Shown here: positions 1-64,000 of the stretch, piece after piece
Layout of the letters: the number at the start of each line of letters is the position of its first letter
Position numbering within the stretch: the first letter of the stretch is position 1
Position numbers and translations under genes: made by a program
Assembly: GCA_019637395.1 (NCBI GenBank)
Contig: JAHBVR010000002.1
Coordinates: forward strand, 257,495-321,494
Length of the DNA stretch: 64,000 nt
Source of the DNA: Vulcanimicrobiota bacterium
GTDB lineage: Bacteria; Vulcanimicrobiota; Xenobia; Xenobiales; JADMJV01
Direction of reading: 5' to 3'
Notes under the pieces: model-generated
What the model saw: the letters and a program-made list of their open reading frames with translations, nothing else
Told to the model about the DNA's origin: nothing
Databases searched by the model: none

Positions 1-1
1 C

Positions 2-232
2 AGCACCCTTCAAATTCAGCTGGACCGGGAAGATCAATTACTCTTCGAGTTCTTGCTGGCGGCCAGGAAAGCGGACCCACAGTTGAGCGTCTCCCAGTTC
101 GAAGACGAGCTCTGGCTGGAATTCACCAAAGACGAGGGTCCCGAGAAAATCAGCGACTTTATCGAGGCCCTGCGGGCACGGGGGGACCGCATCAAGCGTA
201 GCGGCGCCCTGGTCAGCCTGCGGGTGCGCTGA
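2..232 (+). CDS. C-terminal fragment of an unidentified protein
   Basis: A reading frame enters from the left edge and runs for 76 codons to a TGA at 230-232, so only the C-terminus is visible. The peptide is hydrophilic and charged, alternates acidic and basic stretches, and ends LVSLRVR. It has no membrane segment and no motif I recognise. Codon use resembles the neighbouring genes. The next gene starts about 90 bases downstream on the same strand. The start and any N-terminal domain lie outside the window, so function cannot be given. Confidence 0.6.
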   Translation, partial: STLQIQLDREDQLLFEFLLAARKADPQLSVSQFEDELWLEFTKDEGPEKISDFIEALRARGDRIKRSGALVSLRVR

Positions 233-322
233 CAATTCTTGTCACCTGGCCTCGTCTTTTCTTAAGAAAGCCCTCAGCTTGGTCCAGCCCCGGGCTTAAG
301 GGTCATTCCCCACCATAGGCCT

Positions 323-727
323 GTGCGTCGGGAGTCTATCCTTTTAGGCATCGTTCTGCTGCTGGCGGGGCTACTGAAAGTGGCCGATCCCGGGCATTTT
401 CAGGCCATGCTTGGCCGCTACGGTCTTTTCCCCGCTCCCACGCTTCCCTACGTGTCGCCCCTGATCATCGTGGGCGAGGTCCTGCTCGGGCTCGCTCTGC
501 TGAGCGGGCGCCAGGTCCGCCACTGTCTGGCCGTTTGCGAAGTGTTGTTCTACACTTTTGCGCTGGCGGTGGCCAGCGTACTCTACCGGGGCTTACAGAT
601 TCGCTGCGCCTGCTTTGGAGTCTTCAGTCTCAAGGTAACTCTCTGGCATTGCCTGATCTGCCTGGCGATCGCACTTTACCTGAGCTGGCGGCGCACCTAC
701 CGCTCGCCGGTGGTGCCGAAAACGTGA
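323..727 (+). CDS. MauE/DoxX-like small membrane protein
   Basis: A 134-residue protein with four predicted membrane helices (about residues 5-21, 43-60, 70-88 and 105-122). A Cys-Ala-Cys-Phe-Gly motif at 95-99 matches the CGCFG-type motif of the MauE family, whose members are thought to help thiol-disulfide chemistry at the membrane during maturation of secreted proteins. The start is GTG at 323; no ATG lies near it. The 3' end overlaps the convergent hydroxylase-like gene by about 30 bases. No methylamine dehydrogenase genes are nearby, so a role in methylamine use is unlikely and a general redox role is inferred. Family is fairly sure, role is not. Confidence 0.7.
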   Translation: MRRESILLGIVLLLAGLLKVADPGHFQAMLGRYGLFPAPTLPYVSPLIIVGEVLLGLALLSGRQVRHCLAVCEVLFYTFALAVASVLYRGLQIRCACFGVFSLKVTLWHCLICLAIALYLSWRRTYRSPVVPKT

Positions 728-1368
728 TCCCAGGCTTCGGTGGATACACCGAATTTGTTGGCGCTGTCTTTGAAGTGGTGCTCCAGGTGGTGGCGGCGCA
801 GGCGCTTGAGCCAGGGGTGTTTGACGGGCACGTGGTGCAGGGTCCAGTGGAGCACGTCGTAGGTGATGTAGCCGAGCACGAAGCCGGTCATGAAAGGGTA
901 GGCCAGATGCAACTGGCCAACGGCTCCGAACAGGGCCTTGAAGAAGAAGAAGAACAGGCTGCCCACCGGCAGGGAGAAAGTGAGCGGCGAGACCAGGCGG
1001 GTGCTGGTGTGGGGTTGCACATGGTGGATGCCGTGGATGAGGAACATGAATTCCTCTTGCCAGCGCCAGCGCACCTTCCCGTGGAAAAAGTGGCGATGTA
1101 CCACGTATTCAGTTAGCGTCCACACGACCGCAAAGCCGAGTGCGATCATCAAAGGGAACCACTGCCAGGCGGCGGCGGCCGGCCAGAGGGTGAATCCTTT
1201 CACGGCCAAGAGAGCGGCGACGGGCAGCCAGACGAGGGGCACCACCTGCACCGGGGTGTGGGTGAATTTTTCCAGGAAATCCCAGCGGAACAGACGCAGC
1301 GGGGGACTATCGACCGGCAAGGTCTTCTTCTTTCGCACCATCTCCAGGTATTCATCAGACACAAACAT
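697..1368 (-). CDS. Fatty acid hydroxylase / sterol desaturase superfamily membrane protein
   Basis: A 223-residue protein with hydrophobic segments and the histidine clusters typical of this di-iron superfamily: HRHFFH, HGIHH, and a C-terminal group with HH and HLEHHF. These histidines bind two irons that hydroxylate or desaturate a lipid chain in the membrane. Spacing resembles the fatty acid 2-hydroxylase (FA2H-like) branch. I chose ATG 1368 over the GTG codon just before it; no strong ribosome site is seen. The gene stands alone between a MauE-like gene on the other strand and a DUF3592 gene. The substrate is unknown. Confidence 0.75.
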   Translation of the reverse strand: MFVSDEYLEMVRKKKTLPVDSPPLRLFRWDFLEKFTHTPVQVVPLVWLPVAALLAVKGFTLWPAAAAWQWFPLMIALGFAVVWTLTEYVVHRHFFHGKVRWRWQEEFMFLIHGIHHVQPHTSTRLVSPLTFSLPVGSLFFFFFKALFGAVGQLHLAYPFMTGFVLGYITYDVLHWTLHHVPVKHPWLKRLRRHHLEHHFKDSANKFGVSTEAWDHVFGTTGER

Positions 1369-1410
1369 CACCGAGCGCTTTCCAGACAGGCGGCAAACGC
1401 CCTTCCCCTC

Positions 1411-2367
1411 CTACACCAGGCTTAAATGAGTCCTGAGCCAGTCGGCAAAGGCGCGCGCTGGAGGTTCGCCGGCCCATTCGTGGATGGGATGTTTTTCCCC
1501 CGAATGCAGCCGGAGTTCGACCTCGTAGCGGTAGGTCACGTCCCCGTCGGAGTCGCGCTTCTCGTGGCGTTTGATTTCCACCGACTCAATTTCCGAGATG
1601 GGACGAGACTCCCGTTGACTCCCGCTGAAATACTCCACGCGGCCGGGCTCGATGCGCAAATCCCCGGCGCCCAGACGATTGTTCTGGGCCGCCTGAAAGG
1701 CCGCCCAGCCGGACATGAACGCCACCGCCATCCAGGCCAGACGCATGGTTTCCAGACTGGGGTTCATGGAGCTGGAGATGCCGATCACGAAAATGGCCAG
1801 GAAGCTCAGACAGCCCAGCGAGGTGACGGCGGCTGCCAGAGGATGTGTGTATTTCAGGCGAGCCCGCCAGCCCATGCCCTCGCGCACCACCGGAATGCCG
1901 CCCGGGCCGGCGCGCTGCAGCATCAGGGGGCCGATGAGAAAGCCCAACCCGATGGCATTAAAAGGCATCAAGAACATGATGATAAAGGCATCGCGGCCAC
2001 CCAGCTGGTTATCGACCACCGATTGATTCGGGTCCTCAGGCGCGTAATAAACCTCCAGAGTGGATCCGATTGGGTGCGCCTTTACCATCGCTTGGGCCGC
2101 CCGCCGCCCGTTTCCCGGTAGGCCGTAGCGATAGCGGTCGCCGGTATAGATTTTGCCCCCGGCTTCGAATCGGTATTTTAGGTAAGGCTGGTAGCTGGTG
2201 GAGTCATCGCCCTGTTTCTCGACCACCCGGGAGTCGAGCACGATGGCTTGCGCAGCCGTATAATGGCCGGCACGGGCCTGCTGGTAGACCCCCGAGAAAG
2301 CCATCCAATCGAAGGCGGCCACCCCCAGTAACCAGAGCAGACCAAAAATCCACAAGCAACCTTTCAA
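1411..2367 (-). CDS. DUF3592-domain membrane protein
   Basis: A 318-residue protein. An N-terminal hydrophobic segment (about residues 3-24) is followed by a soluble region with the DUF3592 pattern: a polar beta-rich block asking for a YRFE-type strand, then IGSTLEVYY and a PEDPNQS turn, then two more membrane segments near 130-150 and 180-215 and a hydrophilic C-terminus. The start is TTG at 2367, supported by GAAGGAG about ten bases upstream. DUF3592 proteins have no settled function. A second, shorter DUF3592-like gene lies at 5783-6244. No operon partner is evident. Confidence 0.7.
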   Translation of the reverse strand: MKGCLWIFGLLWLLGVAAFDWMAFSGVYQQARAGHYTAAQAIVLDSRVVEKQGDDSTSYQPYLKYRFEAGGKIYTGDRYRYGLPGNGRRAAQAMVKAHPIGSTLEVYYAPEDPNQSVVDNQLGGRDAFIIMFLMPFNAIGLGFLIGPLMLQRAGPGGIPVVREGMGWRARLKYTHPLAAAVTSLGCLSFLAIFVIGISSSMNPSLETMRLAWMAVAFMSGWAAFQAAQNNRLGAGDLRIEPGRVEYFSGSQRESRPISEIESVEIKRHEKRDSDGDVTYRYEVELRLHSGEKHPIHEWAGEPPARAFADWLRTHLSLV

Positions 2368-2461
2368 GATCGGGAAACTCCTTCAGGCTAACGATGTCTC
2401 ACTTTAGCAGGGCTACGTAAGGTCGGTGTGAAGCTGAGGCAAGGATGGGGAAGATACCGGG

Positions 2462-3472
2462 TCAGGCTCGAACCCGGCTTAACTCATCCGGAGTTGGCGC
2501 CACGCAGACAATCGTCCCCGAAATTCCCTCCGGATCCGCTTCCACGGGCAGGCCGTAGGCTCCCGGCCGGGGCTGGGCGGGTAACGGCGGGTAGGCCTCC
2601 GCCCCCTGCTTGGGATGTGACCACAGCAGGCACCAGCCCTCGGGAAGCCAGTCGCGCAGAGCCAGAGTTAAACGGCCGAAAGAGTAGCGGGCGTTAATCT
2701 CGACCAGCGGGCGCAAAACCGGCTGGACTCCCAACATTCCTTCAAAAGCATCAATTCCCAGAGGGCCCCAATAGCCTTTCCGGGCCAGTTCGCCGGCCAC
2801 CGCACACCCGCAAGCCAGAGCGCGGCCGGGGACTTCCTCACCCGAGAGCACTTGATTGCCACGATAGACCCCGCTCGGGTCGACCACCAGCTGGCAGTGA
2901 CCCACGAATGCCCAAGTTCCGTCACGGGCGATTTCGAAATGCAGCGAGAAGTCGCGGCGGGGCTCGACCCAGGGTTCAAAGAGCAGGCTCCACCGGGCCA
3001 GTTGCTTGCGCGCCCAGCCTCGCCCCGAGTCGGAGAGTCGGCCGCGTTTCCCCACCACCCTTTCACGAGCGGAAACTCCCAGGGGATGCTTGAGCACCCA
3101 ATCGTAGGGGCAGTCACGCACGGCTGCTTCCAGCTCTTCCAGCGAATGGAGCAGCCGAGCCCAGGGCAACTCTACTCCGAAGTGTTTTTCCAATTGGTGG
3201 GAAAAGCGCTTGTCGTTGACCTCGCTCACCACCTGGGGCGAGGGAAATTCCTGACCTGGAGCCAGTTGCAACACTCGCGGCGTCACTCCCCAGGCGACCA
3301 GTCTCTCGTAGATGGGCCCTCCGAGATCGCCGGGGTCCAGACAATTCGCGCTCCGCGCCTCGGGAAGAAGGCGCAGCACGTGACGCCAGCGGCGCGCTAC
3401 CGAGGATGGGAGGGTGCGCCCGGCCAGTTCGTATTCGAAGTCCAGGTTGGCCAGCGCATAAAGTTCAGTCAC
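2462..3472 (-). CDS. ATP-grasp-like ligase, partner of the ferritin-like gene
   Basis: A 336-residue protein with an ATP-grasp-like core: a KHP segment with a Gly-Val-Ser loop (K128), an acidic strand near 178-196, D241 in GPLGIDAFEG, and the C-terminal metal/ATP signature EINARYSFGR (E258, N260, R262). ATP-grasp enzymes join a carboxylate to an amine or thiol through an acyl phosphate. The reading frame stays open upstream to about 3676, but that stretch is antisense-like padding over the ferritin-like gene. The real start is GTG 3472, which overlaps the upstream stop by eight bases and implies translational coupling. Substrate unknown; fold call fairly good. Confidence 0.7.
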   Translation of the reverse strand: MTELYALANLDFEYELAGRTLPSSVARRWRHVLRLLPEARSANCLDPGDLGGPIYERLVAWGVTPRVLQLAPGQEFPSPQVVSEVNDKRFSHQLEKHFGVELPWARLLHSLEELEAAVRDCPYDWVLKHPLGVSARERVVGKRGRLSDSGRGWARKQLARWSLLFEPWVEPRRDFSLHFEIARDGTWAFVGHCQLVVDPSGVYRGNQVLSGEEVPGRALACGCAVAGELARKGYWGPLGIDAFEGMLGVQPVLRPLVEINARYSFGRLTLALRDWLPEGWCLLWSHPKQGAEAYPPLPAQPRPGAYGLPVEADPEGISGTIVCVAPTPDELSRVRA

Positions 3473-4259
3473 GGTAATCCCGCAGCGCCTGGATAAACTC
3501 GTCATCCAGACCCGCCGCTCGCCTGGCCTCCTCCTGGAACTCGAATCCCTTGGCGCGAGCCGGAGGATTGTTTTCTCCGCAATGCTCAGAAAAGGTTTCG
3601 AACAGCGACTTGCCTTCGGCTTGATAACGTTTGAGCCAGGCGCTGCCGAAGCGCACGTGATGAATCTCGTCCTCAAAAATCGTTTGCATCAACCGGGCTG
3701 AGGCCTCATCGCCGGCTTGCCGGAACAACCGTCCGTAAAAGGGGGCGTGATCGAGGTTGGACTGCTCGAAGGTCAGGTGCATGGTGCACACCCAGTCCAG
3801 TGGATTGCCGATATCCGGGCCGGCCCGCCAGAAATGGTCATTGACCGGCAGATCGCCAAACTGCACCCCCAGAGCCTGCAGGCGCTGGCAGTAAAGCTGG
3901 AAATGGCGCTGCTCGTCCACCAGCACTTGGGCCAGTCCCTGGCGGAAAGACGAGTCCGCCTGAGGAAAGGCCAGCAGCGCCCAGGCCATCATCTCCAGCG
4001 CCATCAATTCGTGATTGGCAAAGGCGTGCAGCGAGCGCACCCGCATTTCTTCGCGGCCCAAGGAATTGGGGCGGGGAAACTTGATGCGCTGTTCTTTAGG
4101 AGCCACCACCAGGGAACCGGAGCGCGGAGGGCGGCGCCAGGCGACCGCCGGACCGGGCCGCAGGTCGGTCAGGCCCTTCACTCCCTCGGGTGGGGCCAGC
4201 AATTTCTCCTCCAGGCAGTCGCCGCCAAAGACGCGGCCGGCCCATTCGTAGAGTTCCAT
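3465..4259 (-). CDS. DUF455 ferritin-like di-iron protein
   Basis: A 264-residue protein of the DUF455 family, which is related in fold to the tRNA hydroxylase MiaE. Likely di-iron ligands follow the ferritin pattern: E84 in NHE, E116 and H119 in DEQRH, E165 in FEQSNLD, and E198 and H201 in DEIHH. The protein lacks a signal peptide, so it should act in the cytoplasm. ATG 4259 directly follows the upstream TGA, and its own stop overlaps the ATP-grasp gene, so all three genes look co-translated. The family has no proven substrate; an oxidative step on a small molecule or tRNA is an inference. Confidence 0.85.
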   Translation of the reverse strand: MELYEWAGRVFGGDCLEEKLLAPPEGVKGLTDLRPGPAVAWRRPPRSGSLVVAPKEQRIKFPRPNSLGREEMRVRSLHAFANHELMALEMMAWALLAFPQADSSFRQGLAQVLVDEQRHFQLYCQRLQALGVQFGDLPVNDHFWRAGPDIGNPLDWVCTMHLTFEQSNLDHAPFYGRLFRQAGDEASARLMQTIFEDEIHHVRFGSAWLKRYQAEGKSLFETFSEHCGENNPPARAKGFEFQEEARRAAGLDDEFIQALRDYRD

Positions 4260-4826
4260 TCAGGGAAGAACGAAACGCAGAGAATGCCAGACGCGCCGGT
4301 GCTCCGGCATGGCCGCTCCGAAGTCGACGATTTCCTCTTCCACTGGCTTGAGCTGAGCCCAGGCGGGGTGGACTTGGGCAAGAAACCCGGCGGCGTCTTC
4401 CGGCTGGCGCACACGCAGGGCCAGTCCGCTGAATTCGACCGGACCGGAGCAAGTCATGGGCAGGCCGCCGCAACTGGCCGTCCAGTCCACCCGCACCCGT
4501 CCGCTTTCGTCCCGGCCCGAAATGCGAATGCGGTTCTTCTCCAACTCAGGAGCGTCGTTGCCAAACCAGGCTTCAAATTCAGGAGCCGAATCGTCCCACT
4601 CGGAGTGAAAGAAATCAGACGGAATGGGCTTCATGACCCAGTGGGCGTCAGGAGCGGCCGCGCCGTCCTCGCCTGACTCCTCATCCACCATGACTTCCAG
4701 ACTGACCATTACTTGTAGCTCTCGACCGTAGACCCAATCTTGGCCGTCCCAGGACTCCGTCTCCAAACTCAAGCCCAGGCGGGCGGAGAGGCAGGTCTGC
4801 GTTTCACCTTGAAAAGAGAATTCCAT
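4260..4826 (-). CDS. Uncharacterised acidic protein heading the DUF455/ATP-grasp operon
   Basis: A 188-residue acidic soluble protein with no membrane segment or known motif. A cluster of acidic residues near 49-60 and aromatic-rich strands suggest a beta-rich fold. Two starts are possible: ATG 4826 with GAAGGGA close upstream, or ATG 4850 with GGAAGG eight bases upstream; the second would add eight residues. The stop abuts the ATG of the DUF455 gene with no gap, so it is the first gene of that operon. The gene diverges from the nuclease gene at 4896. Function unknown. Confidence 0.7.
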   Translation of the reverse strand: MEFSFQGETQTCLSARLGLSLETESWDGQDWVYGRELQVMVSLEVMVDEESGEDGAAAPDAHWVMKPIPSDFFHSEWDDSAPEFEAWFGNDAPELEKNRIRISGRDESGRVRVDWTASCGGLPMTCSGPVEFSGLALRVRQPEDAAGFLAQVHPAWAQLKPVEEEIVDFGAAMPEHRRVWHSLRFVLP

Positions 4827-4895
4827 GCTGGTCCCTTCGCTTGTTTGCATTCTGTTAACCTTCCATCTGGAAAGTTCGCATACCGTCGGGAAACT

Positions 4896-5747
4896 ATGAC
4901 CGTCAACTCGCCGGCCCGGTTCACCCTGGCCTCTTACAACGTGCTCAACCTTTTCGACAACCTCGACGATCCTGGCAAAAAGGACGAAGGTACGCCGGCC
5001 AAGTCGGCCGCGAGCCAGGCTGCCCTGGCCGAAGTCATGGTGAGTAGCGGAGCCGATGTCATTGCCCTTCAAGAGGTGGAAAATATCGGTATTTTGACGG
5101 CTTTCCGCGACCAGAACGGGCTGGGCGAAATCTACCCGCATCTGCTCTTGCTGGAGGGGAACGACAACCGCGGTATTGACGTGGCGCTGATGTCCAAATA
5201 TCCGATTCAGAACCCGGTCTCTCACAAGGAGACCACCTTCAAGGTGGAGGGCGAGAAGAAGAAAGGCCACTTCCTCCGGGATGTTCTGCAAGCGGATATC
5301 GAAATGCCCGGTAAGATTCCGGTGCGCTTCTTCGTCACCCATTTCGCCTCCAAACTGGGTGGGCAACGTTCCGATCGTCTGCGCCAAGCCGAGGCCAGGG
5401 CCGCGCGCGAGATCATCCAGAAGGAAACGGCCCATTTCCCTGGCCAGCGCTACGTGTTGCTGGGGGATTTCAACGACACTCCGGATTCTCCGGCGGTCAA
5501 GACCTTCACCACGCCGGACAAGAATGGCTGGGCCATGCGCGATGTTTTCGCCGACGCCCCCGACACTGTTTCCTATCCGACCGATGAGGAAACCGCCGCC
5601 AAGTGGGGCCGCAAGAAGATCGACCAGATTCTGGTTTCCCCGCAGCTCATGCAGAGTTTCCAGAGCCATCAAGTCCACCATCACCCGGCTGACCAGCAGG
5701 CCTCCGACCACTGGATGGTTTCCTCGGCCTTCGAAATCAGGGGCTGA
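4896..5747 (+). CDS. Endonuclease/exonuclease/phosphatase family protein
   Basis: A 283-residue enzyme of the EEP (DNase I-like) superfamily. Motifs in order: ASYNVLNLFDN near the N-terminus (metal-binding Asn), ALQEVEN (catalytic Glu), a Gly-Asn-Asp-Asn-Arg-Gly-Ile loop, FVTHFASK (catalytic His), LLGDFNDTPDS (Asp and Asn of the active site), and DQILVS then ASDHWMV (final Asp-His). These residues are complete, so it should be an active phosphodiesterase or nuclease. The frame stays open upstream to 4740, but I place the start at ATG 4896 because similarity begins there. There is no signal peptide, so it is probably cytoplasmic. Substrate not deducible. Confidence 0.85.
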   Translation: MTVNSPARFTLASYNVLNLFDNLDDPGKKDEGTPAKSAASQAALAEVMVSSGADVIALQEVENIGILTAFRDQNGLGEIYPHLLLLEGNDNRGIDVALMSKYPIQNPVSHKETTFKVEGEKKKGHFLRDVLQADIEMPGKIPVRFFVTHFASKLGGQRSDRLRQAEARAAREIIQKETAHFPGQRYVLLGDFNDTPDSPAVKTFTTPDKNGWAMRDVFADAPDTVSYPTDEETAAKWGRKKIDQILVSPQLMQSFQSHQVHHHPADQQASDHWMVSSAFEIRG

Positions 5748-5782
5748 AGTTCCTGAGCGAAGTTCAAGTATACCGAAGTCGG

Positions 5783-6244
5783 ATGCGCCGCAACGCTCTG
5801 CGCGTGATTTTGGGACTCTACGTGCTGGTGGTTTCGCCTTTCCTGTTCAGTTATCTACGGACCAGCAGTGTGGCCGGCGACAGCAAAACCACCACCGCAC
5901 GCGTTACCTGGTCGCGAAACCCCCTTGGTTCCTCTCAGGACGATCACGGCAAGTCTACCTACGTCTATACCGTGGATGGCCGAGAGTATACAGGGTCGGC
6001 GGGGCTGCAACTACCGGTCGGGTCCGACTTGCAGATCTACTACAGCCAGCGGCGGCCGGGCAACAGCAGTTGGACGGAACCGACCCGGGCCAGGGACAGG
6101 AGTCTGACTGACGTCATCGCCATCACTTTAGGTTATGGTTTTATGGCTATGATCGCGATGGTGCTGATGTCCGTGATTTCACCACCCGGTGGCACCGCCG
6201 GTCCCAGGCCGCCAGCGGATGATATCGGAATTTCTGGAAGCTAA
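5783..6244 (+). CDS. Short DUF3592-like membrane protein
   Basis: A 153-residue protein with an N-terminal membrane helix (about 7-26), a soluble domain with DUF3592 features (YVYTVDGREYTG, then VGSDLQIYY), and a second hydrophobic helix at about 112-132. It lies 35 bases after the EEP nuclease gene on the same strand and may be co-transcribed with it. It is about half the length of the DUF3592 protein at 1411-2367. The stop overlaps the stop of the convergent gene in the four bases CTAA. Confidence 0.6.
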   Translation: MRRNALRVILGLYVLVVSPFLFSYLRTSSVAGDSKTTTARVTWSRNPLGSSQDDHGKSTYVYTVDGREYTGSAGLQLPVGSDLQIYYSQRRPGNSSWTEPTRARDRSLTDVIAITLGYGFMAMIAMVLMSVISPPGGTAGPRPPADDIGISGS

Positions 6245-6801
6245 TTTGTCTCTTGGGCGGGGGAAAGCCCGATATGGAGCTCCTCTGTTTCGTCCTGTTT
6301 GATCAGTTTTAGAGACAGAAGCAGCGCGTGCACAGCCTGCCCGCCGAAGGCCAGTAGAAAAATGGGACCGCCCACCCGACTGCCCGAGCCCAGCAGCATG
6401 AGAATCGGGCAAAGTATCTGGAGCACCCCTTCCCACGGACGCTTAAGGCGGAAGGCGAGAGCCGAACCGGCCCAGGTGGCGGCCAGGTAGACTCCCAAAA
6501 TGGTCAGCAGCACCAGGGCCATCAGTTGATCTTTGCCTCGCCAGTAAACGTCTGGATCATGGCTCAGGACCAGCCCGCCGACGCCGCTCAGGTGCAGGCA
6601 GGTGACGGCGAAAGCCAGCAGATACCAGCGCCCCGCCCACCCGCCGAGGCGGCGTAGATTCCAGCTACAGCTGAGAAGCAGCCCGTAGTAGAGGATGGCG
6701 AAGAGGGAGAACGGCCGGTGCTCCAGCAGTCCCAGTCCGCAGACGAAAGCTACGGGTAGCAGAGGATAACAGAGGAAGAAACCGATGGCCCAGCGCTTCA
6801 T
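6241..6801 (-). CDS. Polytopic membrane protein of unknown function
   Basis: A 186-residue, very hydrophobic protein with about five membrane helices (residues 5-24, 33-48, 57-78, 93-116 and 125-155) and a short polar C-terminal tail. No motif is recognisable. The ATG at 6801 is clear. The gene is convergent with the DUF3592-like gene; their stops share four bases. No function proposed. Confidence 0.65.
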   Translation of the reverse strand: MKRWAIGFFLCYPLLPVAFVCGLGLLEHRPFSLFAILYYGLLLSCSWNLRRLGGWAGRWYLLAFAVTCLHLSGVGGLVLSHDPDVYWRGKDQLMALVLLTILGVYLAATWAGSALAFRLKRPWEGVLQILCPILMLLGSGSRVGGPIFLLAFGGQAVHALLLSLKLIKQDETEELHIGLSPAQETN

Positions 6802-6913
6802 ACCAGATAGGATTTCGGGTGGAAAGAGAAGAGGCCTGCCGGAGGATTCCCGGCGAAAGGTTTAATCCATCGGGCCTGAGAACACCCGGCAACTTCACAT
6901 TGAGGAGCCGTCC

Positions 6914-7234
6914 ATGCAAGAAGATGACCTGAAGAAGCTTCGCGAAGCGCTAGAATCCTATCTCAAGCTGCTGGCTTCCGGACAGTATGCCGGTCAGAAC
7001 GGCGTTACCAGCCAGGGCGACTCTATTTCCGCGCCTTTCGAACACTTGAGTGAAACACTGCAACTGCCTAACCAGGCCGCCTATTTTTGGGCCGGCAAAT
7101 TGCTGCTCGGGCTGCAGGAAGTCGGTTACTTCCACTCCACCGATTGGACCGAGCACGCCTTTGACGTTCCTCAGCCGCAACTGGCGGAGGCCTATTCGGT
7201 TCCCTCCCGCCTGGTGGTGCAGCAGATGGCTTAG
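6914..7234 (+). CDS. Small uncharacterised soluble protein
   Basis: A 106-residue protein with a helical, charged N-terminus (LKKLREALESYLKLL) and no membrane segment. ATG 6914 has GAGGAG about eight bases upstream, which supports expression. The stop TAG overlaps the stop TAA of the convergent gene at 7231-7234. No motif or known family was recognised. Neighbours give no hint of its role. Confidence 0.6.
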   Translation: MQEDDLKKLREALESYLKLLASGQYAGQNGVTSQGDSISAPFEHLSETLQLPNQAAYFWAGKLLLGLQEVGYFHSTDWTEHAFDVPQPQLAEAYSVPSRLVVQQMA

Positions 7235-7785
7235 GGCCAGCGCCAGATTCCCCGGGGCTTGGATGGGGGTTTTTTGCGAACCTGCACCAGGTTCACCCGG
7301 GCCACGTAGCCATCGACCACTCCGTCCATTTCCTTCGGAGTGAGGGAGAATCCGCCGAGAATCAACATCCCCCAGGCTTTGCGCTGGCGGAAAGTGAACA
7401 TCCAGCTGTCCCCACTGGCTGATCGGTAGGCCGCACTTTCTTCTCCGGCCGCCACCGTCTTGGAATAGTCGGTGGCTCCGCGCTCGTCGAAACCGTATTT
7501 GGCCCCCCATTTCATAGGCATATAGGACATGCGGGCATCCCAGGACGAGAGGTCGCGGTTCACCTGGGAGACCATGAAGATCCCGCGTTTGGTGTCCGTG
7601 TAGGAGTAGACGTAGTAGCCGCTGACGAGGTAGTCCCCGTATTGTAGCTTTTCGTTGCGCGGATTGGGCCGGTATTTGGCTCCCAGCTTGTTTTTCAGGT
7701 CGTCAATGGTGAGCACCCATTCCCGGGGGGAACCTTCGGCGGCCACCGCCGCCGTAAGCCAAAGCATCATCAGCATCCAGCGCAT
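7231..7785 (-). CDS. Secreted protein of unknown function
   Basis: A 184-residue protein with a signal peptide at residues 1-16 (hydrophobic run ending Ala-Val-Ala-Ala). The mature part is rich in Tyr, Trp and Lys and looks beta-rich, ending in a basic tail. The frame continues upstream to 7887, but the signal peptide fixes the start at ATG 7785. It is convergent with the small gene at 6914 and lies 31 bases after the HAD phosphatase gene on the same strand, so it could be read from that transcript. No family recognised. Confidence 0.6.
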   Translation of the reverse strand: MRWMLMMLWLTAAVAAEGSPREWVLTIDDLKNKLGAKYRPNPRNEKLQYGDYLVSGYYVYSYTDTKRGIFMVSQVNRDLSSWDARMSYMPMKWGAKYGFDERGATDYSKTVAAGEESAAYRSASGDSWMFTFRQRKAWGMLILGGFSLTPKEMDGVVDGYVARVNLVQVRKKPPSKPRGIWRWP

Positions 7786-7816
7786 CTGAGGGGATTCGCC
7801 GCCGCCTCGAGGCCCC

Positions 7817-8371
7817 CTATGGGGAGCGCAATCGACGCACATCGCGGGCGGGAATTCCGGCCCGGCGGGCGGCTTCCAGGCCCTCATCGCTGTCTTCCAT
7901 GACCTGGCACCACTCGGCCCGGGCTCCCAGCCGCCGGGCGGCTTCCAAAAACATGTCCGGGGCGGGTTTGCCGGCGGCCACGTCGTCGACGGTGACGACC
8001 GTGTCGAAGTAGTCGTAGAGTCCAGTGGCCTTCAAACTGGCCTCGACCACCGGGCGGTGGCCGTTGGAAGCCACCGCCATGGGCAGACGACCGTGCAGAG
8101 CCCGGGCCAGGCAGGCCACGTCCTCGTGCACAACCAGCTGGTCGACTCGATTCAAAAAGCTGCGATGGCTTTCTTCCAGAATTTCCTGGAGCGGCAGCCG
8201 GCTGTCCAGTCGCGCCAGCATACCCGCGAAGGTCATCCCCAGGTGGCGCTGATACCAGTTCCACTCGAGGGTCAGGCCGCGCGCGCCGAGCAGGTCGCGC
8301 AGGACTTCAAAGTGTAAAGGGCCGCTGTCCACCAGCGTGCCATCCAGGTCGAAAATCAAAGCTTGTAACAT
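7817..8371 (-). CDS. HAD-superfamily phosphatase, beta-phosphoglucomutase-like
   Basis: A 184-residue HAD hydrolase. Motif I is FDLDGTLVDS (nucleophile Asp and acid/base Asp), motif II lies in AVASNGH (Ser), and motif III/IV is the Lys of GKPAPDMF and MEDSDEG (acidic pair). The helical cap sits between motifs I and II. This arrangement matches the beta-phosphoglucomutase/YqaB-like subclass, which dephosphorylates sugar phosphates or related small molecules. The start is ATG 8371; upstream open frame is not supported because it overlaps the divergent regulator. It diverges from the LysR gene with a 70-base gap, which may hold both promoters. Substrate unknown. Confidence 0.8.
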   Translation of the reverse strand: MLQALIFDLDGTLVDSGPLHFEVLRDLLGARGLTLEWNWYQRHLGMTFAGMLARLDSRLPLQEILEESHRSFLNRVDQLVVHEDVACLARALHGRLPMAVASNGHRPVVEASLKATGLYDYFDTVVTVDDVAAGKPAPDMFLEAARRLGARAEWCQVMEDSDEGLEAARRAGIPARDVRRLRSP

Positions 8372-8441
8372 AGCTTTACTATGCACCCGGGTAATTGATT
8401 CTTCAAATGAATCTTTTGTATGAATATGATAATCTCTGGTT

Positions 8442-9341
8442 ATGAGCATAGAGGACTGGCAGGCTTTCGTAGTCCTGGCCGAGCACCTGCACTTCGCGCG
8501 CACGGCTGATTTGCTGGGGCTGACCCAACCCGCTTTGAGCAAGCGCATTCAGAAGTTGGAAGACGACCTCGGAGGCCAGCTTTTCGAGCGCGGACGCCAG
8601 GGGACTCGCCTGACCTCGCTGGGCGAGCAGTTGCTCGGGCGAGCTCAGCGTTGCCTGGCTTCTTTTCACGACCTGGCCGAGCACGCCCGGCGCCTGGCCG
8701 CCGGCCAGATCGGTCGCTTGCGCATCGGCTTTGGCTTTCACACCTTGGAGTTGGTGCCGCGCTTGCTCATGAATCTGCGCAAACCCGGGGACGAAATCGA
8801 GGTGGAGTTGCGCGATATGTCCACCAAAGAGCAACTGCTGGCTCTGGGAAATCATCAGTTGGACATCGGTTTTCTGCGCCTGCCGTTGGGACCACCCTGG
8901 GCCACGCTGGCGGTCAGCGAAGACGAAGTGGTGCTGGTCAGCCATCGCGAACATCCCGTTTCCGGCTTGCCCGAGTGCCGGGACCTTCCTTTCATTCTGG
9001 TTTCCGCTCAGCGTTCTCCCACGCTTTACGAACATTCACTGCAGCTTTGCGCGGCCTGCGGCTTTCATCCCAGGGTCGTGCAACAGGTGCCCGAAATTCC
9101 TACCGCCCTGGCTCTGGTGCGGGCCGGGATGGGAGTGGCGCTATTGACCGGCTCCTTTGTGAGCAGTCACGAGGCTGGAGTCCACGTGGTCACCCTGGCG
9201 GGGTTACCCTCACGCTGGCAGGTGGGGGCCGCCTGGCATCCTCAAGACCGCAATCCCGTTCTGCAACGGTTTCTGAAGCTGCTGGAAGAACGAGAGCAGC
9301 AGGGCCGGTCTGGCCCTGAACGAACCCCCGGCCATGGCTAA
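8442..9341 (+). CDS. LysR-type transcriptional regulator
   Basis: A 299-residue LysR-family regulator. The N-terminal winged helix-turn-helix is seen at residues 18-40 ([17 protein letters not shown]), followed by a linker helix and a periplasmic-binding-like effector domain (about 90-290, starting RLRIGFGF). Unusually for this family it is not divergent from its likely target: its last eight bases overlap the start of the malate:quinone oxidoreductase gene, so both share a transcript. It is divergent from the HAD phosphatase gene, and autoregulation from that 70-base gap is possible. Effector unknown. Confidence 0.9.
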
Positions 9342-10818
9342 ACCGCATTTCTCCACCGAAGTCGACGTGCTCCTGGTGGGCGCCGGCATTATGAGCGCCA
9401 CCCTGGCGGCTCTGCTGCGCCAACTCGATCCCGAGCTCAGCATCGAGATCTTCGAGGTGCTGGAGGCACCGGCTCTGGAGAGTTCCAACGCCTGGAATAA
9501 CGCCGGCACCGGCCACGCCGCGCTGTGCGAATTGAATTATACGCCCGAGAGAAGCGACGGCACCATCGATATTTCCAAGGCCCTGGATGTCAACACGGAA
9601 TTCGATCTGTCGCGCCAGTTCTGGTCTTATCTGGTGAAGCAGAGAGTCATTTCCGACCCTGGCCGGTTCATTCATCCGGTGCCCCATTTGAGCTTCGTGC
9701 ACGGCGAAAAGAATGTCGATTATCTGCGCCGACGCTTTGAGGCGCTATCCGCTCACCATTGCTATGCGGGCCTGGAATTCTCCCAGGACAGACAGCAGAT
9801 CGCGGAGTGGATTCCCCTGGTCATGGAGGGACGCGAACCTGCGCAGCCGGTGGCGGCCACCCGCATGCTGGGCGGAACCGACGTCGATTTTGGCGCTCTC
9901 ACGCATTTGCTGCTGGGCCAGCAGTTCGAGATTCATTACCGGCGCCGCGTCCAGGCTTTGAAGCGGCTCGATGGAGGTTGGGAAGTCACGGTTCGTAACG
10001 AAAAGACCGGCAATGCCAGCTACGTCTGGGCGCGCCACGTGTTTCTGGGAGCCGGGGGCGGGACGCTGGCTCTGCTGCAGAAATCCGATATTCCCGAGGC
10101 TCGCGGGTTCGCCGGCTTCCCGGTCAGCGGGGAGTTTTTGCACTGCGATGACCCGGAGGTTTGCGCTCGCCACCAGGCCAAGGTCTATGGAAAGGCGGCG
10201 GCGGGCACCCCGCCGATGTCGGTGCCGCACCTGGACAAGCGCCAGATCGACGGGAAGGCCTCGTTGCTTTTTGGTCCCTACGCCGGATTTTCGACAAGGT
10301 TTTTGAAGCACGGCTCGTACCTCGACCTTTTCTCCTCGATCGATCCGGATAATCTGTTACCCTTGCTGGCGGTGGGGAAAGACAATCTCGAATTGGAGAA
10401 GTATCTGGTCGGCCAGGTTTTGCAGACCGAGCAGGCCCGCTTCGAAGCCCTGCGTGAGTATTATCCGAAGGCCAGGAAGGGAGACTGGCAGCTGAAGGTG
10501 GCCGGACAGCGCGTGCAAATCGTCAAGAAGGACGCCAAGAAAGGTGGAGTGTTGCAGTTCGGCACCGAGCTGGTGACTTCCGCCGACGGCTCGCTCAGCG
10601 CCCTGCTGGGCGCCTCACCCGGCGCTTCCACCTCCGTCTGGATCATGCTCGAGGTTCTCAAGAAATGCTTCCCCGAGCCATGGGCCTCAGAGGCCTGGCG
10701 GCAAAAACTTAAGGCCATGATCCCTTCCTTCGGCCACAATCTGATCGAAGACGCCGAGTTACTGCGCCGTGTGCGCCAGGAGACGGCCGAGACCCTGAAT
10801 ATCAATCACCGCCTTTGA
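9334..10818 (+). CDS. mqo: Malate:quinone oxidoreductase
   Basis: A 494-residue flavoprotein matching Mqo in length and motifs. The FAD-binding dinucleotide fold starts [15 protein letters not shown], followed by the characteristic [22 protein letters not shown] segment in which the Asn-Asn-Ala-Gly-Thr-Gly-His core is diagnostic; [10 protein letters not shown] sits near the C-terminus. Mqo oxidises malate to oxaloacetate at the inner face of the membrane and feeds electrons to quinone, replacing or assisting NAD malate dehydrogenase in the TCA cycle. It overlaps the LysR gene upstream, and its TGA overlaps the ATG of the following regulator, so three genes form one unit. Confidence 0.95.
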
Positions 10819-12122
10819 TGGACCCTCAAGACCAGCTCGCTCTTTTACTCCGGGTCAACGCGGTGCTTCATTCCACTCGCACGATCGAGCAGATCATGGC
10901 GGATTTGATTGAGGAAGTGATCTCCACTTTGCAGGCCTGGCGTGGCTTCGTAGTGGTTCGCCGCGGGCAGGAGTGGGAGGTGATGGCCAGCCACCGGATG
11001 GAACCGGAGGTTCACCCTGACTGGCTCTACAGCCGCACGGTGGTGCGCAAGGTGGCCGAGAGCGGGGAGCCGGTGATTACTTCGGATGCTATGGCGGATT
11101 GCCGCTTTCATCAGGTCAGCAGCGTCACCCTGCAGGGAATCCACTCGATCATGTGTGCTCCTTTGCGCTGGGATGGGGAGGTTCGCGGGGTGGTCTACGC
11201 CGACCACAGCATCCGCCACGCGGTGTTTCAGCAGAGCCATCTGGAAGTTCTCAAAGCCATCGCCGATCAGGCCTCACGCGCTCTGGAGATGGCCGCTTTG
11301 CATCAGCAGTTGCAGCACATTCACCGGCAGCATCCCACCCCGGCCGCCACCGTCGACTATCTGGTGCAGTCTTTGAGCGACGACGGGCGGCCGCCGGTGC
11401 CGGCCGCCGAGATTCCCGGCACAGGCCTGGTCATTCGCCTGTTCGGGCCTTTTCAGGTCTGGGTCCATGGTGAAAAGCGCGAGCACTGGTCGACGCGTAA
11501 GAATCGCGATTTATTGGCCTATCTGGCCAGCCAGTTCGGCCAGGTGGTGCACGAAGACAGGCTGGTCGACCTGTTCTGGGGACAGGGCGGGAAATCGGGA
11601 CTGCATTCGCTGCACAACAGCATCACCCAGTTGCGCAAGTCGTTGGGCAAAGAAGCCGTGGTGCGCACTTTTGACGGCTATAAACTCGCGCCTGAAGCCT
11701 GGGTGGACGCCGACCAGTTTGCCCGGGCCTTTCGCGAAGGGCGGCGGGCCGCTCCGGAAGAGGCCCTGAACCTGTTGAGCCGGGCCGAAGCGCTGGTGGA
11801 AGGTGATTTCCTGGAGGGTTGGCAGGCTGACTGGGCGGAAGTCGCCAGGCAACGCTGGAGTGAGGAATTGCGCCAATGCCGGGCCCTGCTGGCCGAGAAT
11901 TTTGCCCGCCACGGTAAGCACATTCTGGCCGTGGAGGTGTGGAAACGGGTGCTCCAATGCGATAACTGCTGCGAAGAAGGCTATCGCGGGTTGTTCCTGG
12001 CCTATCGAGCGCTGGGGCGCCAGGCCGAGGCTCTGCGTCTCTATCAGAGCTGCGTGCAGGCTTATGCCGCCGAGTTGGAGCTGGAGCCTCCCGAGGAATT
12101 CGAGCGACTTGCCTATTTTTGA
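10818..12122 (+). CDS. GAF and BTAD domain transcriptional regulator
   Basis: A 434-residue protein. The N-terminal part (about 1-170) is a GAF sensor domain (TSDAMADCRFH, then APLRWDGEVRGVVYADH). A short linker leads to a winged helix at about 205-290 starting RLFGPFQVWV with TRKNRDLLAYLA, followed by a helical BTAD (bacterial transcriptional activator) repeat domain to the end, with ALRLYQSCVQ-type TPR helices. This layout is that of SARP-like regulators fused to a sensor. I prefer ATG 10818, overlapping the mqo stop, to a TTG one codon earlier. It may tune mqo or a redox response; that is inferred from position only. Confidence 0.85.
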   Translation: MDPQDQLALLLRVNAVLHSTRTIEQIMADLIEEVISTLQAWRGFVVVRRGQEWEVMASHRMEPEVHPDWLYSRTVVRKVAESGEPVITSDAMADCRFHQVSSVTLQGIHSIMCAPLRWDGEVRGVVYADHSIRHAVFQQSHLEVLKAIADQASRALEMAALHQQLQHIHRQHPTPAATVDYLVQSLSDDGRPPVPAAEIPGTGLVIRLFGPFQVWVHGEKREHWSTRKNRDLLAYLASQFGQVVHEDRLVDLFWGQGGKSGLHSLHNSITQLRKSLGKEAVVRTFDGYKLAPEAWVDADQFARAFREGRRAAPEEALNLLSRAEALVEGDFLEGWQADWAEVARQRWSEELRQCRALLAENFARHGKHILAVEVWKRVLQCDNCCEEGYRGLFLAYRALGRQAEALRLYQSCVQAYAAELELEPPEEFERLAYF

Positions 12123-12183
12123 GTGAGGTTTGAGCAAGGGCATCTAGGTTGAGTTCAGCAAAAGTTTGGAGGACTCGACACCA

Positions 12184-13503
12184 ATGACCCCACGGATCCA
12201 ACTGCTGGCTCTGCAACCCGCCGTGTGCCAGGACAGCTCCACCACTGTGCAACTGCTGGTGCGCCTGCGCGCCCCCAAGCCGGAGATGGACGGGAGGCCT
12301 CCGCTGAATGTGGGTCTTTCCATCGATCGTTCCGGCTCCATGAACGGTCTGCCCCTGGAGCGGGCCAAAGAGGCCGCCGCGCACCTGGTCCAGCAGTTGC
12401 AAGAGACGGACTGTGTCAGCGTGGTTGCTTTTGACAGCCTGGTCGAGGTGCTGGCTCCCTTCCAGCGGGCCCGCGCGCGTCAGTCGATTTTGTCAAGTCT
12501 GAGCGCCCTGTGCGCCCGGGGAGGCACCAATCTTTTCCAGGGCTGGCAAGACAGCTGCCGGCAGGTGGCCGAGGGCCTGCAGGGACGGCGTCTGAATCGG
12601 GTCATCCTGCTCTCGGATGGCGGCGCCAACGAGGGGGTAGTGCATCCGCTGCGCATCGCCGAAGAAGTGGCCCGCTGGCAGAGCCGGGGCATCACCACCA
12701 CCACCATCGGACTGGGTCAGGGTTACAATGAGGACTTGCTGTCGGCCATGGCCAAAGCGGGCAGCGGCAGCTTTTACCACGTGCAGACGCCCGCCGACAT
12801 CGAGTCGGCCTTTCAGGTGGAAATGCTGGGTCTTTCCGCCACCTTCGGCCAGGCTGTCAGTTTGGGTATCACCCCCGAGGAGGGAGTTGAGGTCACGCGG
12901 GTTTACAACGTGCTCGACGAAACAGAGCGCGGCCGGCTCAAAGTGGCCGATCTGGTGCACGGCTGCCCGGTGGAGGTGGTCATCGAGCTGCAGGTGGCTC
13001 CTCAGAGCGAAGAACGGGACCTGTGCCGCTTCCGGCTGGCCTGGAACGAGGTGGAGACTCAGAACCGCCAGTCCACCGAAGTGCGCCTGCGCCTGCCGGT
13101 AGTGCCCCGCGGCCAGCTCAGCGAGTTCCCCCTGAATCTGGAGGTGGCCCAGAAACGGGCCCTCAAACTCAGCGCCCGCCTGCTCGGCGAGGCCATTGGC
13201 AAGATTGACCAGAAGGAGCGCGCAGTGGCCCGGCAGGCCCTGCAAGCGGCTCTCGACGTGCTGGGCGAGGCCCCCGCCTGCGCTGAGATCGAGCAGTCCC
13301 GCCAACAGTTGCAATCGCTGCTCCAGCAACTCGAGAACGGCGACTTCAGCGGAGCCCGCAAATTCGCCACCTTCGCCAGCTCCTCGGTCAGCCTGGGAAG
13401 CATCGTCATGCACGGCTGGGTCAAAGCCTTCATGGCCCTACCGCCCGACCAGCGCACCCCGGAAAAGGCCGAAGAATTGCGCAAGGCCAGCGGTTGGATG
13501 TAA
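12184..13503 (+). CDS. Von Willebrand factor A domain protein
   Basis: A 439-residue soluble protein with a complete VWA domain and metal-ion-dependent adhesion site: DRSGS (D48, S50, S52), T115 in GGTNLFQ, and D145 in LLSDGG. After the VWA domain come a beta-rich region (about 215-320) and a helical, Gln-rich C-terminal region. No signal peptide is present, so it is probably cytoplasmic and acts in metal-dependent protein binding. ATG 12184 has GGAGGA ten bases upstream. No MoxR-type AAA ATPase, the usual partner of such proteins, is adjacent. It follows the BTAD regulator after a 61-base gap. Confidence 0.85.
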   Translation: MTPRIQLLALQPAVCQDSSTTVQLLVRLRAPKPEMDGRPPLNVGLSIDRSGSMNGLPLERAKEAAAHLVQQLQETDCVSVVAFDSLVEVLAPFQRARARQSILSSLSALCARGGTNLFQGWQDSCRQVAEGLQGRRLNRVILLSDGGANEGVVHPLRIAEEVARWQSRGITTTTIGLGQGYNEDLLSAMAKAGSGSFYHVQTPADIESAFQVEMLGLSATFGQAVSLGITPEEGVEVTRVYNVLDETERGRLKVADLVHGCPVEVVIELQVAPQSEERDLCRFRLAWNEVETQNRQSTEVRLRLPVVPRGQLSEFPLNLEVAQKRALKLSARLLGEAIGKIDQKERAVARQALQAALDVLGEAPACAEIEQSRQQLQSLLQQLENGDFSGARKFATFASSSVSLGSIVMHGWVKAFMALPPDQRTPEKAEELRKASGWM

Positions 13504-13508
13504 AGGGC

Positions 13509-14408
13509 TTATTCCCCTTTGACCTGGTTTCGCCCGGCCCGCTTGGCTTCATAAAGTTGCGCGTCAGCCCGCTGGATCAGTTCACCGGGCGTATCTCCGA
13601 CTTCCGGCGCCATGCAGGCCACGCCCAGGGAAAGAGTGACGTGAGAACCGACCGTGGATTTTTCGTGGGTCAGCTCCAGAGCGCGCACCCGTTCCAGCAG
13701 CTCGTTGGCCACGTGGACCGCTCCGCCCAGGTCGGTGTCGGGCAGGACGCAGGCGAACTCCTCGCCGCCGTAGCGGGCCACCGTCTCGGAGGGCCGGCGG
13801 GCCCCGCCGATCAAGGAACGCCCCACCGCGCGCAGGCACTCGTCGCCCTGGAGGTGACCGTAAAAATCGTTATAGGGCTTGAAGCAATCAATATCCATGA
13901 GAATGAGCGAAATCGGTGACTTGCGCCGAATGGCGCTGCGCCACTCGCGCTCCAAGGACTCATCAAAATGGCGCCGATTGGGGATGCCGGTCAGACCGTC
14001 GGTGGCCGCCTGGCTTTCGAGCATGTCGCGGTAGTGCTTGAGTTCCAGGTGGTTGCGCACGCGCGCCTTCACGATGGCCGGCGAAAAGGGTTTGGTAATG
14101 TAGTCGATGGCGCCGATTTCCAGCCCGAAGGCCTCGTCCGTTTCATCTTTCAGAGAAGTGATGAAAATCACGGGAATCTTAGCCGTCAGCGGATTGCTTT
14201 TCAATTGTTTGCAGACCTGATGGCCGTCCATCTCGGGCATGACCACGTCGGTCAAAATAATATCCGGGCGCTGGTTGACGGCGATGTCCAGTCCGTCGGC
14301 TCCCTTGGTGGCGAAGACGAAGCGGTAGTCGGGGCTCAGGATCTGGCCCAGCAGCTTCAGATTGGCCGGAGCATCGTCGATAGCCAGCACGGTGGATTTC
14401 TCGCTCAT
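13509..14408 (-). CDS. Response regulator with GGDEF diguanylate cyclase domain
   Basis: A 299-residue protein with an N-terminal receiver domain (acidic pair D11-D12, phospho-acceptor D54, K106) and a C-terminal GGDEF domain with the active-site signature GGEEF at 214-218. It should make cyclic di-GMP when phosphorylated. The product-inhibition I-site, normally RxxD five residues before the signature, reads Arg-Pro-Ser-Glu (205-208), so feedback inhibition may be altered. Its ATG overlaps the stop of the hybrid kinase gene by four bases, which makes that kinase the obvious partner. It ends six bases from the convergent VWA gene. Confidence 0.92.
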
Positions 14409-17400
14409 TTGGCCCCTTTCGCCTCGGAGGCCAACAAATCTTTGAGGGCTCGCAAGCTATTTTGGGCGGCCGAGAAGTCCAACCGGTCCATGTCGCGGGC
14501 CAGTTGGTCCACGTTCGGGTCCCAGGAACCGTTGCCCAGACTGGAGCGAAGCACTTCGAAGCGCTCGGTGGCCTCAAAGTCTTGCGCGGCCAGCAGACTT
14601 TCCAGTTCCACCAGCAGAGGGCCGACCTCCTCGGCCACCCGGGTCTCGGACGGCAGCGCGGGAAGATTCGCCAGCGCCGGCAAAACCACCGCCAGAGCGC
14701 GGCTCAGGCGCTCCACATCCGAACCACCGGCTTCCAGTTCGCCGGCGGCGGCGGCCACCTCGTCCATGCCTAAAGTGGCGGCCGTGCCCCGCAAAGTATG
14801 CATGGCGATGCGGCGTTCTTCGCCGCTGCCCATTTTGTCCACCACCTCGCGCCAGGTGGCCGCGAAATCCAGCAGCAAATTGCGCAGCAGGGCGACATTG
14901 CCGGACATTCGCCGCAGCGCGGCTTTCACATCGACTCCGGGAAGGTCCGGCCAATCCGGTATGATTTGCTCTTGGAGAAGCACAACTTTGGACGGGTCGA
15001 TCCAGCGCAGCAGGGTCGAGACCAGTTGAAAGGGCTCGATGGGTTTGGCCACATGGTCGTTCATGCCGGCAGCCAAACATTTCTGACGTTCCGACTCGAC
15101 GGCATGGGCGGTGACGGCGATGATGGGCAGGCTTAAGGACAGTTCCTTACGGATCAGCCCGGTGGCTTCGTAACCGCCCATAATGGGCATCTGTACGTCC
15201 ATCAACACGGCTGCGAAGTCCGAATCCTCCCGCAGTTTATCTACGGCGTGGAGTCCGCTCACCGCGATCTCGACGGTCGCACCCAGGCGCTCAAGGATTT
15301 CCCGAACCACCTGTTGATTGATGGCGTTGTCTTCAGCCACCAGGATGCGCACGCCCTGAAAGAGATCGCCGGAGAAGTCCTCCTCGGTCTTGGCCATGAT
15401 GGCGTTGCCGACCGGCGTGCCGCCGAAGGCGGCCACGATGTGGTCGAAAAGAATCGACGGGTTGACGGGCTTGAGGAGAAAGGCCTGCAGGCCCAGACTC
15501 TCGGCCTGAAAGCGAATCTCGTCGCGGCCGTCGCCGGTGACCACGAATATCACCGGTAGTTTAGGAACGTGGGAGTCGGACTTGATGCGCCGGGCCGTTT
15601 CCAACCCATCGAACTCGGGCATTTTCCAATCCAGCAAAACCAGGTCGTAGGGACGTTCTCCGGCTTCGCCGGCGCGAATCAATTCGGCCACGCCGGCCCG
15701 GCCGGAATCGGCGGTGGTGACCGCAAAACGCATGGCCAGCAGCTCTTCGCGCAAGGTATCGCGCGCGATTTCATTGTCGTCGACCACCAGCACGCGGATA
15801 TTTTCCATGCCCGGGGGCGGTAAAAATTGCCGTTCCTGGCCGCTGTGATCGAGCGCGAAGGGCAAAACAAAAGTGAAGGTGCTGCCCACGCCGGGGTGGC
15901 TGAGCACGGAAATTTCCCCGCCCATCAGTTCCACCAGTTGTTTGGAAATCGACAGGCCCAGGCCGGTTCCCCCATACTTGCGGCTGGTGGAGCCGTCCGC
16001 TTGCGTGAAGGCGGAGAAGATTTTGCTTACCTGCTCCTCGGTCATGCCGATGCCGGTATCGCGCACCACGAAGCGGAGCAGCCCGGAACCGGAGCCTTCC
16101 TCTTCCTCGGCGATGGAAACCACCACTTCGCCGTGCTCGGTGAATTTGACGGCGTTGCTGGCCAGGTTGAGGAGCACCTGGCCGAGGCGCAGCGGATCGC
16201 CCACCAGCGCCTGGGGAGTTCCTTTGGCCACTCGAAAAATCAGCTCCAGACCCTTCTCGTCGGCCTTGAGGGCCAGAATGTTGGAGACGTTTTCGATGAC
16301 CTGGCTGAGATGAAAGGGAATATTCTCCACGTCGAGCCGCCCGGCTTCGATTTTCGAGAAATCCAGGATGTCGTTGATCAGATTGAGCAGGTTGCGCGAG
16401 GAAGACTGAATTTTGACCAGGTAGTCATGCTGTTTAGGGGTTAAGTCGGTGCGCAGAGCCAGATGGCTGAGACCCAGGATGGCGTTCATGGGAGTGCGAA
16501 TCTCGTGGCTCATGTTGGCTAGAAATTCACCTTTAAGCGCGTTGGCCGACTCGGCCGCTTCTTTGGCTTCGGCCAGACCGGCGCGGGCCAGCTCACGATC
16601 GTGGATGATGATGGCCAGCATCAGACCGACGGTGGTCAGGGCGAACAGGTAGAACCACAGGTTCAGCATGTGGGCGTGGGCCGCTTCGCCCTTGAAAATG
16701 CCCAACTGCTGCGCTTTTCCAATCATGGCCTGAATGCCCGTACAGGTGCACACCAGCAGGGCTCCGTGGCGGCCGAAGCTGACCGCTGCCCAGGCGACCA
16801 GCAAAAACATCCAGTAATCGTGATTGTAGGAACCCAGAATGTCGTGAAACCAGTCCATGAAGATAGCCCCGCCGGCCAAAAAGGCAAGGCCGAAGCAGGC
16901 GATCGTCATGGGCAGACGCTGTTGGCTCAGCCAGCCCTGGGGCAGGCGGCGCCAGACCAGCAAGATGGGGGCCACCAGCACGATGCCCAGACAGTCTCCC
17001 TGCCACCATTCGAAAAATACCGTAGGAGCATGGATCGGCGCGCCTTTCATGACCAGGCCCGTGCTGCCGGTGAAAGCGCTGACCGAGGCGCTCAGGCAGC
17101 CGAGCAAGGCCAGCCAGAGGTAGTCTGAGGGCTGTTCCAGATCGCGATGGAAGCTTTTTCGGCGGCGCAGCAGCCAGGCTCCCAGCAGAGCCGACCCGGC
17201 TTTGCCCAGACCGACCCAGGTGGCCAGGGGGATCTTGGCGGGATGGAAGGTGAGGTCGTTCAGGGTGCCATCTAAAAAGCCCCCGAGCAGCACGGCCGGC
17301 CACAGGCGCATCCCTCCCATGACCAGGCCCGCCAGGGCCAGGCCGCTACAGGGCCAGATCAGGATCGGCAGGCTGCGATTGGCGAAAAAGCTCGTGACCA

Positions 17401-17473
17401 GCTGGCTCAACGCAAAGTAAGCCAGCGCCAAAGCCAAGAACTTGATAATTTCCCATGGCCTGCGCCCGATCAC
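14405..17473 (-). CDS. Hybrid sensor histidine kinase (MASE1, HisKA, two receivers, Hpt)
   Basis: A multidomain membrane kinase of about 1022 residues. From the N-terminus: a MASE1-type sensor with eight or so membrane helices (to about 290), a linker coil, HisKA with H323 in SHEIRT, HATPase_c with N440 and the DTGIGM and GGTGLGL boxes, receiver 1 (phospho-acceptor D615), receiver 2 (D759) and a C-terminal Hpt domain with H892 in [11 protein letters not shown]. This is a complete phosphorelay in one chain. The likely output is the coupled REC-GGDEF protein. The start is uncertain: GTG 17473 fits the family's N-terminus, but ATG 17554 or 17566 upstream are possible. Confidence 0.9.
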
Positions 17474-17528
17474 AAGGCCGAGGCTTCCACGCCCCAGGGG
17501 AAAACCCGTTCTCTGCGAACCCGACCGG

Positions 17529-18026
17529 GTGGAAAAAGACGATGCCACCTTCATGCGCCTGGCCATCGAATGGTCGCGGCGCGGCCTGGAAAGCGGCAAT
17601 GGGCCGGTGGGAGCGGTGATTGTGCGCAATGGCCTGATTTTAGGCGAGGGGCACAATCGCACCAGTGCCGATTTGGATGTGACCGCTCACGGCGAGATGG
17701 TGGCCATCCGCAACGGGGTCAGAAAGTCCGGGCGTCTGGACGGACTGGCCGGCGCCACCATTTACACCAACTGCCAGCCCTGTCCCATGTGCTATTCGGC
17801 CTGCCGCTGGGCGGGAATAACCCGAATCGTCTATGCCTTGAGTATCGAGGATACCTATGCCCTGGGAAAAGAACGGGGCTTCCTGGACGTGGAGCACTTT
17901 GCCGATCTGAGCAGGCCCCAGCGGGATCTTCCGCAGGTTCAAATCTTGCGCGCGGAAGCGATACCGGTGCTGGAAGAGTTTATTCTGAAATCAAGCCCAG
18001 TTCCCGGCGAATTCCCCGCAGGCTGA
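17529..18026 (+). CDS. Nucleoside/guanine deaminase-like zinc hydrolase
   Basis: A 165-residue cytidine-deaminase-fold protein. Zinc-site motifs are complete: His-Gly-Glu in [10 protein letters not shown] (zinc ligand and proton-shuttling Glu) and PCPMC (two Cys ligands). The overall pattern, with [10 protein letters not shown] before and a C-terminal helix, fits guanine deaminase or related nucleobase deaminases more than TadA. The start is probably GTG 17529; ATG 17553 is an alternative. The gene diverges from the hybrid kinase, and its 3' end overlaps the convergent unknown gene by 47 bases. The exact substrate cannot be told. Confidence 0.8.
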
Positions 18027-19149
18027 TCGACTGCTCCGAGGGCAGTGTGGCCAGGTAAAATTCGAAGTCTTTCAATAGCCCTGAGACCTGCGAACGGCCT
18101 GCGGAGCTGGCCACCGCCTGGCGCGGACTTAGCCCTCCCAAGGCGGCTACTGCCTGGTCCGGCCAGCGCCGCGCCCATTCTTCGTAGCTCTGACGAATGC
18201 TCGACGCCGAGGGGGGCGCCTGTTGAGTGCGGCGCGGAACCGCGAAAGCGGGAATGCGCCGCAGACTCTCTCCCAGCCGGTCGGCCCGGCCCAGCGATTT
18301 ACATTCGAGAATCAAAGCATTTTTTTGTAGAACGAGCCGGCCCAGCTCCGAAGTGCCTATGAGCCAACGGGCGCTCTTCGGTGATTCCCAGTAGAGCTCG
18401 GGAAAATCGTCCAGGGCTCGGCGCACCAGGGTCGCGGCCGAAGGAGCAAAGGCAAAACGATCGCGGACCTGGCAGAGCGGCTCACCTTCCGGGGTTATCT
18501 GCAGGGGCATGGTGCATTCATCCAGTTCCTGCAGCCCCTGCCGGAAGCGCCTGGTCAGGCGGGCGGCCAGAGCCGGCTGGCCAACCGACTCGGGAGTCAG
18601 TTCCGAGCTGCGTATTTCCATAGCGATCTGACGGGCTTTCCAATCCGCCATGGGCCGAATATACATTCCCATCAGCAGAATTTCGTTTCCCACCTGGGCC
18701 AGACGCGCCAATAAGACGGCCTTGAGCATATCCGGCTCGGCCAGAGTGCTTTCCAGCACCCAGGCCCTTTCTCCGAAGAGCAGGTCCTCCATTAAAATGG
18801 AATGCCCTCGGCGGACTTCAATGATTGCGAAAATGGACAGGCGAACTTGCCGAAGGGCCCAGACCAGGGTCTTTTCCTGAGTCGAAAGAGCTGGCCGCTC
18901 CGCCAGAAAAGATTCGAACACAGTGGGCTGGCCGTAATGATAATAGACGAGCTGACCGTACCAATTCTCGAAGAGTTCCTGGTCGTCAAGCTTCAATTGC
19001 AGGTCGGCTTCGGCCTGACGAAACCAGGCGGTTCCTCGGCTGCGCAGCGCGAATTGGCGCAAGCGGTTACAAAATTGGGCCTCAAGCAGCAGAGCGGGGG
19101 AAGGAGCATTTCCACAAGGAGAGATCTCGGGTAGGCCGGTCGTGCTCAT
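17980..19149 (-). CDS. Uncharacterised protein with a C-terminal ALGG..PR.AV motif
   Basis: A 389-residue soluble protein, mostly helical, with no signal peptide. Near the C-terminus (about 330-370) it carries a short pattern, ALGGLSPRQAV then GR and LLKDFEF, that recurs at the ends of several uncharacterised bacterial proteins and resembles the core of MbcA/ParS-like domains. The N-terminal 200 residues are helical and Leu-rich; the middle contains a beta-rich section around LIGTSELGRLVL. No enzymatic motif is seen. It is convergent with the deaminase gene. Function unknown. Confidence 0.65.
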   Translation of the reverse strand: MSTTGLPEISPCGNAPSPALLLEAQFCNRLRQFALRSRGTAWFRQAEADLQLKLDDQELFENWYGQLVYYHYGQPTVFESFLAERPALSTQEKTLVWALRQVRLSIFAIIEVRRGHSILMEDLLFGERAWVLESTLAEPDMLKAVLLARLAQVGNEILLMGMYIRPMADWKARQIAMEIRSSELTPESVGQPALAARLTRRFRQGLQELDECTMPLQITPEGEPLCQVRDRFAFAPSAATLVRRALDDFPELYWESPKSARWLIGTSELGRLVLQKNALILECKSLGRADRLGESLRRIPAFAVPRRTQQAPPSASSIRQSYEEWARRWPDQAVAALGGLSPRQAVASSAGRSQVSGLLKDFEFYLATLPSEQSISLRGIRRELGLISE

Positions 19150-19196
19150 CCGGCCTCAATTTTTCGTCACTCCCGTGTGCCCTTCGGTCTTTGGGC

Positions 19197-20240
19197 CTAA
19201 TCATTCCGGGGAGGCGGGTCTTCTTTGCCTAAAATCTTGTCGAGAATAGGGCGAACCACGTGGAGGACCGGTGCAGCCGCCTTCTCCACGGCGCGAACTC
19301 CCTTTTCCAGCACGGGTTCACACTTTTCCAGCTCCCGGTCACAGCGCTTTTGGAATTTCTCGCTGAGGGGGTAGAGCACTCGGGCGCCCACGCTGGCGGC
19401 CGTCAGAAGGACGCCGGGGATGGTGCCCAGGCCGGTACTGGCCAGCACCAGGCCCAGGGCCGAACCGATGTCGGTCAGTCCTTGCAGTTGCTTGCTCTTC
19501 GATTTCTCCACCAGGCCCGCCCGCAAGTCCAGGAAACCACGGCAAGACTGAATGACGCCGGCCACCGGCCCGCAGATGGCGCCGGCGGTGGCCAGCAGAG
19601 GATTGACGTGTCCGAGCATGGAGCCGAGAATGCCCACCGAGCGGGTACCGTCCAGGGCGCCCTGCACTTCCTGCTGGGCATTTCCCTGGCGATAGCCGGC
19701 CACGGAAAGAACCACCCCGCGCGTCAAACCCAGGGTGGCCGCCAGGGGGACCAGGATCAGCGGAGCCACGCCGGCGGCGGCGATGGTGGTGCCGATCGCC
19801 CCGGCCATGGCCAGGTCCAGGCTGCCGTCGAGTTGCTTGATTCGGTTCTTCTCCTTGATACCGTCGCTCAGTTTGCTGATGCCGGCCAGTCCCTGGATAC
19901 CGGCGGCCGCATAGCCCACTCCGGCCACCACGGTCATCGTAATGGAAGAGATTTTGCGAGCCGCTTCGGGATCGATGTGCTCGGCCACCACCGGCAGGTG
20001 GAGCAGCTTGCGGAACGTGTCTTTGATATCCCGCCAGGATTGGCCCAATCCCTTGCCCAGATCCTTGGAGGCATTGATGGCCTCGGCCAACTTGGCCGGG
20101 GACAGATGCAGGCCCAACTGCAACAGCTCGCCGCTGGTCAGCGTTTGCCAAAGGTTATTGGGCGGCTTGGGAGCCTCCGGTTCGTCCTTGCGAACCGGTA
20201 GCTTGCCTGGCAGCCGGACTTTCGTGGATCGGATCTGCAC
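19197..20240 (-). CDS. Gly/Ala-rich protein with three internal hydrophobic repeats
   Basis: A 347-residue protein. The first 100 residues are polar and helical; the middle (about 105-300) is rich in Gly, Ala, Leu and Val and appears to hold three diverged copies of a unit of about 60 residues, each opening with a basic helix (for example KEKNRIKQLDG, QQEVQGALDG, KSKSKQLQGL) followed by a glycine-zipper-like hydrophobic pair. The C-terminus is charged. This suggests membrane insertion or a self-packing helical bundle. The start is GTG 20240 with AGGAG upstream. No known family. Confidence 0.6.
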   Translation of the reverse strand: MQIRSTKVRLPGKLPVRKDEPEAPKPPNNLWQTLTSGELLQLGLHLSPAKLAEAINASKDLGKGLGQSWRDIKDTFRKLLHLPVVAEHIDPEAARKISSITMTVVAGVGYAAAGIQGLAGISKLSDGIKEKNRIKQLDGSLDLAMAGAIGTTIAAAGVAPLILVPLAATLGLTRGVVLSVAGYRQGNAQQEVQGALDGTRSVGILGSMLGHVNPLLATAGAICGPVAGVIQSCRGFLDLRAGLVEKSKSKQLQGLTDIGSALGLVLASTGLGTIPGVLLTAASVGARVLYPLSEKFQKRCDRELEKCEPVLEKGVRAVEKAAAPVLHVVRPILDKILGKEDPPPRND

Positions 20241-20366
20241 ACTTTAACTTTAGCTCCTGGTCCCCAAGGAATTCTGAAAGGTGCGAACTTTTTCTTCACC
20301 TCTCCCGTCTATGCAGCGTTCAAAAGAGTTCCGCAGGGGACCGCTGATGAAGGAGAGGTTCATGGG

Positions 20367-21191
20367 GTGTCCATCACGTTGTCCATGGCTGTGACTACAC
20401 AGCCGCCCAAAGAAGAAAGCCTGCCACAACTGGCCGAGCGGCTGCAGGCCCGGGAGGCGGGCGCCTTGGAGAAGCTCATCGGGCGAACTCAGTCGGCTTG
20501 CTCGCGCCTGGCCGTCTCGATTCTCAAAGACCCGGAGTTGAGCCGCGACGCTCTGCAGGAAGCCTACTTCGTCGTCTTTCAACGCATCGGCCAGCTACGC
20601 GATTGCAACGCCATCAAGAGCTGGCTCTTGCGTATCGTCACCCACTGCTGCCACGACATCCTGCGCCGCCGCGGCAAGGAGTTTCAGGCCGACATCGAGG
20701 TGGCCGTAGCGGCGCCCGATCTGGCCGAAGGAATCGGGCGCCAGGAAACCATCCGGGCCACCTTCGCCCAGCTTCCCGAAATCGACCGGACCACCCTGGC
20801 CCGTCCCAGCTCGGTCGATCCGGGGGAATTTCTTCCCTTCAGCTACGCCGCTCGCCAACTGGCGCCGGCCACCCATAAGGTGCAGACCCAGTTTATGTGC
20901 AGCCTGGCGCGCTTCGAAGCACTCAAGACGGTGGTGGCGCTGGAGATCTTCCAGCGGGAACACGGGACCTACCCGGAACGTCTCGAGCAACTGGTGCCGA
21001 AGATTCTGCCTGAATTGCCCAGGGAGGTGATGTCTCCCAAGGTGTGGTCGAAAAAGCCCACCCTGGCCTATCGCCGCCTGGGGTCCAAGTATGAGTTGAT
21101 TTCCGAATCGCCGCTGTATGCGATGCTCCGTTTCAAGGGCCGCCAGAGCTATGGACCGGATGGAAACTATGAGGTCGAACGGATGCCTTAA
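20367..21191 (+). CDS. ECF sigma-like protein with an unusual C-terminal tail
   Basis: A 274-residue protein. Residues 31-105 form a recognisable sigma region 2 (DALQEAYFVVFQRIGQL, IKSWLLRIVTHCCHDILRRR). Region 4 should follow, but 127-187 is only weakly like it and carries an insertion-like stretch (ARPSSVDPGEFLPF). The last 90 residues (FQREHGTYPERLEQLV, then a LAYRRL strand) resemble the C-terminal tail seen in many secreted or pilin-like proteins rather than any sigma domain. GTG 20367 lies eight bases after GGAGAGG. The stop overlaps the convergent amidase stop by four bases. It may not be a working sigma factor. Confidence 0.6.
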   Translation: MSITLSMAVTTQPPKEESLPQLAERLQAREAGALEKLIGRTQSACSRLAVSILKDPELSRDALQEAYFVVFQRIGQLRDCNAIKSWLLRIVTHCCHDILRRRGKEFQADIEVAVAAPDLAEGIGRQETIRATFAQLPEIDRTTLARPSSVDPGEFLPFSYAARQLAPATHKVQTQFMCSLARFEALKTVVALEIFQREHGTYPERLEQLVPKILPELPREVMSPKVWSKKPTLAYRRLGSKYELISESPLYAMLRFKGRQSYGPDGNYEVERMP

Positions 21192-22243
21192 AGCATCTTC
21201 AGCAGCTTGGCGAAGTCAAAGCCCACCGGATCGGATTTGCGTCCGACCGGTCGGGCGATGGCGGCGTGGGAGACGATGTGGGAATCGGGAACCTCCCAGC
21301 GCCCGCGCAGGTCCTGGATGATGCGTTGCACGGCCTGGTACTGGGCCTCGGTATAAGGGTCCCGGCCGTCGTTGAGGTTGACCAGCTCGATGCCTACCGA
21401 GAAGTCGTTGACCCCGGTGCGTCCCTCCAGTTCGGAAACGCCGGCATGCCAGGCGGTGCGCCGCTCGTCCACCATCTGCACGGTGGTGCCGTCGCGATCC
21501 ACCACATAGTGGGCCGAAACCCGGCGCTCCTTGTCATCCCAGAAGGCTCGCTCGGTGCCCTCCAGGGTGTTGATGACGGTGGAATGGACCACCACCGTGT
21601 CGATTTTGTCGCCCAGGCTGCGCACGCCCCAATTGGGCGAGGGGATGAATTTGCTGTCAGGCAGGCCGATGACGGGCAGCGGCTGCTGAATGGCGATCCA
21701 GCGCCGTACTTCCTTTTGCACCGCCGAGTTGGCCTCGGCCAGCGAGCCGGCCGCCTTGTGGACATTGCCCTGGAGCTGCTGACAAATTTCGTCACTGGTC
21801 TCGGGAGCCACCAGAAAGAGCGGTTGCGCGGGGTTGAGACTGCGTTCATAGGGGAGTCCGCGCTCTGGATCGACCTTCGCGTGGTCCACCCCTTCCACGG
21901 TCGGTTTTAGAATGCCCGTGTAGTGGCCGGGATGGGGGTTCGCGTCCAGGCAAATCATCCCCTGAACTTTGGATTGCCAGGCTAGCGGAGCCCGGGCTCC
22001 GAGTCCGATGAGGGTCAAGTCGCCCTCGTTTTGAGCCCATTTCCAGTCCTGGCTTAATTCCTCGGGCGTTTTCGCCCGGCTGAGCAAGCATTCGATGCCC
22101 GCTCCGGCCAGAGCGGCCGCTTCTTTCTGACCGTCCTCGGCCACCAATAAGACTCGACCCTGGACGGGCTCTGCGGCCGGAAAGACCTGAGGTTCCGCCC
22201 AGGCGGCCCCCGTGAGGAAGAGCAAAGAAAGCAGCTTTTTCAT
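21188..22243 (-). CDS. Secreted N-acetylmuramoyl-L-alanine amidase (Amidase_2 family)
   Basis: A 351-residue exported protein. Signal peptide at 1-16 (ends Ala-Trp-Ala). The C-terminal 160 residues are an Amidase_2/PGRP zinc domain: His in VVVHST, AWHAG, the IELVN strand, and the second His in SHAAIARP with Lys-Ser-Asp-Pro as the last ligand. Such enzymes cut the bond between muramic acid and the stem peptide. The N-terminal 150 residues are a separate alpha/beta region that includes a low-similarity LIGLGARAP segment. Its ATG overlaps the stop of the Mpg gene (ATGA), so it is the last gene of the recQ-mpg unit. Confidence 0.85.
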   Translation of the reverse strand: MKKLLSLLFLTGAAWAEPQVFPAAEPVQGRVLLVAEDGQKEAAALAGAGIECLLSRAKTPEELSQDWKWAQNEGDLTLIGLGARAPLAWQSKVQGMICLDANPHPGHYTGILKPTVEGVDHAKVDPERGLPYERSLNPAQPLFLVAPETSDEICQQLQGNVHKAAGSLAEANSAVQKEVRRWIAIQQPLPVIGLPDSKFIPSPNWGVRSLGDKIDTVVVHSTVINTLEGTERAFWDDKERRVSAHYVVDRDGTTVQMVDERRTAWHAGVSELEGRTGVNDFSVGIELVNLNDGRDPYTEAQYQAVQRIIQDLRGRWEVPDSHIVSHAAIARPVGRKSDPVGFDFAKLLKML

Positions 22244-22797
22244 GGTTCCGGCCCTTCGCAATCACTCACCCGGGACCCTGGCCGGAGGGCCTTGCGGCTG
22301 ACGTGCCGGTTGCCCTCCAGCCAGAATCTCCAGGGCAGCTCCACCGACTTGCGAATTCCCACGCGCAGACCGTGAGCAATCGCCCCCTCCGCTTCGGCCG
22401 GCTCCAGCCAAAGTTGTTCCGAGACAAACAAGTCCAGGTCGGTCAACTCCCGGTCGATTTGCAGAAAGCGGCAGAGCTTCCCGGGACCGTTGCAGGCCGG
22501 GTGGTCGAGGGCCCGGATGAGCACCGCGCCCGCTTCGCCCGGACTGTGGGCGACCACATTCAAGCAGTGATACATCCCATAGATAAAGTATACGTAGGAA
22601 CGCCCTACCGGACCGAACATAGGGCGATTGCGCGGAGTGGGCCCGCGCCAGGCGTGGGAGGCGCCGTCTTCAGCGGAGGCATAGGCCTCGGTTTCCACGA
22701 TGGGCAGTTTCCAGACGGTGTCGCCCAAACGCCGGCACACTCGCCAGCCGAGCAGGCGCGGCGCCGCTTCCCATACCGGAGCGTGCAGGCAATCCAT
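22240..22797 (-). CDS. mpg: 3-methyladenine DNA glycosylase (AAG/Mpg family)
   Basis: A 185-residue monofunctional DNA glycosylase of the mammalian-type AAG family. Diagnostic segments are VETEAY (catalytic Glu), SHAWRGPTPRN, MFGPVGRSYVYFIYG and a VLIRAL strand. It removes alkylated or deaminated purines to start base excision repair. The gene begins five bases after the RecQ stop and overlaps the amidase start, so it sits in the middle of a three-gene operon with recQ; that grouping suggests a repair role for the first two genes. Length is slightly short of the usual 190-210 residues but the core is complete. Confidence 0.92.
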   Translation of the reverse strand: MDCLHAPVWEAAPRLLGWRVCRRLGDTVWKLPIVETEAYASAEDGASHAWRGPTPRNRPMFGPVGRSYVYFIYGMYHCLNVVAHSPGEAGAVLIRALDHPACNGPGKLCRFLQIDRELTDLDLFVSEQLWLEPAEAEGAIAHGLRVGIRKSVELPWRFWLEGNRHVSRKALRPGSRVSDCEGPEP

Positions 22798-22801
22798 GGA
22801 A

Positions 22802-24679
22802 TCAGACCTGGAGGGCTTCCAATACGTGTTGGAACGGCAGGTCGGCCAGCGCTCCGAAATCCGGATGTTTGCCCAGGCGGGCGGCGCTGCTGGCGGGGGA
22901 GGTCAGCCCGCAGAGGAAACGCGCCAGCTGGCGCGGGTGCTGCAAGGCGGGATGAGCCTGGCTCCTCAATCTTTGGACTCGGTCCATTTGCTCCGGGCTG
23001 ATGGCGCCGGCCAGAAGCTGGCCCGGTCGGGGAGGGCGGCCCTGGCAACTGCCGCAAACGCCGCAATCGTCGGCCAGAGTCTCTCCGAAATAGGCCAGTA
23101 AGGCCCGCGCCGTACAGCCTTGTGACTGAGTTAAACGCTGCATCTCTTGCAGGCGAGTCAGATCGCGCTGCTCGCGCAACCGGAAGCGCTCCACCAGAGC
23201 CCGCGCATCGGCCGCGGCCTGCAAGCGCCGATAGCCTTTGCGCACCCCGCTGGCCTGCAGTTGCAGGTAGCCTTGCTCTTCCAGATAGTTCAGGGCCTTG
23301 ATGATGCGCTCGCGCGGTTCTTTGAGAGTGAGGGCGGCCTGGTGGACGTCCAGACGCAGCCACTTGCGGCCTTTCTGACCACAGGCGAAGACGTCCCTTA
23401 GAAATTGAGCGCGTCTGGCGTCGAATCGAGAGAGGACCGCTTCCTCGTCGACTTGCCAGAAGACCTTGTATTCGGCGAAGAAGGGCTGCGTGGCTTGAAG
23501 CACGCCATCCAGTTCCAGATAGGTGAGAATGGTTTCCACCACCAACTGGCGGATGTCGTGCTGCTGGGAGAGCTGGTAAACGGAGACGTCAAACTCTTCG
23601 CCCGCCCTCATCAGCTCGGCCAGCAACTCTTGCAGCGCCTCCGGAGTGGGCGTATCTCCAAAGGTAAAGTTTTCGAGGGCAATCGCATCCTCAGGCGCGG
23701 CCAGCAGAGTGCAGCGGGAGACCTCGCCGTCGCGGCCGGCCCGGCCGATTTCTTGAGCGTAGTTCTCGATGCTCTTGGGCAGATTGTAGTGGATGACCGA
23801 GCGAATATCGGCTTTGTCCACTCCCATTCCAAAGGCGATGGTGGCCACCACCACGCCTTCGGGGCTGGCCATGTACTCATCCTGAATGCGGCTCCGTTGC
23901 TCGGCTTCCAGGCCGGCGTGATAGGCCACCGCCGGGCGTCCGTGGCTGCTGAGAAAGCGCGCCACCTCCTCAGCGGTGCGCTGCAAGGTGACATAGACAA
24001 TGTTTGGACCGGGCTGAAGAGCCGAAAGTAGGCGCTGGTTGCGGGTGTCCGCGCGGCCCGGCTGCATCTCCAGGTGAAGATTGGGACGATGGAAGGGGCT
24101 GCGGATGATGCCCTCGGCCGGAATGTCGAAGGCCCGGGCGATGCTCTCGGCCACGGCCGGAGTGGCCGTGGCCGTCAGGGCCAGTACCCGAGGCACCTGC
24201 AAGACCCGGGCCAGACGGGCCAATTTCATGTAGTCGGGCCGGAAATTATGCCCCCATTCGCTGATACAATGCGCCTCGTCGACAGCCAGCAGGGCGATGG
24301 GAAGCAGTTTGAGGGTTTCCAGGAAGCGCTCGTTGCCCAGCCGTTCAGGAGCAATATAGAGCAGTTTGAGACGGTTCTGGCGCAGGTCGCTATAGACGCC
24401 GCGAGTTTGCTCCGCCGTCAGGCTGGAGTCCAGACGGGCGGCCGCCACGCCCCGCTGCCGCAGAGCGTCCAGCTGGTCCTTCATCAGCGCGATGAGAGGG
24501 GAGATGACCAGCGTCAGTCCCTCCAGGGCAACGGCCGGCAGTTGGTAGCACAGGCTCTTGCCGGCGCCGGTAGGGAAGATGGCCAGCGCCGAACCCCCTG
24601 AAAGCAACCGCTGGATGACGGCCTCCTGGCCAGGGCGGAAGTGCTGAAGACCAAAGGTGGATTGAAGAATGTTTTGCAT
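22802..24679 (-). CDS. recQ: RecQ-family ATP-dependent DNA helicase
   Basis: A 625-residue superfamily 2 helicase. Walker A is in FPTGAGKSL (36-42), DEAH box at 134-137, the aromatic-rich loop is SEWGHNFRPDY, and motif VI is QEIGRAGRDG. The RecQ C-terminal zinc site is present (CTARALLAYFGE, then CGVCGSC). An HRDC domain is not recognisable; the last 90 residues are a short helical region. It unwinds recombination and replication intermediates. Its ATG at 24679 overlaps nothing functional, but the divergent phosphatase starts only 99 bases away, so both promoters lie close together. Confidence 0.95.
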   Translation of the reverse strand: MQNILQSTFGLQHFRPGQEAVIQRLLSGGSALAIFPTGAGKSLCYQLPAVALEGLTLVISPLIALMKDQLDALRQRGVAAARLDSSLTAEQTRGVYSDLRQNRLKLLYIAPERLGNERFLETLKLLPIALLAVDEAHCISEWGHNFRPDYMKLARLARVLQVPRVLALTATATPAVAESIARAFDIPAEGIIRSPFHRPNLHLEMQPGRADTRNQRLLSALQPGPNIVYVTLQRTAEEVARFLSSHGRPAVAYHAGLEAEQRSRIQDEYMASPEGVVVATIAFGMGVDKADIRSVIHYNLPKSIENYAQEIGRAGRDGEVSRCTLLAAPEDAIALENFTFGDTPTPEALQELLAELMRAGEEFDVSVYQLSQQHDIRQLVVETILTYLELDGVLQATQPFFAEYKVFWQVDEEAVLSRFDARRAQFLRDVFACGQKGRKWLRLDVHQAALTLKEPRERIIKALNYLEEQGYLQLQASGVRKGYRRLQAAADARALVERFRLREQRDLTRLQEMQRLTQSQGCTARALLAYFGETLADDCGVCGSCQGRPPRPGQLLAGAISPEQMDRVQRLRSQAHPALQHPRQLARFLCGLTSPASSAARLGKHPDFGALADLPFQHVLEALQV

Positions 24680-24778
24680 ACTCCGAGCCTAACTGCTCCA
24701 GCCCGAGTGAACTTCCTACTGGCCGAAGGGATGGCCCACGGGGGGAAAGTTCGGCCGATCGGGAAGGGCCGTCCCGTC

Positions 24779-25837
24779 ATGCCCCTATGGAAGGCCCTGG
24801 ACCAACAGGTAGAACGCGCGGTCCTGCGCAATTTGAGCGAGCGCGAACACTTTATGCTGCGTTGCGGCATGGGGCTGGTGATGCTGTTCGCGGTGCTCGG
24901 TTCCTATCTTTACCCGGCCGCGGCCGCTCAGTTGCTCTTTATGCAGTTGGCCATGCTCACCTTTTTCTTTGGCCTGCGTGCCGGCGGCGCCTGGACGGTG
25001 CCCACCTGGCTGCTCTACTGCGGCTGCGTAGGGGGGGGCTTCGAACGGGGCTTGTTTAGCTTTTTCTGTATCTACGCGCTTTTGATCACCGGCGTGACGG
25101 TGCACAAGTTCCGCCAGGCCAAACGGCAGCAACTGCAACTGGAGTCGGCGCTCGATATGGCTCGCCAGGTCCAAATCAGCCTGCAGCCCCCCGGGCTGGT
25201 TGATTTTGGATATGCCCAACTGGCCTGCCAGATCGAGATGGCCAAGGAACTGGGGGGGGATTTTGTGTGCCACCAGGCTACCGCGCGCGGGCACTTCATT
25301 CTTATCGGGGACGTCATGGGTAAGGGAGCGCAGGCTGCCCTGACGGCCGCTTACGTCAAGGGTCTGTTTGACGAACTGGCCCGGACCGTGGAGGACCCTC
25401 AGGTGCTGCTGATGGTTTTGCACGAACATCTGGTGGAGAGGACGGTGGTGGATTCTTTCCTGGCCGCCACCTGTGTTCTGCTCGACCGCGAGGATGGCTG
25501 CTGGCGCATCTGCCGGGCCGGGCTACCGGCGGCCGGAGTGGTGCGCACCGATGGCTCTTGCGCCTGCGTCGGCGATCCGGGAATCATGTTAGGCATTCCC
25601 GTCACCCCCAGCCTGGCCACCTGCCAGGTTGCCTATCAACCCGGCGATCAGTTTTTTCTGGCCAGTGACGGTCTGTGTGAAGAAGAACACCTGCCTTCGG
25701 AAGTGGTCAACGCGCTGGTCCGTTCCTCGGCCCGCCCCCCGGAACAGGCCCTGCGTCACTGTGTGACCACCCTGCGCAACACCACCTGTGTCGGCGCCGA
25801 GGACGACAAAACGGCAGTCCTGGTTCGCTGGGTCTGA
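24779..25837 (+). CDS. Membrane-bound PP2C (SpoIIE-type) serine phosphatase
   Basis: A 352-residue protein. The first 120 residues hold about three membrane helices; a coiled linker (KRQQLQLESALDMARQVQ) joins them to a SpoIIE/RsbU-like PP2C domain. Metal-binding Asp residues are in ELGGDFVC, IGDVMGKG, ASDGLCEE and EDDKTAVLV, so the active site is complete. Enzymes of this kind dephosphorylate anti-anti-sigma factors in partner-switching pathways. No anti-sigma or STAS gene is in view. I use ATG 24779; the frame is open upstream. It leads the operon that continues with the ThyX-like gene seven bases downstream. Confidence 0.85.
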   Translation: MPLWKALDQQVERAVLRNLSEREHFMLRCGMGLVMLFAVLGSYLYPAAAAQLLFMQLAMLTFFFGLRAGGAWTVPTWLLYCGCVGGGFERGLFSFFCIYALLITGVTVHKFRQAKRQQLQLESALDMARQVQISLQPPGLVDFGYAQLACQIEMAKELGGDFVCHQATARGHFILIGDVMGKGAQAALTAAYVKGLFDELARTVEDPQVLLMVLHEHLVERTVVDSFLAATCVLLDREDGCWRICRAGLPAAGVVRTDGSCACVGDPGIMLGIPVTPSLATCQVAYQPGDQFFLASDGLCEEEHLPSEVVNALVRSSARPPEQALRHCVTTLRNTTCVGAEDDKTAVLVRWV

Positions 25838-25844
25838 ACGACCG

Positions 25845-26570
25845 ATGGGCCTGACGCTACGCCAACAAATGATTCGGGCCGTCGAGATTGCCGGGGGGGA
25901 AGTGCTGCTCGAGCGTTTCGTCACCAAACCAGGGGTCTTTCTTTGTGAGGAACCCGGTAGACCTTCGGCCCGACTTCGGGACCTGGCCCGTCATTGGCGG
26001 ATGGATCCGGAGGCTTCGTCGTTCCAAATGCTGGCCGAGTCGTCCGCCATCCTGACTTATATGAATCCCGACTCCCGCACGACAACGGGAGCCGAATACG
26101 TGCAGGGAATCCTGGAGCGAGGTCACTCCTCGATCGCCGGCCAGACCTTCGTCAGCCTGGGGCTCTTCGGCATTCCTCTGGAAATCGTCATCGAATTGCT
26201 CTCCCACGGACTGGACTCCACGGCGCGCCTGACCAGTAGCAATGTCAAAGCCATGGACGACCCGCTCTTCTGCGTCTTTGGCCCCCATCGGGAGCAGCAG
26301 ATCGAAAGGTTGGAGAAAATACTGGCGCTCTACTGGCCGCTCCCGCATCGCGAGGTGAGCAATAGTCTGTGGCCGAGCAATCGGGCCGTGTTTCTCATGA
26401 TGGGCATGCGCTTGATCGACTGGCAGAAGCTGTTGGACAAACGCCTGCCCAAAGCCGGAAACGAAGCGGCGCTGCGCTTCGTATGCCAGCACATCGCCAG
26501 GGTTTTGCGCGGAGTGGAGGACTATCGCCGGGTTATCCCGGAGCCCGAGGACGTCGATCCGTGGGAGTGA
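25845..26570 (+). CDS. ThyX-fold protein lacking the RHR motif
   Basis: A 241-residue protein that aligns in register with flavin-dependent thymidylate synthase ThyX: GH.S at 93-96, then a hydrophobic strand and GIPLEIVIELL (109-119), and a C-terminal segment (MRLIDWQ, AGNEAALRFVCQHIARVL) like the ThyX NAR/AQWEIR region. However the ThyX signature Arg-His-Arg is Ser-His-Gly here (120-122), followed by LDSTARLTSSN. So it probably does not methylate dUMP in the usual way. It is sandwiched between the PP2C gene and the Ham1/Nudix fusion, whose start overlaps its stop. Homology is inferred by eye; a profile search would test it. Confidence 0.65.
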   Translation: MGLTLRQQMIRAVEIAGGEVLLERFVTKPGVFLCEEPGRPSARLRDLARHWRMDPEASSFQMLAESSAILTYMNPDSRTTTGAEYVQGILERGHSSIAGQTFVSLGLFGIPLEIVIELLSHGLDSTARLTSSNVKAMDDPLFCVFGPHREQQIERLEKILALYWPLPHREVSNSLWPSNRAVFLMMGMRLIDWQKLLDKRLPKAGNEAALRFVCQHIARVLRGVEDYRRVIPEPEDVDPWE

Positions 26571-28669
26571 GAAAAGTCGCGCTGATCACCCAGAACGCCC
26601 GCAAGGCCGAGGAATGGACGCTCCTGTTGCGCCCACAGGGAATCAGCGTCGCCCAGATCTTGCCTGATTCTGACTCTCCAGAGCAACTGCTGAATCAGGG
26701 ATTCGATCTGGTCTGCCGAGAGCAATCGAGCCTGGTGGAGCCGGGTGGAGACCAGTTGGCGGATATGGAGCATCTGCTCACGGTGGACCATCTGTGTATC
26801 ATCGAGAGCTGGCACCGTGACAAGGGGCAGCGTAGTTTTCGCGCTCGCCGTTCCGGATATATCGACGCAACGCGACCACTGGAAGCGGGAGGCTGGTGGG
26901 ATGCACAGTTTTGTGATGCCGGCACGGGGCTGAGCTATCAGGAGCAAGCCGTCTCTCGAGGAACAAAACTCTCGGCTCGCAGCGCTGCCATCGAACATCT
27001 GGTCGACGAGTTTTTGCCGGTGGCGCGGCGCGGGGCCTACCTGGAGGCCGATCAGCGCGTAGTCGCTCTGGAGCGATCTTTGATCGAGGTGGTCCGCTCG
27101 AACGATTGCTTTCAGTGTCTGAGTCCCGAGTTGGAGGGCCTGGTGGCGGGCGCGCTGAGCCAGGGCCTGGTCCTTTCTCTAGGCCAGACGCGGGCTCAAC
27201 AGGTGTATTTCTGGCCGGGTCTTTCGGGTATTCCTTCGGTAGCGCGCAGCAGTCCGGTCGATGAAGCCAAGTTTCTTTTTCATGACCTGGTGCATTTTCT
27301 GATCGGAAGATTAGTCCCGGACGGTCCGATGGATGAACATCAACGCCAGGTGTTCCTGGCCTGGGCTATGGTCGAGGAAGCTGTGGCGCTGCTCCTGGCC
27401 GATGGCTTCTTTGTAGACCATCTGAGGCGCCGCGGCTGGGACTATGACTTTGACCAGCACAAGGGCTATCCATTTTTCAGCGCCCAGGGCTGGAGAGATC
27501 AGTCCTTCGCACAGGACAAGTTGTGGGCCAATGTGCGCTTCTTTGTGCTCGGAGACCGCTCGGGCTGTCCCCATCCCGAGGATGAACGCGCCCTGCGCTA
27601 CTTTGAAGGGTTTGAGCGCTTTAGCCTGGGCGATTGGCTGTGGAATGAGCGGATGAGCTTGCACGCTCGCAAGGACTCGGAGTTTTACCGACGCTGGTGG
27701 GAGCTGGCCGAACCGCTCAATAGCCGGCATCGGTTGGGTGTCCTCAACTTGAGCGCCGCCGCCGCCTCCATTCCGCCGGGTGGGCCTCTGGAACTGGTGC
27801 GCGGAGTCTTTGACTATATTTGGAAGCATCGGATTCAACCAGCTCAGGGGACCCTCTCGTCGCTCTCCCGTAGCGATGAACGGGCCAAAGCCGGTTGGCG
27901 TTGGTTGCTCGGACAACTGGGGCTTTTCGCGGCTTTTCCCGAAGATCCGGCTCTGCAGCGAGCCGCCCGATTGTTGAAAGAGGCCGAACGTTTCGAGACC
28001 GTGCCTCGGTTCTTCCAGCAGTGCCTGAACACCGCCGTGCAGCACGGTTTGTGCAGCTCCCACCAGGCGCGGCGGTGGGGTGAGTTCTTTCCGCTATTCC
28101 CGCCCTTTTACATCAGCTACAAAGAACGCCCCGGACTGACCGTGGCCGCCCTGTCCGAGCGGATTCTGGGGCCGGAGGGCGGCGCCAAGGAATTGGAAAA
28201 CGAATTGGATGTCGTCAACGCCATCATTTGCGATCGCTCCCGCCAACGTTTTTTGTTGGAGCGTAAGGTCAATCACCCCATCGCTCTATTTGATCGGAGA
28301 TTCTGCTTAATCGGAGGCTACCGCCAGCATCCCGCCGAGACCATGGTCAACGCCTGGCGACGCGAAGCTTGCGAAGAATGGACCGACGCCGAGTCTCTCC
28401 AGGTGGCTCAGCAGCTGGCTGACCGCCTGGTTCCCTGGCGCCGTTTTCTGGTGCAGGGAGCGGAACGGCCGGGGGAGTTCGGAATGGAAATCATGCTGGT
28501 GGAGCTGGCCGAGGAAGAATTTGACCGGGTGGCCGAGGTGTTACAACGCAACAATAGCTACGCCAATCGCCCGGAGGGATGGCCGGAGGTCAAGCGGCGC
28601 GACGAAATTCCCGATCTGCTCCTGCTCTCCGGCCATGCAGTGGTGCTCTCGGCCTTTCTAGAGAGGTAA
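26561..28669 (+). CDS. Ham1/ITPase-like, HDxxH and Nudix three-domain fusion protein
   Basis: A 702-residue soluble protein with an architecture I do not know from any described family. Residues 3-153 resemble Ham1/RdgB inosine triphosphatases: TQNARK (10-15), GYID, GGWWDAQF and LSARSAAI match, but the acidic DDSGL site reads EQSSL. Residues 230-300 contain HDLVH (241-245) and EH (259-260), and two acidic residues at 272-273, a possible metal site. Residues 565-690 are a Nudix domain whose box reads E593, then REACEE (601-606), with one extra residue before the first Glu. GTG 26561 overlaps the ThyX-like stop; GTG 26567 is an alternative. Confidence 0.7.
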   Translation: MGVRKVALITQNARKAEEWTLLLRPQGISVAQILPDSDSPEQLLNQGFDLVCREQSSLVEPGGDQLADMEHLLTVDHLCIIESWHRDKGQRSFRARRSGYIDATRPLEAGGWWDAQFCDAGTGLSYQEQAVSRGTKLSARSAAIEHLVDEFLPVARRGAYLEADQRVVALERSLIEVVRSNDCFQCLSPELEGLVAGALSQGLVLSLGQTRAQQVYFWPGLSGIPSVARSSPVDEAKFLFHDLVHFLIGRLVPDGPMDEHQRQVFLAWAMVEEAVALLLADGFFVDHLRRRGWDYDFDQHKGYPFFSAQGWRDQSFAQDKLWANVRFFVLGDRSGCPHPEDERALRYFEGFERFSLGDWLWNERMSLHARKDSEFYRRWWELAEPLNSRHRLGVLNLSAAAASIPPGGPLELVRGVFDYIWKHRIQPAQGTLSSLSRSDERAKAGWRWLLGQLGLFAAFPEDPALQRAARLLKEAERFETVPRFFQQCLNTAVQHGLCSSHQARRWGEFFPLFPPFYISYKERPGLTVAALSERILGPEGGAKELENELDVVNAIICDRSRQRFLLERKVNHPIALFDRRFCLIGGYRQHPAETMVNAWRREACEEWTDAESLQVAQQLADRLVPWRRFLVQGAERPGEFGMEIMLVELAEEEFDRVAEVLQRNNSYANRPEGWPEVKRRDEIPDLLLLSGHAVVLSAFLER

Positions 28670-28700
28670 GACTCAGGCGTAACGAGAACTTGCCCCCACT

Positions 28701-29342
28701 TTGGTTCGAGTACTATTGGTTGACGACCACGATATGGTGCGGAATGCTCTGGCTAAGTTGCTGGAGGCGAATCCGGATATCGAAATTGTGGGCGGCGTGG
28801 ACAACGCCGAAAAGGGCTGGGAGTTACTGCGAACGCATGCGGTGGATGTGGTCATTTCCGATCTGGATTTGCCGGGTGAGAGCGGTCGCCAATTCGCTCT
28901 TAAGGTTCTGGAGCAGGAACCCTCGCAGGGAGTGATTATTCTATCGTATCGTGTGGAACCCGGCGAAGTCCAGTTCCTGGTCGAGGCCGGCGTCCGCGGT
29001 TACGTGCCCAAGTCCGCTCCCGCCGAGGAGCTGATTCAGGCCGTGCGGACGGTGGCCCAGGGGCACCATCATTTCGCGCCTCAGGCCGCCACCGCCCTGG
29101 CCGAATCAATGCGCAATCGCAACGGTGGTAAGCTGAACCCGCTCTCTCTGCGGCAAACTTTGATTTTGCAGCAGATGGCCAAAGGTCTGACCACCCGCGA
29201 GATCGCCGATCAGATGTCTCTTTCACCCAAGACAGTCGAGAAATACCGTAGCGAGATTTTGCGGCGGCTCAATTGTAAAAATCAGGTGCAGGCCCTGGAA
29301 GCGGGCCGCAGGCTGCAACTTCTTCAGGACGACGGAAACTGA
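28701..29342 (+). CDS. NarL/LuxR-family response regulator
   Basis: A 213-residue two-domain regulator. The receiver has the acidic pair DD at 8-9, phospho-acceptor Asp in ISDLDLPGE, and Lys in VPKSAP. The C-terminal LuxR-type helix-turn-helix is LTTREIADQMSLSPKTVEKYR. The only in-frame start downstream of the last stop is TTG 28701, close to the receiver's first strand. It lies 31 bases after the Ham1/Nudix gene on the same strand and is probably its operon mate. No sensor kinase is adjacent; the membrane phosphatase at the operon head could act in the same signal path. Confidence 0.85.
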   Translation: MVRVLLVDDHDMVRNALAKLLEANPDIEIVGGVDNAEKGWELLRTHAVDVVISDLDLPGESGRQFALKVLEQEPSQGVIILSYRVEPGEVQFLVEAGVRGYVPKSAPAEELIQAVRTVAQGHHHFAPQAATALAESMRNRNGGKLNPLSLRQTLILQQMAKGLTTREIADQMSLSPKTVEKYRSEILRRLNCKNQVQALEAGRRLQLLQDDGN

Positions 29343-29361
29343 GACGGCCGGCGGACCGGAG

Positions 29362-29964
29362 TCAGGCGGCCGAGGCGAAGCGCCCCTGGTCCATCAATTC
29401 GCGACTCTTCTGGCGGGCGCGAAAGAGGGCATTCTCGATCTGTTTCAGGGAGAGATTCAGTTCCTGAGCGATTTCTTCGGCCATTTCCCCGTTCAGGCGC
29501 TTGCGTAGCACGTCGGTTTCCAGGGGCGAGAGTTTACGCACGAGGATCTTCCAGATCTCTTGCAGGCCCATGTGGTCCAGTACGACCTCGTCAACGCCAC
29601 TTACGGTGGGAACGGGAGTCGAGTCGGTCATTTCGCCCGCCTGGTTCAGAATCTGTTGCTTTTTACGATTGGCGCCGCGGATGGCGCGGAGCAGGCTGTT
29701 GCGGATGCACATCACGGCATAGTCCAAGAATTTACGCTCGTAGCCGGGGTTGAAATTCTTGATGGCGTGGGCCAGGCCTACCATCGCCTCCTGGACCACG
29801 TCCTGACGGTCGGCTCCGGGGAGGAAGAAGCGCTGGGACATTTTGTGCACCAGGCGCTCGTAGTTGCAGACGACCAGGTTCATGCTGTGCTTGCAGCCTC
29901 CCTGGGCTCTGTGCACCAGGAGCTCGTCGGCTATTTTGCTGGCGGTAGGGGGGATAGAGCTCAT
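29362..29964 (-). CDS. Sigma-70 family factor, SigH-like
   Basis: A 200-residue RNA polymerase sigma factor with region 2 (DRQDVVQEAMVGLAHAIKNF, then LDYAVMCIRNSLLRAIR) and region 4 (LSPLETDVLRKRLNGEMAEEIAQEL and a helix with LKQIENALFRARQ). No region 1 or region 3 block is present. It resembles the stationary-phase/sporulation SigH group more than ECF factors. ATG 29964 has AAGGAA about eight bases upstream. It diverges from the FliA-like sigma gene, with a GC-rich 268-base region between. No anti-sigma gene is adjacent. Confidence 0.85.
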   Translation of the reverse strand: MSSIPPTASKIADELLVHRAQGGCKHSMNLVVCNYERLVHKMSQRFFLPGADRQDVVQEAMVGLAHAIKNFNPGYERKFLDYAVMCIRNSLLRAIRGANRKKQQILNQAGEMTDSTPVPTVSGVDEVVLDHMGLQEIWKILVRKLSPLETDVLRKRLNGEMAEEIAQELNLSLKQIENALFRARQKSRELMDQGRFASAA

Positions 29965-30002
29965 TTTGTGGTTCCTTTCGTGTGTTTATCCGTTCCGTGT
30001 GC

Positions 30003-30232
30003 TTAGATTAAAAAAATTTGGGCAGCCTATTAAGACCTGAGATCCCTCGGGCGGATGGGGGGAATTCCCCACCCCGTACCCCGGGGGCACCCTCCCGAGC
30101 CGAACCGGCTGAACGTGGCTGAGATGGAGTAGGGTTTTCCCTCCACTTCCCCCGACCGCGAGAGTGTTCCGAAGGCACGGCTAATACCAGGAGCGTGGCA
30201 AGCCCAACACGGGTATCGCGCCGGAGGTGATC
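30003..30232 (+). promoter_or_regulatory. Structured leader before the FliA-like sigma gene
   Basis: This 230-base stretch is full of inverted repeats on the + strand: AGCCG at 30098-30102 with CGGCT at 30106-30110; GGA..GGG at 30126-30134 with CCCTCC at 30139-30144; and a nine-pair stem of ATACC (30184-30188) and CGTG (30194-30197) against CACGGGTAT (30208-30216) that bulges the bases AGGAG at 30189-30193. The true ribosome site GGAGG (30223-30227) lies seven bases past that stem, five bases before the TTG start. It is a plausible 5' control element, but matches no riboswitch class I know. Confidence 0.45.
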
Positions 30233-30964
30233 TTGCAAACTACCATTCAAAACAAGCTCAGCTCGGGAGATAAGCAAGAGCTGGCCAACCATTATGCCGG
30301 CCTGGTCAAGCATATTGCCCTGCGTATGGCGGTGAAGCTGCCGAATCACATCGAGGTCGACGATCTGATCCACGACGGAGTGGTGGGTCTGATGGACGCT
30401 CTCCACCGTTTCGACCCGTCCAAGCACATCAAGTTTTCAACCTACGCGTCCACCCGGATCCGTGGGGCTATGCTGGATGCCCTGCGGGCGCTGGATTGGG
30501 CCAGCCGCGGGGCTCGCCGGCGCGGCCGAGAGCTCCAACTGGCCGAAGAGCAGTTAGCCCAGTCTTTGGGACGACAGCCCAGCCTGCAGGAGCTGGCCGC
30601 TTCCACCGGCCTGAGCCCCAGCCAGTTGCGCCGCCGCAGGGTGGAGCTGGCTTCCACCCAACTGGTTTCGTTGGATGATTCGCGTTCGACCAACGGCGAA
30701 TTCGAAGATACCCTCAGCGACTCGGTAGCCGATGAAAGCGCCTGCGTCGAGAGTCATTGTTTCCAGGCCGAGAAGAAGCAGATGCTGTTGCGCGCCCTGA
30801 AGACTTTGCGCGAACGCGACCAGCTCATTCTCAATCTCTATTACTTTGAAGAGTTGAACATTCGCGAAATCGGCGCCGCGCTCGGTGTCTCCGAGGCACG
30901 CATCTCCCAGTTGCATACCCGCGGCATTCGGCGTCTCAAAGAATTCCTGGAGCAGGCCGCCTAG
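30233..30964 (+). CDS. Sigma-28-like factor (FliA/WhiG type)
   Basis: A 243-residue sigma factor with regions 2, 3 and 4. Region 2 contains LIHDGVVGLMDALHRFD and FSTYASTRIRGAMLDALRALDW, the latter typical of FliA/WhiG; region 3 is a conserved LQELAASTGL block; region 4 ends with ALGVSEARISQLHTRGIRRL. I place the start at TTG 30233 because GGAGG lies five bases before it; GTG 30227 is inside the ribosome site. No flagellar or chemotaxis genes are in the window, so its regulon may be motility elsewhere or another late developmental set. Its stop overlaps the convergent regulator's stop at CTAG 30961-30964. Confidence 0.88.
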   Translation: MQTTIQNKLSSGDKQELANHYAGLVKHIALRMAVKLPNHIEVDDLIHDGVVGLMDALHRFDPSKHIKFSTYASTRIRGAMLDALRALDWASRGARRRGRELQLAEEQLAQSLGRQPSLQELAASTGLSPSQLRRRRVELASTQLVSLDDSRSTNGEFEDTLSDSVADESACVESHCFQAEKKQMLLRALKTLRERDQLILNLYYFEELNIREIGAALGVSEARISQLHTRGIRRLKEFLEQAA

Positions 30965-31590
30965 ATTCGGGGCGTCTGGCTCTGCAGGATGGCTTCCACC
31001 CGACTACGGAAACCCGCTTTTTGGTAGATTAAAGTGGCGCAGCGTCGCACGGTGTGAATGCTCACGCCCAGCGCCAGGGCGATGGCGGAATTGTCCTTTC
31101 CCTGCACCATCAGGTCGAAAACCTGTTGCTCGCGTGGAGTCAGGCGGTAGTGATGCTTCAAACGCTGGTCTTCGGCATGCTGTAGCAGTTGCCGGGTCAC
31201 CGCCTGGCTGTACCAGGTCGAGCCGCCCTCGATGACGCGTACTGCTTGCACCAGGCATTCGCTGGCTTCGTCCTTTAATACAAAACCAACGACGGGCTCC
31301 GTTCTGAGAGTCATAATGTACTTTGCATCGGTATGCGACGACAGAATTAGAATCTTCAGATGAGGGCAGACTGCCTGGCATTGCTTGAGCCATTCGGCCG
31401 TGGGCGAAACATCCATGACCAGGTCTAATATCAGCAGATTTGGCTGGAGGGTTTGCACCAGTTCAAAGGCTTCGTAGCGCCGGCAGGCTTCCCCGACGAT
31501 TTGGTAGCGTTCTTCCAAAGAAAAGGCGGCGCGGACCCCGGCGCGCACCAGCGGATGGTCATCCGCGACGACGATGGTATAGGACTGCAA
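30961..31590 (-). CDS. NarL/LuxR-family response regulator
   Basis: A 209-residue receiver plus LuxR-type DNA-binding protein. Receiver residues: ADD near the N-terminus, phospho-acceptor in LILDLVMD, and VLKDE. The helix-turn-helix is LTPREQQVFDLMVQGKDNSAIALALGVSIHTVRR, except that the usual Lys in the TVKxH helix is Arg. The frame continues upstream to 31620, but TTG 31590 has AAGGAG seven bases upstream and gives a typical receiver start, so I prefer it. It is convergent with the FliA-like gene and divergent from TetR. No partner kinase is near. Confidence 0.85.
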   Translation of the reverse strand: MQSYTIVVADDHPLVRAGVRAAFSLEERYQIVGEACRRYEAFELVQTLQPNLLILDLVMDVSPTAEWLKQCQAVCPHLKILILSSHTDAKYIMTLRTEPVVGFVLKDEASECLVQAVRVIEGGSTWYSQAVTRQLLQHAEDQRLKHHYRLTPREQQVFDLMVQGKDNSAIALALGVSIHTVRRCATLIYQKAGFRSRVEAILQSQTPRI

Positions 31591-31727
31591 ACGATAAGCT
31601 CCTTGTGGTTCGGACACCACCCCGAAGCGAGTAAGTTAGTTAATTGACTAAATACTCCTTCCGGCCTCCTGGCGACTAAAGTCGCCAAATGACAGGAGAG
31701 CGGATGGCTGCGAGAAACTGAAAATAG

Positions 31728-32294
31728 ATGGCGGTTTCGAGCGATAAGAAGGAGCGTTTAGTGCACGCCGCCATGCGCTTGTTTTATTGCCGCGGTTTCG
31801 CAGCCACCAGTCTGGCTGATCTGGCGAAAGAGTCGAAGGTTCCGGTCGGAAACGTTTACTACTACTTCAAGACTAAGGAACAACTGGGGGAAGCGGTCAT
31901 CGGGGCCTATCGAGAAATGATCGAAGCCTGGCACACTCTGGCCGCGCGCGAAGCGACTCCGCAGCGACGCCTGAAAGTATGGCTGGAGCAATACTCAAAA
32001 ATGTGCGTGGGTCTCATGGACTGGGGGTGCCCCTTTGGCCGTCTGTTGGTCGACTTCAAACAACAATCGGGCAGCCTGGGCGATTTGGCCGCTGAGCTTT
32101 ATTTGGTGATCCTCGATTGGGTTCAACAGCAGTTCGCGACCTACCCCTGTGCTCCGGCGGAGGCGTGGCGGCGGGCGCAGACCCTGGTCTCGCGAGCGCA
32201 AGGACTGAGTATTTTGTCGGTCATCCTGGAGGACAGGGCCACCATTCTCCAGCGCTTCTCGGAGCTGGAGAGCTACATCGATGCCCCTGAATAA
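31728..32294 (+). CDS. TetR/AcrR-family transcriptional regulator
   Basis: A 188-residue TetR-type repressor. The N-terminal helix-turn-helix is seen at residues 6-50 (RLVHAAMRLFYCRGF, then LADLAKESKVPVGNVYYYFKTKEQL). The C-terminal ligand domain is helical, with a CPFGRLLVDF segment typical of the TetR_C subfamily that often controls efflux or redox genes. ATG 31728. It ends in a strong bidirectional terminator and is convergent with the glycine-zipper gene. The intergenic space upstream (31591-31727) is shared with the divergent response regulator and may contain its operator. Confidence 0.88.
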   Translation: MAVSSDKKERLVHAAMRLFYCRGFAATSLADLAKESKVPVGNVYYYFKTKEQLGEAVIGAYREMIEAWHTLAAREATPQRRLKVWLEQYSKMCVGLMDWGCPFGRLLVDFKQQSGSLGDLAAELYLVILDWVQQQFATYPCAPAEAWRRAQTLVSRAQGLSILSVILEDRATILQRFSELESYIDAPE

Positions 32295-32326
32295 AAAAAG
32301 AGGCCAACCAGAGTTAGCCTCTTTTT
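32294..32326. terminator. Bidirectional rho-independent terminator
   Basis: AAAAAGAGGC (32295-32304) pairs with GCCTCTTTTT (32317-32326), with extra AAC/GTT pairing inside the loop. Because the arms carry A and T runs at the outer ends, it ends transcripts from both the TetR gene and the convergent glycine-zipper gene. Confidence 0.85.
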
Positions 32327-32341
32327 CGTCTTGGGAGCGGA

Positions 32342-32878
32342 TCAGGGCATGGCGCGAGGAGCAATGCCGGCGAAATTGGTGGCACCGTATTTGGTCAGGA
32401 TTTCCTGAACCTGGCCGGTGGGGATGTCTTTGGCCGGGGTCATCACTTGAACCAGCGCGCCGCCGTTCTTGATCGCCTTTTCGTAATCCTGAGCCGCCTG
32501 CTGGTCGACACCCTGGTCCTGCAGGAAGCCGGCCACACTGCCCGCCACGGCGCCAGCCGCGGTGGTGCCGGCCGCGGTTGCCAGAGCGGTAGCCAGAGCA
32601 CCTCCGCCGGTCACGATGCCGAAGCCGGGAATGAATAACGAAGCCAGCGCACCCAGCGCGCCCGCAACCAACCCGGCTCCGGCTCCTTTGGCGGCTCCGG
32701 CGGCGGCGTCTCCGCCGGTGGTGGTGGTAATACCCTGCTCGGCGTGCTTTTCATGGTCTTTGCCATCTGCGGGGCCGATCAAGGTGATATTTTCTTTGGG
32801 GACTCCATGATCGAGCAGGGCTCCCACGGCCTTTTCGGCCATTTTGTAATCCTGAAAACTGGCGTGAAGATTTTGCAT
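32342..32878 (-). CDS. Glycine-zipper protein, general stress protein 17M-like (copy 1)
   Basis: A 178-residue protein. The N-terminal 55 residues are a small alpha/beta domain with AEKAVGALLDHGVP and ITLIGPADG, as in proteins resembling general stress protein 17M. Then come a Gly/Ala-rich region with two glycine-zipper helices (ALGALASLFIPGFG, TAAGTTAAGAVAGSVAGF) and a C-terminal domain with GGALVQV. It shows clear paralogy, block by block, to the gene at 33922-34455. ATG 32878 is preceded by GGAGG. The membrane helices suggest a membrane-inserting stress role, which is not proven. Confidence 0.75.
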   Translation of the reverse strand: MQNLHASFQDYKMAEKAVGALLDHGVPKENITLIGPADGKDHEKHAEQGITTTTGGDAAAGAAKGAGAGLVAGALGALASLFIPGFGIVTGGGALATALATAAGTTAAGAVAGSVAGFLQDQGVDQQAAQDYEKAIKNGGALVQVMTPAKDIPTGQVQEILTKYGATNFAGIAPRAMP

Positions 32879-32951
32879 AGTTCCTCCCGGAATTGAGTTT
32901 CGTGGCTTCATCTTAAAGTCGGAACCGGCGGGTGGAACTAGCGGGTAGTAC

Positions 32952-32985
32952 CCGGGTCGCAGGACGGAGGTCCTGTGCGACCCGG
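32952..32985. repeat. Long imperfect inverted repeat
   Basis: CCGGGTCGC (32952-32960) plus AGGAC pairs with GTCCT and GCGACCCGG (to 32985), leaving a four-base loop and a two-base bulge. It lies between two same-strand genes (32342 and 32993). There is no T run after it on the minus strand, so it is a hairpin of unknown purpose, possibly an attenuating or processing site. Confidence 0.6.
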
Positions 32986-32992
32986 ATATTTC

Positions 32993-33385
32993 TCACCCTT
33001 TTTTGGGTGCCGCCAGTTGGTTAACACGGGCAGGAGATAGCATTACTTGACTCAGACGAGAGTCCACCAGATCAATCAGAATGAGCAGGCCCAACCGAAG
33101 CCGGGCGGCCCATTCAAATAATTCGCCGGCTTTCAGTTCGACGACGCCGAACTCTTCCTCGGGGTGACTGAGCTGATAGAGTTCCAATATTGTACGGTCG
33201 GGAAACAGCCGCATGGCTGACTGCCCGTTCCAATCGCGGGGGCGTGCCAGGCGGGTTTGGGGATCCACGGGAACGAATACCAACTGGGAAAAATGCTCCA
33301 GCAGGGCCTGACACAAAGTCTCCTCGCTCCCCGTCCCCGTGGCCAAGGCTCGCAGCTCGGCGTTCAGCGCATCGGGTCTTAACAT
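32993..33385 (-). CDS. Small protein, weakly SseB-like
   Basis: A 130-residue protein. It has a helical N-terminus, a strand with LVFVPVDP, a middle strand with LFPDR, and a C-terminal helix and strand (LLILIDLVDSRLSQVMLSPARVNQLA) that weakly resemble SseB-type domains. The upstream open frame to 33760 is discounted; ATG 33385 has AAAGGT seven bases upstream. It lies upstream of the glycine-zipper gene on the same strand, separated by the inverted repeat. SseB likeness is a guess; the function is unknown. Confidence 0.5.
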   Translation of the reverse strand: MLRPDALNAELRALATGTGSEETLCQALLEHFSQLVFVPVDPQTRLARPRDWNGQSAMRLFPDRTILELYQLSHPEEEFGVVELKAGELFEWAARLRLGLLILIDLVDSRLSQVMLSPARVNQLAAPKKG

Positions 33386-33417
33386 AAACTTACCTTTCGT
33401 GCTACTTGGGGTAGAGT

Positions 33418-33756
33418 TCAGTGGACCCGGGGCGGACCTCTTGGCCGCAGCGCCTGAGGGGCGGCGCACCGATCGTCTTGAGAGATGGTAAATTCCATCG
33501 TTTGCAACGAAATTTCTGAAAGCACTCGGAACTCTGGCGGCGGTGCCGGGCAGACCGCCTGGCAGTGAAGCAATATGGCCCCGGGGGAATGCAGGGTGGC
33601 GATCAATTGCGGAAAGGGCCGGCTCTGTGGAGAGTGTGTCTGAAGAGCAGTCACGATCCGTAGTCTGCTCTGAGTGCTGGCCACCGTGGAAGCAAAAGGC
33701 AGGGTCAGGCACAGGGCTAAGCAGAAGCGTTGAAGCCAGGCCTGAAGGAAACACAT
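33418..33756 (-). CDS. Possible small secreted protein
   Basis: A 112-residue frame in an otherwise empty 536-base gap (33386-33921). It opens with a credible signal peptide (hydrophobic run LALCLTLPFAST with Ala-Ser near the end) and continues with a hydrophilic, Pro-rich sequence containing several Cys. No strong ribosome site precedes the ATG, and no family is recognised. The rest of this gap shows nothing but a GC-rich stretch upstream of 33922. Real expression is uncertain. Confidence 0.35.
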   Translation of the reverse strand: MCFLQAWLQRFCLALCLTLPFASTVASTQSRLRIVTALQTHSPQSRPFPQLIATLHSPGAILLHCQAVCPAPPPEFRVLSEISLQTMEFTISQDDRCAAPQALRPRGPPRVH

Positions 33757-33921
33757 TCAAGTAGTTTACCAGGGTTGGCTCAAGCAGGTCAATGGAATGC
33801 TATGTTTGGAGAGGACCCTGGTCCCGCTACCGCGGTATGCGCGCCTCGTGTCCGGCCGGGCCGTTCGCCATAAGCTGGAAGCTGGCGCTTAGCGTTAATG
33901 GACCGATAGGAGGCCCGAATC

Positions 33922-34455
33922 ATGATGAATCTCTACGCAAAATTCAGTGACTTGCAGTTAGCCGAGCGAGCGGTGGGAGCTCTGCTTGATCATGGAGTCG
34001 CCAAGAACGACATCAGTCTGGTGGGGCCTGCTGATGGCACCGACCACGAGCAGCGCGCCAAAAATGGCGTTACCATCACTACCGGAAGGGATGCCGCGGC
34101 GGGAGCCGCGGAAGGCGCGGGCCTCGGCCTGGCGGTCGGGGCTCTGGCGGCGCTGGCTTCCCTGCTGATTCCGGGATTTGGCCTGGTGATCGGCGGAGGA
34201 GCCCTGGCCACGGCCGCGGCGGCCGCCGCCGGGACCAGCGCTGCCGGTGCCATCGCCGGCGGTGTGGCCGGCTTTCTGCACGACCAGGGGATGGAGGCTT
34301 CGGTTGCCCATGGCTTTGCCCAAACCGTTGAGTCGGGCGGAGCCATCGTCGAAGTATCGGCGCCGTCCGGCGAGGTCGCTATCGAAGCCGTGCATCATTT
34401 GCTGAGCAAATATGGCGCTGACCAGGTTTCCGAAGTAAGGGCGGACGTCGCCTGA
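33922..34455 (+). CDS. Glycine-zipper protein, general stress protein 17M-like (copy 2)
   Basis: A 177-residue paralogue of the protein at 32342-32878. The order is the same: N-terminal domain with AERAVGALLDHGVA and ISLVGPADG, glycine-zipper helices (ALAALASLLIPGFG, TSAAGAIAGGVAGF), and a C-terminal domain with GGAIVEV. ATG 33922 has AGGAGG ten bases upstream; a second ATG follows directly. It ends six bases from the convergent efflux gene. The two copies are on opposite strands about 1 kb apart, which suggests duplication followed by inversion. Confidence 0.75.
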   Translation: MMNLYAKFSDLQLAERAVGALLDHGVAKNDISLVGPADGTDHEQRAKNGVTITTGRDAAAGAAEGAGLGLAVGALAALASLLIPGFGLVIGGGALATAAAAAAGTSAAGAIAGGVAGFLHDQGMEASVAHGFAQTVESGGAIVEVSAPSGEVAIEAVHHLLSKYGADQVSEVRADVA

Positions 34456-34460
34456 AAGGT

Positions 34461-37400
34461 CTAGCCCGTGGGGGGCGAGTGCTGGCCCTGCCTGCGCCGG
34501 AGCTTGAGCCACATGGTCGGCAGTACGAACAGGGTCAGCGCCGTTGAGGAAAGTAGGCCCCCGATAACCACCGTGGCCAGGGGCTTTTGCACTTCGGCTC
34601 CGGCGCCCGAGGAAAGGGCCATGGGCAAAAACCCGAAGCCGGCTACCGAGGCCGTCATGAGCACCGGCCGCAGGCGTTCGCGGGCGCCGCGTAGCGCCGC
34701 CTTGCGGGCTTCCTGGCCACGGCCGTGCAGGTCGCGGATGAAGTGCAGCAACACCACTCCGTTGAGCACGGCCACCCCGCCCAGGGCGATGAAGCCGATG
34801 CAGGCCGAAATGGACAAGGTCATACCGCGCACCCACAGGGCCAGCACTCCGCCGGCGGCGGCCAGCGGTACTCCCAGGAAGACCAGGGCGGCGTCGCTGA
34901 CGCTGCCGAAAGAAACAAAGAGCAGGGTCAAGATGAGGCCGCAGGTGATCGGCACGATCAGGGCCAGGCGGGCACGGCCGGACTGCATCTTCTCGTAGGT
35001 TCCGCCGTATTGAAGATAATAGCCGGGCGGAAGTCGCAGGCTCTTTTCCAGGCGAGTTCGGACTTCATCTACAAAGCTGGCCAGATCGCGGTCGCGCACG
35101 TTGGCCTGAATCACTACCCGTCGTTGCCCGCCTTCGCGCGAGATTTGGGCGGGTCCGGAGACTTCTTTGATGTGGCATACGGCCGAAAGAGGGACGAGCA
35201 GTCCCTGCTGGGTGGGCACCTGCAGCGAGGCGAATCGGGTAGGGTCGCTGCGCATCTCCGGCGGCAGCATCACGGCCACGCTGATACGCTTGCTGCCGTC
35301 GTTGACCTCGGTGACGGTTTTGCCGCCCAGAGCCGCCTCGACGATTTGATTGATTTCATCCACCCGGACGCCGAGCTGGGCGGCTTTGACGCGGTCGATT
35401 TCCAGGTCAAGCTGGGGCAAACCGGTAGTGGTTTCGACGGCCACATCGGCCGCTCCACGAACCTGGCGAATCAGTTGGGCGGCCTGCTGCGCCTTGGCCT
35501 CCAGCACTTCCCGGTCTTCTCCAAAAAGCTTCACGCCCAGGTCCGAGCGGATGCCGACCCCTTCGATCAGTTCCATCATGCGCATTTTGATGGGCTGACT
35601 GAAGCTTAGGGAGACACCGGGGGATTTGGACAGTTCCTGGTCCAGGGCCTCGACCAGTTGCAGGCGCGTGCCGGCTTTGCTCCACTGCGAGAGTGGCTTC
35701 AAGGCGATCAGCAGGTCGACCTGAAACACCTGCATCGGGTCGGTGGCGATTTCCGGCCGGCCGATACGGCTGACGGTGGCTTCTATTTCATCGGGAAACT
35801 TGTCGCGCAGGAGCTTTTCCATGGCGGTAGAGCGTTCCACCACCGACTCCAGGCTGGTTCCCGGCAGGTAAACGGCCTGCACGGCCACTGCTCCCTCGTC
35901 CAACTCGGGGATAAATTCACCGCCCAGACGGCTCAGGGCCAGCGGCGTGAAGACCATGACCGCTACCGAGAAGCCCAGCACCCACAGCCAGCGCGCGAAG
36001 CACCAGTCAAGAAAATCGCCGTACCAATCCTTGAGCCGAGAGAGCACGCCATCTTTGGGCTCGGGAGCCGGTTTGAGAAAATAGGCGCACAAGGCGGGTG
36101 TGACGGTGAAGGAGAGCAGCATGGCTCCCAACAGAGCCAGCACCACCGTGAAGCCCATAGGCCGGAACATTTTGCCTTCCAGTCCTTGCAGGCTGAGGAT
36201 GGGTAAGTAGCTGGCGATGATGACCATTTCGCCGAACTGGGTGGCGCTACGCACTTCCACCGTGGCCTGGGCGATCAGCTCCAGCCGCTCCGCCTCGCTC
36301 AGATGGGTGCGTCCGGCCAGGCGGCGTACGCAGTTTTCCACGATGATCACCGAACCATCGACGATTAGACCAAAGTCGAGGGCGCCCAGGCTCATCAAAT
36401 TAGCTGAAATTTTATAGCGGTACATGCCGATGACGCAGATCAGCATGGAGAGCGGAATGGCGGAACTTACGATCAGGCCGGCGCGCATCTGCCCCAGGAA
36501 GAGAAAGAGCAGCAAGACCACCAGCAAACCTCCCTCGCTCAGGTTGCGCAGGGCGGTGGTCAGGGTGCGTTTGATCAGGTCGCTGCGATCGAGAAATCCC
36601 ACCAGCCGGCTGCCGGCCGGAAGCGACGTTTCGATCTGGGTGACTTTCTCTTTGACGCGCTGGACCACCAGACGGCCGTTTTCACCCATCAAGAGCATGG
36701 TGATGGCGAAAGCGTCTTCGCCCAGGCCGTCGCGCGTAATGGCTCCCTGGCGTTGCATGGGGCCCTCCACCACCTCGGCCAGTTGGCCCACCGTCACGCC
36801 CACGCCCCCCTGGGCTTTGACCACCGTGTCGCGCAGATCGCTGAGACTGGACAGGGTTCCCAGGGTGCGCACGTTACGCTGCTCGCCTCCATGGGTAATG
36901 GTGCCGCCGCCGGCGTTGGCGTTGCTCTGAGCGACCGCCTCGACCACGTCGCGAAAGGTCAGGCCAAAAGCTTGCAGGCGGTTAGGGTCCACTCGTACTT
37001 GGAACTGGCGGACCGAGCCGCCCCAGGTATTCACTTCGGCCAGGCCCTTCACACCGCGTAACTGGGGACGTACGGTCCAGTCCAGCAAGGTGCGCTTTTC
37101 CATCAGGTCCAGGCGCGGGTTATCGATGCGCAGATAATAGATTTCGCCCAGTCCGGTGCTGATGGGAGCCATCTCGGGGGTGACTCCGGCCGGTAATTGG
37201 TCCCGCGCTTCCAGAATACGTTCGCTGACCCATTGGCGAGCCGCGTAAATATCCACCTCTTCTTCGAAGACGATGGTGACCTGGGAAAGCCCGAATTGGG
37301 AAATCGAGCGCACCTCCTGCAAGTGCGGTAGGCCGCCCAGGGCCAGCTCCACCGGGAAGGTGACGCGCCGCTCCATTTCCTCGGGTCCCAGGCCCGCCGC

Positions 37401-37556
37401 TTTGAGATTGATTTGAACCTGCCGGTTGGTGACATCGGGCACGGCGTCGATGGGCAGCAGATAGAGGGCACGCAGTCCCAGCGCGGCCACCAAGGCGCAC
37501 AGGCAGAGCACCAGAGCGCGGTGACGGATCGACCAGCGAATGACCCGCTCGATCAA
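34461..37556 (-). CDS. Heavy-metal RND efflux pump inner-membrane subunit (CusA/CzcA family)
   Basis: A 1031-residue RND transporter of the heavy-metal efflux (HME) type. It has about twelve membrane helices, two large periplasmic loops, and the proton-relay signature GALDFGLIVDGSVIIVEN near residue 395. It exports divalent or monovalent metal ions (for example zinc, cobalt, copper or silver) using the proton gradient. The start is TTG 37556, which overlaps the membrane-fusion gene stop, so the two are co-translated. No outer-membrane TolC-like gene follows in the window. Metal specificity cannot be read reliably by eye. Confidence 0.92.
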   Translation of the reverse strand: MIERVIRWSIRHRALVLCLCALVAALGLRALYLLPIDAVPDVTNRQVQINLKAAGLGPEEMERRVTFPVELALGGLPHLQEVRSISQFGLSQVTIVFEEEVDIYAARQWVSERILEARDQLPAGVTPEMAPISTGLGEIYYLRIDNPRLDLMEKRTLLDWTVRPQLRGVKGLAEVNTWGGSVRQFQVRVDPNRLQAFGLTFRDVVEAVAQSNANAGGGTITHGGEQRNVRTLGTLSSLSDLRDTVVKAQGGVGVTVGQLAEVVEGPMQRQGAITRDGLGEDAFAITMLLMGENGRLVVQRVKEKVTQIETSLPAGSRLVGFLDRSDLIKRTLTTALRNLSEGGLLVVLLLFLFLGQMRAGLIVSSAIPLSMLICVIGMYRYKISANLMSLGALDFGLIVDGSVIIVENCVRRLAGRTHLSEAERLELIAQATVEVRSATQFGEMVIIASYLPILSLQGLEGKMFRPMGFTVVLALLGAMLLSFTVTPALCAYFLKPAPEPKDGVLSRLKDWYGDFLDWCFARWLWVLGFSVAVMVFTPLALSRLGGEFIPELDEGAVAVQAVYLPGTSLESVVERSTAMEKLLRDKFPDEIEATVSRIGRPEIATDPMQVFQVDLLIALKPLSQWSKAGTRLQLVEALDQELSKSPGVSLSFSQPIKMRMMELIEGVGIRSDLGVKLFGEDREVLEAKAQQAAQLIRQVRGAADVAVETTTGLPQLDLEIDRVKAAQLGVRVDEINQIVEAALGGKTVTEVNDGSKRISVAVMLPPEMRSDPTRFASLQVPTQQGLLVPLSAVCHIKEVSGPAQISREGGQRRVVIQANVRDRDLASFVDEVRTRLEKSLRLPPGYYLQYGGTYEKMQSGRARLALIVPITCGLILTLLFVSFGSVSDAALVFLGVPLAAAGGVLALWVRGMTLSISACIGFIALGGVAVLNGVVLLHFIRDLHGRGQEARKAALRGARERLRPVLMTASVAGFGFLPMALSSGAGAEVQKPLATVVIGGLLSSTALTLFVLPTMWLKLRRRQGQHSPPTG

Positions 37557-38995
37557 TGGTGGTGACCGCCTTCTTCCAGGCTGCCCTTCAGATCTTCCCC
37601 TTTGAGAATGCCCGAGCCTTCGCTGACAATCCGTTCGCCTGGCTTGAGGCCGCTGGCGATTTGCGCCCAGCCGCCCGAGCGTCCGGAGACGACCACCGGC
37701 CGCCGCTCGAATTCCCAGTCCTCCTCCTCGGATTTTTGGACCACGTAGACCACTTCCAGATCGTGAACTTTCTGCAGGGCCGCCTCGGGAATCACCAGGC
37801 TGCGCTGAGAACTGGTCACCACTCGGACTTGCGCCACCATGGCCGGTTTCAGCCGGAGATCTTCATTGGATATCAGCACTTGCGCCCGAGCCGCCCGCGT
37901 CTTTTCGTCCAGCTCGGGAGCGATGTAGCCGATGGTGCCCTCGAAGGTCCGGCCGGGGAAGGCCGTCACCGACACCTCCACCCGCTGACCGCGGCGCAGC
38001 TTGGAGAGTTCGCTTTCGAGCACGTTGACCCACAGCCAGAGGCGTTCGGCGTTGACCAGCGTGAACAACTCTTCCTCGGGTGTGACCGATTCGCCCAGCG
38101 AAATCGGCCGGCTGGTCACGGTTCCGCTGATGGGGGCGCGGATCTGGGTGAGGCTGCCGTGTCCCTCGGGATCCGCCTGGAGCGCCTCCAAGCCCTCGCG
38201 CAGATGCTGAACGCGCTCCTGAGCCCGTTCCAAGTTGGCCTCGGCTTCCTGAATCTCTTTATTAGAGAGCAGTCCCAACTTGCCGATCTGCTCCTCGCGC
38301 TGCAGATGGGCGCGGGCCAGACGGACCTGCACCTCAGCCAGTCTTTGCCTGGCGCGGGCCTGCTCGTAGTCGGCGCGAGCCTGCTCCAGTTGTGCCTGGG
38401 AAGCGATGCCGTTTGCCAGTAAGTCTTGAGTGCGTTCGACGGTTTTCTTATTGACGTCGCAGGTAACCGTGGCCACTTCCAATTCGGCCTGGGAGGTCGC
38501 CAGTTCTTTGCGCGCCTCGTCCAGGGGGCGGCGGGTAATATCGCCATAGCGAGCCAGGGCGCGCCGCCGTTCCAGGCTCTGCTGGGCCAGCCGAAAGTCC
38601 GTCTCCGCCTCGTGGTAGTCGGCTTTGTATTTGACCAGTTCAGGACAGTCGATGACGGCCAACACTTGCCCGCGCGACACCACTTCCCCCAGGCGGGAGC
38701 GCAGCTCGACGGCCTTACCCGGCAAGGGGGAAGTCACTCGCACCTGCAGGTCTTTATCGTACGTCAGCGTCCCGCTGGCCTGGAAATCACCGCTGAAGCT
38801 GCGCAGCCCGACCGCTTCCACTTTAAGTCTGGCCGACTTCACCTGGAGCCCGCTCAGTTCCACCACCCCTTCGGGATGCTCGTGGCCGTGATGCTCCTCC
38901 GCCTCGGGCTTAGGGCTGGGAGGGGCCGGCGGACTGGCCATGCAGCCGCATAACTGCGCCAACAGAAGTGACGCAAAGATCCATGAACGTCTCAT
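37553..38995 (-). CDS. RND efflux membrane-fusion lipoprotein (CusB/CzcB family)
   Basis: A 480-residue periplasmic adaptor. The N-terminus has a lipoprotein-type signal ending Leu-Cys-Gly-Cys (C18) and a His-rich patch, HHGHEH, near residue 36. It then shows a beta-barrel, a lipoyl half (TSPLPGKAVELRS), a long alpha-helical hairpin (about 125-280), the second lipoyl half (IRAPISGTVTSRP), and a C-terminal beta domain ending in three His. The His-rich ends may bind the exported metal. Its stop overlaps the CusA-type start. It would link the pump to an outer-membrane channel encoded elsewhere. Confidence 0.9.
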   Translation of the reverse strand: MRRSWIFASLLLAQLCGCMASPPAPPSPKPEAEEHHGHEHPEGVVELSGLQVKSARLKVEAVGLRSFSGDFQASGTLTYDKDLQVRVTSPLPGKAVELRSRLGEVVSRGQVLAVIDCPELVKYKADYHEAETDFRLAQQSLERRRALARYGDITRRPLDEARKELATSQAELEVATVTCDVNKKTVERTQDLLANGIASQAQLEQARADYEQARARQRLAEVQVRLARAHLQREEQIGKLGLLSNKEIQEAEANLERAQERVQHLREGLEALQADPEGHGSLTQIRAPISGTVTSRPISLGESVTPEEELFTLVNAERLWLWVNVLESELSKLRRGQRVEVSVTAFPGRTFEGTIGYIAPELDEKTRAARAQVLISNEDLRLKPAMVAQVRVVTSSQRSLVIPEAALQKVHDLEVVYVVQKSEEEDWEFERRPVVVSGRSGGWAQIASGLKPGERIVSEGSGILKGEDLKGSLEEGGHHH

Positions 38996-39029
38996 CAGGA
39001 GTCCTCATCCGTATTCGAAATGGAAGGGA

Positions 39030-39335
39030 TCAGGTCAGGACGGGAGGAGCTCGGGGAGGGCCGATTTCGCGCACATAGGCCGGGTCGCTGGGCCAACCCG
39101 GCTGGTGAGCCAGCACCGTGGGCACCAATAAGGGCCAGATGGGAGGAAGGGAAACCACCGGCTTATGCTCAGGGCAGATGACGGCCAGGGGCGGATCGAC
39201 CGTCTTGGCCGGGGCCGAGCAACCGGTCGCGTCGTCGCTATGCTGAGACAGACAGTGGTGCAACTGGCACTCCAAATCGATGGAGTAGCCCCAGTAAGAG
39301 CCGACCAACAGCATGACCAGGAGCAGGAGTCGCAC
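39030..39335 (-). CDS. Small Cys/His-rich exported protein heading the efflux operon
   Basis: A 101-residue protein with an N-terminal hydrophobic signal (MRLLLLVMLLVGSYWGY). The mature part contains clustered Cys and His (CQLHHCLSQH, then a further Cys, and CPEH) followed by a Pro-rich tail. It lies 34 bases upstream of the membrane-fusion gene on the same strand. A periplasmic metal-binding role is a fair inference from that placement. The start is GTG 39335 with AAGAAGG upstream. No family is recognised. Confidence 0.55.
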   Translation of the reverse strand: MRLLLLVMLLVGSYWGYSIDLECQLHHCLSQHSDDATGCSAPAKTVDPPLAVICPEHKPVVSLPPIWPLLVPTVLAHQPGWPSDPAYVREIGPPRAPPVLT

Positions 39336-39391
39336 TTACCTTCTTTACCGAAACTTGAGCCCGATTCCTGTTAAGGCCTCGACCACGGCTC

Positions 39392-41476
39392 TTAGCGACT
39401 TGAAGTGGTTTGCTCACCCATGTAGCGTTCCAGCCATCCCAGAATTTGCCGCCACTCGTCCACCACGTGATCGGCCTGCTCGATGCGTTGAGCTTCTCCC
39501 TGATAGCGCACCAGACGGGCCGGTTTGCCTTGCCGGTAAAGCGCCGCGAAGAACTGCTCCGACTGAGCCAGGTGGCCGTCCTGACTGCCGGTGATGAGCA
39601 GCACCGGAGCCTGTACGCGGCCGGCCTGGTAATAGGGGCTGTTGCGCACGTAAAGCTGCGGATCTTGCCAGGGAGGCTGGCCCATGGCCAACTGCCCTTT
39701 TTCATAATCATGGCTCTGACGGTGTACAAAGGGGAGGGCGTCCTGAGCCGAGCCCAGCCGGGTGGCCGGGGAGAGCCGGGCGTAATCACTGCTCAAGTCA
39801 CCGAAGGCCGAGAGAGCCACAGCCGCTTTGAAAGGATGCGATTGGGTGGCCGCCATCAAGGTGGCGTAGCCGCCGTATCCCTGGCCCATGACGGCCAGTC
39901 GCTGCATATCCACGTTGCCCTGCGCGGCCAGCCGGCGGAGTCCGGCCTGGAGCGCCTTATCCAGATTGCTGGCCGGCTCGCCTTTGCCAGAAGCCAGGCT
40001 GGGGAAATAGACGGCGTAGCCCTGGGCGCTGAGCAGCCGGGCGTTGAGGCCCCCGCTCTGATTGGAAAGCAGTGCCTCCTTCGGTTGCACTTCATGGCTG
40101 TAGAGGCGGCCCGGTTCCAACCAGACCACGGTAGGGTAGGGGCCCGGCTGCTCGGCGGCGGGCAGAAGCAACCAGTCCACCTGGTTATTCCCCACGGGCA
40201 GACTGACCAGGCGGTCGGCCGAGGAAGGCATGACCAGGCTCGGTCCCGCCTGGCCGTCGGTTCCCGTGATGCGCGTGTGTTCGGCATTGGTCAGCCACAC
40301 CGATTCGCCGCTGCCGGTAAAGTAGGTGCCGGCAGCGGCCGGCACCGTGCGCAGGTGGCCCGGCCCGAAGACCAGCGTGCGCTTGTCGCCCTGGCGAATG
40401 ACCAGTGGGAACTGGCCGCGCTCCACGATGTAGCCGTCGCCGGCCGGCAAATCACCGACCGAAACCGGTTCCTTGCCGGCTTCGAGGTGGTAGCTATGCC
40501 CTTCGCTGAGGGCCACCACCTGGTGGCCGCCGCCAAAGAAACGCGCACTGGCCGGCATGAGGGGTTTGCCCTCCAGACGCCAGGCGTCGCTGCGCAGAGC
40601 CAGTTGATTGCCTACCCAGCAGCAGTCGATGACTTCGTTGGGGAGAGCCTCGGCCGCGCCGCTCTCGGCGCGGATTTGCCACCAGTGACCGAATTCGTCT
40701 CGGGCCGCCAATTGCGAACCGTCGGCCGACCAACGCAGGGAATCCGGTCTGGGATTGGACACAGGGTCGACCATGATAATTTTTTCACTGCCGTCGAGAA
40801 GTACGAGTTGGGCGGGCGGCCCGGAACGCGCGCTGGAAGGGAAGGTTAGCTCTGACCAGCGCAAGGCCGCCACGCGTTGACCGTCGGCGCTGGGCGCAAA
40901 AGAAGTGAAGACGCCTTTGGCCCACTCGCGAGTGGTCCCCGTGTCGGGGTTCCACTCGACCAACACCTGGCGAGGTTGGGGCTTGACGGTCTGGCTGTCG
41001 AGCACGCTGACGTCGGCTTTTTCTTGGCCGGGAGCGGCGGTCGCCGCCAGAATGCGCTGGCTGTTCAACCAGCAGTAGCCCTGACCGCCTCCGTAGCCGA
41101 TGGAGGCGTGGCGCAGCACCGACCAGTGGTCGTTGTCCTTCCACCAGACTTTGAGGCGGGCTTCGTGGATATCGGCATCCAGCAAGGCCAGGCCCTTGCC
41201 ATCGGGCGACCAGGAGGGCTGCATGGCATTCTCCAGCAACACCCGATCGTTGCCCGGCTGCTCGAACAAATAGAGTTTGTTCTGGCTGCCCTGTCCGGCT
41301 CGATCAAAGTGGGGTTCGCTGGGGGTTTGAGAGGTGACCGTGTAGATCAAGGTTTTGCCGTCGGGGCTGACAGTACCTTCGGAGATGAAATTCAGCTTGA
41401 CGAAGTCCTCGGGAGTGAGCCCTTGGGCCAGGCTGGAGCCGGTCAGAAGTAGAGCCAGAAGTAGAGTGCGCGGCAT
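39392..41476 (-). CDS. Prolyl-oligopeptidase-fold (S9) protein with a disrupted catalytic triad
   Basis: A 694-residue exported protein with a signal peptide (1-18), a beta-propeller region (about 20-430) of repeated VSPDG-like turns, and a C-terminal alpha/beta hydrolase domain. The domain pattern is that of family S9 (acylaminoacyl or dipeptidyl peptidase type). But the nucleophile motif reads Gly-Gln-Gly-Tyr-Gly-Gly, with Gly at 533 where Ser should be, and the His region reads Gly-Glu-Ala-Gln (Q663). Asp (D633) remains. It may be a pseudoenzyme or bind rather than cut peptides. It is divergent from nothing and sits alone downstream of the endonuclease gene. Confidence 0.8.
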   Translation of the reverse strand: MPRTLLLALLLTGSSLAQGLTPEDFVKLNFISEGTVSPDGKTLIYTVTSQTPSEPHFDRAGQGSQNKLYLFEQPGNDRVLLENAMQPSWSPDGKGLALLDADIHEARLKVWWKDNDHWSVLRHASIGYGGGQGYCWLNSQRILAATAAPGQEKADVSVLDSQTVKPQPRQVLVEWNPDTGTTREWAKGVFTSFAPSADGQRVAALRWSELTFPSSARSGPPAQLVLLDGSEKIIMVDPVSNPRPDSLRWSADGSQLAARDEFGHWWQIRAESGAAEALPNEVIDCCWVGNQLALRSDAWRLEGKPLMPASARFFGGGHQVVALSEGHSYHLEAGKEPVSVGDLPAGDGYIVERGQFPLVIRQGDKRTLVFGPGHLRTVPAAAGTYFTGSGESVWLTNAEHTRITGTDGQAGPSLVMPSSADRLVSLPVGNNQVDWLLLPAAEQPGPYPTVVWLEPGRLYSHEVQPKEALLSNQSGGLNARLLSAQGYAVYFPSLASGKGEPASNLDKALQAGLRRLAAQGNVDMQRLAVMGQGYGGYATLMAATQSHPFKAAVALSAFGDLSSDYARLSPATRLGSAQDALPFVHRQSHDYEKGQLAMGQPPWQDPQLYVRNSPYYQAGRVQAPVLLITGSQDGHLAQSEQFFAALYRQGKPARLVRYQGEAQRIEQADHVVDEWRQILGWLERYMGEQTTSSR

Positions 41477-41532
41477 AACGGTCCTCCTTTTACTTTGGCC
41501 GGGCTTTTTCTTGAATGTTTTTCAATTTCCTG

Positions 41533-42846
41533 CTAGAAGAGGCTGAGCTGGTCGCTGCCGGCGGCCACGCCCACCAGCTTGCCATAGCGTCCCCCGGCGC
41601 CGGCCTGCATGGTGACCTGGCCGCTGCGCGCCGCCACGATTTGCTCGGCCAACCGGTAGCCCACCAGCGGCACCAGTTGAGCCATGGTGGCCTGATGGAT
41701 CACGTTCATTTCATTGCCGAAGGCGGCCACTAACTGGTTGAGACGGCTCATGCCCAACCCGGTTTGCTGATTCAAGGGGATTTGCAGGATGTAAGGCGGG
41801 CGATGAGCTGGTGGGCAACTGGGCTCAGAACTCAGCTCCAGGATGCGGTCAAAAACTCCGCGGACGAAATCTTTGCGCTGAAAGGCTCCGCACTCCCAAC
41901 ACTTGAGCACGGCCTCCGGCCCCACCCGCGGCTGATCGCAAACCAGGCAATAACTGCGATGATAGCGGCCCAGGGCCGGGTCGACTCCGTAATTGGCCTC
42001 GACCCGCCGCCCTTGCTGGCGGCGCCAAGCCAGCAGCACTTCCCGAAAATTAGGGGCGGCCAGGCGCATCACCGTGTACTCGCGGGCCATACGCTCGAGG
42101 CTGTGGGCATCGGAATTGGTAACGAAGGTCTTGTCCGCCAGTTCGGGCAGCCGGTCAGCCAGCTCGGCCGTGGCGGAAAGCCCCAGTTCCAGAGCGGGAA
42201 TGTCCTCGAACAAATCGCCGAAAAGGTCACTCAATCGGTCGGCCGCGTTGCCGTAGACGCTCTTGTGCGGCGTGAAAGCGTGAGCCGGCACCAGCACCCC
42301 GCCGCAGGCCTGCACCACGCTCATCAATTCGCGGGCGGGCAGGCCGCAACGCTGGGACGAGAGTTCCATATTGGTGATGTAGCGGCGCATCACCGTGGAG
42401 AATTCGCTGAGATTGCGCAAATAGGGGAAATAGCAGAGATGGTGGGAGACCCCGCCGTGAGTTTCCACCGCTTCCACCTCGGCGCCGGGAATCAGCGTGA
42501 TCTGGTCGCGGTGGCGCAGACCGCCCTCAGGCAGCTCCAAAAGATGGCCCCGGTCCACCAGGGCGCGCAGGTCTTGCAGCACTCCGGTGCAGGCGCAGTC
42601 GATGACGCCCACCAGATCCAGACCCTTGCGCTGCCAGGCGTATTCCACCACCTTGTGCAGGACCAGGTCGGGACTGGCCGTGATTTTTACCGGCTGGCCG
42701 CGGCCGTTGCGGCCGATATGCACATGCAGGTCGGCATAGTAGCGGCGCAGACCGTCCTCGCCCTTCTCGGGCACGGGTACGTAGGCGCGGCGGTGGCGTT
42801 CTTCTTTCTCAACGGCCTCGGCGAAGCCAAAATCCAACTGACTCAT
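41533..42846 (-). CDS. PHP-domain endonuclease Q-like repair nuclease
   Basis: A 437-residue protein of the EndoQ type. A PHP domain opens with YADLHVHIG and continues with VGVIDCA, a GAEVEA Glu, VPAHAF, and NSDAHS, all metal-binding. A zinc-ribbon with CLVC and CWEC follows (about 318-345), then a helix-hairpin region with GMSRLNQL and PLVGYRLAEQI. EndoQ cuts DNA 5' to deaminated bases. The very last residues are DQLSLF, the canonical bacterial beta-clamp-binding motif. Its ATG overlaps the stop of the alpha/beta hydrolase gene (ATGA). Confidence 0.85.
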   Translation of the reverse strand: MSQLDFGFAEAVEKEERHRRAYVPVPEKGEDGLRRYYADLHVHIGRNGRGQPVKITASPDLVLHKVVEYAWQRKGLDLVGVIDCACTGVLQDLRALVDRGHLLELPEGGLRHRDQITLIPGAEVEAVETHGGVSHHLCYFPYLRNLSEFSTVMRRYITNMELSSQRCGLPARELMSVVQACGGVLVPAHAFTPHKSVYGNAADRLSDLFGDLFEDIPALELGLSATAELADRLPELADKTFVTNSDAHSLERMAREYTVMRLAAPNFREVLLAWRRQQGRRVEANYGVDPALGRYHRSYCLVCDQPRVGPEAVLKCWECGAFQRKDFVRGVFDRILELSSEPSCPPAHRPPYILQIPLNQQTGLGMSRLNQLVAAFGNEMNVIHQATMAQLVPLVGYRLAEQIVAARSGQVTMQAGAGGRYGKLVGVAAGSDQLSLF

Positions 42847-43571
42847 TGCTGCAAAAGCTCAAGCAGCCAGCCGTTGACCTGAGCGGGCGCCTCGTGCATA
42901 CAGACGTGATTTCCCAGCGGCAGAATCTGGACGCTGCCTCCCAGCGCCTTGGCGCTTTCCTTGCCCAAAACCAGCGGAATGAGAGGATCTAGAGCGCCCA
43001 GCACCGTCATTCGCGGCATCTGGATCTGGCTGTAAAACGGGGTGCAGTCCCAGCTTTGCAGCACGTCGCCCAGCAGGTGTTTGCAAACCTCGCTGTTGGC
43101 CGCGATAAAAGCCTCCGGCCGATGGACCACGTCGGCTCCCGGGGTGATCAGTTCGAGCAGACGATAGGAAAAGGTGCGAGGTATGGACTGGGCCGTGTTG
43201 AGGAGAGCGAGATGGCGAATTCGATCCGGATAGTTGGCGGCCAGCCGGGTGCTCAGGTAGCCCCCAAAGGAATGCGCCACCAACGAGAACTGCTCGGGCA
43301 TCCACTCCAGAAACTCTTCCAGGTCGGCATAGAAGTCGTCGATACTGGGTTTGGGTTGGGGCCAGGGGGAGCGACCGTGCCCGCGTAAGTCCACCGCTAC
43401 TACCCGATAGCGATCGCTGAGGGCTTTCATTTGCGGAGAGAAATTGCTCTGGTTGCCGGCGGCCCCGTGAACCATCAGGACCGTGTCTTTGTTCCGATGG
43501 CCTGCTTCGCTGACGTGCAGCCAGTGTCCGGGGGATTTTTTCGAGTCAAAAGTGTGGTAGCGGATCTGCAT
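42843..43571 (-). CDS. Alpha/beta hydrolase
   Basis: A 242-residue cytoplasmic alpha/beta hydrolase. It has VLMVHGAAGN (oxyanion loop), VVAVDLRGHGRS, nucleophile Ser in VAHSFGGYLS, Asp in LGALDPLIP, and His in LGNHVCMHE. The triad is complete. ATG 43571 is used; the frame is open for 14 codons upstream. Its stop overlaps the EndoQ-like start, and the kinase gene lies four bases upstream, so three genes form an operon. Substrate not deducible; esterase, lipase or haloperoxidase-like activities are possible. Confidence 0.8.
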   Translation of the reverse strand: MQIRYHTFDSKKSPGHWLHVSEAGHRNKDTVLMVHGAAGNQSNFSPQMKALSDRYRVVAVDLRGHGRSPWPQPKPSIDDFYADLEEFLEWMPEQFSLVAHSFGGYLSTRLAANYPDRIRHLALLNTAQSIPRTFSYRLLELITPGADVVHRPEAFIAANSEVCKHLLGDVLQSWDCTPFYSQIQMPRMTVLGALDPLIPLVLGKESAKALGGSVQILPLGNHVCMHEAPAQVNGWLLELLQQ

Positions 43572-43575
43572 CCGC

Positions 43576-44169
43576 CTACCATACCATGGCGGCCCGCCTG
43601 CGCTGCAAGCCATGAGCGCGGCGCAATTTTTGCATCAGGGCTTCCTCCAATTGATCGACGGTGGCTGCCGGCGAGTGCCGCTGACTGTCCACCGCCAGCT
43701 CTCCCTGGCCGCTCAGGGCGGCCAGGCAATGGGCGTTGCGCAGCCACTCGTCGGGCACACGCTCGCTGTCCGGGCGCAGCGCGTTGCGCCGCATTCGCTC
43801 GCCCAGCGAACATTGCACCTGCAGGGAGAGATAGACGGCGCCATGTCTTTCGGCCAGCGCTTTCACCTGAGCGCGCGAGGCGGGGTTCAGGAAGGTTCCA
43901 TCCAGAGCCAGGCGGCCGCCGCGCTCGAGAATGGCCTCGGCCATGGCGAAAAGTCCCTGGTAGATGGCCGGGCGCAGTTCAGGCAGGAAGCGGTCACCGA
44001 TCAGGGCCTGGTTGACCGCGTCCGAGGAGAGGCGTGGCAGTTGGTGGCGCCGGCAGAACTCGCGGGCCACCGTGCTCTTACCCGCGGCTGGCGCACCCCA
44101 GCACAAGACGATCCAGGCTTTCTGTGTGAGCAGTGTGTCATTGCTGTAGACGGAAATCCATTCACTCAT
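43576..44169 (-). CDS. P-loop small-molecule kinase-like ATPase
   Basis: A 197-residue P-loop protein with Walker A in WGAPAAGKST (24-33), a following helix with EFCRRH, an Asp in SSDAVNQ, and LALDGTF as Walker B-like strand. The pattern is that of the AAA_33 kinase-like group (similar to chloramphenicol phosphotransferases and gluconate kinases). ATG 44169. It is the first gene of a run with the alpha/beta hydrolase and the EndoQ-like gene. Substrate unknown. Confidence 0.75.
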   Translation of the reverse strand: MSEWISVYSNDTLLTQKAWIVLCWGAPAAGKSTVAREFCRRHQLPRLSSDAVNQALIGDRFLPELRPAIYQGLFAMAEAILERGGRLALDGTFLNPASRAQVKALAERHGAVYLSLQVQCSLGERMRRNALRPDSERVPDEWLRNAHCLAALSGQGELAVDSQRHSPAATVDQLEEALMQKLRRAHGLQRRRAAMVW

Positions 44170-44262
44170 GGCTCTACGATAGCAAGGGGCTTCCGTGAGC
44201 TTTTCCCGCTCGAGATCGATTTTTGAGTGGGGCCGGTGGGGTGAGTTCCCCCGGCCGGACTT

Positions 44263-45453
44263 CTAGGGTTGGGGTTTGCGCGGCAGCCTGGCTCTGGGAG
44301 GGGACTCTCCAGGAACGGCCGCGGGAGTGGCCCTGACTTTGCGCAGCACCGGGGTCCGAGGTCCCGCTGCTCCAGGTGGCTCCGGCTCGGGCGTGGGCGG
44401 TTCGGCCAGGGGAGGTTCTTGAACCGGGGAAGTTTCCGAAGGCTGGGGCCCCTTCTCTCGTTGCTGCTTGAGCAGGGCTGTCTGGCGGCGCTGAGCGCGT
44501 TCGGCCAACTGCGGTTTGCCCACCTGTCGGAGAATCAAAGTGGCTCGCTCCCAGGCGCTGATACGGATGCCGATTTCCAGGTGCTCGGTGGCCGTAACCC
44601 GTTCCAAGAGTTTCTGCACGCGGGTTTCGGCGTTTTCCCATTGGCCGGTTCGAACCGAATGATCCATCGCCAGTGAGAGAGCCTCGATGTATTCCAAACT
44701 TTGCGACTGCTCGGCGCCCTCGAGTAGCTCCAAGGCCTCGCAAAAGAGATTTTCCGCCTGATCGCCGCGCTCCAGGCCATCTTTTTTGGTCTCCGACACG
44801 TCCAACTGGCCAAAAGCTTGCAGCGAATAACAATTGGCCAGCTCCGAGCGGCATTGAGCCAGCAGGACGGGCTCGAAGTAGTCCAGTTTCTGCACTACCC
44901 GGATGGCTTGCACAAAATCTACTTCGGCTTTGGCCAGTCGCCTGCCAGCCATGGCCGCCCGGCCCATGGCCAGATGGTAGCGGCATTCCAGCATGGCGTC
45001 GTCCGGATACTTGGCCACCAGTCCCCGGGCGCGGCGCAGCAAAGTGTCCGCCTGCACGCCCCGATCTTGTTGCACGTGGAGCCGGGCGAAATTGATGCAC
45101 AGACGCACCACGGCTTTCTCGTCTTCGACCGGCTGGGAGCAGCAATTGAGAGCATCCTGGTAGAGACGGCGCGCCGCCACCAGGTTGCCGCGGCGATGCT
45201 CGAGCACGCCCCAATTGGCGAAGATGCGCCCGCGCAGCCAACTCGGCTGGCAGTCTTGCAGGGCTTGCTCAAAAAAGCGCGCGGCCTTTTCGGGATTCCC
45301 GTTTTTGCGATGGTAGAGCCCCAGGTTGTTGAGCAAAAGGCAGCGCTTCACCGGATCCGCCTGGCAATCGGGCATGGCGTGCTTCAGCCATTGCAGGCAA
45401 AGTTCGAAACTGTAGGAGCCGAGCGCTTGCTGAGCGCTTGTCAAACTTTCCAT
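44263..45453 (-). CDS. Tetratricopeptide-repeat protein with Pro-rich tail
   Basis: A 396-residue protein built mostly of TPR-like helical pairs (for example LLNNLGLYHRKNGNPEKAARFFEQAL and RIFANWGVLEHRRGNLVAARRLY), from about residue 20 to 310. A Pro- and Arg-rich tail of 70 residues follows. There is no signal peptide, so it is probably a cytoplasmic scaffold. ATG 45453 is favoured because an earlier ATG at 45504 crowds the divergent gene; support is weak. It diverges from the RNase Z-like gene with about 40 bases between. Confidence 0.65.
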   Translation of the reverse strand: MESLTSAQQALGSYSFELCLQWLKHAMPDCQADPVKRCLLLNNLGLYHRKNGNPEKAARFFEQALQDCQPSWLRGRIFANWGVLEHRRGNLVAARRLYQDALNCCSQPVEDEKAVVRLCINFARLHVQQDRGVQADTLLRRARGLVAKYPDDAMLECRYHLAMGRAAMAGRRLAKAEVDFVQAIRVVQKLDYFEPVLLAQCRSELANCYSLQAFGQLDVSETKKDGLERGDQAENLFCEALELLEGAEQSQSLEYIEALSLAMDHSVRTGQWENAETRVQKLLERVTATEHLEIGIRISAWERATLILRQVGKPQLAERAQRRQTALLKQQREKGPQPSETSPVQEPPLAEPPTPEPEPPGAAGPRTPVLRKVRATPAAVPGESPPRARLPRKPQP

Positions 45454-45495
45454 CCAACCCAAGGATCCGCCACACCCTCCCGCCAAGCCAGGCTT

Positions 45496-46458
45496 ATGTT
45501 TCATTGCCGGTTGGTCAATCCCGTTCATCACGACCCGGCCCTGCTGCTGAGTCTACCTCAGTTGGCACAGCGCTGGCTATTGGACTGCGGGGATCTGCAC
45601 GCACTTTCCTTGCATGAGTTATTGCAAATCGACACGGTTTTCGTCAGCCATGCTCACATTGACCATTGGATCGGCCTGGACGCCCTCATGCGGGCCCAAC
45701 TTTTTGGCGACCGGCCACTGCGCGTGCTTGGCCCCAAAGGGATCCTGGATATGCTGGCCGGCCGCCTGGCCGGCTATGCCTGGAATCTGGTTTCGCGTTC
45801 GCAGTTTGTGGTTGAAGGCTATGAATGGACGGGCACCGTCTGGAAGAGTCGCCACTTCCCCTGTAGCCATCGCTTTGTGGGCCGGGAGGCAGCCTCCGGT
45901 TTGCCGGCTCTCGAGAATTGGAGTTTGCGCTGGGTGGAGTTGGAGCATGGCGTCCCGTGCCTGGGCTACCGTTTGGAGTCCCCGATCAGCTTTCGATTCC
46001 GAGAGGAGTGCCCGTACCCGCCCGGTCCCTGGATTGCTACCCTGAAAGCGAGGATGGTTGCCGGAACACTGGAAGGAACGCTGCTGGTCGCCGGTGAGGA
46101 GCGTCCGCTGAGCGAACTCAGGCAATGGGTGCGAGCGTTGCCCCCCGAGCAACTGGCCTATGTAACCGATACCCGCCTCGACCCCGGCACGCGCGCGCGT
46201 ATTGTGGAAGCTTTCGGGCCCACCCGAGTGCTCTGGTGCGAGGCCGCCTTCCTGGAATCGCAACGCGCACTGGCCGAGTCCAAGCTACACTCCACCGCCA
46301 CCGAGGCCGCCTTGCTGGCCTGCGAGCTAGAATGTGAGCGTCTGCAACTCTTCCACTTAAGCCGCCGCACTCAGGGCCAGGCCGACCAGCATTTGCGCGA
46401 GGCCCGTCAGATTTTTCAGGAGACTTACATAGACCAGCACTTGTCCGAAAAAAGATGA
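45496..46458 (+). CDS. RNase Z-like metallo-beta-lactamase-fold protein
   Basis: A 320-residue metallo-beta-lactamase-fold protein. The hallmark HAHIDH (H52, H54, D56, H57) follows the LLDCGDLHAL and VFVSH strands typical of the RNase Z-like branch. Later ligands are less clear, with His residues in SRHFPCSHR and a TDTRLD segment. It could act as a tRNA 3'-end nuclease or, more likely given divergence, a related hydrolase. The frame is open further upstream, but ATG 45496 gives the natural N-terminus. The gene diverges from the TPR gene. Confidence 0.7.
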   Translation: MFHCRLVNPVHHDPALLLSLPQLAQRWLLDCGDLHALSLHELLQIDTVFVSHAHIDHWIGLDALMRAQLFGDRPLRVLGPKGILDMLAGRLAGYAWNLVSRSQFVVEGYEWTGTVWKSRHFPCSHRFVGREAASGLPALENWSLRWVELEHGVPCLGYRLESPISFRFREECPYPPGPWIATLKARMVAGTLEGTLLVAGEERPLSELRQWVRALPPEQLAYVTDTRLDPGTRARIVEAFGPTRVLWCEAAFLESQRALAESKLHSTATEAALLACELECERLQLFHLSRRTQGQADQHLREARQIFQETYIDQHLSEKR

Positions 46459-46514
46459 CGGAACCTCTTGACAGAAATGAGTGAACATATGGCAGGGTTG
46501 ATTTGGAGGTTGCG

Positions 46515-46724
46515 ATGAAAAGCCCAGAAGGATTGATATGGAACACCCCCAGCCGGCGCAAGGCCTTTCTCCGTGAGCCAGGGCTGGCCACTCAGGTGGA
46601 GCTCGACCAGATTTGGGAAGAGATCGAGGCGGAAGTCCACGACTGCCCTCTCCGACCGCGCTTAATGCTGGTCACGCCAGATGGGCCTCGTATAGAAACG
46701 TCCGCTGGTCTGAGTATGCTCTGA
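46515..46724 (+). CDS. Small uncharacterised protein
   Basis: A 69-residue soluble protein starting at ATG 46515, with GGAGG six bases upstream, a strong ribosome site. It is acidic in the middle (QIWEEIEAEVHDC). The last 62 bases overlap the end of the convergent CHAP-like gene. It follows the RNase Z-like gene by 56 bases. No family recognised. Confidence 0.5.
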   Translation: MKSPEGLIWNTPSRRKAFLREPGLATQVELDQIWEEIEAEVHDCPLRPRLMLVTPDGPRIETSAGLSML

Positions 46725-47339
46725 GACGGTCTGATAGCTGTTCCCCCCGTTGTTGCAACCCGTCACTCGTGGTTTGCCATTGGCTCGTCCAGTGACCAGT
46801 TCCGTGTGGCTGTCGGAGATCCAGACGTCACCCGGCCTGGCATCAGCGGCCGAGACTCGTTGCCAGCCTTGTTTTTTCATCGCTCTTTCCAGATCGGGCA
46901 CGACCAGGTAGTGCCCTTTCAAGCCCAGACGTCGGGCGAAGGTCGAAACAAAGTTGGCGCACTGATTGTTGGTTCCATAGTTGGTGGCGGGCATTTCCGT
47001 CGTATTCTGAAAACCCGGTAGTTTCCAAGTCAGTGAGCGCGCGGATTTTCCTTTCAGGGAGCGGGCGTCTTCCGCCACTCGCTCGCCGGCCGTCAGGCAG
47101 TGTACATCCAACTTCCGCGGCAGGGGAGCCTTGCCGCGGAACTCCGGTCTCGGTCGATAGGGCTGGAAAGGAATATCCTCCGGCAGGTTGACGGTCTGGG
47201 GAATTGGACCCTGCTGCGCCTGTGGACTGAGGTCCAACTGATCGGGCACGGCGTCGAGGTCACAATCGAGCGGTTCGGGTCGTCGGCGGGGCAGGGGCTG
47301 AAACCAGGCCAGTTCGTTGGAAGTCGAGGAAATCTCCAT
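46662..47339 (-). CDS. CHAP/NlpC-like amidase with no signal peptide
   Basis: A 225-residue protein. The first 110 residues are Pro-rich and probably disordered. The C-terminal half resembles a papain-fold CHAP/NlpC-P60 domain: Cys in NQCANFVSTFARRLGL (C127), a PGDVWISDSH strand with H178, and GCNNGGN near 195-200. Such enzymes cut cell-wall peptides or amides. Because no signal peptide is visible, it is either exported by another route or acts inside the cell. ATG 47339. It ends overlapping the small gene at 46515. Confidence 0.65.
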   Translation of the reverse strand: MEISSTSNELAWFQPLPRRRPEPLDCDLDAVPDQLDLSPQAQQGPIPQTVNLPEDIPFQPYRPRPEFRGKAPLPRKLDVHCLTAGERVAEDARSLKGKSARSLTWKLPGFQNTTEMPATNYGTNNQCANFVSTFARRLGLKGHYLVVPDLERAMKKQGWQRVSAADARPGDVWISDSHTELVTGRANGKPRVTGCNNGGNSYQTVSEHTQTSGRFYTRPIWRDQH

Positions 47340-47428
47340 TTTCTTTTGCCTCCTGATGGATTGGGTTAGCTCAGGATACGCAGGAGATTTCTACCAAATC
47401 TCTACCAAATCGGAGAAATGTTGCCAGA

Positions 47429-47941
47429 TTATGGCAAAGTTGCGCCCCATTTGTTCCAATGAACGATCTCGTTGAGCGGTTTTCGCCCGCCTTTGCGCGG
47501 CGGGCCTTTGGCCTCTTGGGGAGGATAGCCGAAAGAAAGGCAGCAAACCGGCCGCAATTCCTCGGGATATTCGAGCAGGGCGCGGGCCGCCGCCGGGTCC
47601 ACAAAAGAACCCACGCAAGAGGCGATTCCGCGTTCCCAGGCGGCCAGTTGCATGTAGGCAGCCGCCTGCCCGGCGTCAAAAATCGGCCAGTGCCCTTCCG
47701 GGATGAGCAGTACCAATCCGAAGGCGGCGTTAGCCAGATGCCCGGAATGGCCTGAAACCTCGGCCAGTTGCGCCAACTTTTCCGGGTCGGTCAGAGCCAC
47801 AAAGTTCCAGGGTTGCCGGTTCATGGCGGAAGGGGCGTGGCGTCCCGCCTCTAGAATTGCCAGCTGGATTTCTGGGGAAATCGGTTGTTTGACGAAGTCG
47901 CGAACAGCACGCTTGCTGCGAATGAGTTCTTCGGTGCGCAT
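47429..47941 (-). CDS. Nitroreductase-family flavoprotein
   Basis: A 170-residue nitroreductase-fold protein. Typical features are SKRAVRDFVKQPI, HAPSAMNRQPWNFV (FMN-binding Arg/Ser/Asn), an AGQAAAYMQLAAWERGIASC helix, and a C-terminal GYPP segment. It uses FMN to reduce nitro compounds, quinones or similar substrates. The frame continues upstream to 48220, but that part overlaps the divergent region, so I use ATG 47941. It diverges from the alpha/beta hydrolase with a 145-base gap. Confidence 0.85.
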   Translation of the reverse strand: MRTEELIRSKRAVRDFVKQPISPEIQLAILEAGRHAPSAMNRQPWNFVALTDPEKLAQLAEVSGHSGHLANAAFGLVLLIPEGHWPIFDAGQAAAYMQLAAWERGIASCVGSFVDPAAARALLEYPEELRPVCCLSFGYPPQEAKGPPRKGGRKPLNEIVHWNKWGATLP

Positions 47942-48086
47942 GGCCGACCGTTCGGCTTGATTCGTTCGGAGCCTCCAGGAACTGGCCGAGGACCGGGAAC
48001 GGCCTGGACCAAGCCATCGGCTCAGACGTCGCCAAGTTAACCACCTGTTTCCAACTATGCAGTGAAATCCATGGCATGGTTGTCCA

Positions 48087-49439
48087 GTGGTTATTAGCAG
48101 TCGTCCTCCCGTAAAAGCCCTCAGCCTTCCGGAATGGGAAGCCCTGATCAAACCCGAGCCCGGCCAGGGTGAATCGGTGGAGATCGGCGCGCGCGCCGAT
48201 GAGCCTCTGCCCCGCTCCATCGCGGATGTGCGCCGGCAAGTGGCCGGCCTTGATTATCAGAGTCTTGATCCTTACGTGGCCAGCGTGGCCGGATCGATCG
48301 CTGCCAGCCAGGTCGAACTGCCCAAGGGCGAGGAAAAGATCGTTGTCCAGGTTCCTGAGTTCTACAAGGAAGACGTGGAAGTGTTGATGGGGCGCCAGAA
48401 CGGACCGTTCGCTCCGATGCTGGTGGTGCTGCCGGGAATCCACAGCAGCGGCGAGAGTTCCCACTCGAACTTGCTCAAGAAGCTGGCCCTGGAGCGGGGC
48501 ATGAACTATGTCTGCCTGCCCAATTCGATGAGCAAGGAAATGCTCGAGGATATGCCCCTCTATCACCCCGGCAATCCTCGCGTCGATGCCCTGGCCACGC
48601 GCAAGATTCTGGAAAACCTGCGTGATCAGTACCCCGAGTTTTTCACCAGTATCTCGGTGGCCGGCTATTCTTATGGTGGTCTGCACGGGGCCAATCTGAT
48701 TCGGCTTGACGAGGAAAGCTCCAATCGCTTGATCGACGGGAATTTTGTGGCCATTTCGCCGCCCGAGAATCTGGAGCACTCCATGGTCCAGCTCGATGAT
48801 CTGCGCGAGCTGTACAAGGATGGCACGGCCACGATCTCCGACACTGGCCTGAAGTACAAGCGGGATGTCAAGAAATACGGCTACGACGGTTTCTATCAGA
48901 GCGAGTTGTCAAAACATACCACCGGCAGCAATGTGGACGAGATCGAGATAGCCGATAAATATGGAAGTCGCGACTCCCTTAAGGAATTGCTGGAGATTGT
49001 GGACACCCAGTTCGGTCATAACCAACTGCCCATGAACACCGAAGAATACAAGCAAGCCGGCCTGATCAAGAAAGTGAAGATGCGCCAAGAACATAAGCGC
49101 ATCGTGGAGAACATCACCTATCGCCAGTTCTCCGACGAATGGTTGAGCAAAGACAGTTGGTTGCAACAAAATCAACTGACTCCGGAACAGATGGCTTCCA
49201 AATACAGCTTCACCAACGCCATGGAGGCCGTTAGTCAGACTCCTGTGCTGATGATGGGCGCCGCCGACGACTACATTTTGAACCGCAACGACGTGGATAC
49301 TCTGCGCAAGTTGGAAACGAACCCCGGCCCACTGGAGGTTTCGCGGATGTTCAGCACCGGCGGCCACGTCTCGCTGGACTGGAACCCCAAAGTGGCCGAA
49401 ACCCTGATCGATTTCGCCGCCGCCGACAACCTGAAGTAG
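48087..49439 (+). CDS. Alpha/beta hydrolase with a disordered N-terminus
   Basis: A 450-residue protein. After about 60 Pro/Ser-rich residues comes an alpha/beta hydrolase fold: LVVLPGIHSSGES, nucleophile S195 in AGYSYGG, an Asp in MGAADDYIL, and His in STGGHVSLD near the C-terminus. A roughly 130-residue helical insert (about 245-375) lies between the Ser and Asp. The triad is complete, so it should be an active esterase or lipase-like enzyme, cytoplasmic because no signal peptide is seen. GTG 48087 is the start; its ribosome site is weak. Function not recognised. Confidence 0.7.
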   Translation: MVISSRPPVKALSLPEWEALIKPEPGQGESVEIGARADEPLPRSIADVRRQVAGLDYQSLDPYVASVAGSIAASQVELPKGEEKIVVQVPEFYKEDVEVLMGRQNGPFAPMLVVLPGIHSSGESSHSNLLKKLALERGMNYVCLPNSMSKEMLEDMPLYHPGNPRVDALATRKILENLRDQYPEFFTSISVAGYSYGGLHGANLIRLDEESSNRLIDGNFVAISPPENLEHSMVQLDDLRELYKDGTATISDTGLKYKRDVKKYGYDGFYQSELSKHTTGSNVDEIEIADKYGSRDSLKELLEIVDTQFGHNQLPMNTEEYKQAGLIKKVKMRQEHKRIVENITYRQFSDEWLSKDSWLQQNQLTPEQMASKYSFTNAMEAVSQTPVLMMGAADDYILNRNDVDTLRKLETNPGPLEVSRMFSTGGHVSLDWNPKVAETLIDFAAADNLK

Positions 49440-49554
49440 CCCCGCCGGGGGGCGAACTGCCAGGCCCTGACTCACCTTCTCGCAACCTCCAGGGTGTAGC
49501 CGGATTGTTACTCTCTTCACAGATACTCTTGGAGGAGTCTGTTATACTTCAGCA

Positions 49555-49992
49555 ATGCAAGGATTTCGTCCAGAAGCCGTGGCTCGGGCCCTCAAGAAGC
49601 CCGCTCCCGAACCCCCTCAGCCGCCTTCCTGGTTCACCTGGGAAAACGGTCTCAAGCTGGTGGCGCTCGGCACCAAGGTGGGCGCCGCCTACTACAAGCA
49701 CCAGCAATACTGGTGGAGTCGCGAAGAAAAAGTGCTGGCCGCCGCTCGCGACCACCACGGCTGGCTGACCGAAGCCCGGATGCTGGAGGCTCTGGAGTAT
49801 CGCCACAAGGAAGTGGCCCGCGTCAGCTCCAGTCTTTGCGACAGAGGCTTGTGCCGCCAACTCGTCAGCCGTCAGGGTCAACCGATTTACCTGTTCGACG
49901 CCTTTCTTCCCCCGGTGCGTTTCTGTGATTATTGCGATCAGGAACGCCCTGCCGGTCCGCTCGTCAGTTGCCGCTGCTGCGGCGCTCCCTAA
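49555..49992 (+). CDS. Small winged-helix-like protein with C-terminal zinc ribbon
   Basis: A 145-residue protein. The middle (EEKVLAAARDHHGWLTEARMLEALE, then RVSSSLCDRGLCRQLV) looks like a winged helix; the C-terminus carries CDYC and CRCC spaced like a zinc ribbon. The first 30 residues are Pro-rich and followed by a short hydrophobic stretch. It could be a small DNA- or RNA-binding regulator. ATG 49555 follows a stretch rich in T. No homologous family is recognised. Confidence 0.55.
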   Translation: MQGFRPEAVARALKKPAPEPPQPPSWFTWENGLKLVALGTKVGAAYYKHQQYWWSREEKVLAAARDHHGWLTEARMLEALEYRHKEVARVSSSLCDRGLCRQLVSRQGQPIYLFDAFLPPVRFCDYCDQERPAGPLVSCRCCGAP

Positions 49993-50014
49993 AGACCCGC
50001 CCCGGCAGTCCGCG

Positions 50015-50356
50015 TCAATCTCCTGAGGAGAGCGTCCACCATTGGGTTCCGGCGGCGAAGGCCAGGGAGAACCAGGTCGAGCAGCAGAGCAAGGTGGTCT
50101 GGAAGCTGGAGAGCTTGACCTGGCAGAGGATATAGCAGCTAAGCAGCATTCCCGACACCAGCACGACCGGCAGGCGGGGATAGCGCTGGAACAATCCGGT
50201 CAGGACGTAGGGCGTGAGGAATCCAGCCAGCCAGGGAACCAGAGCGAAGTGAAAGAGGGGAAGGCTGCAGACCCACAGGGGAAATAGGATGAGGACCAGC
50301 AGGCGGAAGCGCGCCTGGAAATCAGTCTGCTTGAGAAAATTGTTCCAGCGGTTCAT
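50015..50356 (-). CDS. Small integral membrane protein
   Basis: A 113-residue protein with three or four hydrophobic helices (about 18-40, 42-60, 63-80 and 85-105). No motif is visible. ATG 50356. It lies 68 bases downstream of the alpha-2-macroglobulin gene on the same strand, separated by a short hairpin (ACCCCG pairing with CGGGGT around 50398-50418), so it may share a transcript. Function unknown. Confidence 0.55.
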   Translation of the reverse strand: MNRWNNFLKQTDFQARFRLLVLILFPLWVCSLPLFHFALVPWLAGFLTPYVLTGLFQRYPRLPVVLVSGMLLSCYILCQVKLSSFQTTLLCCSTWFSLAFAAGTQWWTLSSGD

Positions 50357-50423
50357 GGCCGGATATTACGCCAGCTCCAAGTTCTTTTCCAGCCTGCTAC
50401 CCCGAAGATACCCGGGGTCAGGA

Positions 50424-53400
50424 TTATTCCACGATGACCGTATCTGAGCCACTGCGGCCGAAGGTTTCCGGGTGGTACATTTCCTCGGCTTTGGTGGGAG
50501 GTACCACGAAGGTGCCCGGGGTGGTGGCGCGAGCCACATAGCTGTAAGTGTAGACCCCTTCCCAGAGCAGTTGGGTGAAGGCTTCCACTCGTTCGTCCCG
50601 CAGGTTCTCGTGCTGATACCAGTAGCGGCTCCACCAACCGTCGGAGCGATTGGCCGGGGTCTGGCTGGGACGAGCGCCCAGCAGAGCGGGATTGACCGCT
50701 TCCAGGCCGGCTGGCAGAGGATCCACCAGGGCTACGTGATAGCGCCGGGAGGAAGCTTGCATGGTCAGGTTGACGCGCACTTCGGCACCCGCCTTGATGT
50801 GCCAGACGCCCTTTTCGTCACGGCTCACGTCGCGATTGTCGCGCACCGCTTCGTAGCTGCGCTGCACGGCAAAACCGTAGTCGGCCGGCGCCTGTTTGAG
50901 GTCGCGCGGACAGTAGTTGAGGCCGAGACGATAGTAAAGCCGGCCGGGTCCTGTTTTGGCAAGAGTGAGGGCTTCCCCTTGGAGCTGACCGATGGGAATG
51001 GTGATGCGTTTTTCGTCCTTGTCCCGGCCGCGGAAGGTCTGCTGGCCGGCCGAGGCCTGCCCCAACCAGATTTGGGCCACGAAGTTGGGCGTGACCGATT
51101 CATACTGGTGGAAATAGCGGTCGAGGGCCAGCAGCACCCAGCAATTCTCCTGGGTGTTTTCCCAGTGGCCGGCGCTGCGATGGTCCAAAAGTCCGCGCAC
51201 CAGCTTGGGAATCAGCGGGTGCTTGGGACGGGTGGCGATCATTGATTCCAGGAGCAGGCCGTCGTCGCGGCGATCCGAGTAGAGAATCAAATAACCGTTG
51301 TCGCCATAGCCGGTGGTAAACTGAGCGGTCGAGGCCGTCTGGGTGGCGTGGTTATCCAGGTAGCGATAGATTTCCTCGACCTGATTCCGGCTGGCCGGAT
51401 CTTTGGCCAGGGTGGGCAGCAGCCAGCCCATGACTTCCAGACCCTGGTTTTTGAGGTGAACCTCACTCAGTAGCTGGCGGGCTTTCTGCTTGTCCGGAGC
51501 TCCGGAGAGATCGAGCACGTAAAGAGCATAGGCGCGAATGCTGCGTCGGCAATCATCGCCGCATTCGGGAGGGATGTGGCTTTCGATATTCTGCAGATAG
51601 GTCAAAGACTGCGCCAGCATGTTGGCCTCGACTTCGAAACCCTTCTGCTGGCAGCGCACTAAAGCATGGGCGATGTGCACGGTTAGATAAGCGATGGACG
51701 GGCGGTTGCGTACCCAATAATCCCAGCCGCCGTCGTCGCACTGCAGGCCGCGTAGTTTGTCCAGATCGGCGGCCATGGCGCGCTTGAGCTCTGCTTCATT
51801 GGCCATTCCAGGTGCTTTAAAGGCCGAGAGCACATCCTTGAGGGCGGCGGCCGCCAGCATGCGGGAAGCCACCTGTTCGGTGCAGCCGTAGGGGTACTCG
51901 GCCAGATAGATGAAAGCATCGGTCAGTTCCGAGAGGGCGGTCGAGGTCGTGGTGATGCTCAGGCCGCCGAATTGGGGCCAGACATGGGCTGGTTTCTCCA
52001 CCGCCTGCTGCACGGCTCCCTCCTCAACCACGCCGTAAGTCGCGAAGGCTTCCGTCGTGGCGGGCGTCCACACCGGCAGAGAGATTTCGGCCGCATCGCT
52101 GCTGCCCGGAGCGGCGGCCCCGAATTGAAAGCGAGCCGTGCCGGCGCTTTCCGTTTGACATGGGATCTGGCACTCGATCCGGTCGTTGGCCGGCACCTCA
52201 AACTTGTAGCCGGCCACGTTTTTCTTAGAATCGCCCAGCAGTGCGTTGCTGCTGCGGCAGACCAGGGCCACCTGCATGGTCTGATCGGACTGATTTTGAA
52301 CCATCACCGGCAGTTGGCAGCGATCGCCAAAATTGAGAAAACGGGGTAGGGAAGGGCGAACCTGCAGGGGCTGGCGAGCCAGCAGACTGCTTTCTCCCTT
52401 GCCGAATTGCTTGACGCCGGCGGTGGCCAGGGCGATAACACGGTAGCGGGTGAGGTTGTCGGGAAGCTTGACGGTCACCTTGGCCGAGCCCAGGTTGTCG
52501 GTGGCCACGGTGGGTGCGAACAGCGCCAGCGCGTCGAAATTAGTGCGCACTTTAAAGGCGGCGGGAGGCTTGGCCTTGGCTTCCTTCTGAGCGAAGTCGG
52601 CCCGGGGTCTCCCCATGCCGCCTCCTTCCTCCAGAGCCTGGGCCATGGGAGCGGCTGAAGGCGCTACTTCATCCACCAGGCCTCGCGCCATGGCCTTGTT
52701 CGAACTGAACCGCTCATATCTTCCAGGGTTGGTCTCGGGTTGCTGTTGGAGCAACAGCCAGCGCCGCGAGTGACTGTCGCTCACGCCGGGTTCGGCGCTG
52801 GGGCAGAAGCTGGCCAGCGGGTCGGCCGGGTCATAGCCCGATAGAGCCAGCACGGACTCGTCCACCACCAGCACCGTCACTTCGCCTTGCACCGGCTTGT
52901 TCTGGCTATCCTTCAGATCCAGGCGCAATTCGGTGGAAGCGCCGGGTTGGAGTTTGCTCCGGGCCGGTGTGACGGCCACCTTGAGCTGGCGGGTGGCGTT
53001 GGAAACGGCCAGTTGTATGCTGCCGCTGGCGTAAGCCGGACGCATCTCTCCTTCGCGCGGTTGACTGCCCAGGGCGTCGACCTGCACCTGCAGGCCGGGA
53101 ATATTGATTTCGTCCAGCGGAATTTTCAGATTGGCGCTGCCGTCCTGCGCGCTGAAACGCTGCAGGCTGGCAATGCCGTTGCGGCGGGTGGTGACCACCA
53201 ACTCGGCCGGGGCAAAGGGCGCCTGCACCAGCACTTCGGCGGTATCGCCCGGCTGATATTCGCGCTGGCTGGGCACCAGCGTCAGTTGTTCTTGCTCTAC
53301 TCGGGTGGCCGGCGGCTGTTTGCCTCCCGCCACCCAGAGAGTTAACTGACTACGATTCGAGCGGTTGTCGTTGTCCTGAATGTAGGCTTCCACCTGATAA

Positions 53401-56327
53401 GTGCCGCCCTGACCGGTAGGCACGGCTGTTGGGACCGCTTGCTGGCCGGAAGTCAGCTGCAGTTCCACCTCGTCGGCCTGCCGGCTCACTCCGTCCTCCC
53501 AGTCGAGCCGGCAGGCTTTGAGCAGCACCGGATGACCGCTGACGGGTTTGCCTTCCAGGTCCGTGACCACCACCTCGACTTCCAGGGGTTGACCCGCTTC
53601 CACAAAGGTGCGCTTGCTTTTCATTCCGACATAGAGATTGGCTGGATGGACCAGCACGCTGGTGGAGGTGGTCCAGGTCTGGCGATTGACGTCCTGAACC
53701 GTGGCCTGGGCGGTCAGGCTATGCGGCTGGGGCGGATCCACCGAGAGAAAGTCTACCTTGAGGTGGGCTTTGCCCTTGGAGTCGGTGTGGTCAGCCTGGG
53801 TGGTATGATTGCTGGGAAGGCTCGGGCGAGCGCTCTCGTTCCACCAGAAACGAGCGGGCCACCAGGGCGTCCAGGTTCCGAAAGTAAAGCCGTCCCAGCC
53901 GGGCGGGCTGAAGCTGGTGGGCGTGCTGCTGACGCTCCAATCGACCTGAGCGTTGGCCAGGGGGCCGCCGGAAAAGTAGGCGGCGCTGGCGGTCAGCCTG
54001 GCCGAAGAACCGATCTGGCTGGTCGCCGGCGCGGCTTCCGCGCTCACTTCAAACTCGGGGCGGCGGAATTCTTGCACCTGAATGGCCAGACCGGTCGAGC
54101 CCTCGCTGTCTCCCGAGATACGCAAATGGCAATTGCCCAGATTGACGGTTTTCGGTAGCTTCAATTGAAAATCAAAGCCGCCCAGCCGGCCCACGGGGGC
54201 CTCGCCTTTGAGGATTTCGTTGCCGACCGGGTCGGATAACTGATAGCTCACCTTGTGATTGCTGGTGGCCTGCAGATCTCCCTTGGGACCATATTGCAGG
54301 TGACGCACCCACCCCTTGATATGAACCGTTTCGCCGGGCTTGTAGAGATGGCGGTCGTCGAGCACATGCCAGAGACTGGTGTCGGACGGTTGATGGCGGT
54401 TCCAACCGCTTCCGTAATAGTCGCCGGGGGACAGGAAGGCCACATCCTCGCCTCGGCGAGCCAGCAACATGGGAGCGCTGGAAGCCGGCAAGCTCAGGCG
54501 GGCCAGACCCTCGGCGTCGCTGTGGGCGCTGCTCTCGCCGAGCTTGAATTCCACATCCGCCATGGACTTGCCGGTTTGCAGGTCGCTGGCCCAGGCCACC
54601 AATTCGTTGTGGTCGGCCAGAGCATCCAGGCCCAGTTGAGTGGACTGGACCCAACCCAGGTAGACCTGGCGGCGCCACTCCTCTTTGGGTGGAGGTTCCA
54701 CTTCGACCTGCACCACTACGTGGCCCAGGCCATTTTGCAGAGCGGCGCTCAAGTCGACCGGGACTTCCGTCTCCTGGTCGGTGCTGGCTCCCGTTTGGAT
54801 CACTTTGTCCTGTATGGATTGGCCGGGAGGCCGGCGATCCTTGAGGTTGCTGTAAGTGCCTTGCTGGTACTGTTGGAAAGCCTGCCAGTCGTCCGGCTGC
54901 ACTTTCCAGAGACGCACGCGCAACTTGTCGTGGTTGACCACGCGAAAGGGCAGGCTGCGCGGCCCTTTGGGATCGAGCACGATCATGCTCTGGCCGGGCG
55001 GCTGGAAACCGGGTTCGGCCTTGCCCACACGAACGGTAAAGCTTTCCGATTTTCCCAGGCGCTGTCCGAAACGGTCGATGCATTCGGGAGAAAGCGTGAC
55101 TCGGTAGTGGGACTGGCCGCGCGGCCGCCCCGTCAGGGTCAGGCCGCTGCCGTTACAGCGCACGCGAAAGTCGGGCACTTCCGGCGAGACGGTGACCCAG
55201 TTGGGGCTGAATTTGTCGGTCTGCAGAGCATTATTGAACTGGATGCTCCAGGGGTCGAGAGGACTGGCATCTTCGGTCTTCCAAACCAGGCTGAGGGGGT
55301 CATAGGTTGAGAAAGAAAAGGTCTGGGCGGTCTCGGTGGTCAGCGGACCCTCGGCCGAGGCGGTTCCGGCGGGGACTTCCACCGTGTAACTGGTGCCGGC
55401 CTGCAGAGGTTTCTCGGCCTTGAGAACCAGCCAGCGCCTTTCGTCCTGGTCTTTGAGCTGAGCGCTGATGCTGTCATCGGCCAGCCTTTCGGTGCGGCTG
55501 GCCAACCGCAAGGCGGGCGCCTGTCCTCGGGAGCTGGTCAAACGGATCTGGCCGGCCAGCGACTGGCGGTCCATGGCCTGGTCAAAGCGCAGGAAGATCA
55601 GCGGATTCAGGTCGAGTCCGGAACCTTGGGGCTGGCTGACCTCCAGACGGGGTGGGGGAGTTTCGAAGGTTTCTTGGCGAGCCGCCGCCAGGCTTTTGCC
55701 GTCGCTGCTCTTGAGGCCGGCAGGGATTTCGATGGTGTAGGCAGTGGCCATGGGAAAGCGGACTTTGGGCACGAACATCAGGGTTTGCGTGCCCAGCCAG
55801 CGCCACTTTCCTTCCACAGGCGGAGTAAGCTTGACTCCAATTTCTTTGTCGTTGAGTTGCTCCACGGTGGTCAGGGGAACCATCGCCTGGTTAAAGGTCA
55901 CCGTCAGATGAGGAGCCATTTCCACCGCCCCGCGCGGGGCGATGTTGACCACCTCCAGCCGGCTGCCGGCCACTTTGGGAGGTGTTCCCTTTTGAACCGG
56001 GGGCGGAAAAGGTTGCGGCAACGTCCGGGCCGTGCGCGGAGGGGGCAGGGAGCCCTCCCGGAGGGCGAAAGCCCGGGCGTCCTTGCCGTTGCCCTGCAGA
56101 GGTGGCAGGGCTTTCACCATGGCTTCCAGTTCGGCCGGGCTCAGGGGAGTGGCGGCCACCTTCTTGCCGGGCTCCGATGGCGAACTGGCCGAGCCCGGCG
56201 TGAGACGAAAGCGCATCCCTTCCTCGCTTTGTTGCGTGGGAGCTTTGATTTTTGGACGCGGCGCGTTGACCGGTACCTGCCCGCAACCGGCCAGTAGAAA
56301 GAAGACAAAGAGAAGAATTCTATGCAC
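50424..56327 (-). CDS. Alpha-2-macroglobulin-like lipoprotein with intact thioester
   Basis: A 1967-residue protein, full length for bacterial alpha-2-macroglobulin. A lipoprotein signal ends Leu-Ala-Gly-Cys (about residue 15), so it is anchored in a membrane facing the periplasm. MG-type beta-sandwich domains fill the first 1300 residues. The thioester site Cys-Thr-Glu-Gln starts at C1482 in PYGCTEQ, followed by an alpha/alpha toroid and a C-terminal receptor-like domain. Such proteins trap and inhibit proteases that reach the periplasm. The usual partner gene, penicillin-binding protein 1C, is not adjacent here. Confidence 0.93.
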   Translation of the reverse strand: MHRILLFVFFLLAGCGQVPVNAPRPKIKAPTQQSEEGMRFRLTPGSASSPSEPGKKVAATPLSPAELEAMVKALPPLQGNGKDARAFALREGSLPPPRTARTLPQPFPPPVQKGTPPKVAGSRLEVVNIAPRGAVEMAPHLTVTFNQAMVPLTTVEQLNDKEIGVKLTPPVEGKWRWLGTQTLMFVPKVRFPMATAYTIEIPAGLKSSDGKSLAAARQETFETPPPRLEVSQPQGSGLDLNPLIFLRFDQAMDRQSLAGQIRLTSSRGQAPALRLASRTERLADDSISAQLKDQDERRWLVLKAEKPLQAGTSYTVEVPAGTASAEGPLTTETAQTFSFSTYDPLSLVWKTEDASPLDPWSIQFNNALQTDKFSPNWVTVSPEVPDFRVRCNGSGLTLTGRPRGQSHYRVTLSPECIDRFGQRLGKSESFTVRVGKAEPGFQPPGQSMIVLDPKGPRSLPFRVVNHDKLRVRLWKVQPDDWQAFQQYQQGTYSNLKDRRPPGQSIQDKVIQTGASTDQETEVPVDLSAALQNGLGHVVVQVEVEPPPKEEWRRQVYLGWVQSTQLGLDALADHNELVAWASDLQTGKSMADVEFKLGESSAHSDAEGLARLSLPASSAPMLLARRGEDVAFLSPGDYYGSGWNRHQPSDTSLWHVLDDRHLYKPGETVHIKGWVRHLQYGPKGDLQATSNHKVSYQLSDPVGNEILKGEAPVGRLGGFDFQLKLPKTVNLGNCHLRISGDSEGSTGLAIQVQEFRRPEFEVSAEAAPATSQIGSSARLTASAAYFSGGPLANAQVDWSVSSTPTSFSPPGWDGFTFGTWTPWWPARFWWNESARPSLPSNHTTQADHTDSKGKAHLKVDFLSVDPPQPHSLTAQATVQDVNRQTWTTSTSVLVHPANLYVGMKSKRTFVEAGQPLEVEVVVTDLEGKPVSGHPVLLKACRLDWEDGVSRQADEVELQLTSGQQAVPTAVPTGQGGTYQVEAYIQDNDNRSNRSQLTLWVAGGKQPPATRVEQEQLTLVPSQREYQPGDTAEVLVQAPFAPAELVVTTRRNGIASLQRFSAQDGSANLKIPLDEINIPGLQVQVDALGSQPREGEMRPAYASGSIQLAVSNATRQLKVAVTPARSKLQPGASTELRLDLKDSQNKPVQGEVTVLVVDESVLALSGYDPADPLASFCPSAEPGVSDSHSRRWLLLQQQPETNPGRYERFSSNKAMARGLVDEVAPSAAPMAQALEEGGGMGRPRADFAQKEAKAKPPAAFKVRTNFDALALFAPTVATDNLGSAKVTVKLPDNLTRYRVIALATAGVKQFGKGESSLLARQPLQVRPSLPRFLNFGDRCQLPVMVQNQSDQTMQVALVCRSSNALLGDSKKNVAGYKFEVPANDRIECQIPCQTESAGTARFQFGAAAPGSSDAAEISLPVWTPATTEAFATYGVVEEGAVQQAVEKPAHVWPQFGGLSITTTSTALSELTDAFIYLAEYPYGCTEQVASRMLAAAALKDVLSAFKAPGMANEAELKRAMAADLDKLRGLQCDDGGWDYWVRNRPSIAYLTVHIAHALVRCQQKGFEVEANMLAQSLTYLQNIESHIPPECGDDCRRSIRAYALYVLDLSGAPDKQKARQLLSEVHLKNQGLEVMGWLLPTLAKDPASRNQVEEIYRYLDNHATQTASTAQFTTGYGDNGYLILYSDRRDDGLLLESMIATRPKHPLIPKLVRGLLDHRSAGHWENTQENCWVLLALDRYFHQYESVTPNFVAQIWLGQASAGQQTFRGRDKDEKRITIPIGQLQGEALTLAKTGPGRLYYRLGLNYCPRDLKQAPADYGFAVQRSYEAVRDNRDVSRDEKGVWHIKAGAEVRVNLTMQASSRRYHVALVDPLPAGLEAVNPALLGARPSQTPANRSDGWWSRYWYQHENLRDERVEAFTQLLWEGVYTYSYVARATTPGTFVVPPTKAEEMYHPETFGRSGSDTVIVE

Positions 56328-56378
56328 GTAAACCCCCAGGGAATTCCCCCTTCGACGCGCTTCAGGGTGAAATCTTCC

Positions 56379-57047
56379 TCAATTTTTGAGGGCGGCCAGC
56401 AGTTGGAAATAGGCGGTGCTGAACAGGGTTTCCGGTTTGCTGAGACCAGCTTTACGATACCACTCGTCGAGTTGTCTACGGGTGGGTGGTAGGGTGTGAG
56501 TCAGGAAGAGTCGCACTCGTTCTTCCAAGTCTTTGGAAGTCAGGCCGCCCAGGTGGCGCCAGCGCGCCTGGAGGGCGCGCAACTGCGGAGAGTCGTCCTG
56601 GTAGGGGCCGACCTGGCAACCCACCAGGGCCACTCCGCCGGGGCGCAGGCGTTGCCCGATGCTACGGACCCATTCGGGTTGTTCCTCGCGAGTAGGCAGG
56701 TGGTGCAGCACTCCCACACTGAGGACTCCATCCAGTTCCACCAGATCGGCAAAATCGTCGAGCACGCCCAGGCGCAGGTCCACGCCGGTGAGGCGTTGGC
56801 GAGCCAGGTTGAGCATCGGTTCGGATGGGTCCACTCCGATCAACTGCCAGGTTGGAAAACGTTGCTGCAATTGCTCGGCTTCGTAGCCGGTCCCGACGCC
56901 CAGCAGCAACACGCGGGCCGGCTTGTGCGGATCTAAATAGCCGGCCAGACCGTCGCGGGCCATGTCGTGAAGAGCCTCGTAGCCGGCCATGGAGGTGCGT
57001 GCTCCGGCATCGTAGGTACGGGCTCGTTCCTGGTTAAAAACGCTCAT
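56379..57047 (-). CDS. SAM-dependent methyltransferase
   Basis: A 222-residue class I methyltransferase. The SAM-binding motif I is VLLLGVGTGYEAEQL, followed by an acidic residue in GVDPSE, a central SVGVLHHLP motif, and a LRPGG loop. The rest is a typical alpha/beta core with a helical C-terminal cap. ATG 57047 overlaps the stop of the AraC regulator gene (ATGA), so the two are co-translated. Substrate unknown; small-molecule methylation is likely. Confidence 0.85.
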   Translation of the reverse strand: MSVFNQERARTYDAGARTSMAGYEALHDMARDGLAGYLDPHKPARVLLLGVGTGYEAEQLQQRFPTWQLIGVDPSEPMLNLARQRLTGVDLRLGVLDDFADLVELDGVLSVGVLHHLPTREEQPEWVRSIGQRLRPGGVALVGCQVGPYQDDSPQLRALQARWRHLGGLTSKDLEERVRLFLTHTLPPTRRQLDEWYRKAGLSKPETLFSTAYFQLLAALKN

Positions 57048-57664
57048 AAGTTTCGGTACTCCTGTGGTGTGGATTGAAAACGGCGGCGAAACAGCCGTCG
57101 GAAATGGGATAGGTCGGCGAAGCCGCTGTGCTCAGCGACCTGAGCTACGCTTTGCGGACTGTGCCGCAACTGGAGAGCGGCTTCCTCGAGACGAGCCTGG
57201 AGCGACCATTGACCCAGGCTTTGGCCGGTCCAGCGCCGCACCTGAGTGGTTAGATGGGCGGGAGAGACGGATACCTCTTCAGCCAGGCGAGTCAGACTCC
57301 AGGGTTGCTTGTTCGGCTGGAAAACCAGGCGGACGGCTTCCTGCACCCAGAGCGGGGCCGCCTCCTGGCTGACAAATTGGGCTAACAAGGATTCGGTCTC
57401 GCCGGTCCAACGCGACCGGGCTCGTAGCGGCGAGCCTCCCAGGCGCACCTGGGTGACGGCCTGGCGCAATCGCACCGGCAGTTCGGTCTCCTGACAACTG
57501 AGGTAGGTCAACTGACCGGACGTCCCATGAACGCGATGAGGCGCCCAGCCCGGGAGTAACATCAGCGAACCGGCTTCCAGTCGAAAGGTAGAGCCCAACT
57601 GAATCTGGCAGTTGCCTTCATGGCAGTAGGCGAGTACGCTGAAGTCGTGTCGTCTCAAGTCCAT
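57044..57664 (-). CDS. AraC-family transcriptional regulator
   Basis: A 206-residue regulator. The N-terminal half is a cupin-like sensor domain (FRLEAGSLMLLPGWAPH). The C-terminal half has two AraC helix-turn-helix units, SLTRLAEEVSVSPAHLTTQV and VAQVAEHSGFADLSHFRRLFRRRF, ending in QSTPQEYR. It probably controls itself and the overlapping methyltransferase. ATG 57664. It begins about 140 bases from the candidate small RNA on the other strand. Confidence 0.88.
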   Translation of the reverse strand: MDLRRHDFSVLAYCHEGNCQIQLGSTFRLEAGSLMLLPGWAPHRVHGTSGQLTYLSCQETELPVRLRQAVTQVRLGGSPLRARSRWTGETESLLAQFVSQEAAPLWVQEAVRLVFQPNKQPWSLTRLAEEVSVSPAHLTTQVRRWTGQSLGQWSLQARLEEAALQLRHSPQSVAQVAEHSGFADLSHFRRLFRRRFQSTPQEYRNL

Positions 57665-57807
57665 TGCCGATCTATCATACCTTGGAGCGGTACCTGGGGG
57701 GAGAGAGTTTTTTTCGGCGTTAAAAGAAAACGTAAACGCTGGTAGAAATCCGCCCTGTAAGTTTCACACAAAGTTCATTTCCGGGCCTCGGTTTTTGGTA
57801 TCGCTTG

Positions 57808-57953
57808 AGCCGGGAGGAGTATGCTGAATTCATCGGCGAGCAGCCATCGCTCCTCCCCGATTCAATTGAACGTTGAAGGTCGCTCCCTCTGAATCGTCAT
57901 GGAGACATCAGTCTCCAGTAGCCTCCGCGGACTTACCGCGGGGGCATTTTTTT
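57808..57953 (+). ncRNA. Candidate structured small RNA with its own terminator
   Basis: A run of strong stems in a gene-free region. Helix 1: GGGAGGAG (57812-57819) with CTCCTCCC (57850-57857), enclosing GCTG (57823-57826) with CAGC (57841-57844). Helix 2 abuts it: CGATTCA (57858-57864) with TGAATCG (57890-57896). Helix 3: TGGAGAC with GTCTCCA (57900-57917) around loop ATCA. Helix 4 is the terminator at the 3' end. No reading frame of note lies inside. Stacked helices ending at a terminator fit a free-standing RNA of about 145 bases. It matches no family I know. Confidence 0.55.
57922..57953 (+). terminator. Rho-independent terminator of the candidate small RNA
   Basis: CCGCGG (57925-57930) pairs with CCGCGG (57936-57941) around loop ACTTA, extended by three more pairs, and seven T residues follow at 57947-57953. 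This is a textbook terminator on the + strand. Confidence 0.8.
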
Positions 57954-58162
57954 GGGGCCCGGGCACCTCCAGCAAAACTGGTAGGAAATCGTCACATTTC
58001 GGAAATATTTTCGCTCGGCGATAAACGGACGAGTGCGCCGTATCCGTATAATGAGGGAACAGCGAAAGCTGGGATGTTTAGTTTGGGCAATCCCCTTGTT
58101 GGGCGTCGCTTCGGCGGCGCCTATTTGTTTTTGGTCCGGGCACCTGGCCTGCTGCTCTGTCC
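57954..58162. other. Gene-free stretch between candidate small RNA and esterase
   Basis: With the stretch 57665-57807, this completes a 498-base region without a protein gene. A TATAAT hexamer at 58047-58052 on the + strand lacks a convincing -35 box. A short open frame at 58033-58266 overlaps the convergent esterase and is probably spurious. Nothing else is clear here. Confidence 0.5.
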
Positions 58163-59050
58163 TCAGTCTTTCTCCTGGATCGCTTCCTCCGAGACGACTA
58201 CCTCGCGGTGGAGTAATTGCCTGGCGAAGAAGGATTCGATGCGCCGAGCCACTTCCGGATTGGTGAAGTTGCCGTGGCCGCCGTTGCGCACGTTGACGAA
58301 ATATACTTCCGTCCCGGCCGTTTTCAGGCGCCGATAGAAACGCTGCGCCTGGATAGGCGGGATAACCGGGTCCTGATCCCCGTGAATAAGCAGGAAGGGA
58401 GGGCAACCGGGCTTCACCCAGTTGATGGGGGAGGCCTGGGCGGCTTTCTCGGCCCGGGCTGCTACGGCCCCGCCCAGCAGTTTGCCCTCGGGCGATTTAG
58501 CCGAGCTGTGGTCTTGCTTGGGGTTGTCCAGCGGGAGTTGCACCAGGTCGGCGGGGCCCGAGATGTCCACCACGCAAGCGACGCCCTGGTTACCGTCGGG
58601 ACCGCCCACGCCCAGCATGGCCGCCAGATGGCCACCGGCCGAATGACCGAGCACACCGATACGTTTCGGATCCAGCCCGTAATTTGGGCCCTGCCCGCGA
58701 ATCCAGCCCAGGGAGGCCTCGCAATCCTCCAATTGCGCGGGCCAGACGGCCTGCCCGCTCAAGCGATAGTCGATGCTTACGGCCGCGAACTGGCCCGACG
58801 CGACCAGCGGCAGAACTTCCTCCATTCCCATGGATTTATCGCCGCTTTGGAAGGCGCCGGCGTGAAGGTTCAAAATCACCGGGAGTTTTTCGCTCTTGGC
58901 GGCCTGATGGGGGAGATAAACATCCAAAGTTAGCCCGGGACGATAACTGAGGTTTTCCTCCAGGCGCACGGAGGCAGGGAGTTGCAAGGGCCTGGCTCCT
59001 GGCGGAAGCCCGCAGCCGAGCAGAAGTACCAGGAGAAACTTGAGGTTCAT
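58163..59050 (-). CDS. Exported alpha/beta hydrolase (esterase-lipase type)
   Basis: A 295-residue protein with an N-terminal signal that may be a lipoprotein type (LLLGC). The hydrolase domain belongs to the hormone-sensitive-lipase-like group: NLHAGAF (oxyanion loop, Ala in place of the usual Gly), Ser in LGHSAGGHLAA, Asp in HGDQDPVIPP, and His in GGHGNF. The triad is complete. Likely substrates are short acyl esters outside the cytoplasm. ATG 59050. The region upstream (59051-59493) has the eroded frame below and no other gene. Confidence 0.8.
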   Translation of the reverse strand: MNLKFLLVLLLGCGLPPGARPLQLPASVRLEENLSYRPGLTLDVYLPHQAAKSEKLPVILNLHAGAFQSGDKSMGMEEVLPLVASGQFAAVSIDYRLSGQAVWPAQLEDCEASLGWIRGQGPNYGLDPKRIGVLGHSAGGHLAAMLGVGGPDGNQGVACVVDISGPADLVQLPLDNPKQDHSSAKSPEGKLLGGAVAARAEKAAQASPINWVKPGCPPFLLIHGDQDPVIPPIQAQRFYRRLKTAGTEVYFVNVRNGGHGNFTNPEVARRIESFFARQLLHREVVVSEEAIQEKD

Positions 59051-59092
59051 ATCCGCCGGTTCGCTGGCGAGAGCGGCCGACACCTCCCCCAG

Positions 59093-59463
59093 TTAATTCG
59101 TATTGCCCTGGCTGCGGCGCGGGGGCACGGGACGGCGCGGAATTCCGGATGAGGGCGGACCTTCGTCGCCGAAATAGGCGGAACGGCGTTGCGAGACTTC
59201 TCGTTGCCAGTAGCGGCACGCTCCCAGGTCGCGTTTGCTGCAGGCTTCAAAGAGCGCGTCCCAAGAAGCCTTCAGAGGGCCGGAATCCCACAGTTTGGAA
59301 ATGCCCAGCCAGCGAAGGGTGCTTCCCAGAGTGATTTTGGCCACCAGAATGTCGGCCTCTTGCTCCTGATAGATTTCGGTGGAAAGCGACCAGGGTGGGA
59401 GATCCAGGTCGCCCGCGTAGGCCTGGCGGTCTTCACCCGAACTGTGGTGCTCCTGAAAGCGCC
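59093..59463 (-). pseudogene. Eroded M48-like peptidase reading frame
   Basis: An open frame of about 120 codons with no ATG, only a weak GTG at 59344 for a shorter product. Its peptide reads like the C-terminal part of a zinc peptidase: EIYQEQEADILVAKITLGSTL resembles the ExxxAD helix of M48 or ImmA/IrrE-type proteins, but the upstream HExxH motif is absent; a TGA ends the frame just before a terminator hairpin. The end is Pro/Arg-rich. It is best read as an N-terminally truncated remnant, though expression from GTG 59344 (83 residues) is possible. Confidence 0.4.
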
Positions 59464-59487
59464 GTCAGGCTGCTCGCCTGACGGCGC
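59459..59487 (-). terminator. Hairpin terminator after the small secreted protein gene
   Basis: A perfect 12-pair inverted repeat, GCGCCGTCAGGC (59459-59470) with GCCTGACGGCGC (59476-59487), loop TGCTC, followed on the minus strand by TTTC. It lies seven bases past the stop of the gene at 59494-59895. Confidence 0.7.
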
Positions 59488-59493
59488 GGAGTT

Positions 59494-59895
59494 TTACGGG
59501 TAAACGCGGACGAAGTAGTAGGTTTCGGTGAGCGGATCCCAGACCCGGCTCATGCCGGGCACGGTGATGACCCCGGGAGAAGTGATGGTGGTGCGGCGAT
59601 AATAGTAGTCGCTGTCGGGCTTTACCAACAGATGGTAGTCTTCGGAATTTTCGAAGTCCCAACGAGCGGCGAATTCAGCCTGATTGATCTTACCCTCGGT
59701 GATCTCGATCTGATCGCGCTCATAGCGCGCGCGGTCAAAGTTGCGGTTCGAAACAGCCGTGTTGTAAGCGGACTGGTGGCCGCGAAGCTGCTCGCGGAGG
59801 ACCGCCGGATCGTCGTGCGAGGCCCACATGGGAGAGGCGCTGGCGGCGCCGGCGAGCAGGCCGGCGCAGAGAAGGGGTTTCATTAACTTGTGCAT
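59494..59895 (-). CDS. Small secreted protein of unknown function
   Basis: A 133-residue protein with a signal peptide (about residues 1-20, ending Ala-Ser-Ala). The mature part has a helical segment (REQLRGHQSAYNTAV, then ARYERDQIEITEGKINQAEF) and a beta-rich, Tyr-rich C-terminus. ATG 59895. It ends at a strong hairpin terminator and diverges from the esterase-like gene at 60045. No family recognised. Confidence 0.6.
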   Translation of the reverse strand: MHKLMKPLLCAGLLAGAASASPMWASHDDPAVLREQLRGHQSAYNTAVSNRNFDRARYERDQIEITEGKINQAEFAARWDFENSEDYHLLVKPDSDYYYRRTTITSPGVITVPGMSRVWDPLTETYYFVRVYP

Positions 59896-60044
59896 GCGTT
59901 GATACCTTCCGTTTCCGGGCCGGGGGCCCGGTTTGTAAGACTACCGTAGCCGAAAAGAATCGCTCCGGTGAGGCCCGCCTGTCCCGACCTGGGCTGGACA
60001 ACGGTCACAAAGGAGTAGCCCGCCTCCCGCCAAAAACCGCCTGC

Positions 60045-60986
60045 ATGAGATGGCTCTGGAGCCTGTTGGCCTTGTGTATTCTGAGTGGGGCGGTGTTGGC
60101 CGAAGAAAGGGTCTACAGCTATAGCCTGTTGGTCGATGCCGAGCCGAGTCAAGGCTTTTGTTGGCCCTACTACCTTTATGTGCCCCCGCGCTGCGTCCAG
60201 GGCGGCGAGCAGGACTTCCCCTTACTGGTGCTGCCCAACAACACCGGCAAGGTCGAGGACGATGACCAGGTTCATGTGCAGAAGACGGGCACGGACCTGG
60301 CCGCTTGGCGCCGCCTGGCCGACGAGCTCGGCTGCGTATTGGTGAGTCCCGCTTTTCCCAGGCCGGCCAACCAGTGGCAGCTCTACACCCACGCTTTAGA
60401 TCGGGATACCCTGCTGCGGGGCTCGGGGGATCTGAACCGTTTGGACCTGCAGATGCTGGCGACTCTGCACAACGCTCGCTTACGTCTGGCCGCTCATCAT
60501 GTCAGGGTGCGTCCCAAGTCCTGGATGATGGGATTTTCGGCCGCGGGAATGTTCGCCAATCGCTTTGCTCTTCTGCATCCGGAGGCCGTCGAGCGAGTAG
60601 CGGTGGGTTCTCCGGGGGGCTGGCCGATGGCTCCGGTGGCCAGGTCCGGTGGGGAAAATCTTCCTTATCCGGTCGGAGCTTTCGACTTGATCAATCTGAC
60701 GGGCAAACCGCTACAGACCGAAGAGGCCCGTCATCTGCGCTTTTTCTTTTTTCTGGGCGACAAGGATGACAACGACTCGGTGGCCTACGATGATGGCTAC
60801 GATGCCGAGGAGCGCGCGCTGGTGCACCGATTGTTCGGGCTGACTCCGGTGGAACGCTGGCCCAAGGCGGAGAAACTCTACCAGTTAGCTCAAATGAATG
60901 CGCTCTTTCGCTTATATCCCGGTGTCGGTCATGAAATGACGCCTGCCATGCGCGATGATGTGATCAAGTTCTTCCTTACTCCTTGA
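60045..60986 (+). CDS. Exported alpha/beta hydrolase-like protein
   Basis: A 313-residue protein with a signal peptide (1-19, ends Val-Leu-Ala). It has an alpha/beta hydrolase-like core: LLVLPNNTG, Ser in GFSAAGMFAN (residue about 166), Asp in LGDKDDND, and His in GVGHEM. So the triad is present in order. The family resembles exported esterase or feruloyl-type enzymes, but the substrate is not clear. Four acidic residues in VEDDDQ near 70 may be a metal site. Its 3' end overlaps the convergent SGNH-like gene by 11 bases. Confidence 0.7.
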   Translation: MRWLWSLLALCILSGAVLAEERVYSYSLLVDAEPSQGFCWPYYLYVPPRCVQGGEQDFPLLVLPNNTGKVEDDDQVHVQKTGTDLAAWRRLADELGCVLVSPAFPRPANQWQLYTHALDRDTLLRGSGDLNRLDLQMLATLHNARLRLAAHHVRVRPKSWMMGFSAAGMFANRFALLHPEAVERVAVGSPGGWPMAPVARSGGENLPYPVGAFDLINLTGKPLQTEEARHLRFFFFLGDKDDNDSVAYDDGYDAEERALVHRLFGLTPVERWPKAEKLYQLAQMNALFRLYPGVGHEMTPAMRDDVIKFFLTP

Positions 60987-62661
60987 GCGCGCTATAAGGA
61001 TCGGAACGAATGAACTCGGCCAGAATGTCGGCCGCGATGTCGTTGGCCCGATCCGTCCAATGGCCGTCCAGAGGCCAGTAGCCACCGCGAAAGCGGTCGG
61101 GTTCCCGGCCCAGGTCGATCAAGGAAACCCGCCCGCTGACCTTGCTGAGAACCCGAGAGTAACTTTGGGCCGACCATTCGGTGGGTGGCTTGCCCTTCCA
61201 GAAATGGATGAAGTCTCGATCGGCCAGCCCGGGCGTGGGAATGAAAACATAGGTCAATCGGGAGCCGTGCTTCTCAGCCGTTTCCGACATTTCGCGGAGC
61301 AGGCGGCCGTACATTTCCACTCGATCGGCATTGAAACGGCGCAGACCGTCGTCCTCCGGGCCGGGCGTGAGTTCCAATCCGGACAGGCGATTGAGGGGCA
61401 CGGCCAGGAACCAGAGCATATCCTGCTCTTCCACCAACCAGGCCTGCATCTCGGGAGTCTGTTTCCGTAAAAGTTGATAAACCGGCCCGGCCGGGTAGTG
61501 CATGTTCCGGGCATAGAGTTCGGCCAGGGCTCGTAAGCGTTGCTGGCGAGGCAGCTTATACACTGTTTTCTCTTGCTCTTTAAACTCGGGCCGGCTCCAC
61601 CACTGAGGGTCGGGAAAGTTGGGAACGGGCCGGCCGAGAGCTTTTAGTCCCAGGCTGGCCAGTTCCACGGCTTTGACTCCCAGACTTTTCAGCCGAGTCC
61701 AGGTGGAATGTAAAAAGGTGCGGGTCTCTGCATCGGAGTAGGCCACCGCCGCGGTATAAAGCAGCTGGCTTTGGGTTTGCGTCAGCCGGCCGCCCACCGC
61801 CTGGAGAAAGCCGGGTCGATCCGGATAGACGATGCCTTGTAACGCTTCCAGGCGTCTGAGGACCTCGGGGGGAAGCCCGAGCTGGCGGACCGCTTCGATC
61901 GTCCCCGGAGTCACGCGAATCGCTCTGGGTCGATAAGCTTCGTAGGGCGGGGTCAGCTCAAAATCGTTGGGACCATAGAGAAAGATGAAGATGTGGTCGG
62001 GATGGTAGTCGAGCGCATACTCGTTCAACCGGAAGCGGTAATCCTTGGGATCGGAGCCGGTCATGGAAAGGTTGATGACTTCCACCGGCCGGCTCTTCCG
62101 AAAGCGATCCTCGACCCGCAGAGCTAAGCGGCGGCGAGAACGGACCTCCAGCATCGAGTCACCAATGAAGACGATGCGTCTGGGTTTTTTGGCGAATTCG
62201 TGATTCCGGTCCATCCAGCCCAGTTCGTTGGCTTTTCCCGGCATGAACAGGCTCCCATGATAGGGAGTGGAGATTTCTTCGTGGCGCCGGCGTAATTGCT
62301 CGATCAGCAAGGTCTGCGGATGAGTGGGTGGCACAGGCACCGCGAAAAAAATCTCGGTGACCACCACCAGAGCCAGGATCAGAGCCAGATTATAGGCCAG
62401 GGCAAAGCGGGCAAAGCCGCGGTAACGGCCGCGCGCGGCCGCCAATAAGACCGGCAGCAATACCATCCAGGCCAGCGCTTTGAGGGCCTGCACCAGCAGT
62501 AACAGGTCGCCCGTTCCGTCGCTGGCCTGCTCTAAACGCTCGCCCAAGGCCCGAGCCAGGACGCTCGAGCCGAAAGCGAATCCCGGTGCGCTGACCAGGC
62601 CCAGTTTGACCCAAGGATTGCGACCCATTGCCGCGCATTCGCCAGTGTCTGCGCGACCCAT
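60976..62661 (-). CDS. Membrane protein with SGNH/AlgJ-like domain
   Basis: A 561-residue protein with three N-terminal membrane helices (about 18-35, 50-75 and 88-112). The rest is a SGNH hydrolase-like domain: FIGDSML (Ser) near residue 165, NLSMTG (Gly block), YGPND (Asn), and DGHWTDRAND (Asp and His) near the C-terminus. This pattern is that of O-acetyl transferases or esterases such as AlgJ/AlgX that modify surface polysaccharide. ATG 62661 is used; ATG 62628 is an alternative. It lies just after the terminator of the secreted protein gene. Confidence 0.75.
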   Translation of the reverse strand: MGRADTGECAAMGRNPWVKLGLVSAPGFAFGSSVLARALGERLEQASDGTGDLLLLVQALKALAWMVLLPVLLAAARGRYRGFARFALAYNLALILALVVVTEIFFAVPVPPTHPQTLLIEQLRRRHEEISTPYHGSLFMPGKANELGWMDRNHEFAKKPRRIVFIGDSMLEVRSRRRLALRVEDRFRKSRPVEVINLSMTGSDPKDYRFRLNEYALDYHPDHIFIFLYGPNDFELTPPYEAYRPRAIRVTPGTIEAVRQLGLPPEVLRRLEALQGIVYPDRPGFLQAVGGRLTQTQSQLLYTAAVAYSDAETRTFLHSTWTRLKSLGVKAVELASLGLKALGRPVPNFPDPQWWSRPEFKEQEKTVYKLPRQQRLRALAELYARNMHYPAGPVYQLLRKQTPEMQAWLVEEQDMLWFLAVPLNRLSGLELTPGPEDDGLRRFNADRVEMYGRLLREMSETAEKHGSRLTYVFIPTPGLADRDFIHFWKGKPPTEWSAQSYSRVLSKVSGRVSLIDLGREPDRFRGGYWPLDGHWTDRANDIAADILAEFIRSDPYSALKE

Positions 62662-62671
62662 TTTCTCGATG

Positions 62672-62701
62672 AAAAGAGAGGCCCCGGAACGGGGCCTCTT
62701 T
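62672..62701 (-). terminator. Rho-independent terminator
   Basis: AGAGGCCCCG (62677-62686) pairs with CGGGGCCTCT (62690-62699) around loop GAA, and on the minus strand four T residues follow at 62675-62672. It ends transcripts of the gene at 62705-63043, so the SGNH-like gene downstream needs its own promoter or read-through. Confidence 0.8.
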
Positions 62702-62704
62702 CAG

Positions 62705-63043
62705 TTAACGGCGATAGCGACGGTTGTAGTTGTAGCGATAGTTATTGTAGCCGTTGTTATTATTGTTGTAGTAACTGTTCTGATAGTTGTTGTTGTAACC
62801 GTTCTGGTTGTAGCCCTGCGGATAGACCTGCACGTTCATACCGTCGATCACATAGCGGGCCTCGATGGGCTGGCCGTTGATGGTGAAACTGGCTCCGGCG
62901 TATGGGATGTAAGCGGTACCATTCTGGTTGGTCAAGTAAATTCCGGTAGGGGTGGTGCCGGTCACCAGGCCGGCTGTGGCCGATTGAGCCGAAGCGGCCA
63001 GGCTGGCCAGAGCAATGAAACCGGCGCAAATCATTTTCTTCAT
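62705..63043 (-). CDS. Small secreted protein with Asn/Tyr-rich tail
   Basis: A 112-residue protein. Signal peptide about 1-20 (ends Ala-Ser-Ala). The mature N-terminal part (about 25-75) has regular, beta-like spacing with GIYLTNQNG and IPYAG. The last 35 residues are a low-complexity tail of Asn, Tyr and Gln, ending in Arg and Tyr. Such tails are common in prion-like, adhesive or amyloid-forming proteins. ATG 63043. It shares its upstream region with the agmatinase gene. Function is unknown. Confidence 0.6.
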   Translation of the reverse strand: MKKMICAGFIALASLAASAQSATAGLVTGTTPTGIYLTNQNGTAYIPYAGASFTINGQPIEARYVIDGMNVQVYPQGYNQNGYNNNYQNSYYNNNNNGYNNYRYNYNRRYRR

Positions 63044-63176
63044 CTTAGCTTTCCTCCACTGACTGGTGTGTTTACCTCTTGAGGATAGGTCAGCAGGCTG
63101 AAGCGGCTTCCCGATTTTTCTGAAGATTTTCTAAATTTTCATACCCCGTTGGACTTCCTTCTCTATGCTAGAGGCC

Positions 63177-64000
63177 ATGAGCCATCCTCAACCCCTGGGC
63201 GGCAACGAGATGCCGCGCTTTGGCGGCCCGGCCACCATGATGCGCCTGCCTTCCCGAGCCTCCGCCCAAGATCTCGACGTTTGCTTCGTGGGCGTGCCCC
63301 TCGACCTCGGCACCTCCCATCGTTCCGGCACTCGCTTCGGCCCCCGTCAGATCCGCGCCGAGTCGGCCCTGCTGCGCCCCTGCAATCTGGCCACGCGGGT
63401 GGCTCCTTTCGAGCGCTGGCGGGTGGCTGATGTAGGGGACATCGCCACCAATCCGTATAGCCTGGAAGACAGCCTGAAGCGCATTCAGGAGGGCCTGGCG
63501 GAGATTCTCGGATACCGGTGCCGTCCGTTGATTTTAGGTGGCGATCATACCTTGACGCTGCCGGTCCTGCGGGCAATGCATGCTGGCCACGGCCCGCTGG
63601 GCCTGCTCCACGTGGATGCCCACGCCGATATCAATGAGCGGATGTTCGGAGAACTTTATGCTCACGGCACGCCTTTCCGCCGGGCCGTCGAGGAAGGCTT
63701 ACTCGATTGCCGGCGGGTCGTGCAGATCGGTATTCGCGGCACCGGCTACGCCAGCGAAGACCTGGATTGGCCGCGCGCTCAGGGTTTTCGCGTGATTCCC
63801 GCTGAGGAATGCTGGCATCGCAGCCTGGCTCCGCTCATGGGCGAAGTTCGCCAGCAGTTGGGCAGCGGGCCCGTTTACCTCAGCTTTGATATTGATGCCC
63901 TGGATCCGTCCCTGGCCCCCGGCTGTGGAACGCCCGAGCTGGGTGGCCTTACGGGAGCCCAGGCGCTGGAAATTGTGCGCGGTTGTCAGGGATTGCAACT
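63177..64000 (+). CDS. speB: Agmatinase / ureohydrolase, 3' end cut by the window
   Basis: The first 274 residues of a ureohydrolase; usual length is about 300-330, so some 40 residues are missing. Manganese-binding motifs are complete: LGGDHTLTLP, HVDAHADINER, and LSFDIDALDPSLAP. The N-terminus (GGNEMPRFGGPATMMRLP) matches agmatinase, guanidinobutyrase and related enzymes more than arginase. These split a guanidino compound to urea and an amine, for example agmatine to putrescine. ATG 63177 is preferred; ATG 63165 is in frame. Exact substrate is unsure, so the symbol is tentative. Confidence 0.85.
   Translation, partial: MSHPQPLGGNEMPRFGGPATMMRLPSRASAQDLDVCFVGVPLDLGTSHRSGTRFGPRQIRAESALLRPCNLATRVAPFERWRVADVGDIATNPYSLEDSLKRIQEGLAEILGYRCRPLILGGDHTLTLPVLRAMHAGHGPLGLLHVDAHADINERMFGELYAHGTPFRRAVEEGLLDCRRVVQIGIRGTGYASEDLDWPRAQGFRVIPAEECWHRSLAPLMGEVRQQLGSGPVYLSFDIDALDPSLAPGCGTPELGGLTGAQALEIVRGCQGLQ

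Follow-up and report, generated by a model that had tools for sequence, protein, structure and literature searches.

Four genes that run in one direction between positions 24779 and 29342 of a 64-kb stretch of DNA (the window) raise the question of whether their close spacing marks a functional set, and of what the two middle genes, P2 and P3, might contribute to it. A sequence-only reading had joined a membrane phosphatase, a ThyX-like protein, a Ham1/Nudix fusion, and a response regulator in a single operon with a proposed role in nucleotide metabolism or signaling. The genome that contains the window is denoted G000 and is from Candidatus Eremiobacterota; G002 is another genome of the same genus, and G003 and G004 are genomes of relatives.

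Organization of the Locus

The proposed gene order was borne out. All four open reading frames lie on the + strand and are separated by 7 bases, an overlap, and 31 bases. The first gene, P1 (24779–25837, +), begins with ATG at 24779, has its stop at 25837, and encodes a membrane-anchored SpoIIE/PP2C phosphatase with a hydrophobic N-terminal third (PF07228, E = 6e-28). P2 (25845–26570, +) begins with ATG at 25845, 7 bases after P1, has its stop at 26570, and encodes a divergent ThyX-family protein of 241 amino acids that lacks the RHR and SxRY signature. The GTG start of P3 (26567–28669, +) at 26567 is part of a GTGA sequence in which the two genes overlap by 4 bases at the stop of P2. The 700-residue product is a fusion of a Ham1-like domain, a helical region of unknown family, and a Nudix domain. 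After a further 31 bases, a TTG start opens the gene for a NarL/GerE-type response regulator (28701–29342, +; PF00072, E = 4e-21; PF00196, E = 3e-17). The labels given earlier to the phosphatase and the regulator are thus correct, as both are clear members of their families. No terminator-like site was found in any of the three junctions, and this result, together with the spacing, makes a single transcript for the four genes plausible.

The neighbors of the P2/P3 cluster include RecQ, a DNA glycosylase, sigma factors, and signaling proteins. Just downstream (30227–30964) the window encodes a sigma factor in which regions 2, 3, and 4 are all present, and a 1085-residue hybrid histidine kinase with a MASE1 sensor and two receiver domains is encoded on the minus strand at 14405–17662.

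Domain Architecture of P3

The N-terminal domain of P3 (residues 1–150; 26567–27016, +) is Ham1/RdgB-like, an assignment that is supported by PF01725, TIGR00042, Foldseek, and an alignment with the RdgB of the genus itself but that remains sub-threshold. The match to PF01725 has an E value of 4.6e-4 and, at 20.6 bits, falls short of the cut-off of 22.5; that to TIGR00042 (E = 0.0047) also falls under its cut-off. ITPase/Ham1 chains occupy the first 18 ranks of a Foldseek search with the P3 model, though the model itself is poor. Relative to the RdgB of the genus, the domain is trimmed. The TxNxxK start, the GG..D element, and the late strand/helix pattern align, whereas the segments FxENAxxKA and PGxYSAR are missing, DDSGL is replaced by EQSSL, and SHRG by SARS, and TxNxxK is the only one of the three motifs TxNxxK, DDSGL, and SHRG to be kept. 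P3 also differs from RdgB/Ham1 proteins in the fusion of this domain to two others. A separate, normal RdgB is encoded elsewhere in the window genome. A narrow RdgB profile built from seven near genomes was uninformative for P3.

The C-terminal part of P3 (28067–28669, +) is a Nudix domain. The consensus of the Nudix box is GX5EX7REUXEEXGU. In the last 200 residues of P3 the E-x7-RE-x2-EE catalytic helix is intact in both the window and the G002 copy, but the loop before the first Glu is one residue longer than in the consensus and the G after EE is absent. The score against PF00293 is 15.2 bits for the window protein (E = 0.022) and 20.6 bits for the G002 copy (E = 4.7e-4), both below the gathering score of 21.1.

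The approximately 350 residues between these domains (27017–28066, +) are predicted to be mostly helical at low confidence and have no credible match in Pfam, NCBIfam, PHROGs, or PDB sequences. An HDLVH sequence of the HDxxH type had suggested COQ4 (PF05019); this candidate was rejected, since it ranked 254 among shuffled sequences and gave an hhalign P value of 0.1 over 11 residues. A second ThyX domain or a relative of P2 was also considered for this region and gave no signal. The AlphaFold models of P2 and P3 are poor (mean pLDDT of 48 and 37), and the assignment of the active sites therefore relies on sequence alignment, with the use of the models limited to the Ham1 hint.

Remote Homology of P2 to ThyX

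No Pfam family, PF02511 included, matches P2. When the single P2 sequence was searched against all PDB chains, ThyX was the only family returned (best E = 0.0075), and ThyX again ranked first when a two-sequence P2 profile was used. The same profile, searched over 388 genomes, retrieved one protein outside the genus (E = 4.9e-5), a canonical ThyX with RHRHFSYSQLSQRY. In the reverse direction, the two P2 copies reached 18.0 and 15.8 bits with a profile of 12 diverse ThyX proteins, whereas the best of 5,000 shuffles reached 7.4 bits; the hhalign P value was 2e-6, and the global alignment covers the C-terminal part as well. The 12 proteins come mostly from Actinomycetota and their phages and were collected from the first ThyX match onward; the 388-genome search is independent of this set. 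A profile of ThyX proteins from Eremiobacterota alone did not score P2 above shuffles, so that the positive result needs more diverse ThyX proteins and the relationship must be remote. The sole family match of the G002 copy of P2 is TIGR02170 (NCBIfam thyX), with an E value of 0.11 and 12 bits against a cut-off of 87.9. These sequence comparisons establish P2 as a true but divergent homologue of ThyX that is similar over most of its length and scores below every curated cut-off. A match to P2 on a Mycobacterium plasmid (E = 0.6) was taken as chance, the protein being an unrelated-looking one of 363 residues. Foldseek with the P2 model returned noise only.

The three nucleotide-related folds named in the sequence-only reading (ThyX, Ham1/ITPase, and Nudix) are accordingly supported: homology to ThyX and similarity to Ham1 and Nudix were found by profile searches, although none of the three reaches a curated cut-off.

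Loss of the ThyX Signature from P2

The place of the ThyX signature RHRxxSxxxSxRY is taken in P2 by residues 118–133, LLSHGLDSTARLTSSN (26196–26243, +), as located by an alignment of ten proteins and by a gapless HMMER alignment. Several ThyX positions are kept in the ten-protein alignment, namely, H94 and S96 of GHxS, H121 of RHR, P177 (the Pro of LPN), and R200. In both P2 copies, RHR is changed to SHG (S120 and G122 for the two arginines), SxRY to TSSN (S132-N133 for R-Y), and the EH after GHxS to GQ. The RHR motif contacts FAD in the Mycobacterium tuberculosis enzyme (MtbFDTS), as do Ser71 and Arg190 (PMC6514825). The 24 residues from S96 to S120 in P2 match the spacing of Ser71 to Arg95 in MtbFDTS. 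The earlier reading had overlooked this loss of the signature, which speaks against thymidylate-type chemistry as such.

A standard ThyA is encoded in the window genome (E = 1.6e-124), and ThyA and RdgB are present in all seven near genomes. The cell consequently does not require flavin-dependent dTMP synthesis by P2, which probably does not act as its thymidylate synthase. The type of thymidylate synthase differs at the level of lineages: PF02511 matches ThyX in 115 of 147 Eremiobacterota genomes and in none of the 18 genomes of the class to which the window belongs, and the seven nearest genomes carry ThyA. A weakly scoring type of ThyX with the sequence FNTHRxxSRNSASSRA, which covers only profile positions of about 59–190, occurs in many Eremiobacterota (L083–L087, L091, and L092).

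A relative of ThyX that is free to change its role because ThyA is kept could belong to specialized metabolism. P2 would then be a ThyX paralogue with a new function, the C5 modification of an unusual pyrimidine nucleotide, and P3 would process the product. The precedent is PolB of polyoxin biosynthesis in Streptomyces, a neofunctionalized ThyX paralogue that has a different substrate and coexists with a separate thymidylate synthase (PMC5954106), and the intact Nudix catalytic helix of P3 is consistent with such a pathway. On the other side, the loss of both RHR arginines and of SxRY makes ThyX-type flavin chemistry of P2 doubtful, and no tailoring, transport, or resistance genes tied to the pair, and no nucleoside-antibiotic cluster, were recognized among the neighbors examined. 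We regard a role in specialized metabolism as unlikely, if worth keeping in mind.

Signaling Genes with and without P2 and P3

P2 and P3 are adjacent in 2 of 149 Eremiobacterota genomes, which are also 2 of the 5 genomes of the genus: the window genome and G002, which represents a different species. The spacing in G002 is the same, with a 7-base gap before P2 and an overlap between P2 and P3. The conserved adjacency that the sequence-only reading called for was thus found for P2 and P3 in one other species and in none of the remaining Eremiobacterota genomes searched.

The flanking signaling genes are distributed more widely. Orthologues of P1 have identities of 86% in G002, 78% in G003, and 58% in G004, the latter two without P2 and P3, and orthologues of the regulator are 89% identical in both G002 and G003. 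The gene order in G002 is RecQ, a small gene, PP2C, P2, P3, a histidine kinase, the regulator, and two sigma factor genes, the last two being shared with the window. In G003 the PP2C and regulator orthologues are 6.3 kb apart, and the interval holds flgF-flgG-flgA-flgH-flgI (named from the translations; L038, 4188–8013), a CheY-like gene, and a pair of histidine kinase genes, but neither P2 nor P3. The second of these kinases, HK2, precedes the regulator and matches the G002 kinase at 76–80%. The kinase gene is found upstream of the regulator at L040 1729–2369 in G002 and L038 9785–10435 in G003, and is absent from the clean 31-base junction of P3 and the regulator in the window (28670–28700, +). 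No part of the 64-kb window encodes an orthologue of HK2, and the regulator there is therefore without its adjacent kinase. The occurrence of PP2C and the regulator together without P2 and P3 in G003 identifies the pair as a variable element of the cluster; either the arrival of P2 and P3 or the departure of the flagellar genes may account for the difference between G003 and the carriers. Genes for two-component and PP2C signaling are very abundant in the seven genomes G000–G006, with 31–62 matches to the regulator and 3–11 to PP2C per genome.

These comparisons speak against the claim that the four genes form a functional set. One four-gene system for nucleotide signaling or sanitation, with the phosphatase and the regulator in control, would explain why tight spacing is kept in both carriers. 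It would leave unexplained that the conserved PP2C and regulator of G003 enclose an entirely different set of genes, that G004 has the PP2C but lacks the pair, and that the kinase next to the regulator is missing in the window, and we consider it distinctly unlikely.

Mobile Elements and Selection

No homologue of P2 or P3 was detected in 50,697 phage records, in 72,556 plasmid records, or in the viral contigs scanned. A pattern scan of genome contigs returned G002 only, with two short peptide patterns that are insensitive to distant relatives, and the collections searched would miss such relatives in metagenomes. A match of P3 in G367 (19 bits, with three stops) was taken as chance.

The patchy distribution of P2 and P3 could be that of an anti-phage or stress module in which the Ham1-like domain senses a nonstandard nucleotide. 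KomB of the Kongming system, a nucleotide-responsive protein with a Ham1 fold, is activated by binding of dITP (PMC12948488), and KomBC chains are among the Foldseek Ham1 matches of P3. Those matches come from a model of low confidence and reflect only its Ham1 fold, which is also where the likeness to KomB ends. No KomA or KomC partner is next to P3, where the identified neighbors have other functions, no recognizable effector such as a SIR2 NADase adjoins the pair, comparison with the PADLOC models gave no match to either protein, and the phage and plasmid records hold no homologue. A module of this type is quite improbable.

The orthologues of the four genes in the window and G002 have dN values of 0.06–0.18, with 0.12 for P2 and 0.17–0.18 for P3, and dS values above 2, at which synonymous sites are saturated; all four are thus genuine coding sequences. 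The G002 copy of P3 is divided between two contigs, neither of which covers about six of its residues. Because dN is far below the saturated dS, P2 and P3 are maintained, the changed motif residues included, and both are under strong purifying selection. That they are remnant genes drifting toward loss, as the missing ThyX and Ham1 signature residues might suggest, is hardly credible given these dN values, frames that are unbroken in the window and in as much of G002 as its contigs cover, and changed residues that both species share.

Proposed Role of P2 and P3

The reading that we favor, tentatively and at somewhat less than even chances, is that P2 and P3 form a lineage-specific two-gene nucleotide-handling module inside a signaling cluster of PP2C, histidine kinase, and response regulator that also occurs where they are absent. 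Confidence is modest because there are two carriers, one probable origin, and evidence drawn from sequence. That P2 and P3 occur jointly is itself weak evidence of their working together, as two sequences are involved and one gain event suffices. The pair is probably cotranscribed with the older signaling genes without being functionally bound to them. The Nudix domain of P3 is predicted to be the working hydrolase of the pair and would cleave a compound of the nucleoside diphosphate type, and the ThyX-like and Ham1-like folds may have been repurposed to bind, or to act differently on, a nonstandard and probably pyrimidine nucleotide. The place of the pair between PP2C and the regulator in both carriers could reflect regulation; the wider neighborhood is syntenic too. 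A bolder version, in which the pair both produces and degrades a modified pyrimidine nucleotide that is not yet described and serves as a signal, with new chemistry by P2, reading by the Ham1-like domain, removal by the Nudix domain, and a response by the PP2C and regulator of the same transcript, is very unlikely.

At this locus, tight gene spacing alone failed to identify a functional set. No paper on ThyX, Nudix, and HAM1 together was found in the literature searched, and no description was found of the Ham1-like/helical/Nudix architecture, of which a 350-residue stretch matches no library. PolB is the sole precedent found for such repurposing of ThyX, and a ThyX relative that is without the FAD motif yet strongly selected would show a fold turned to another task.
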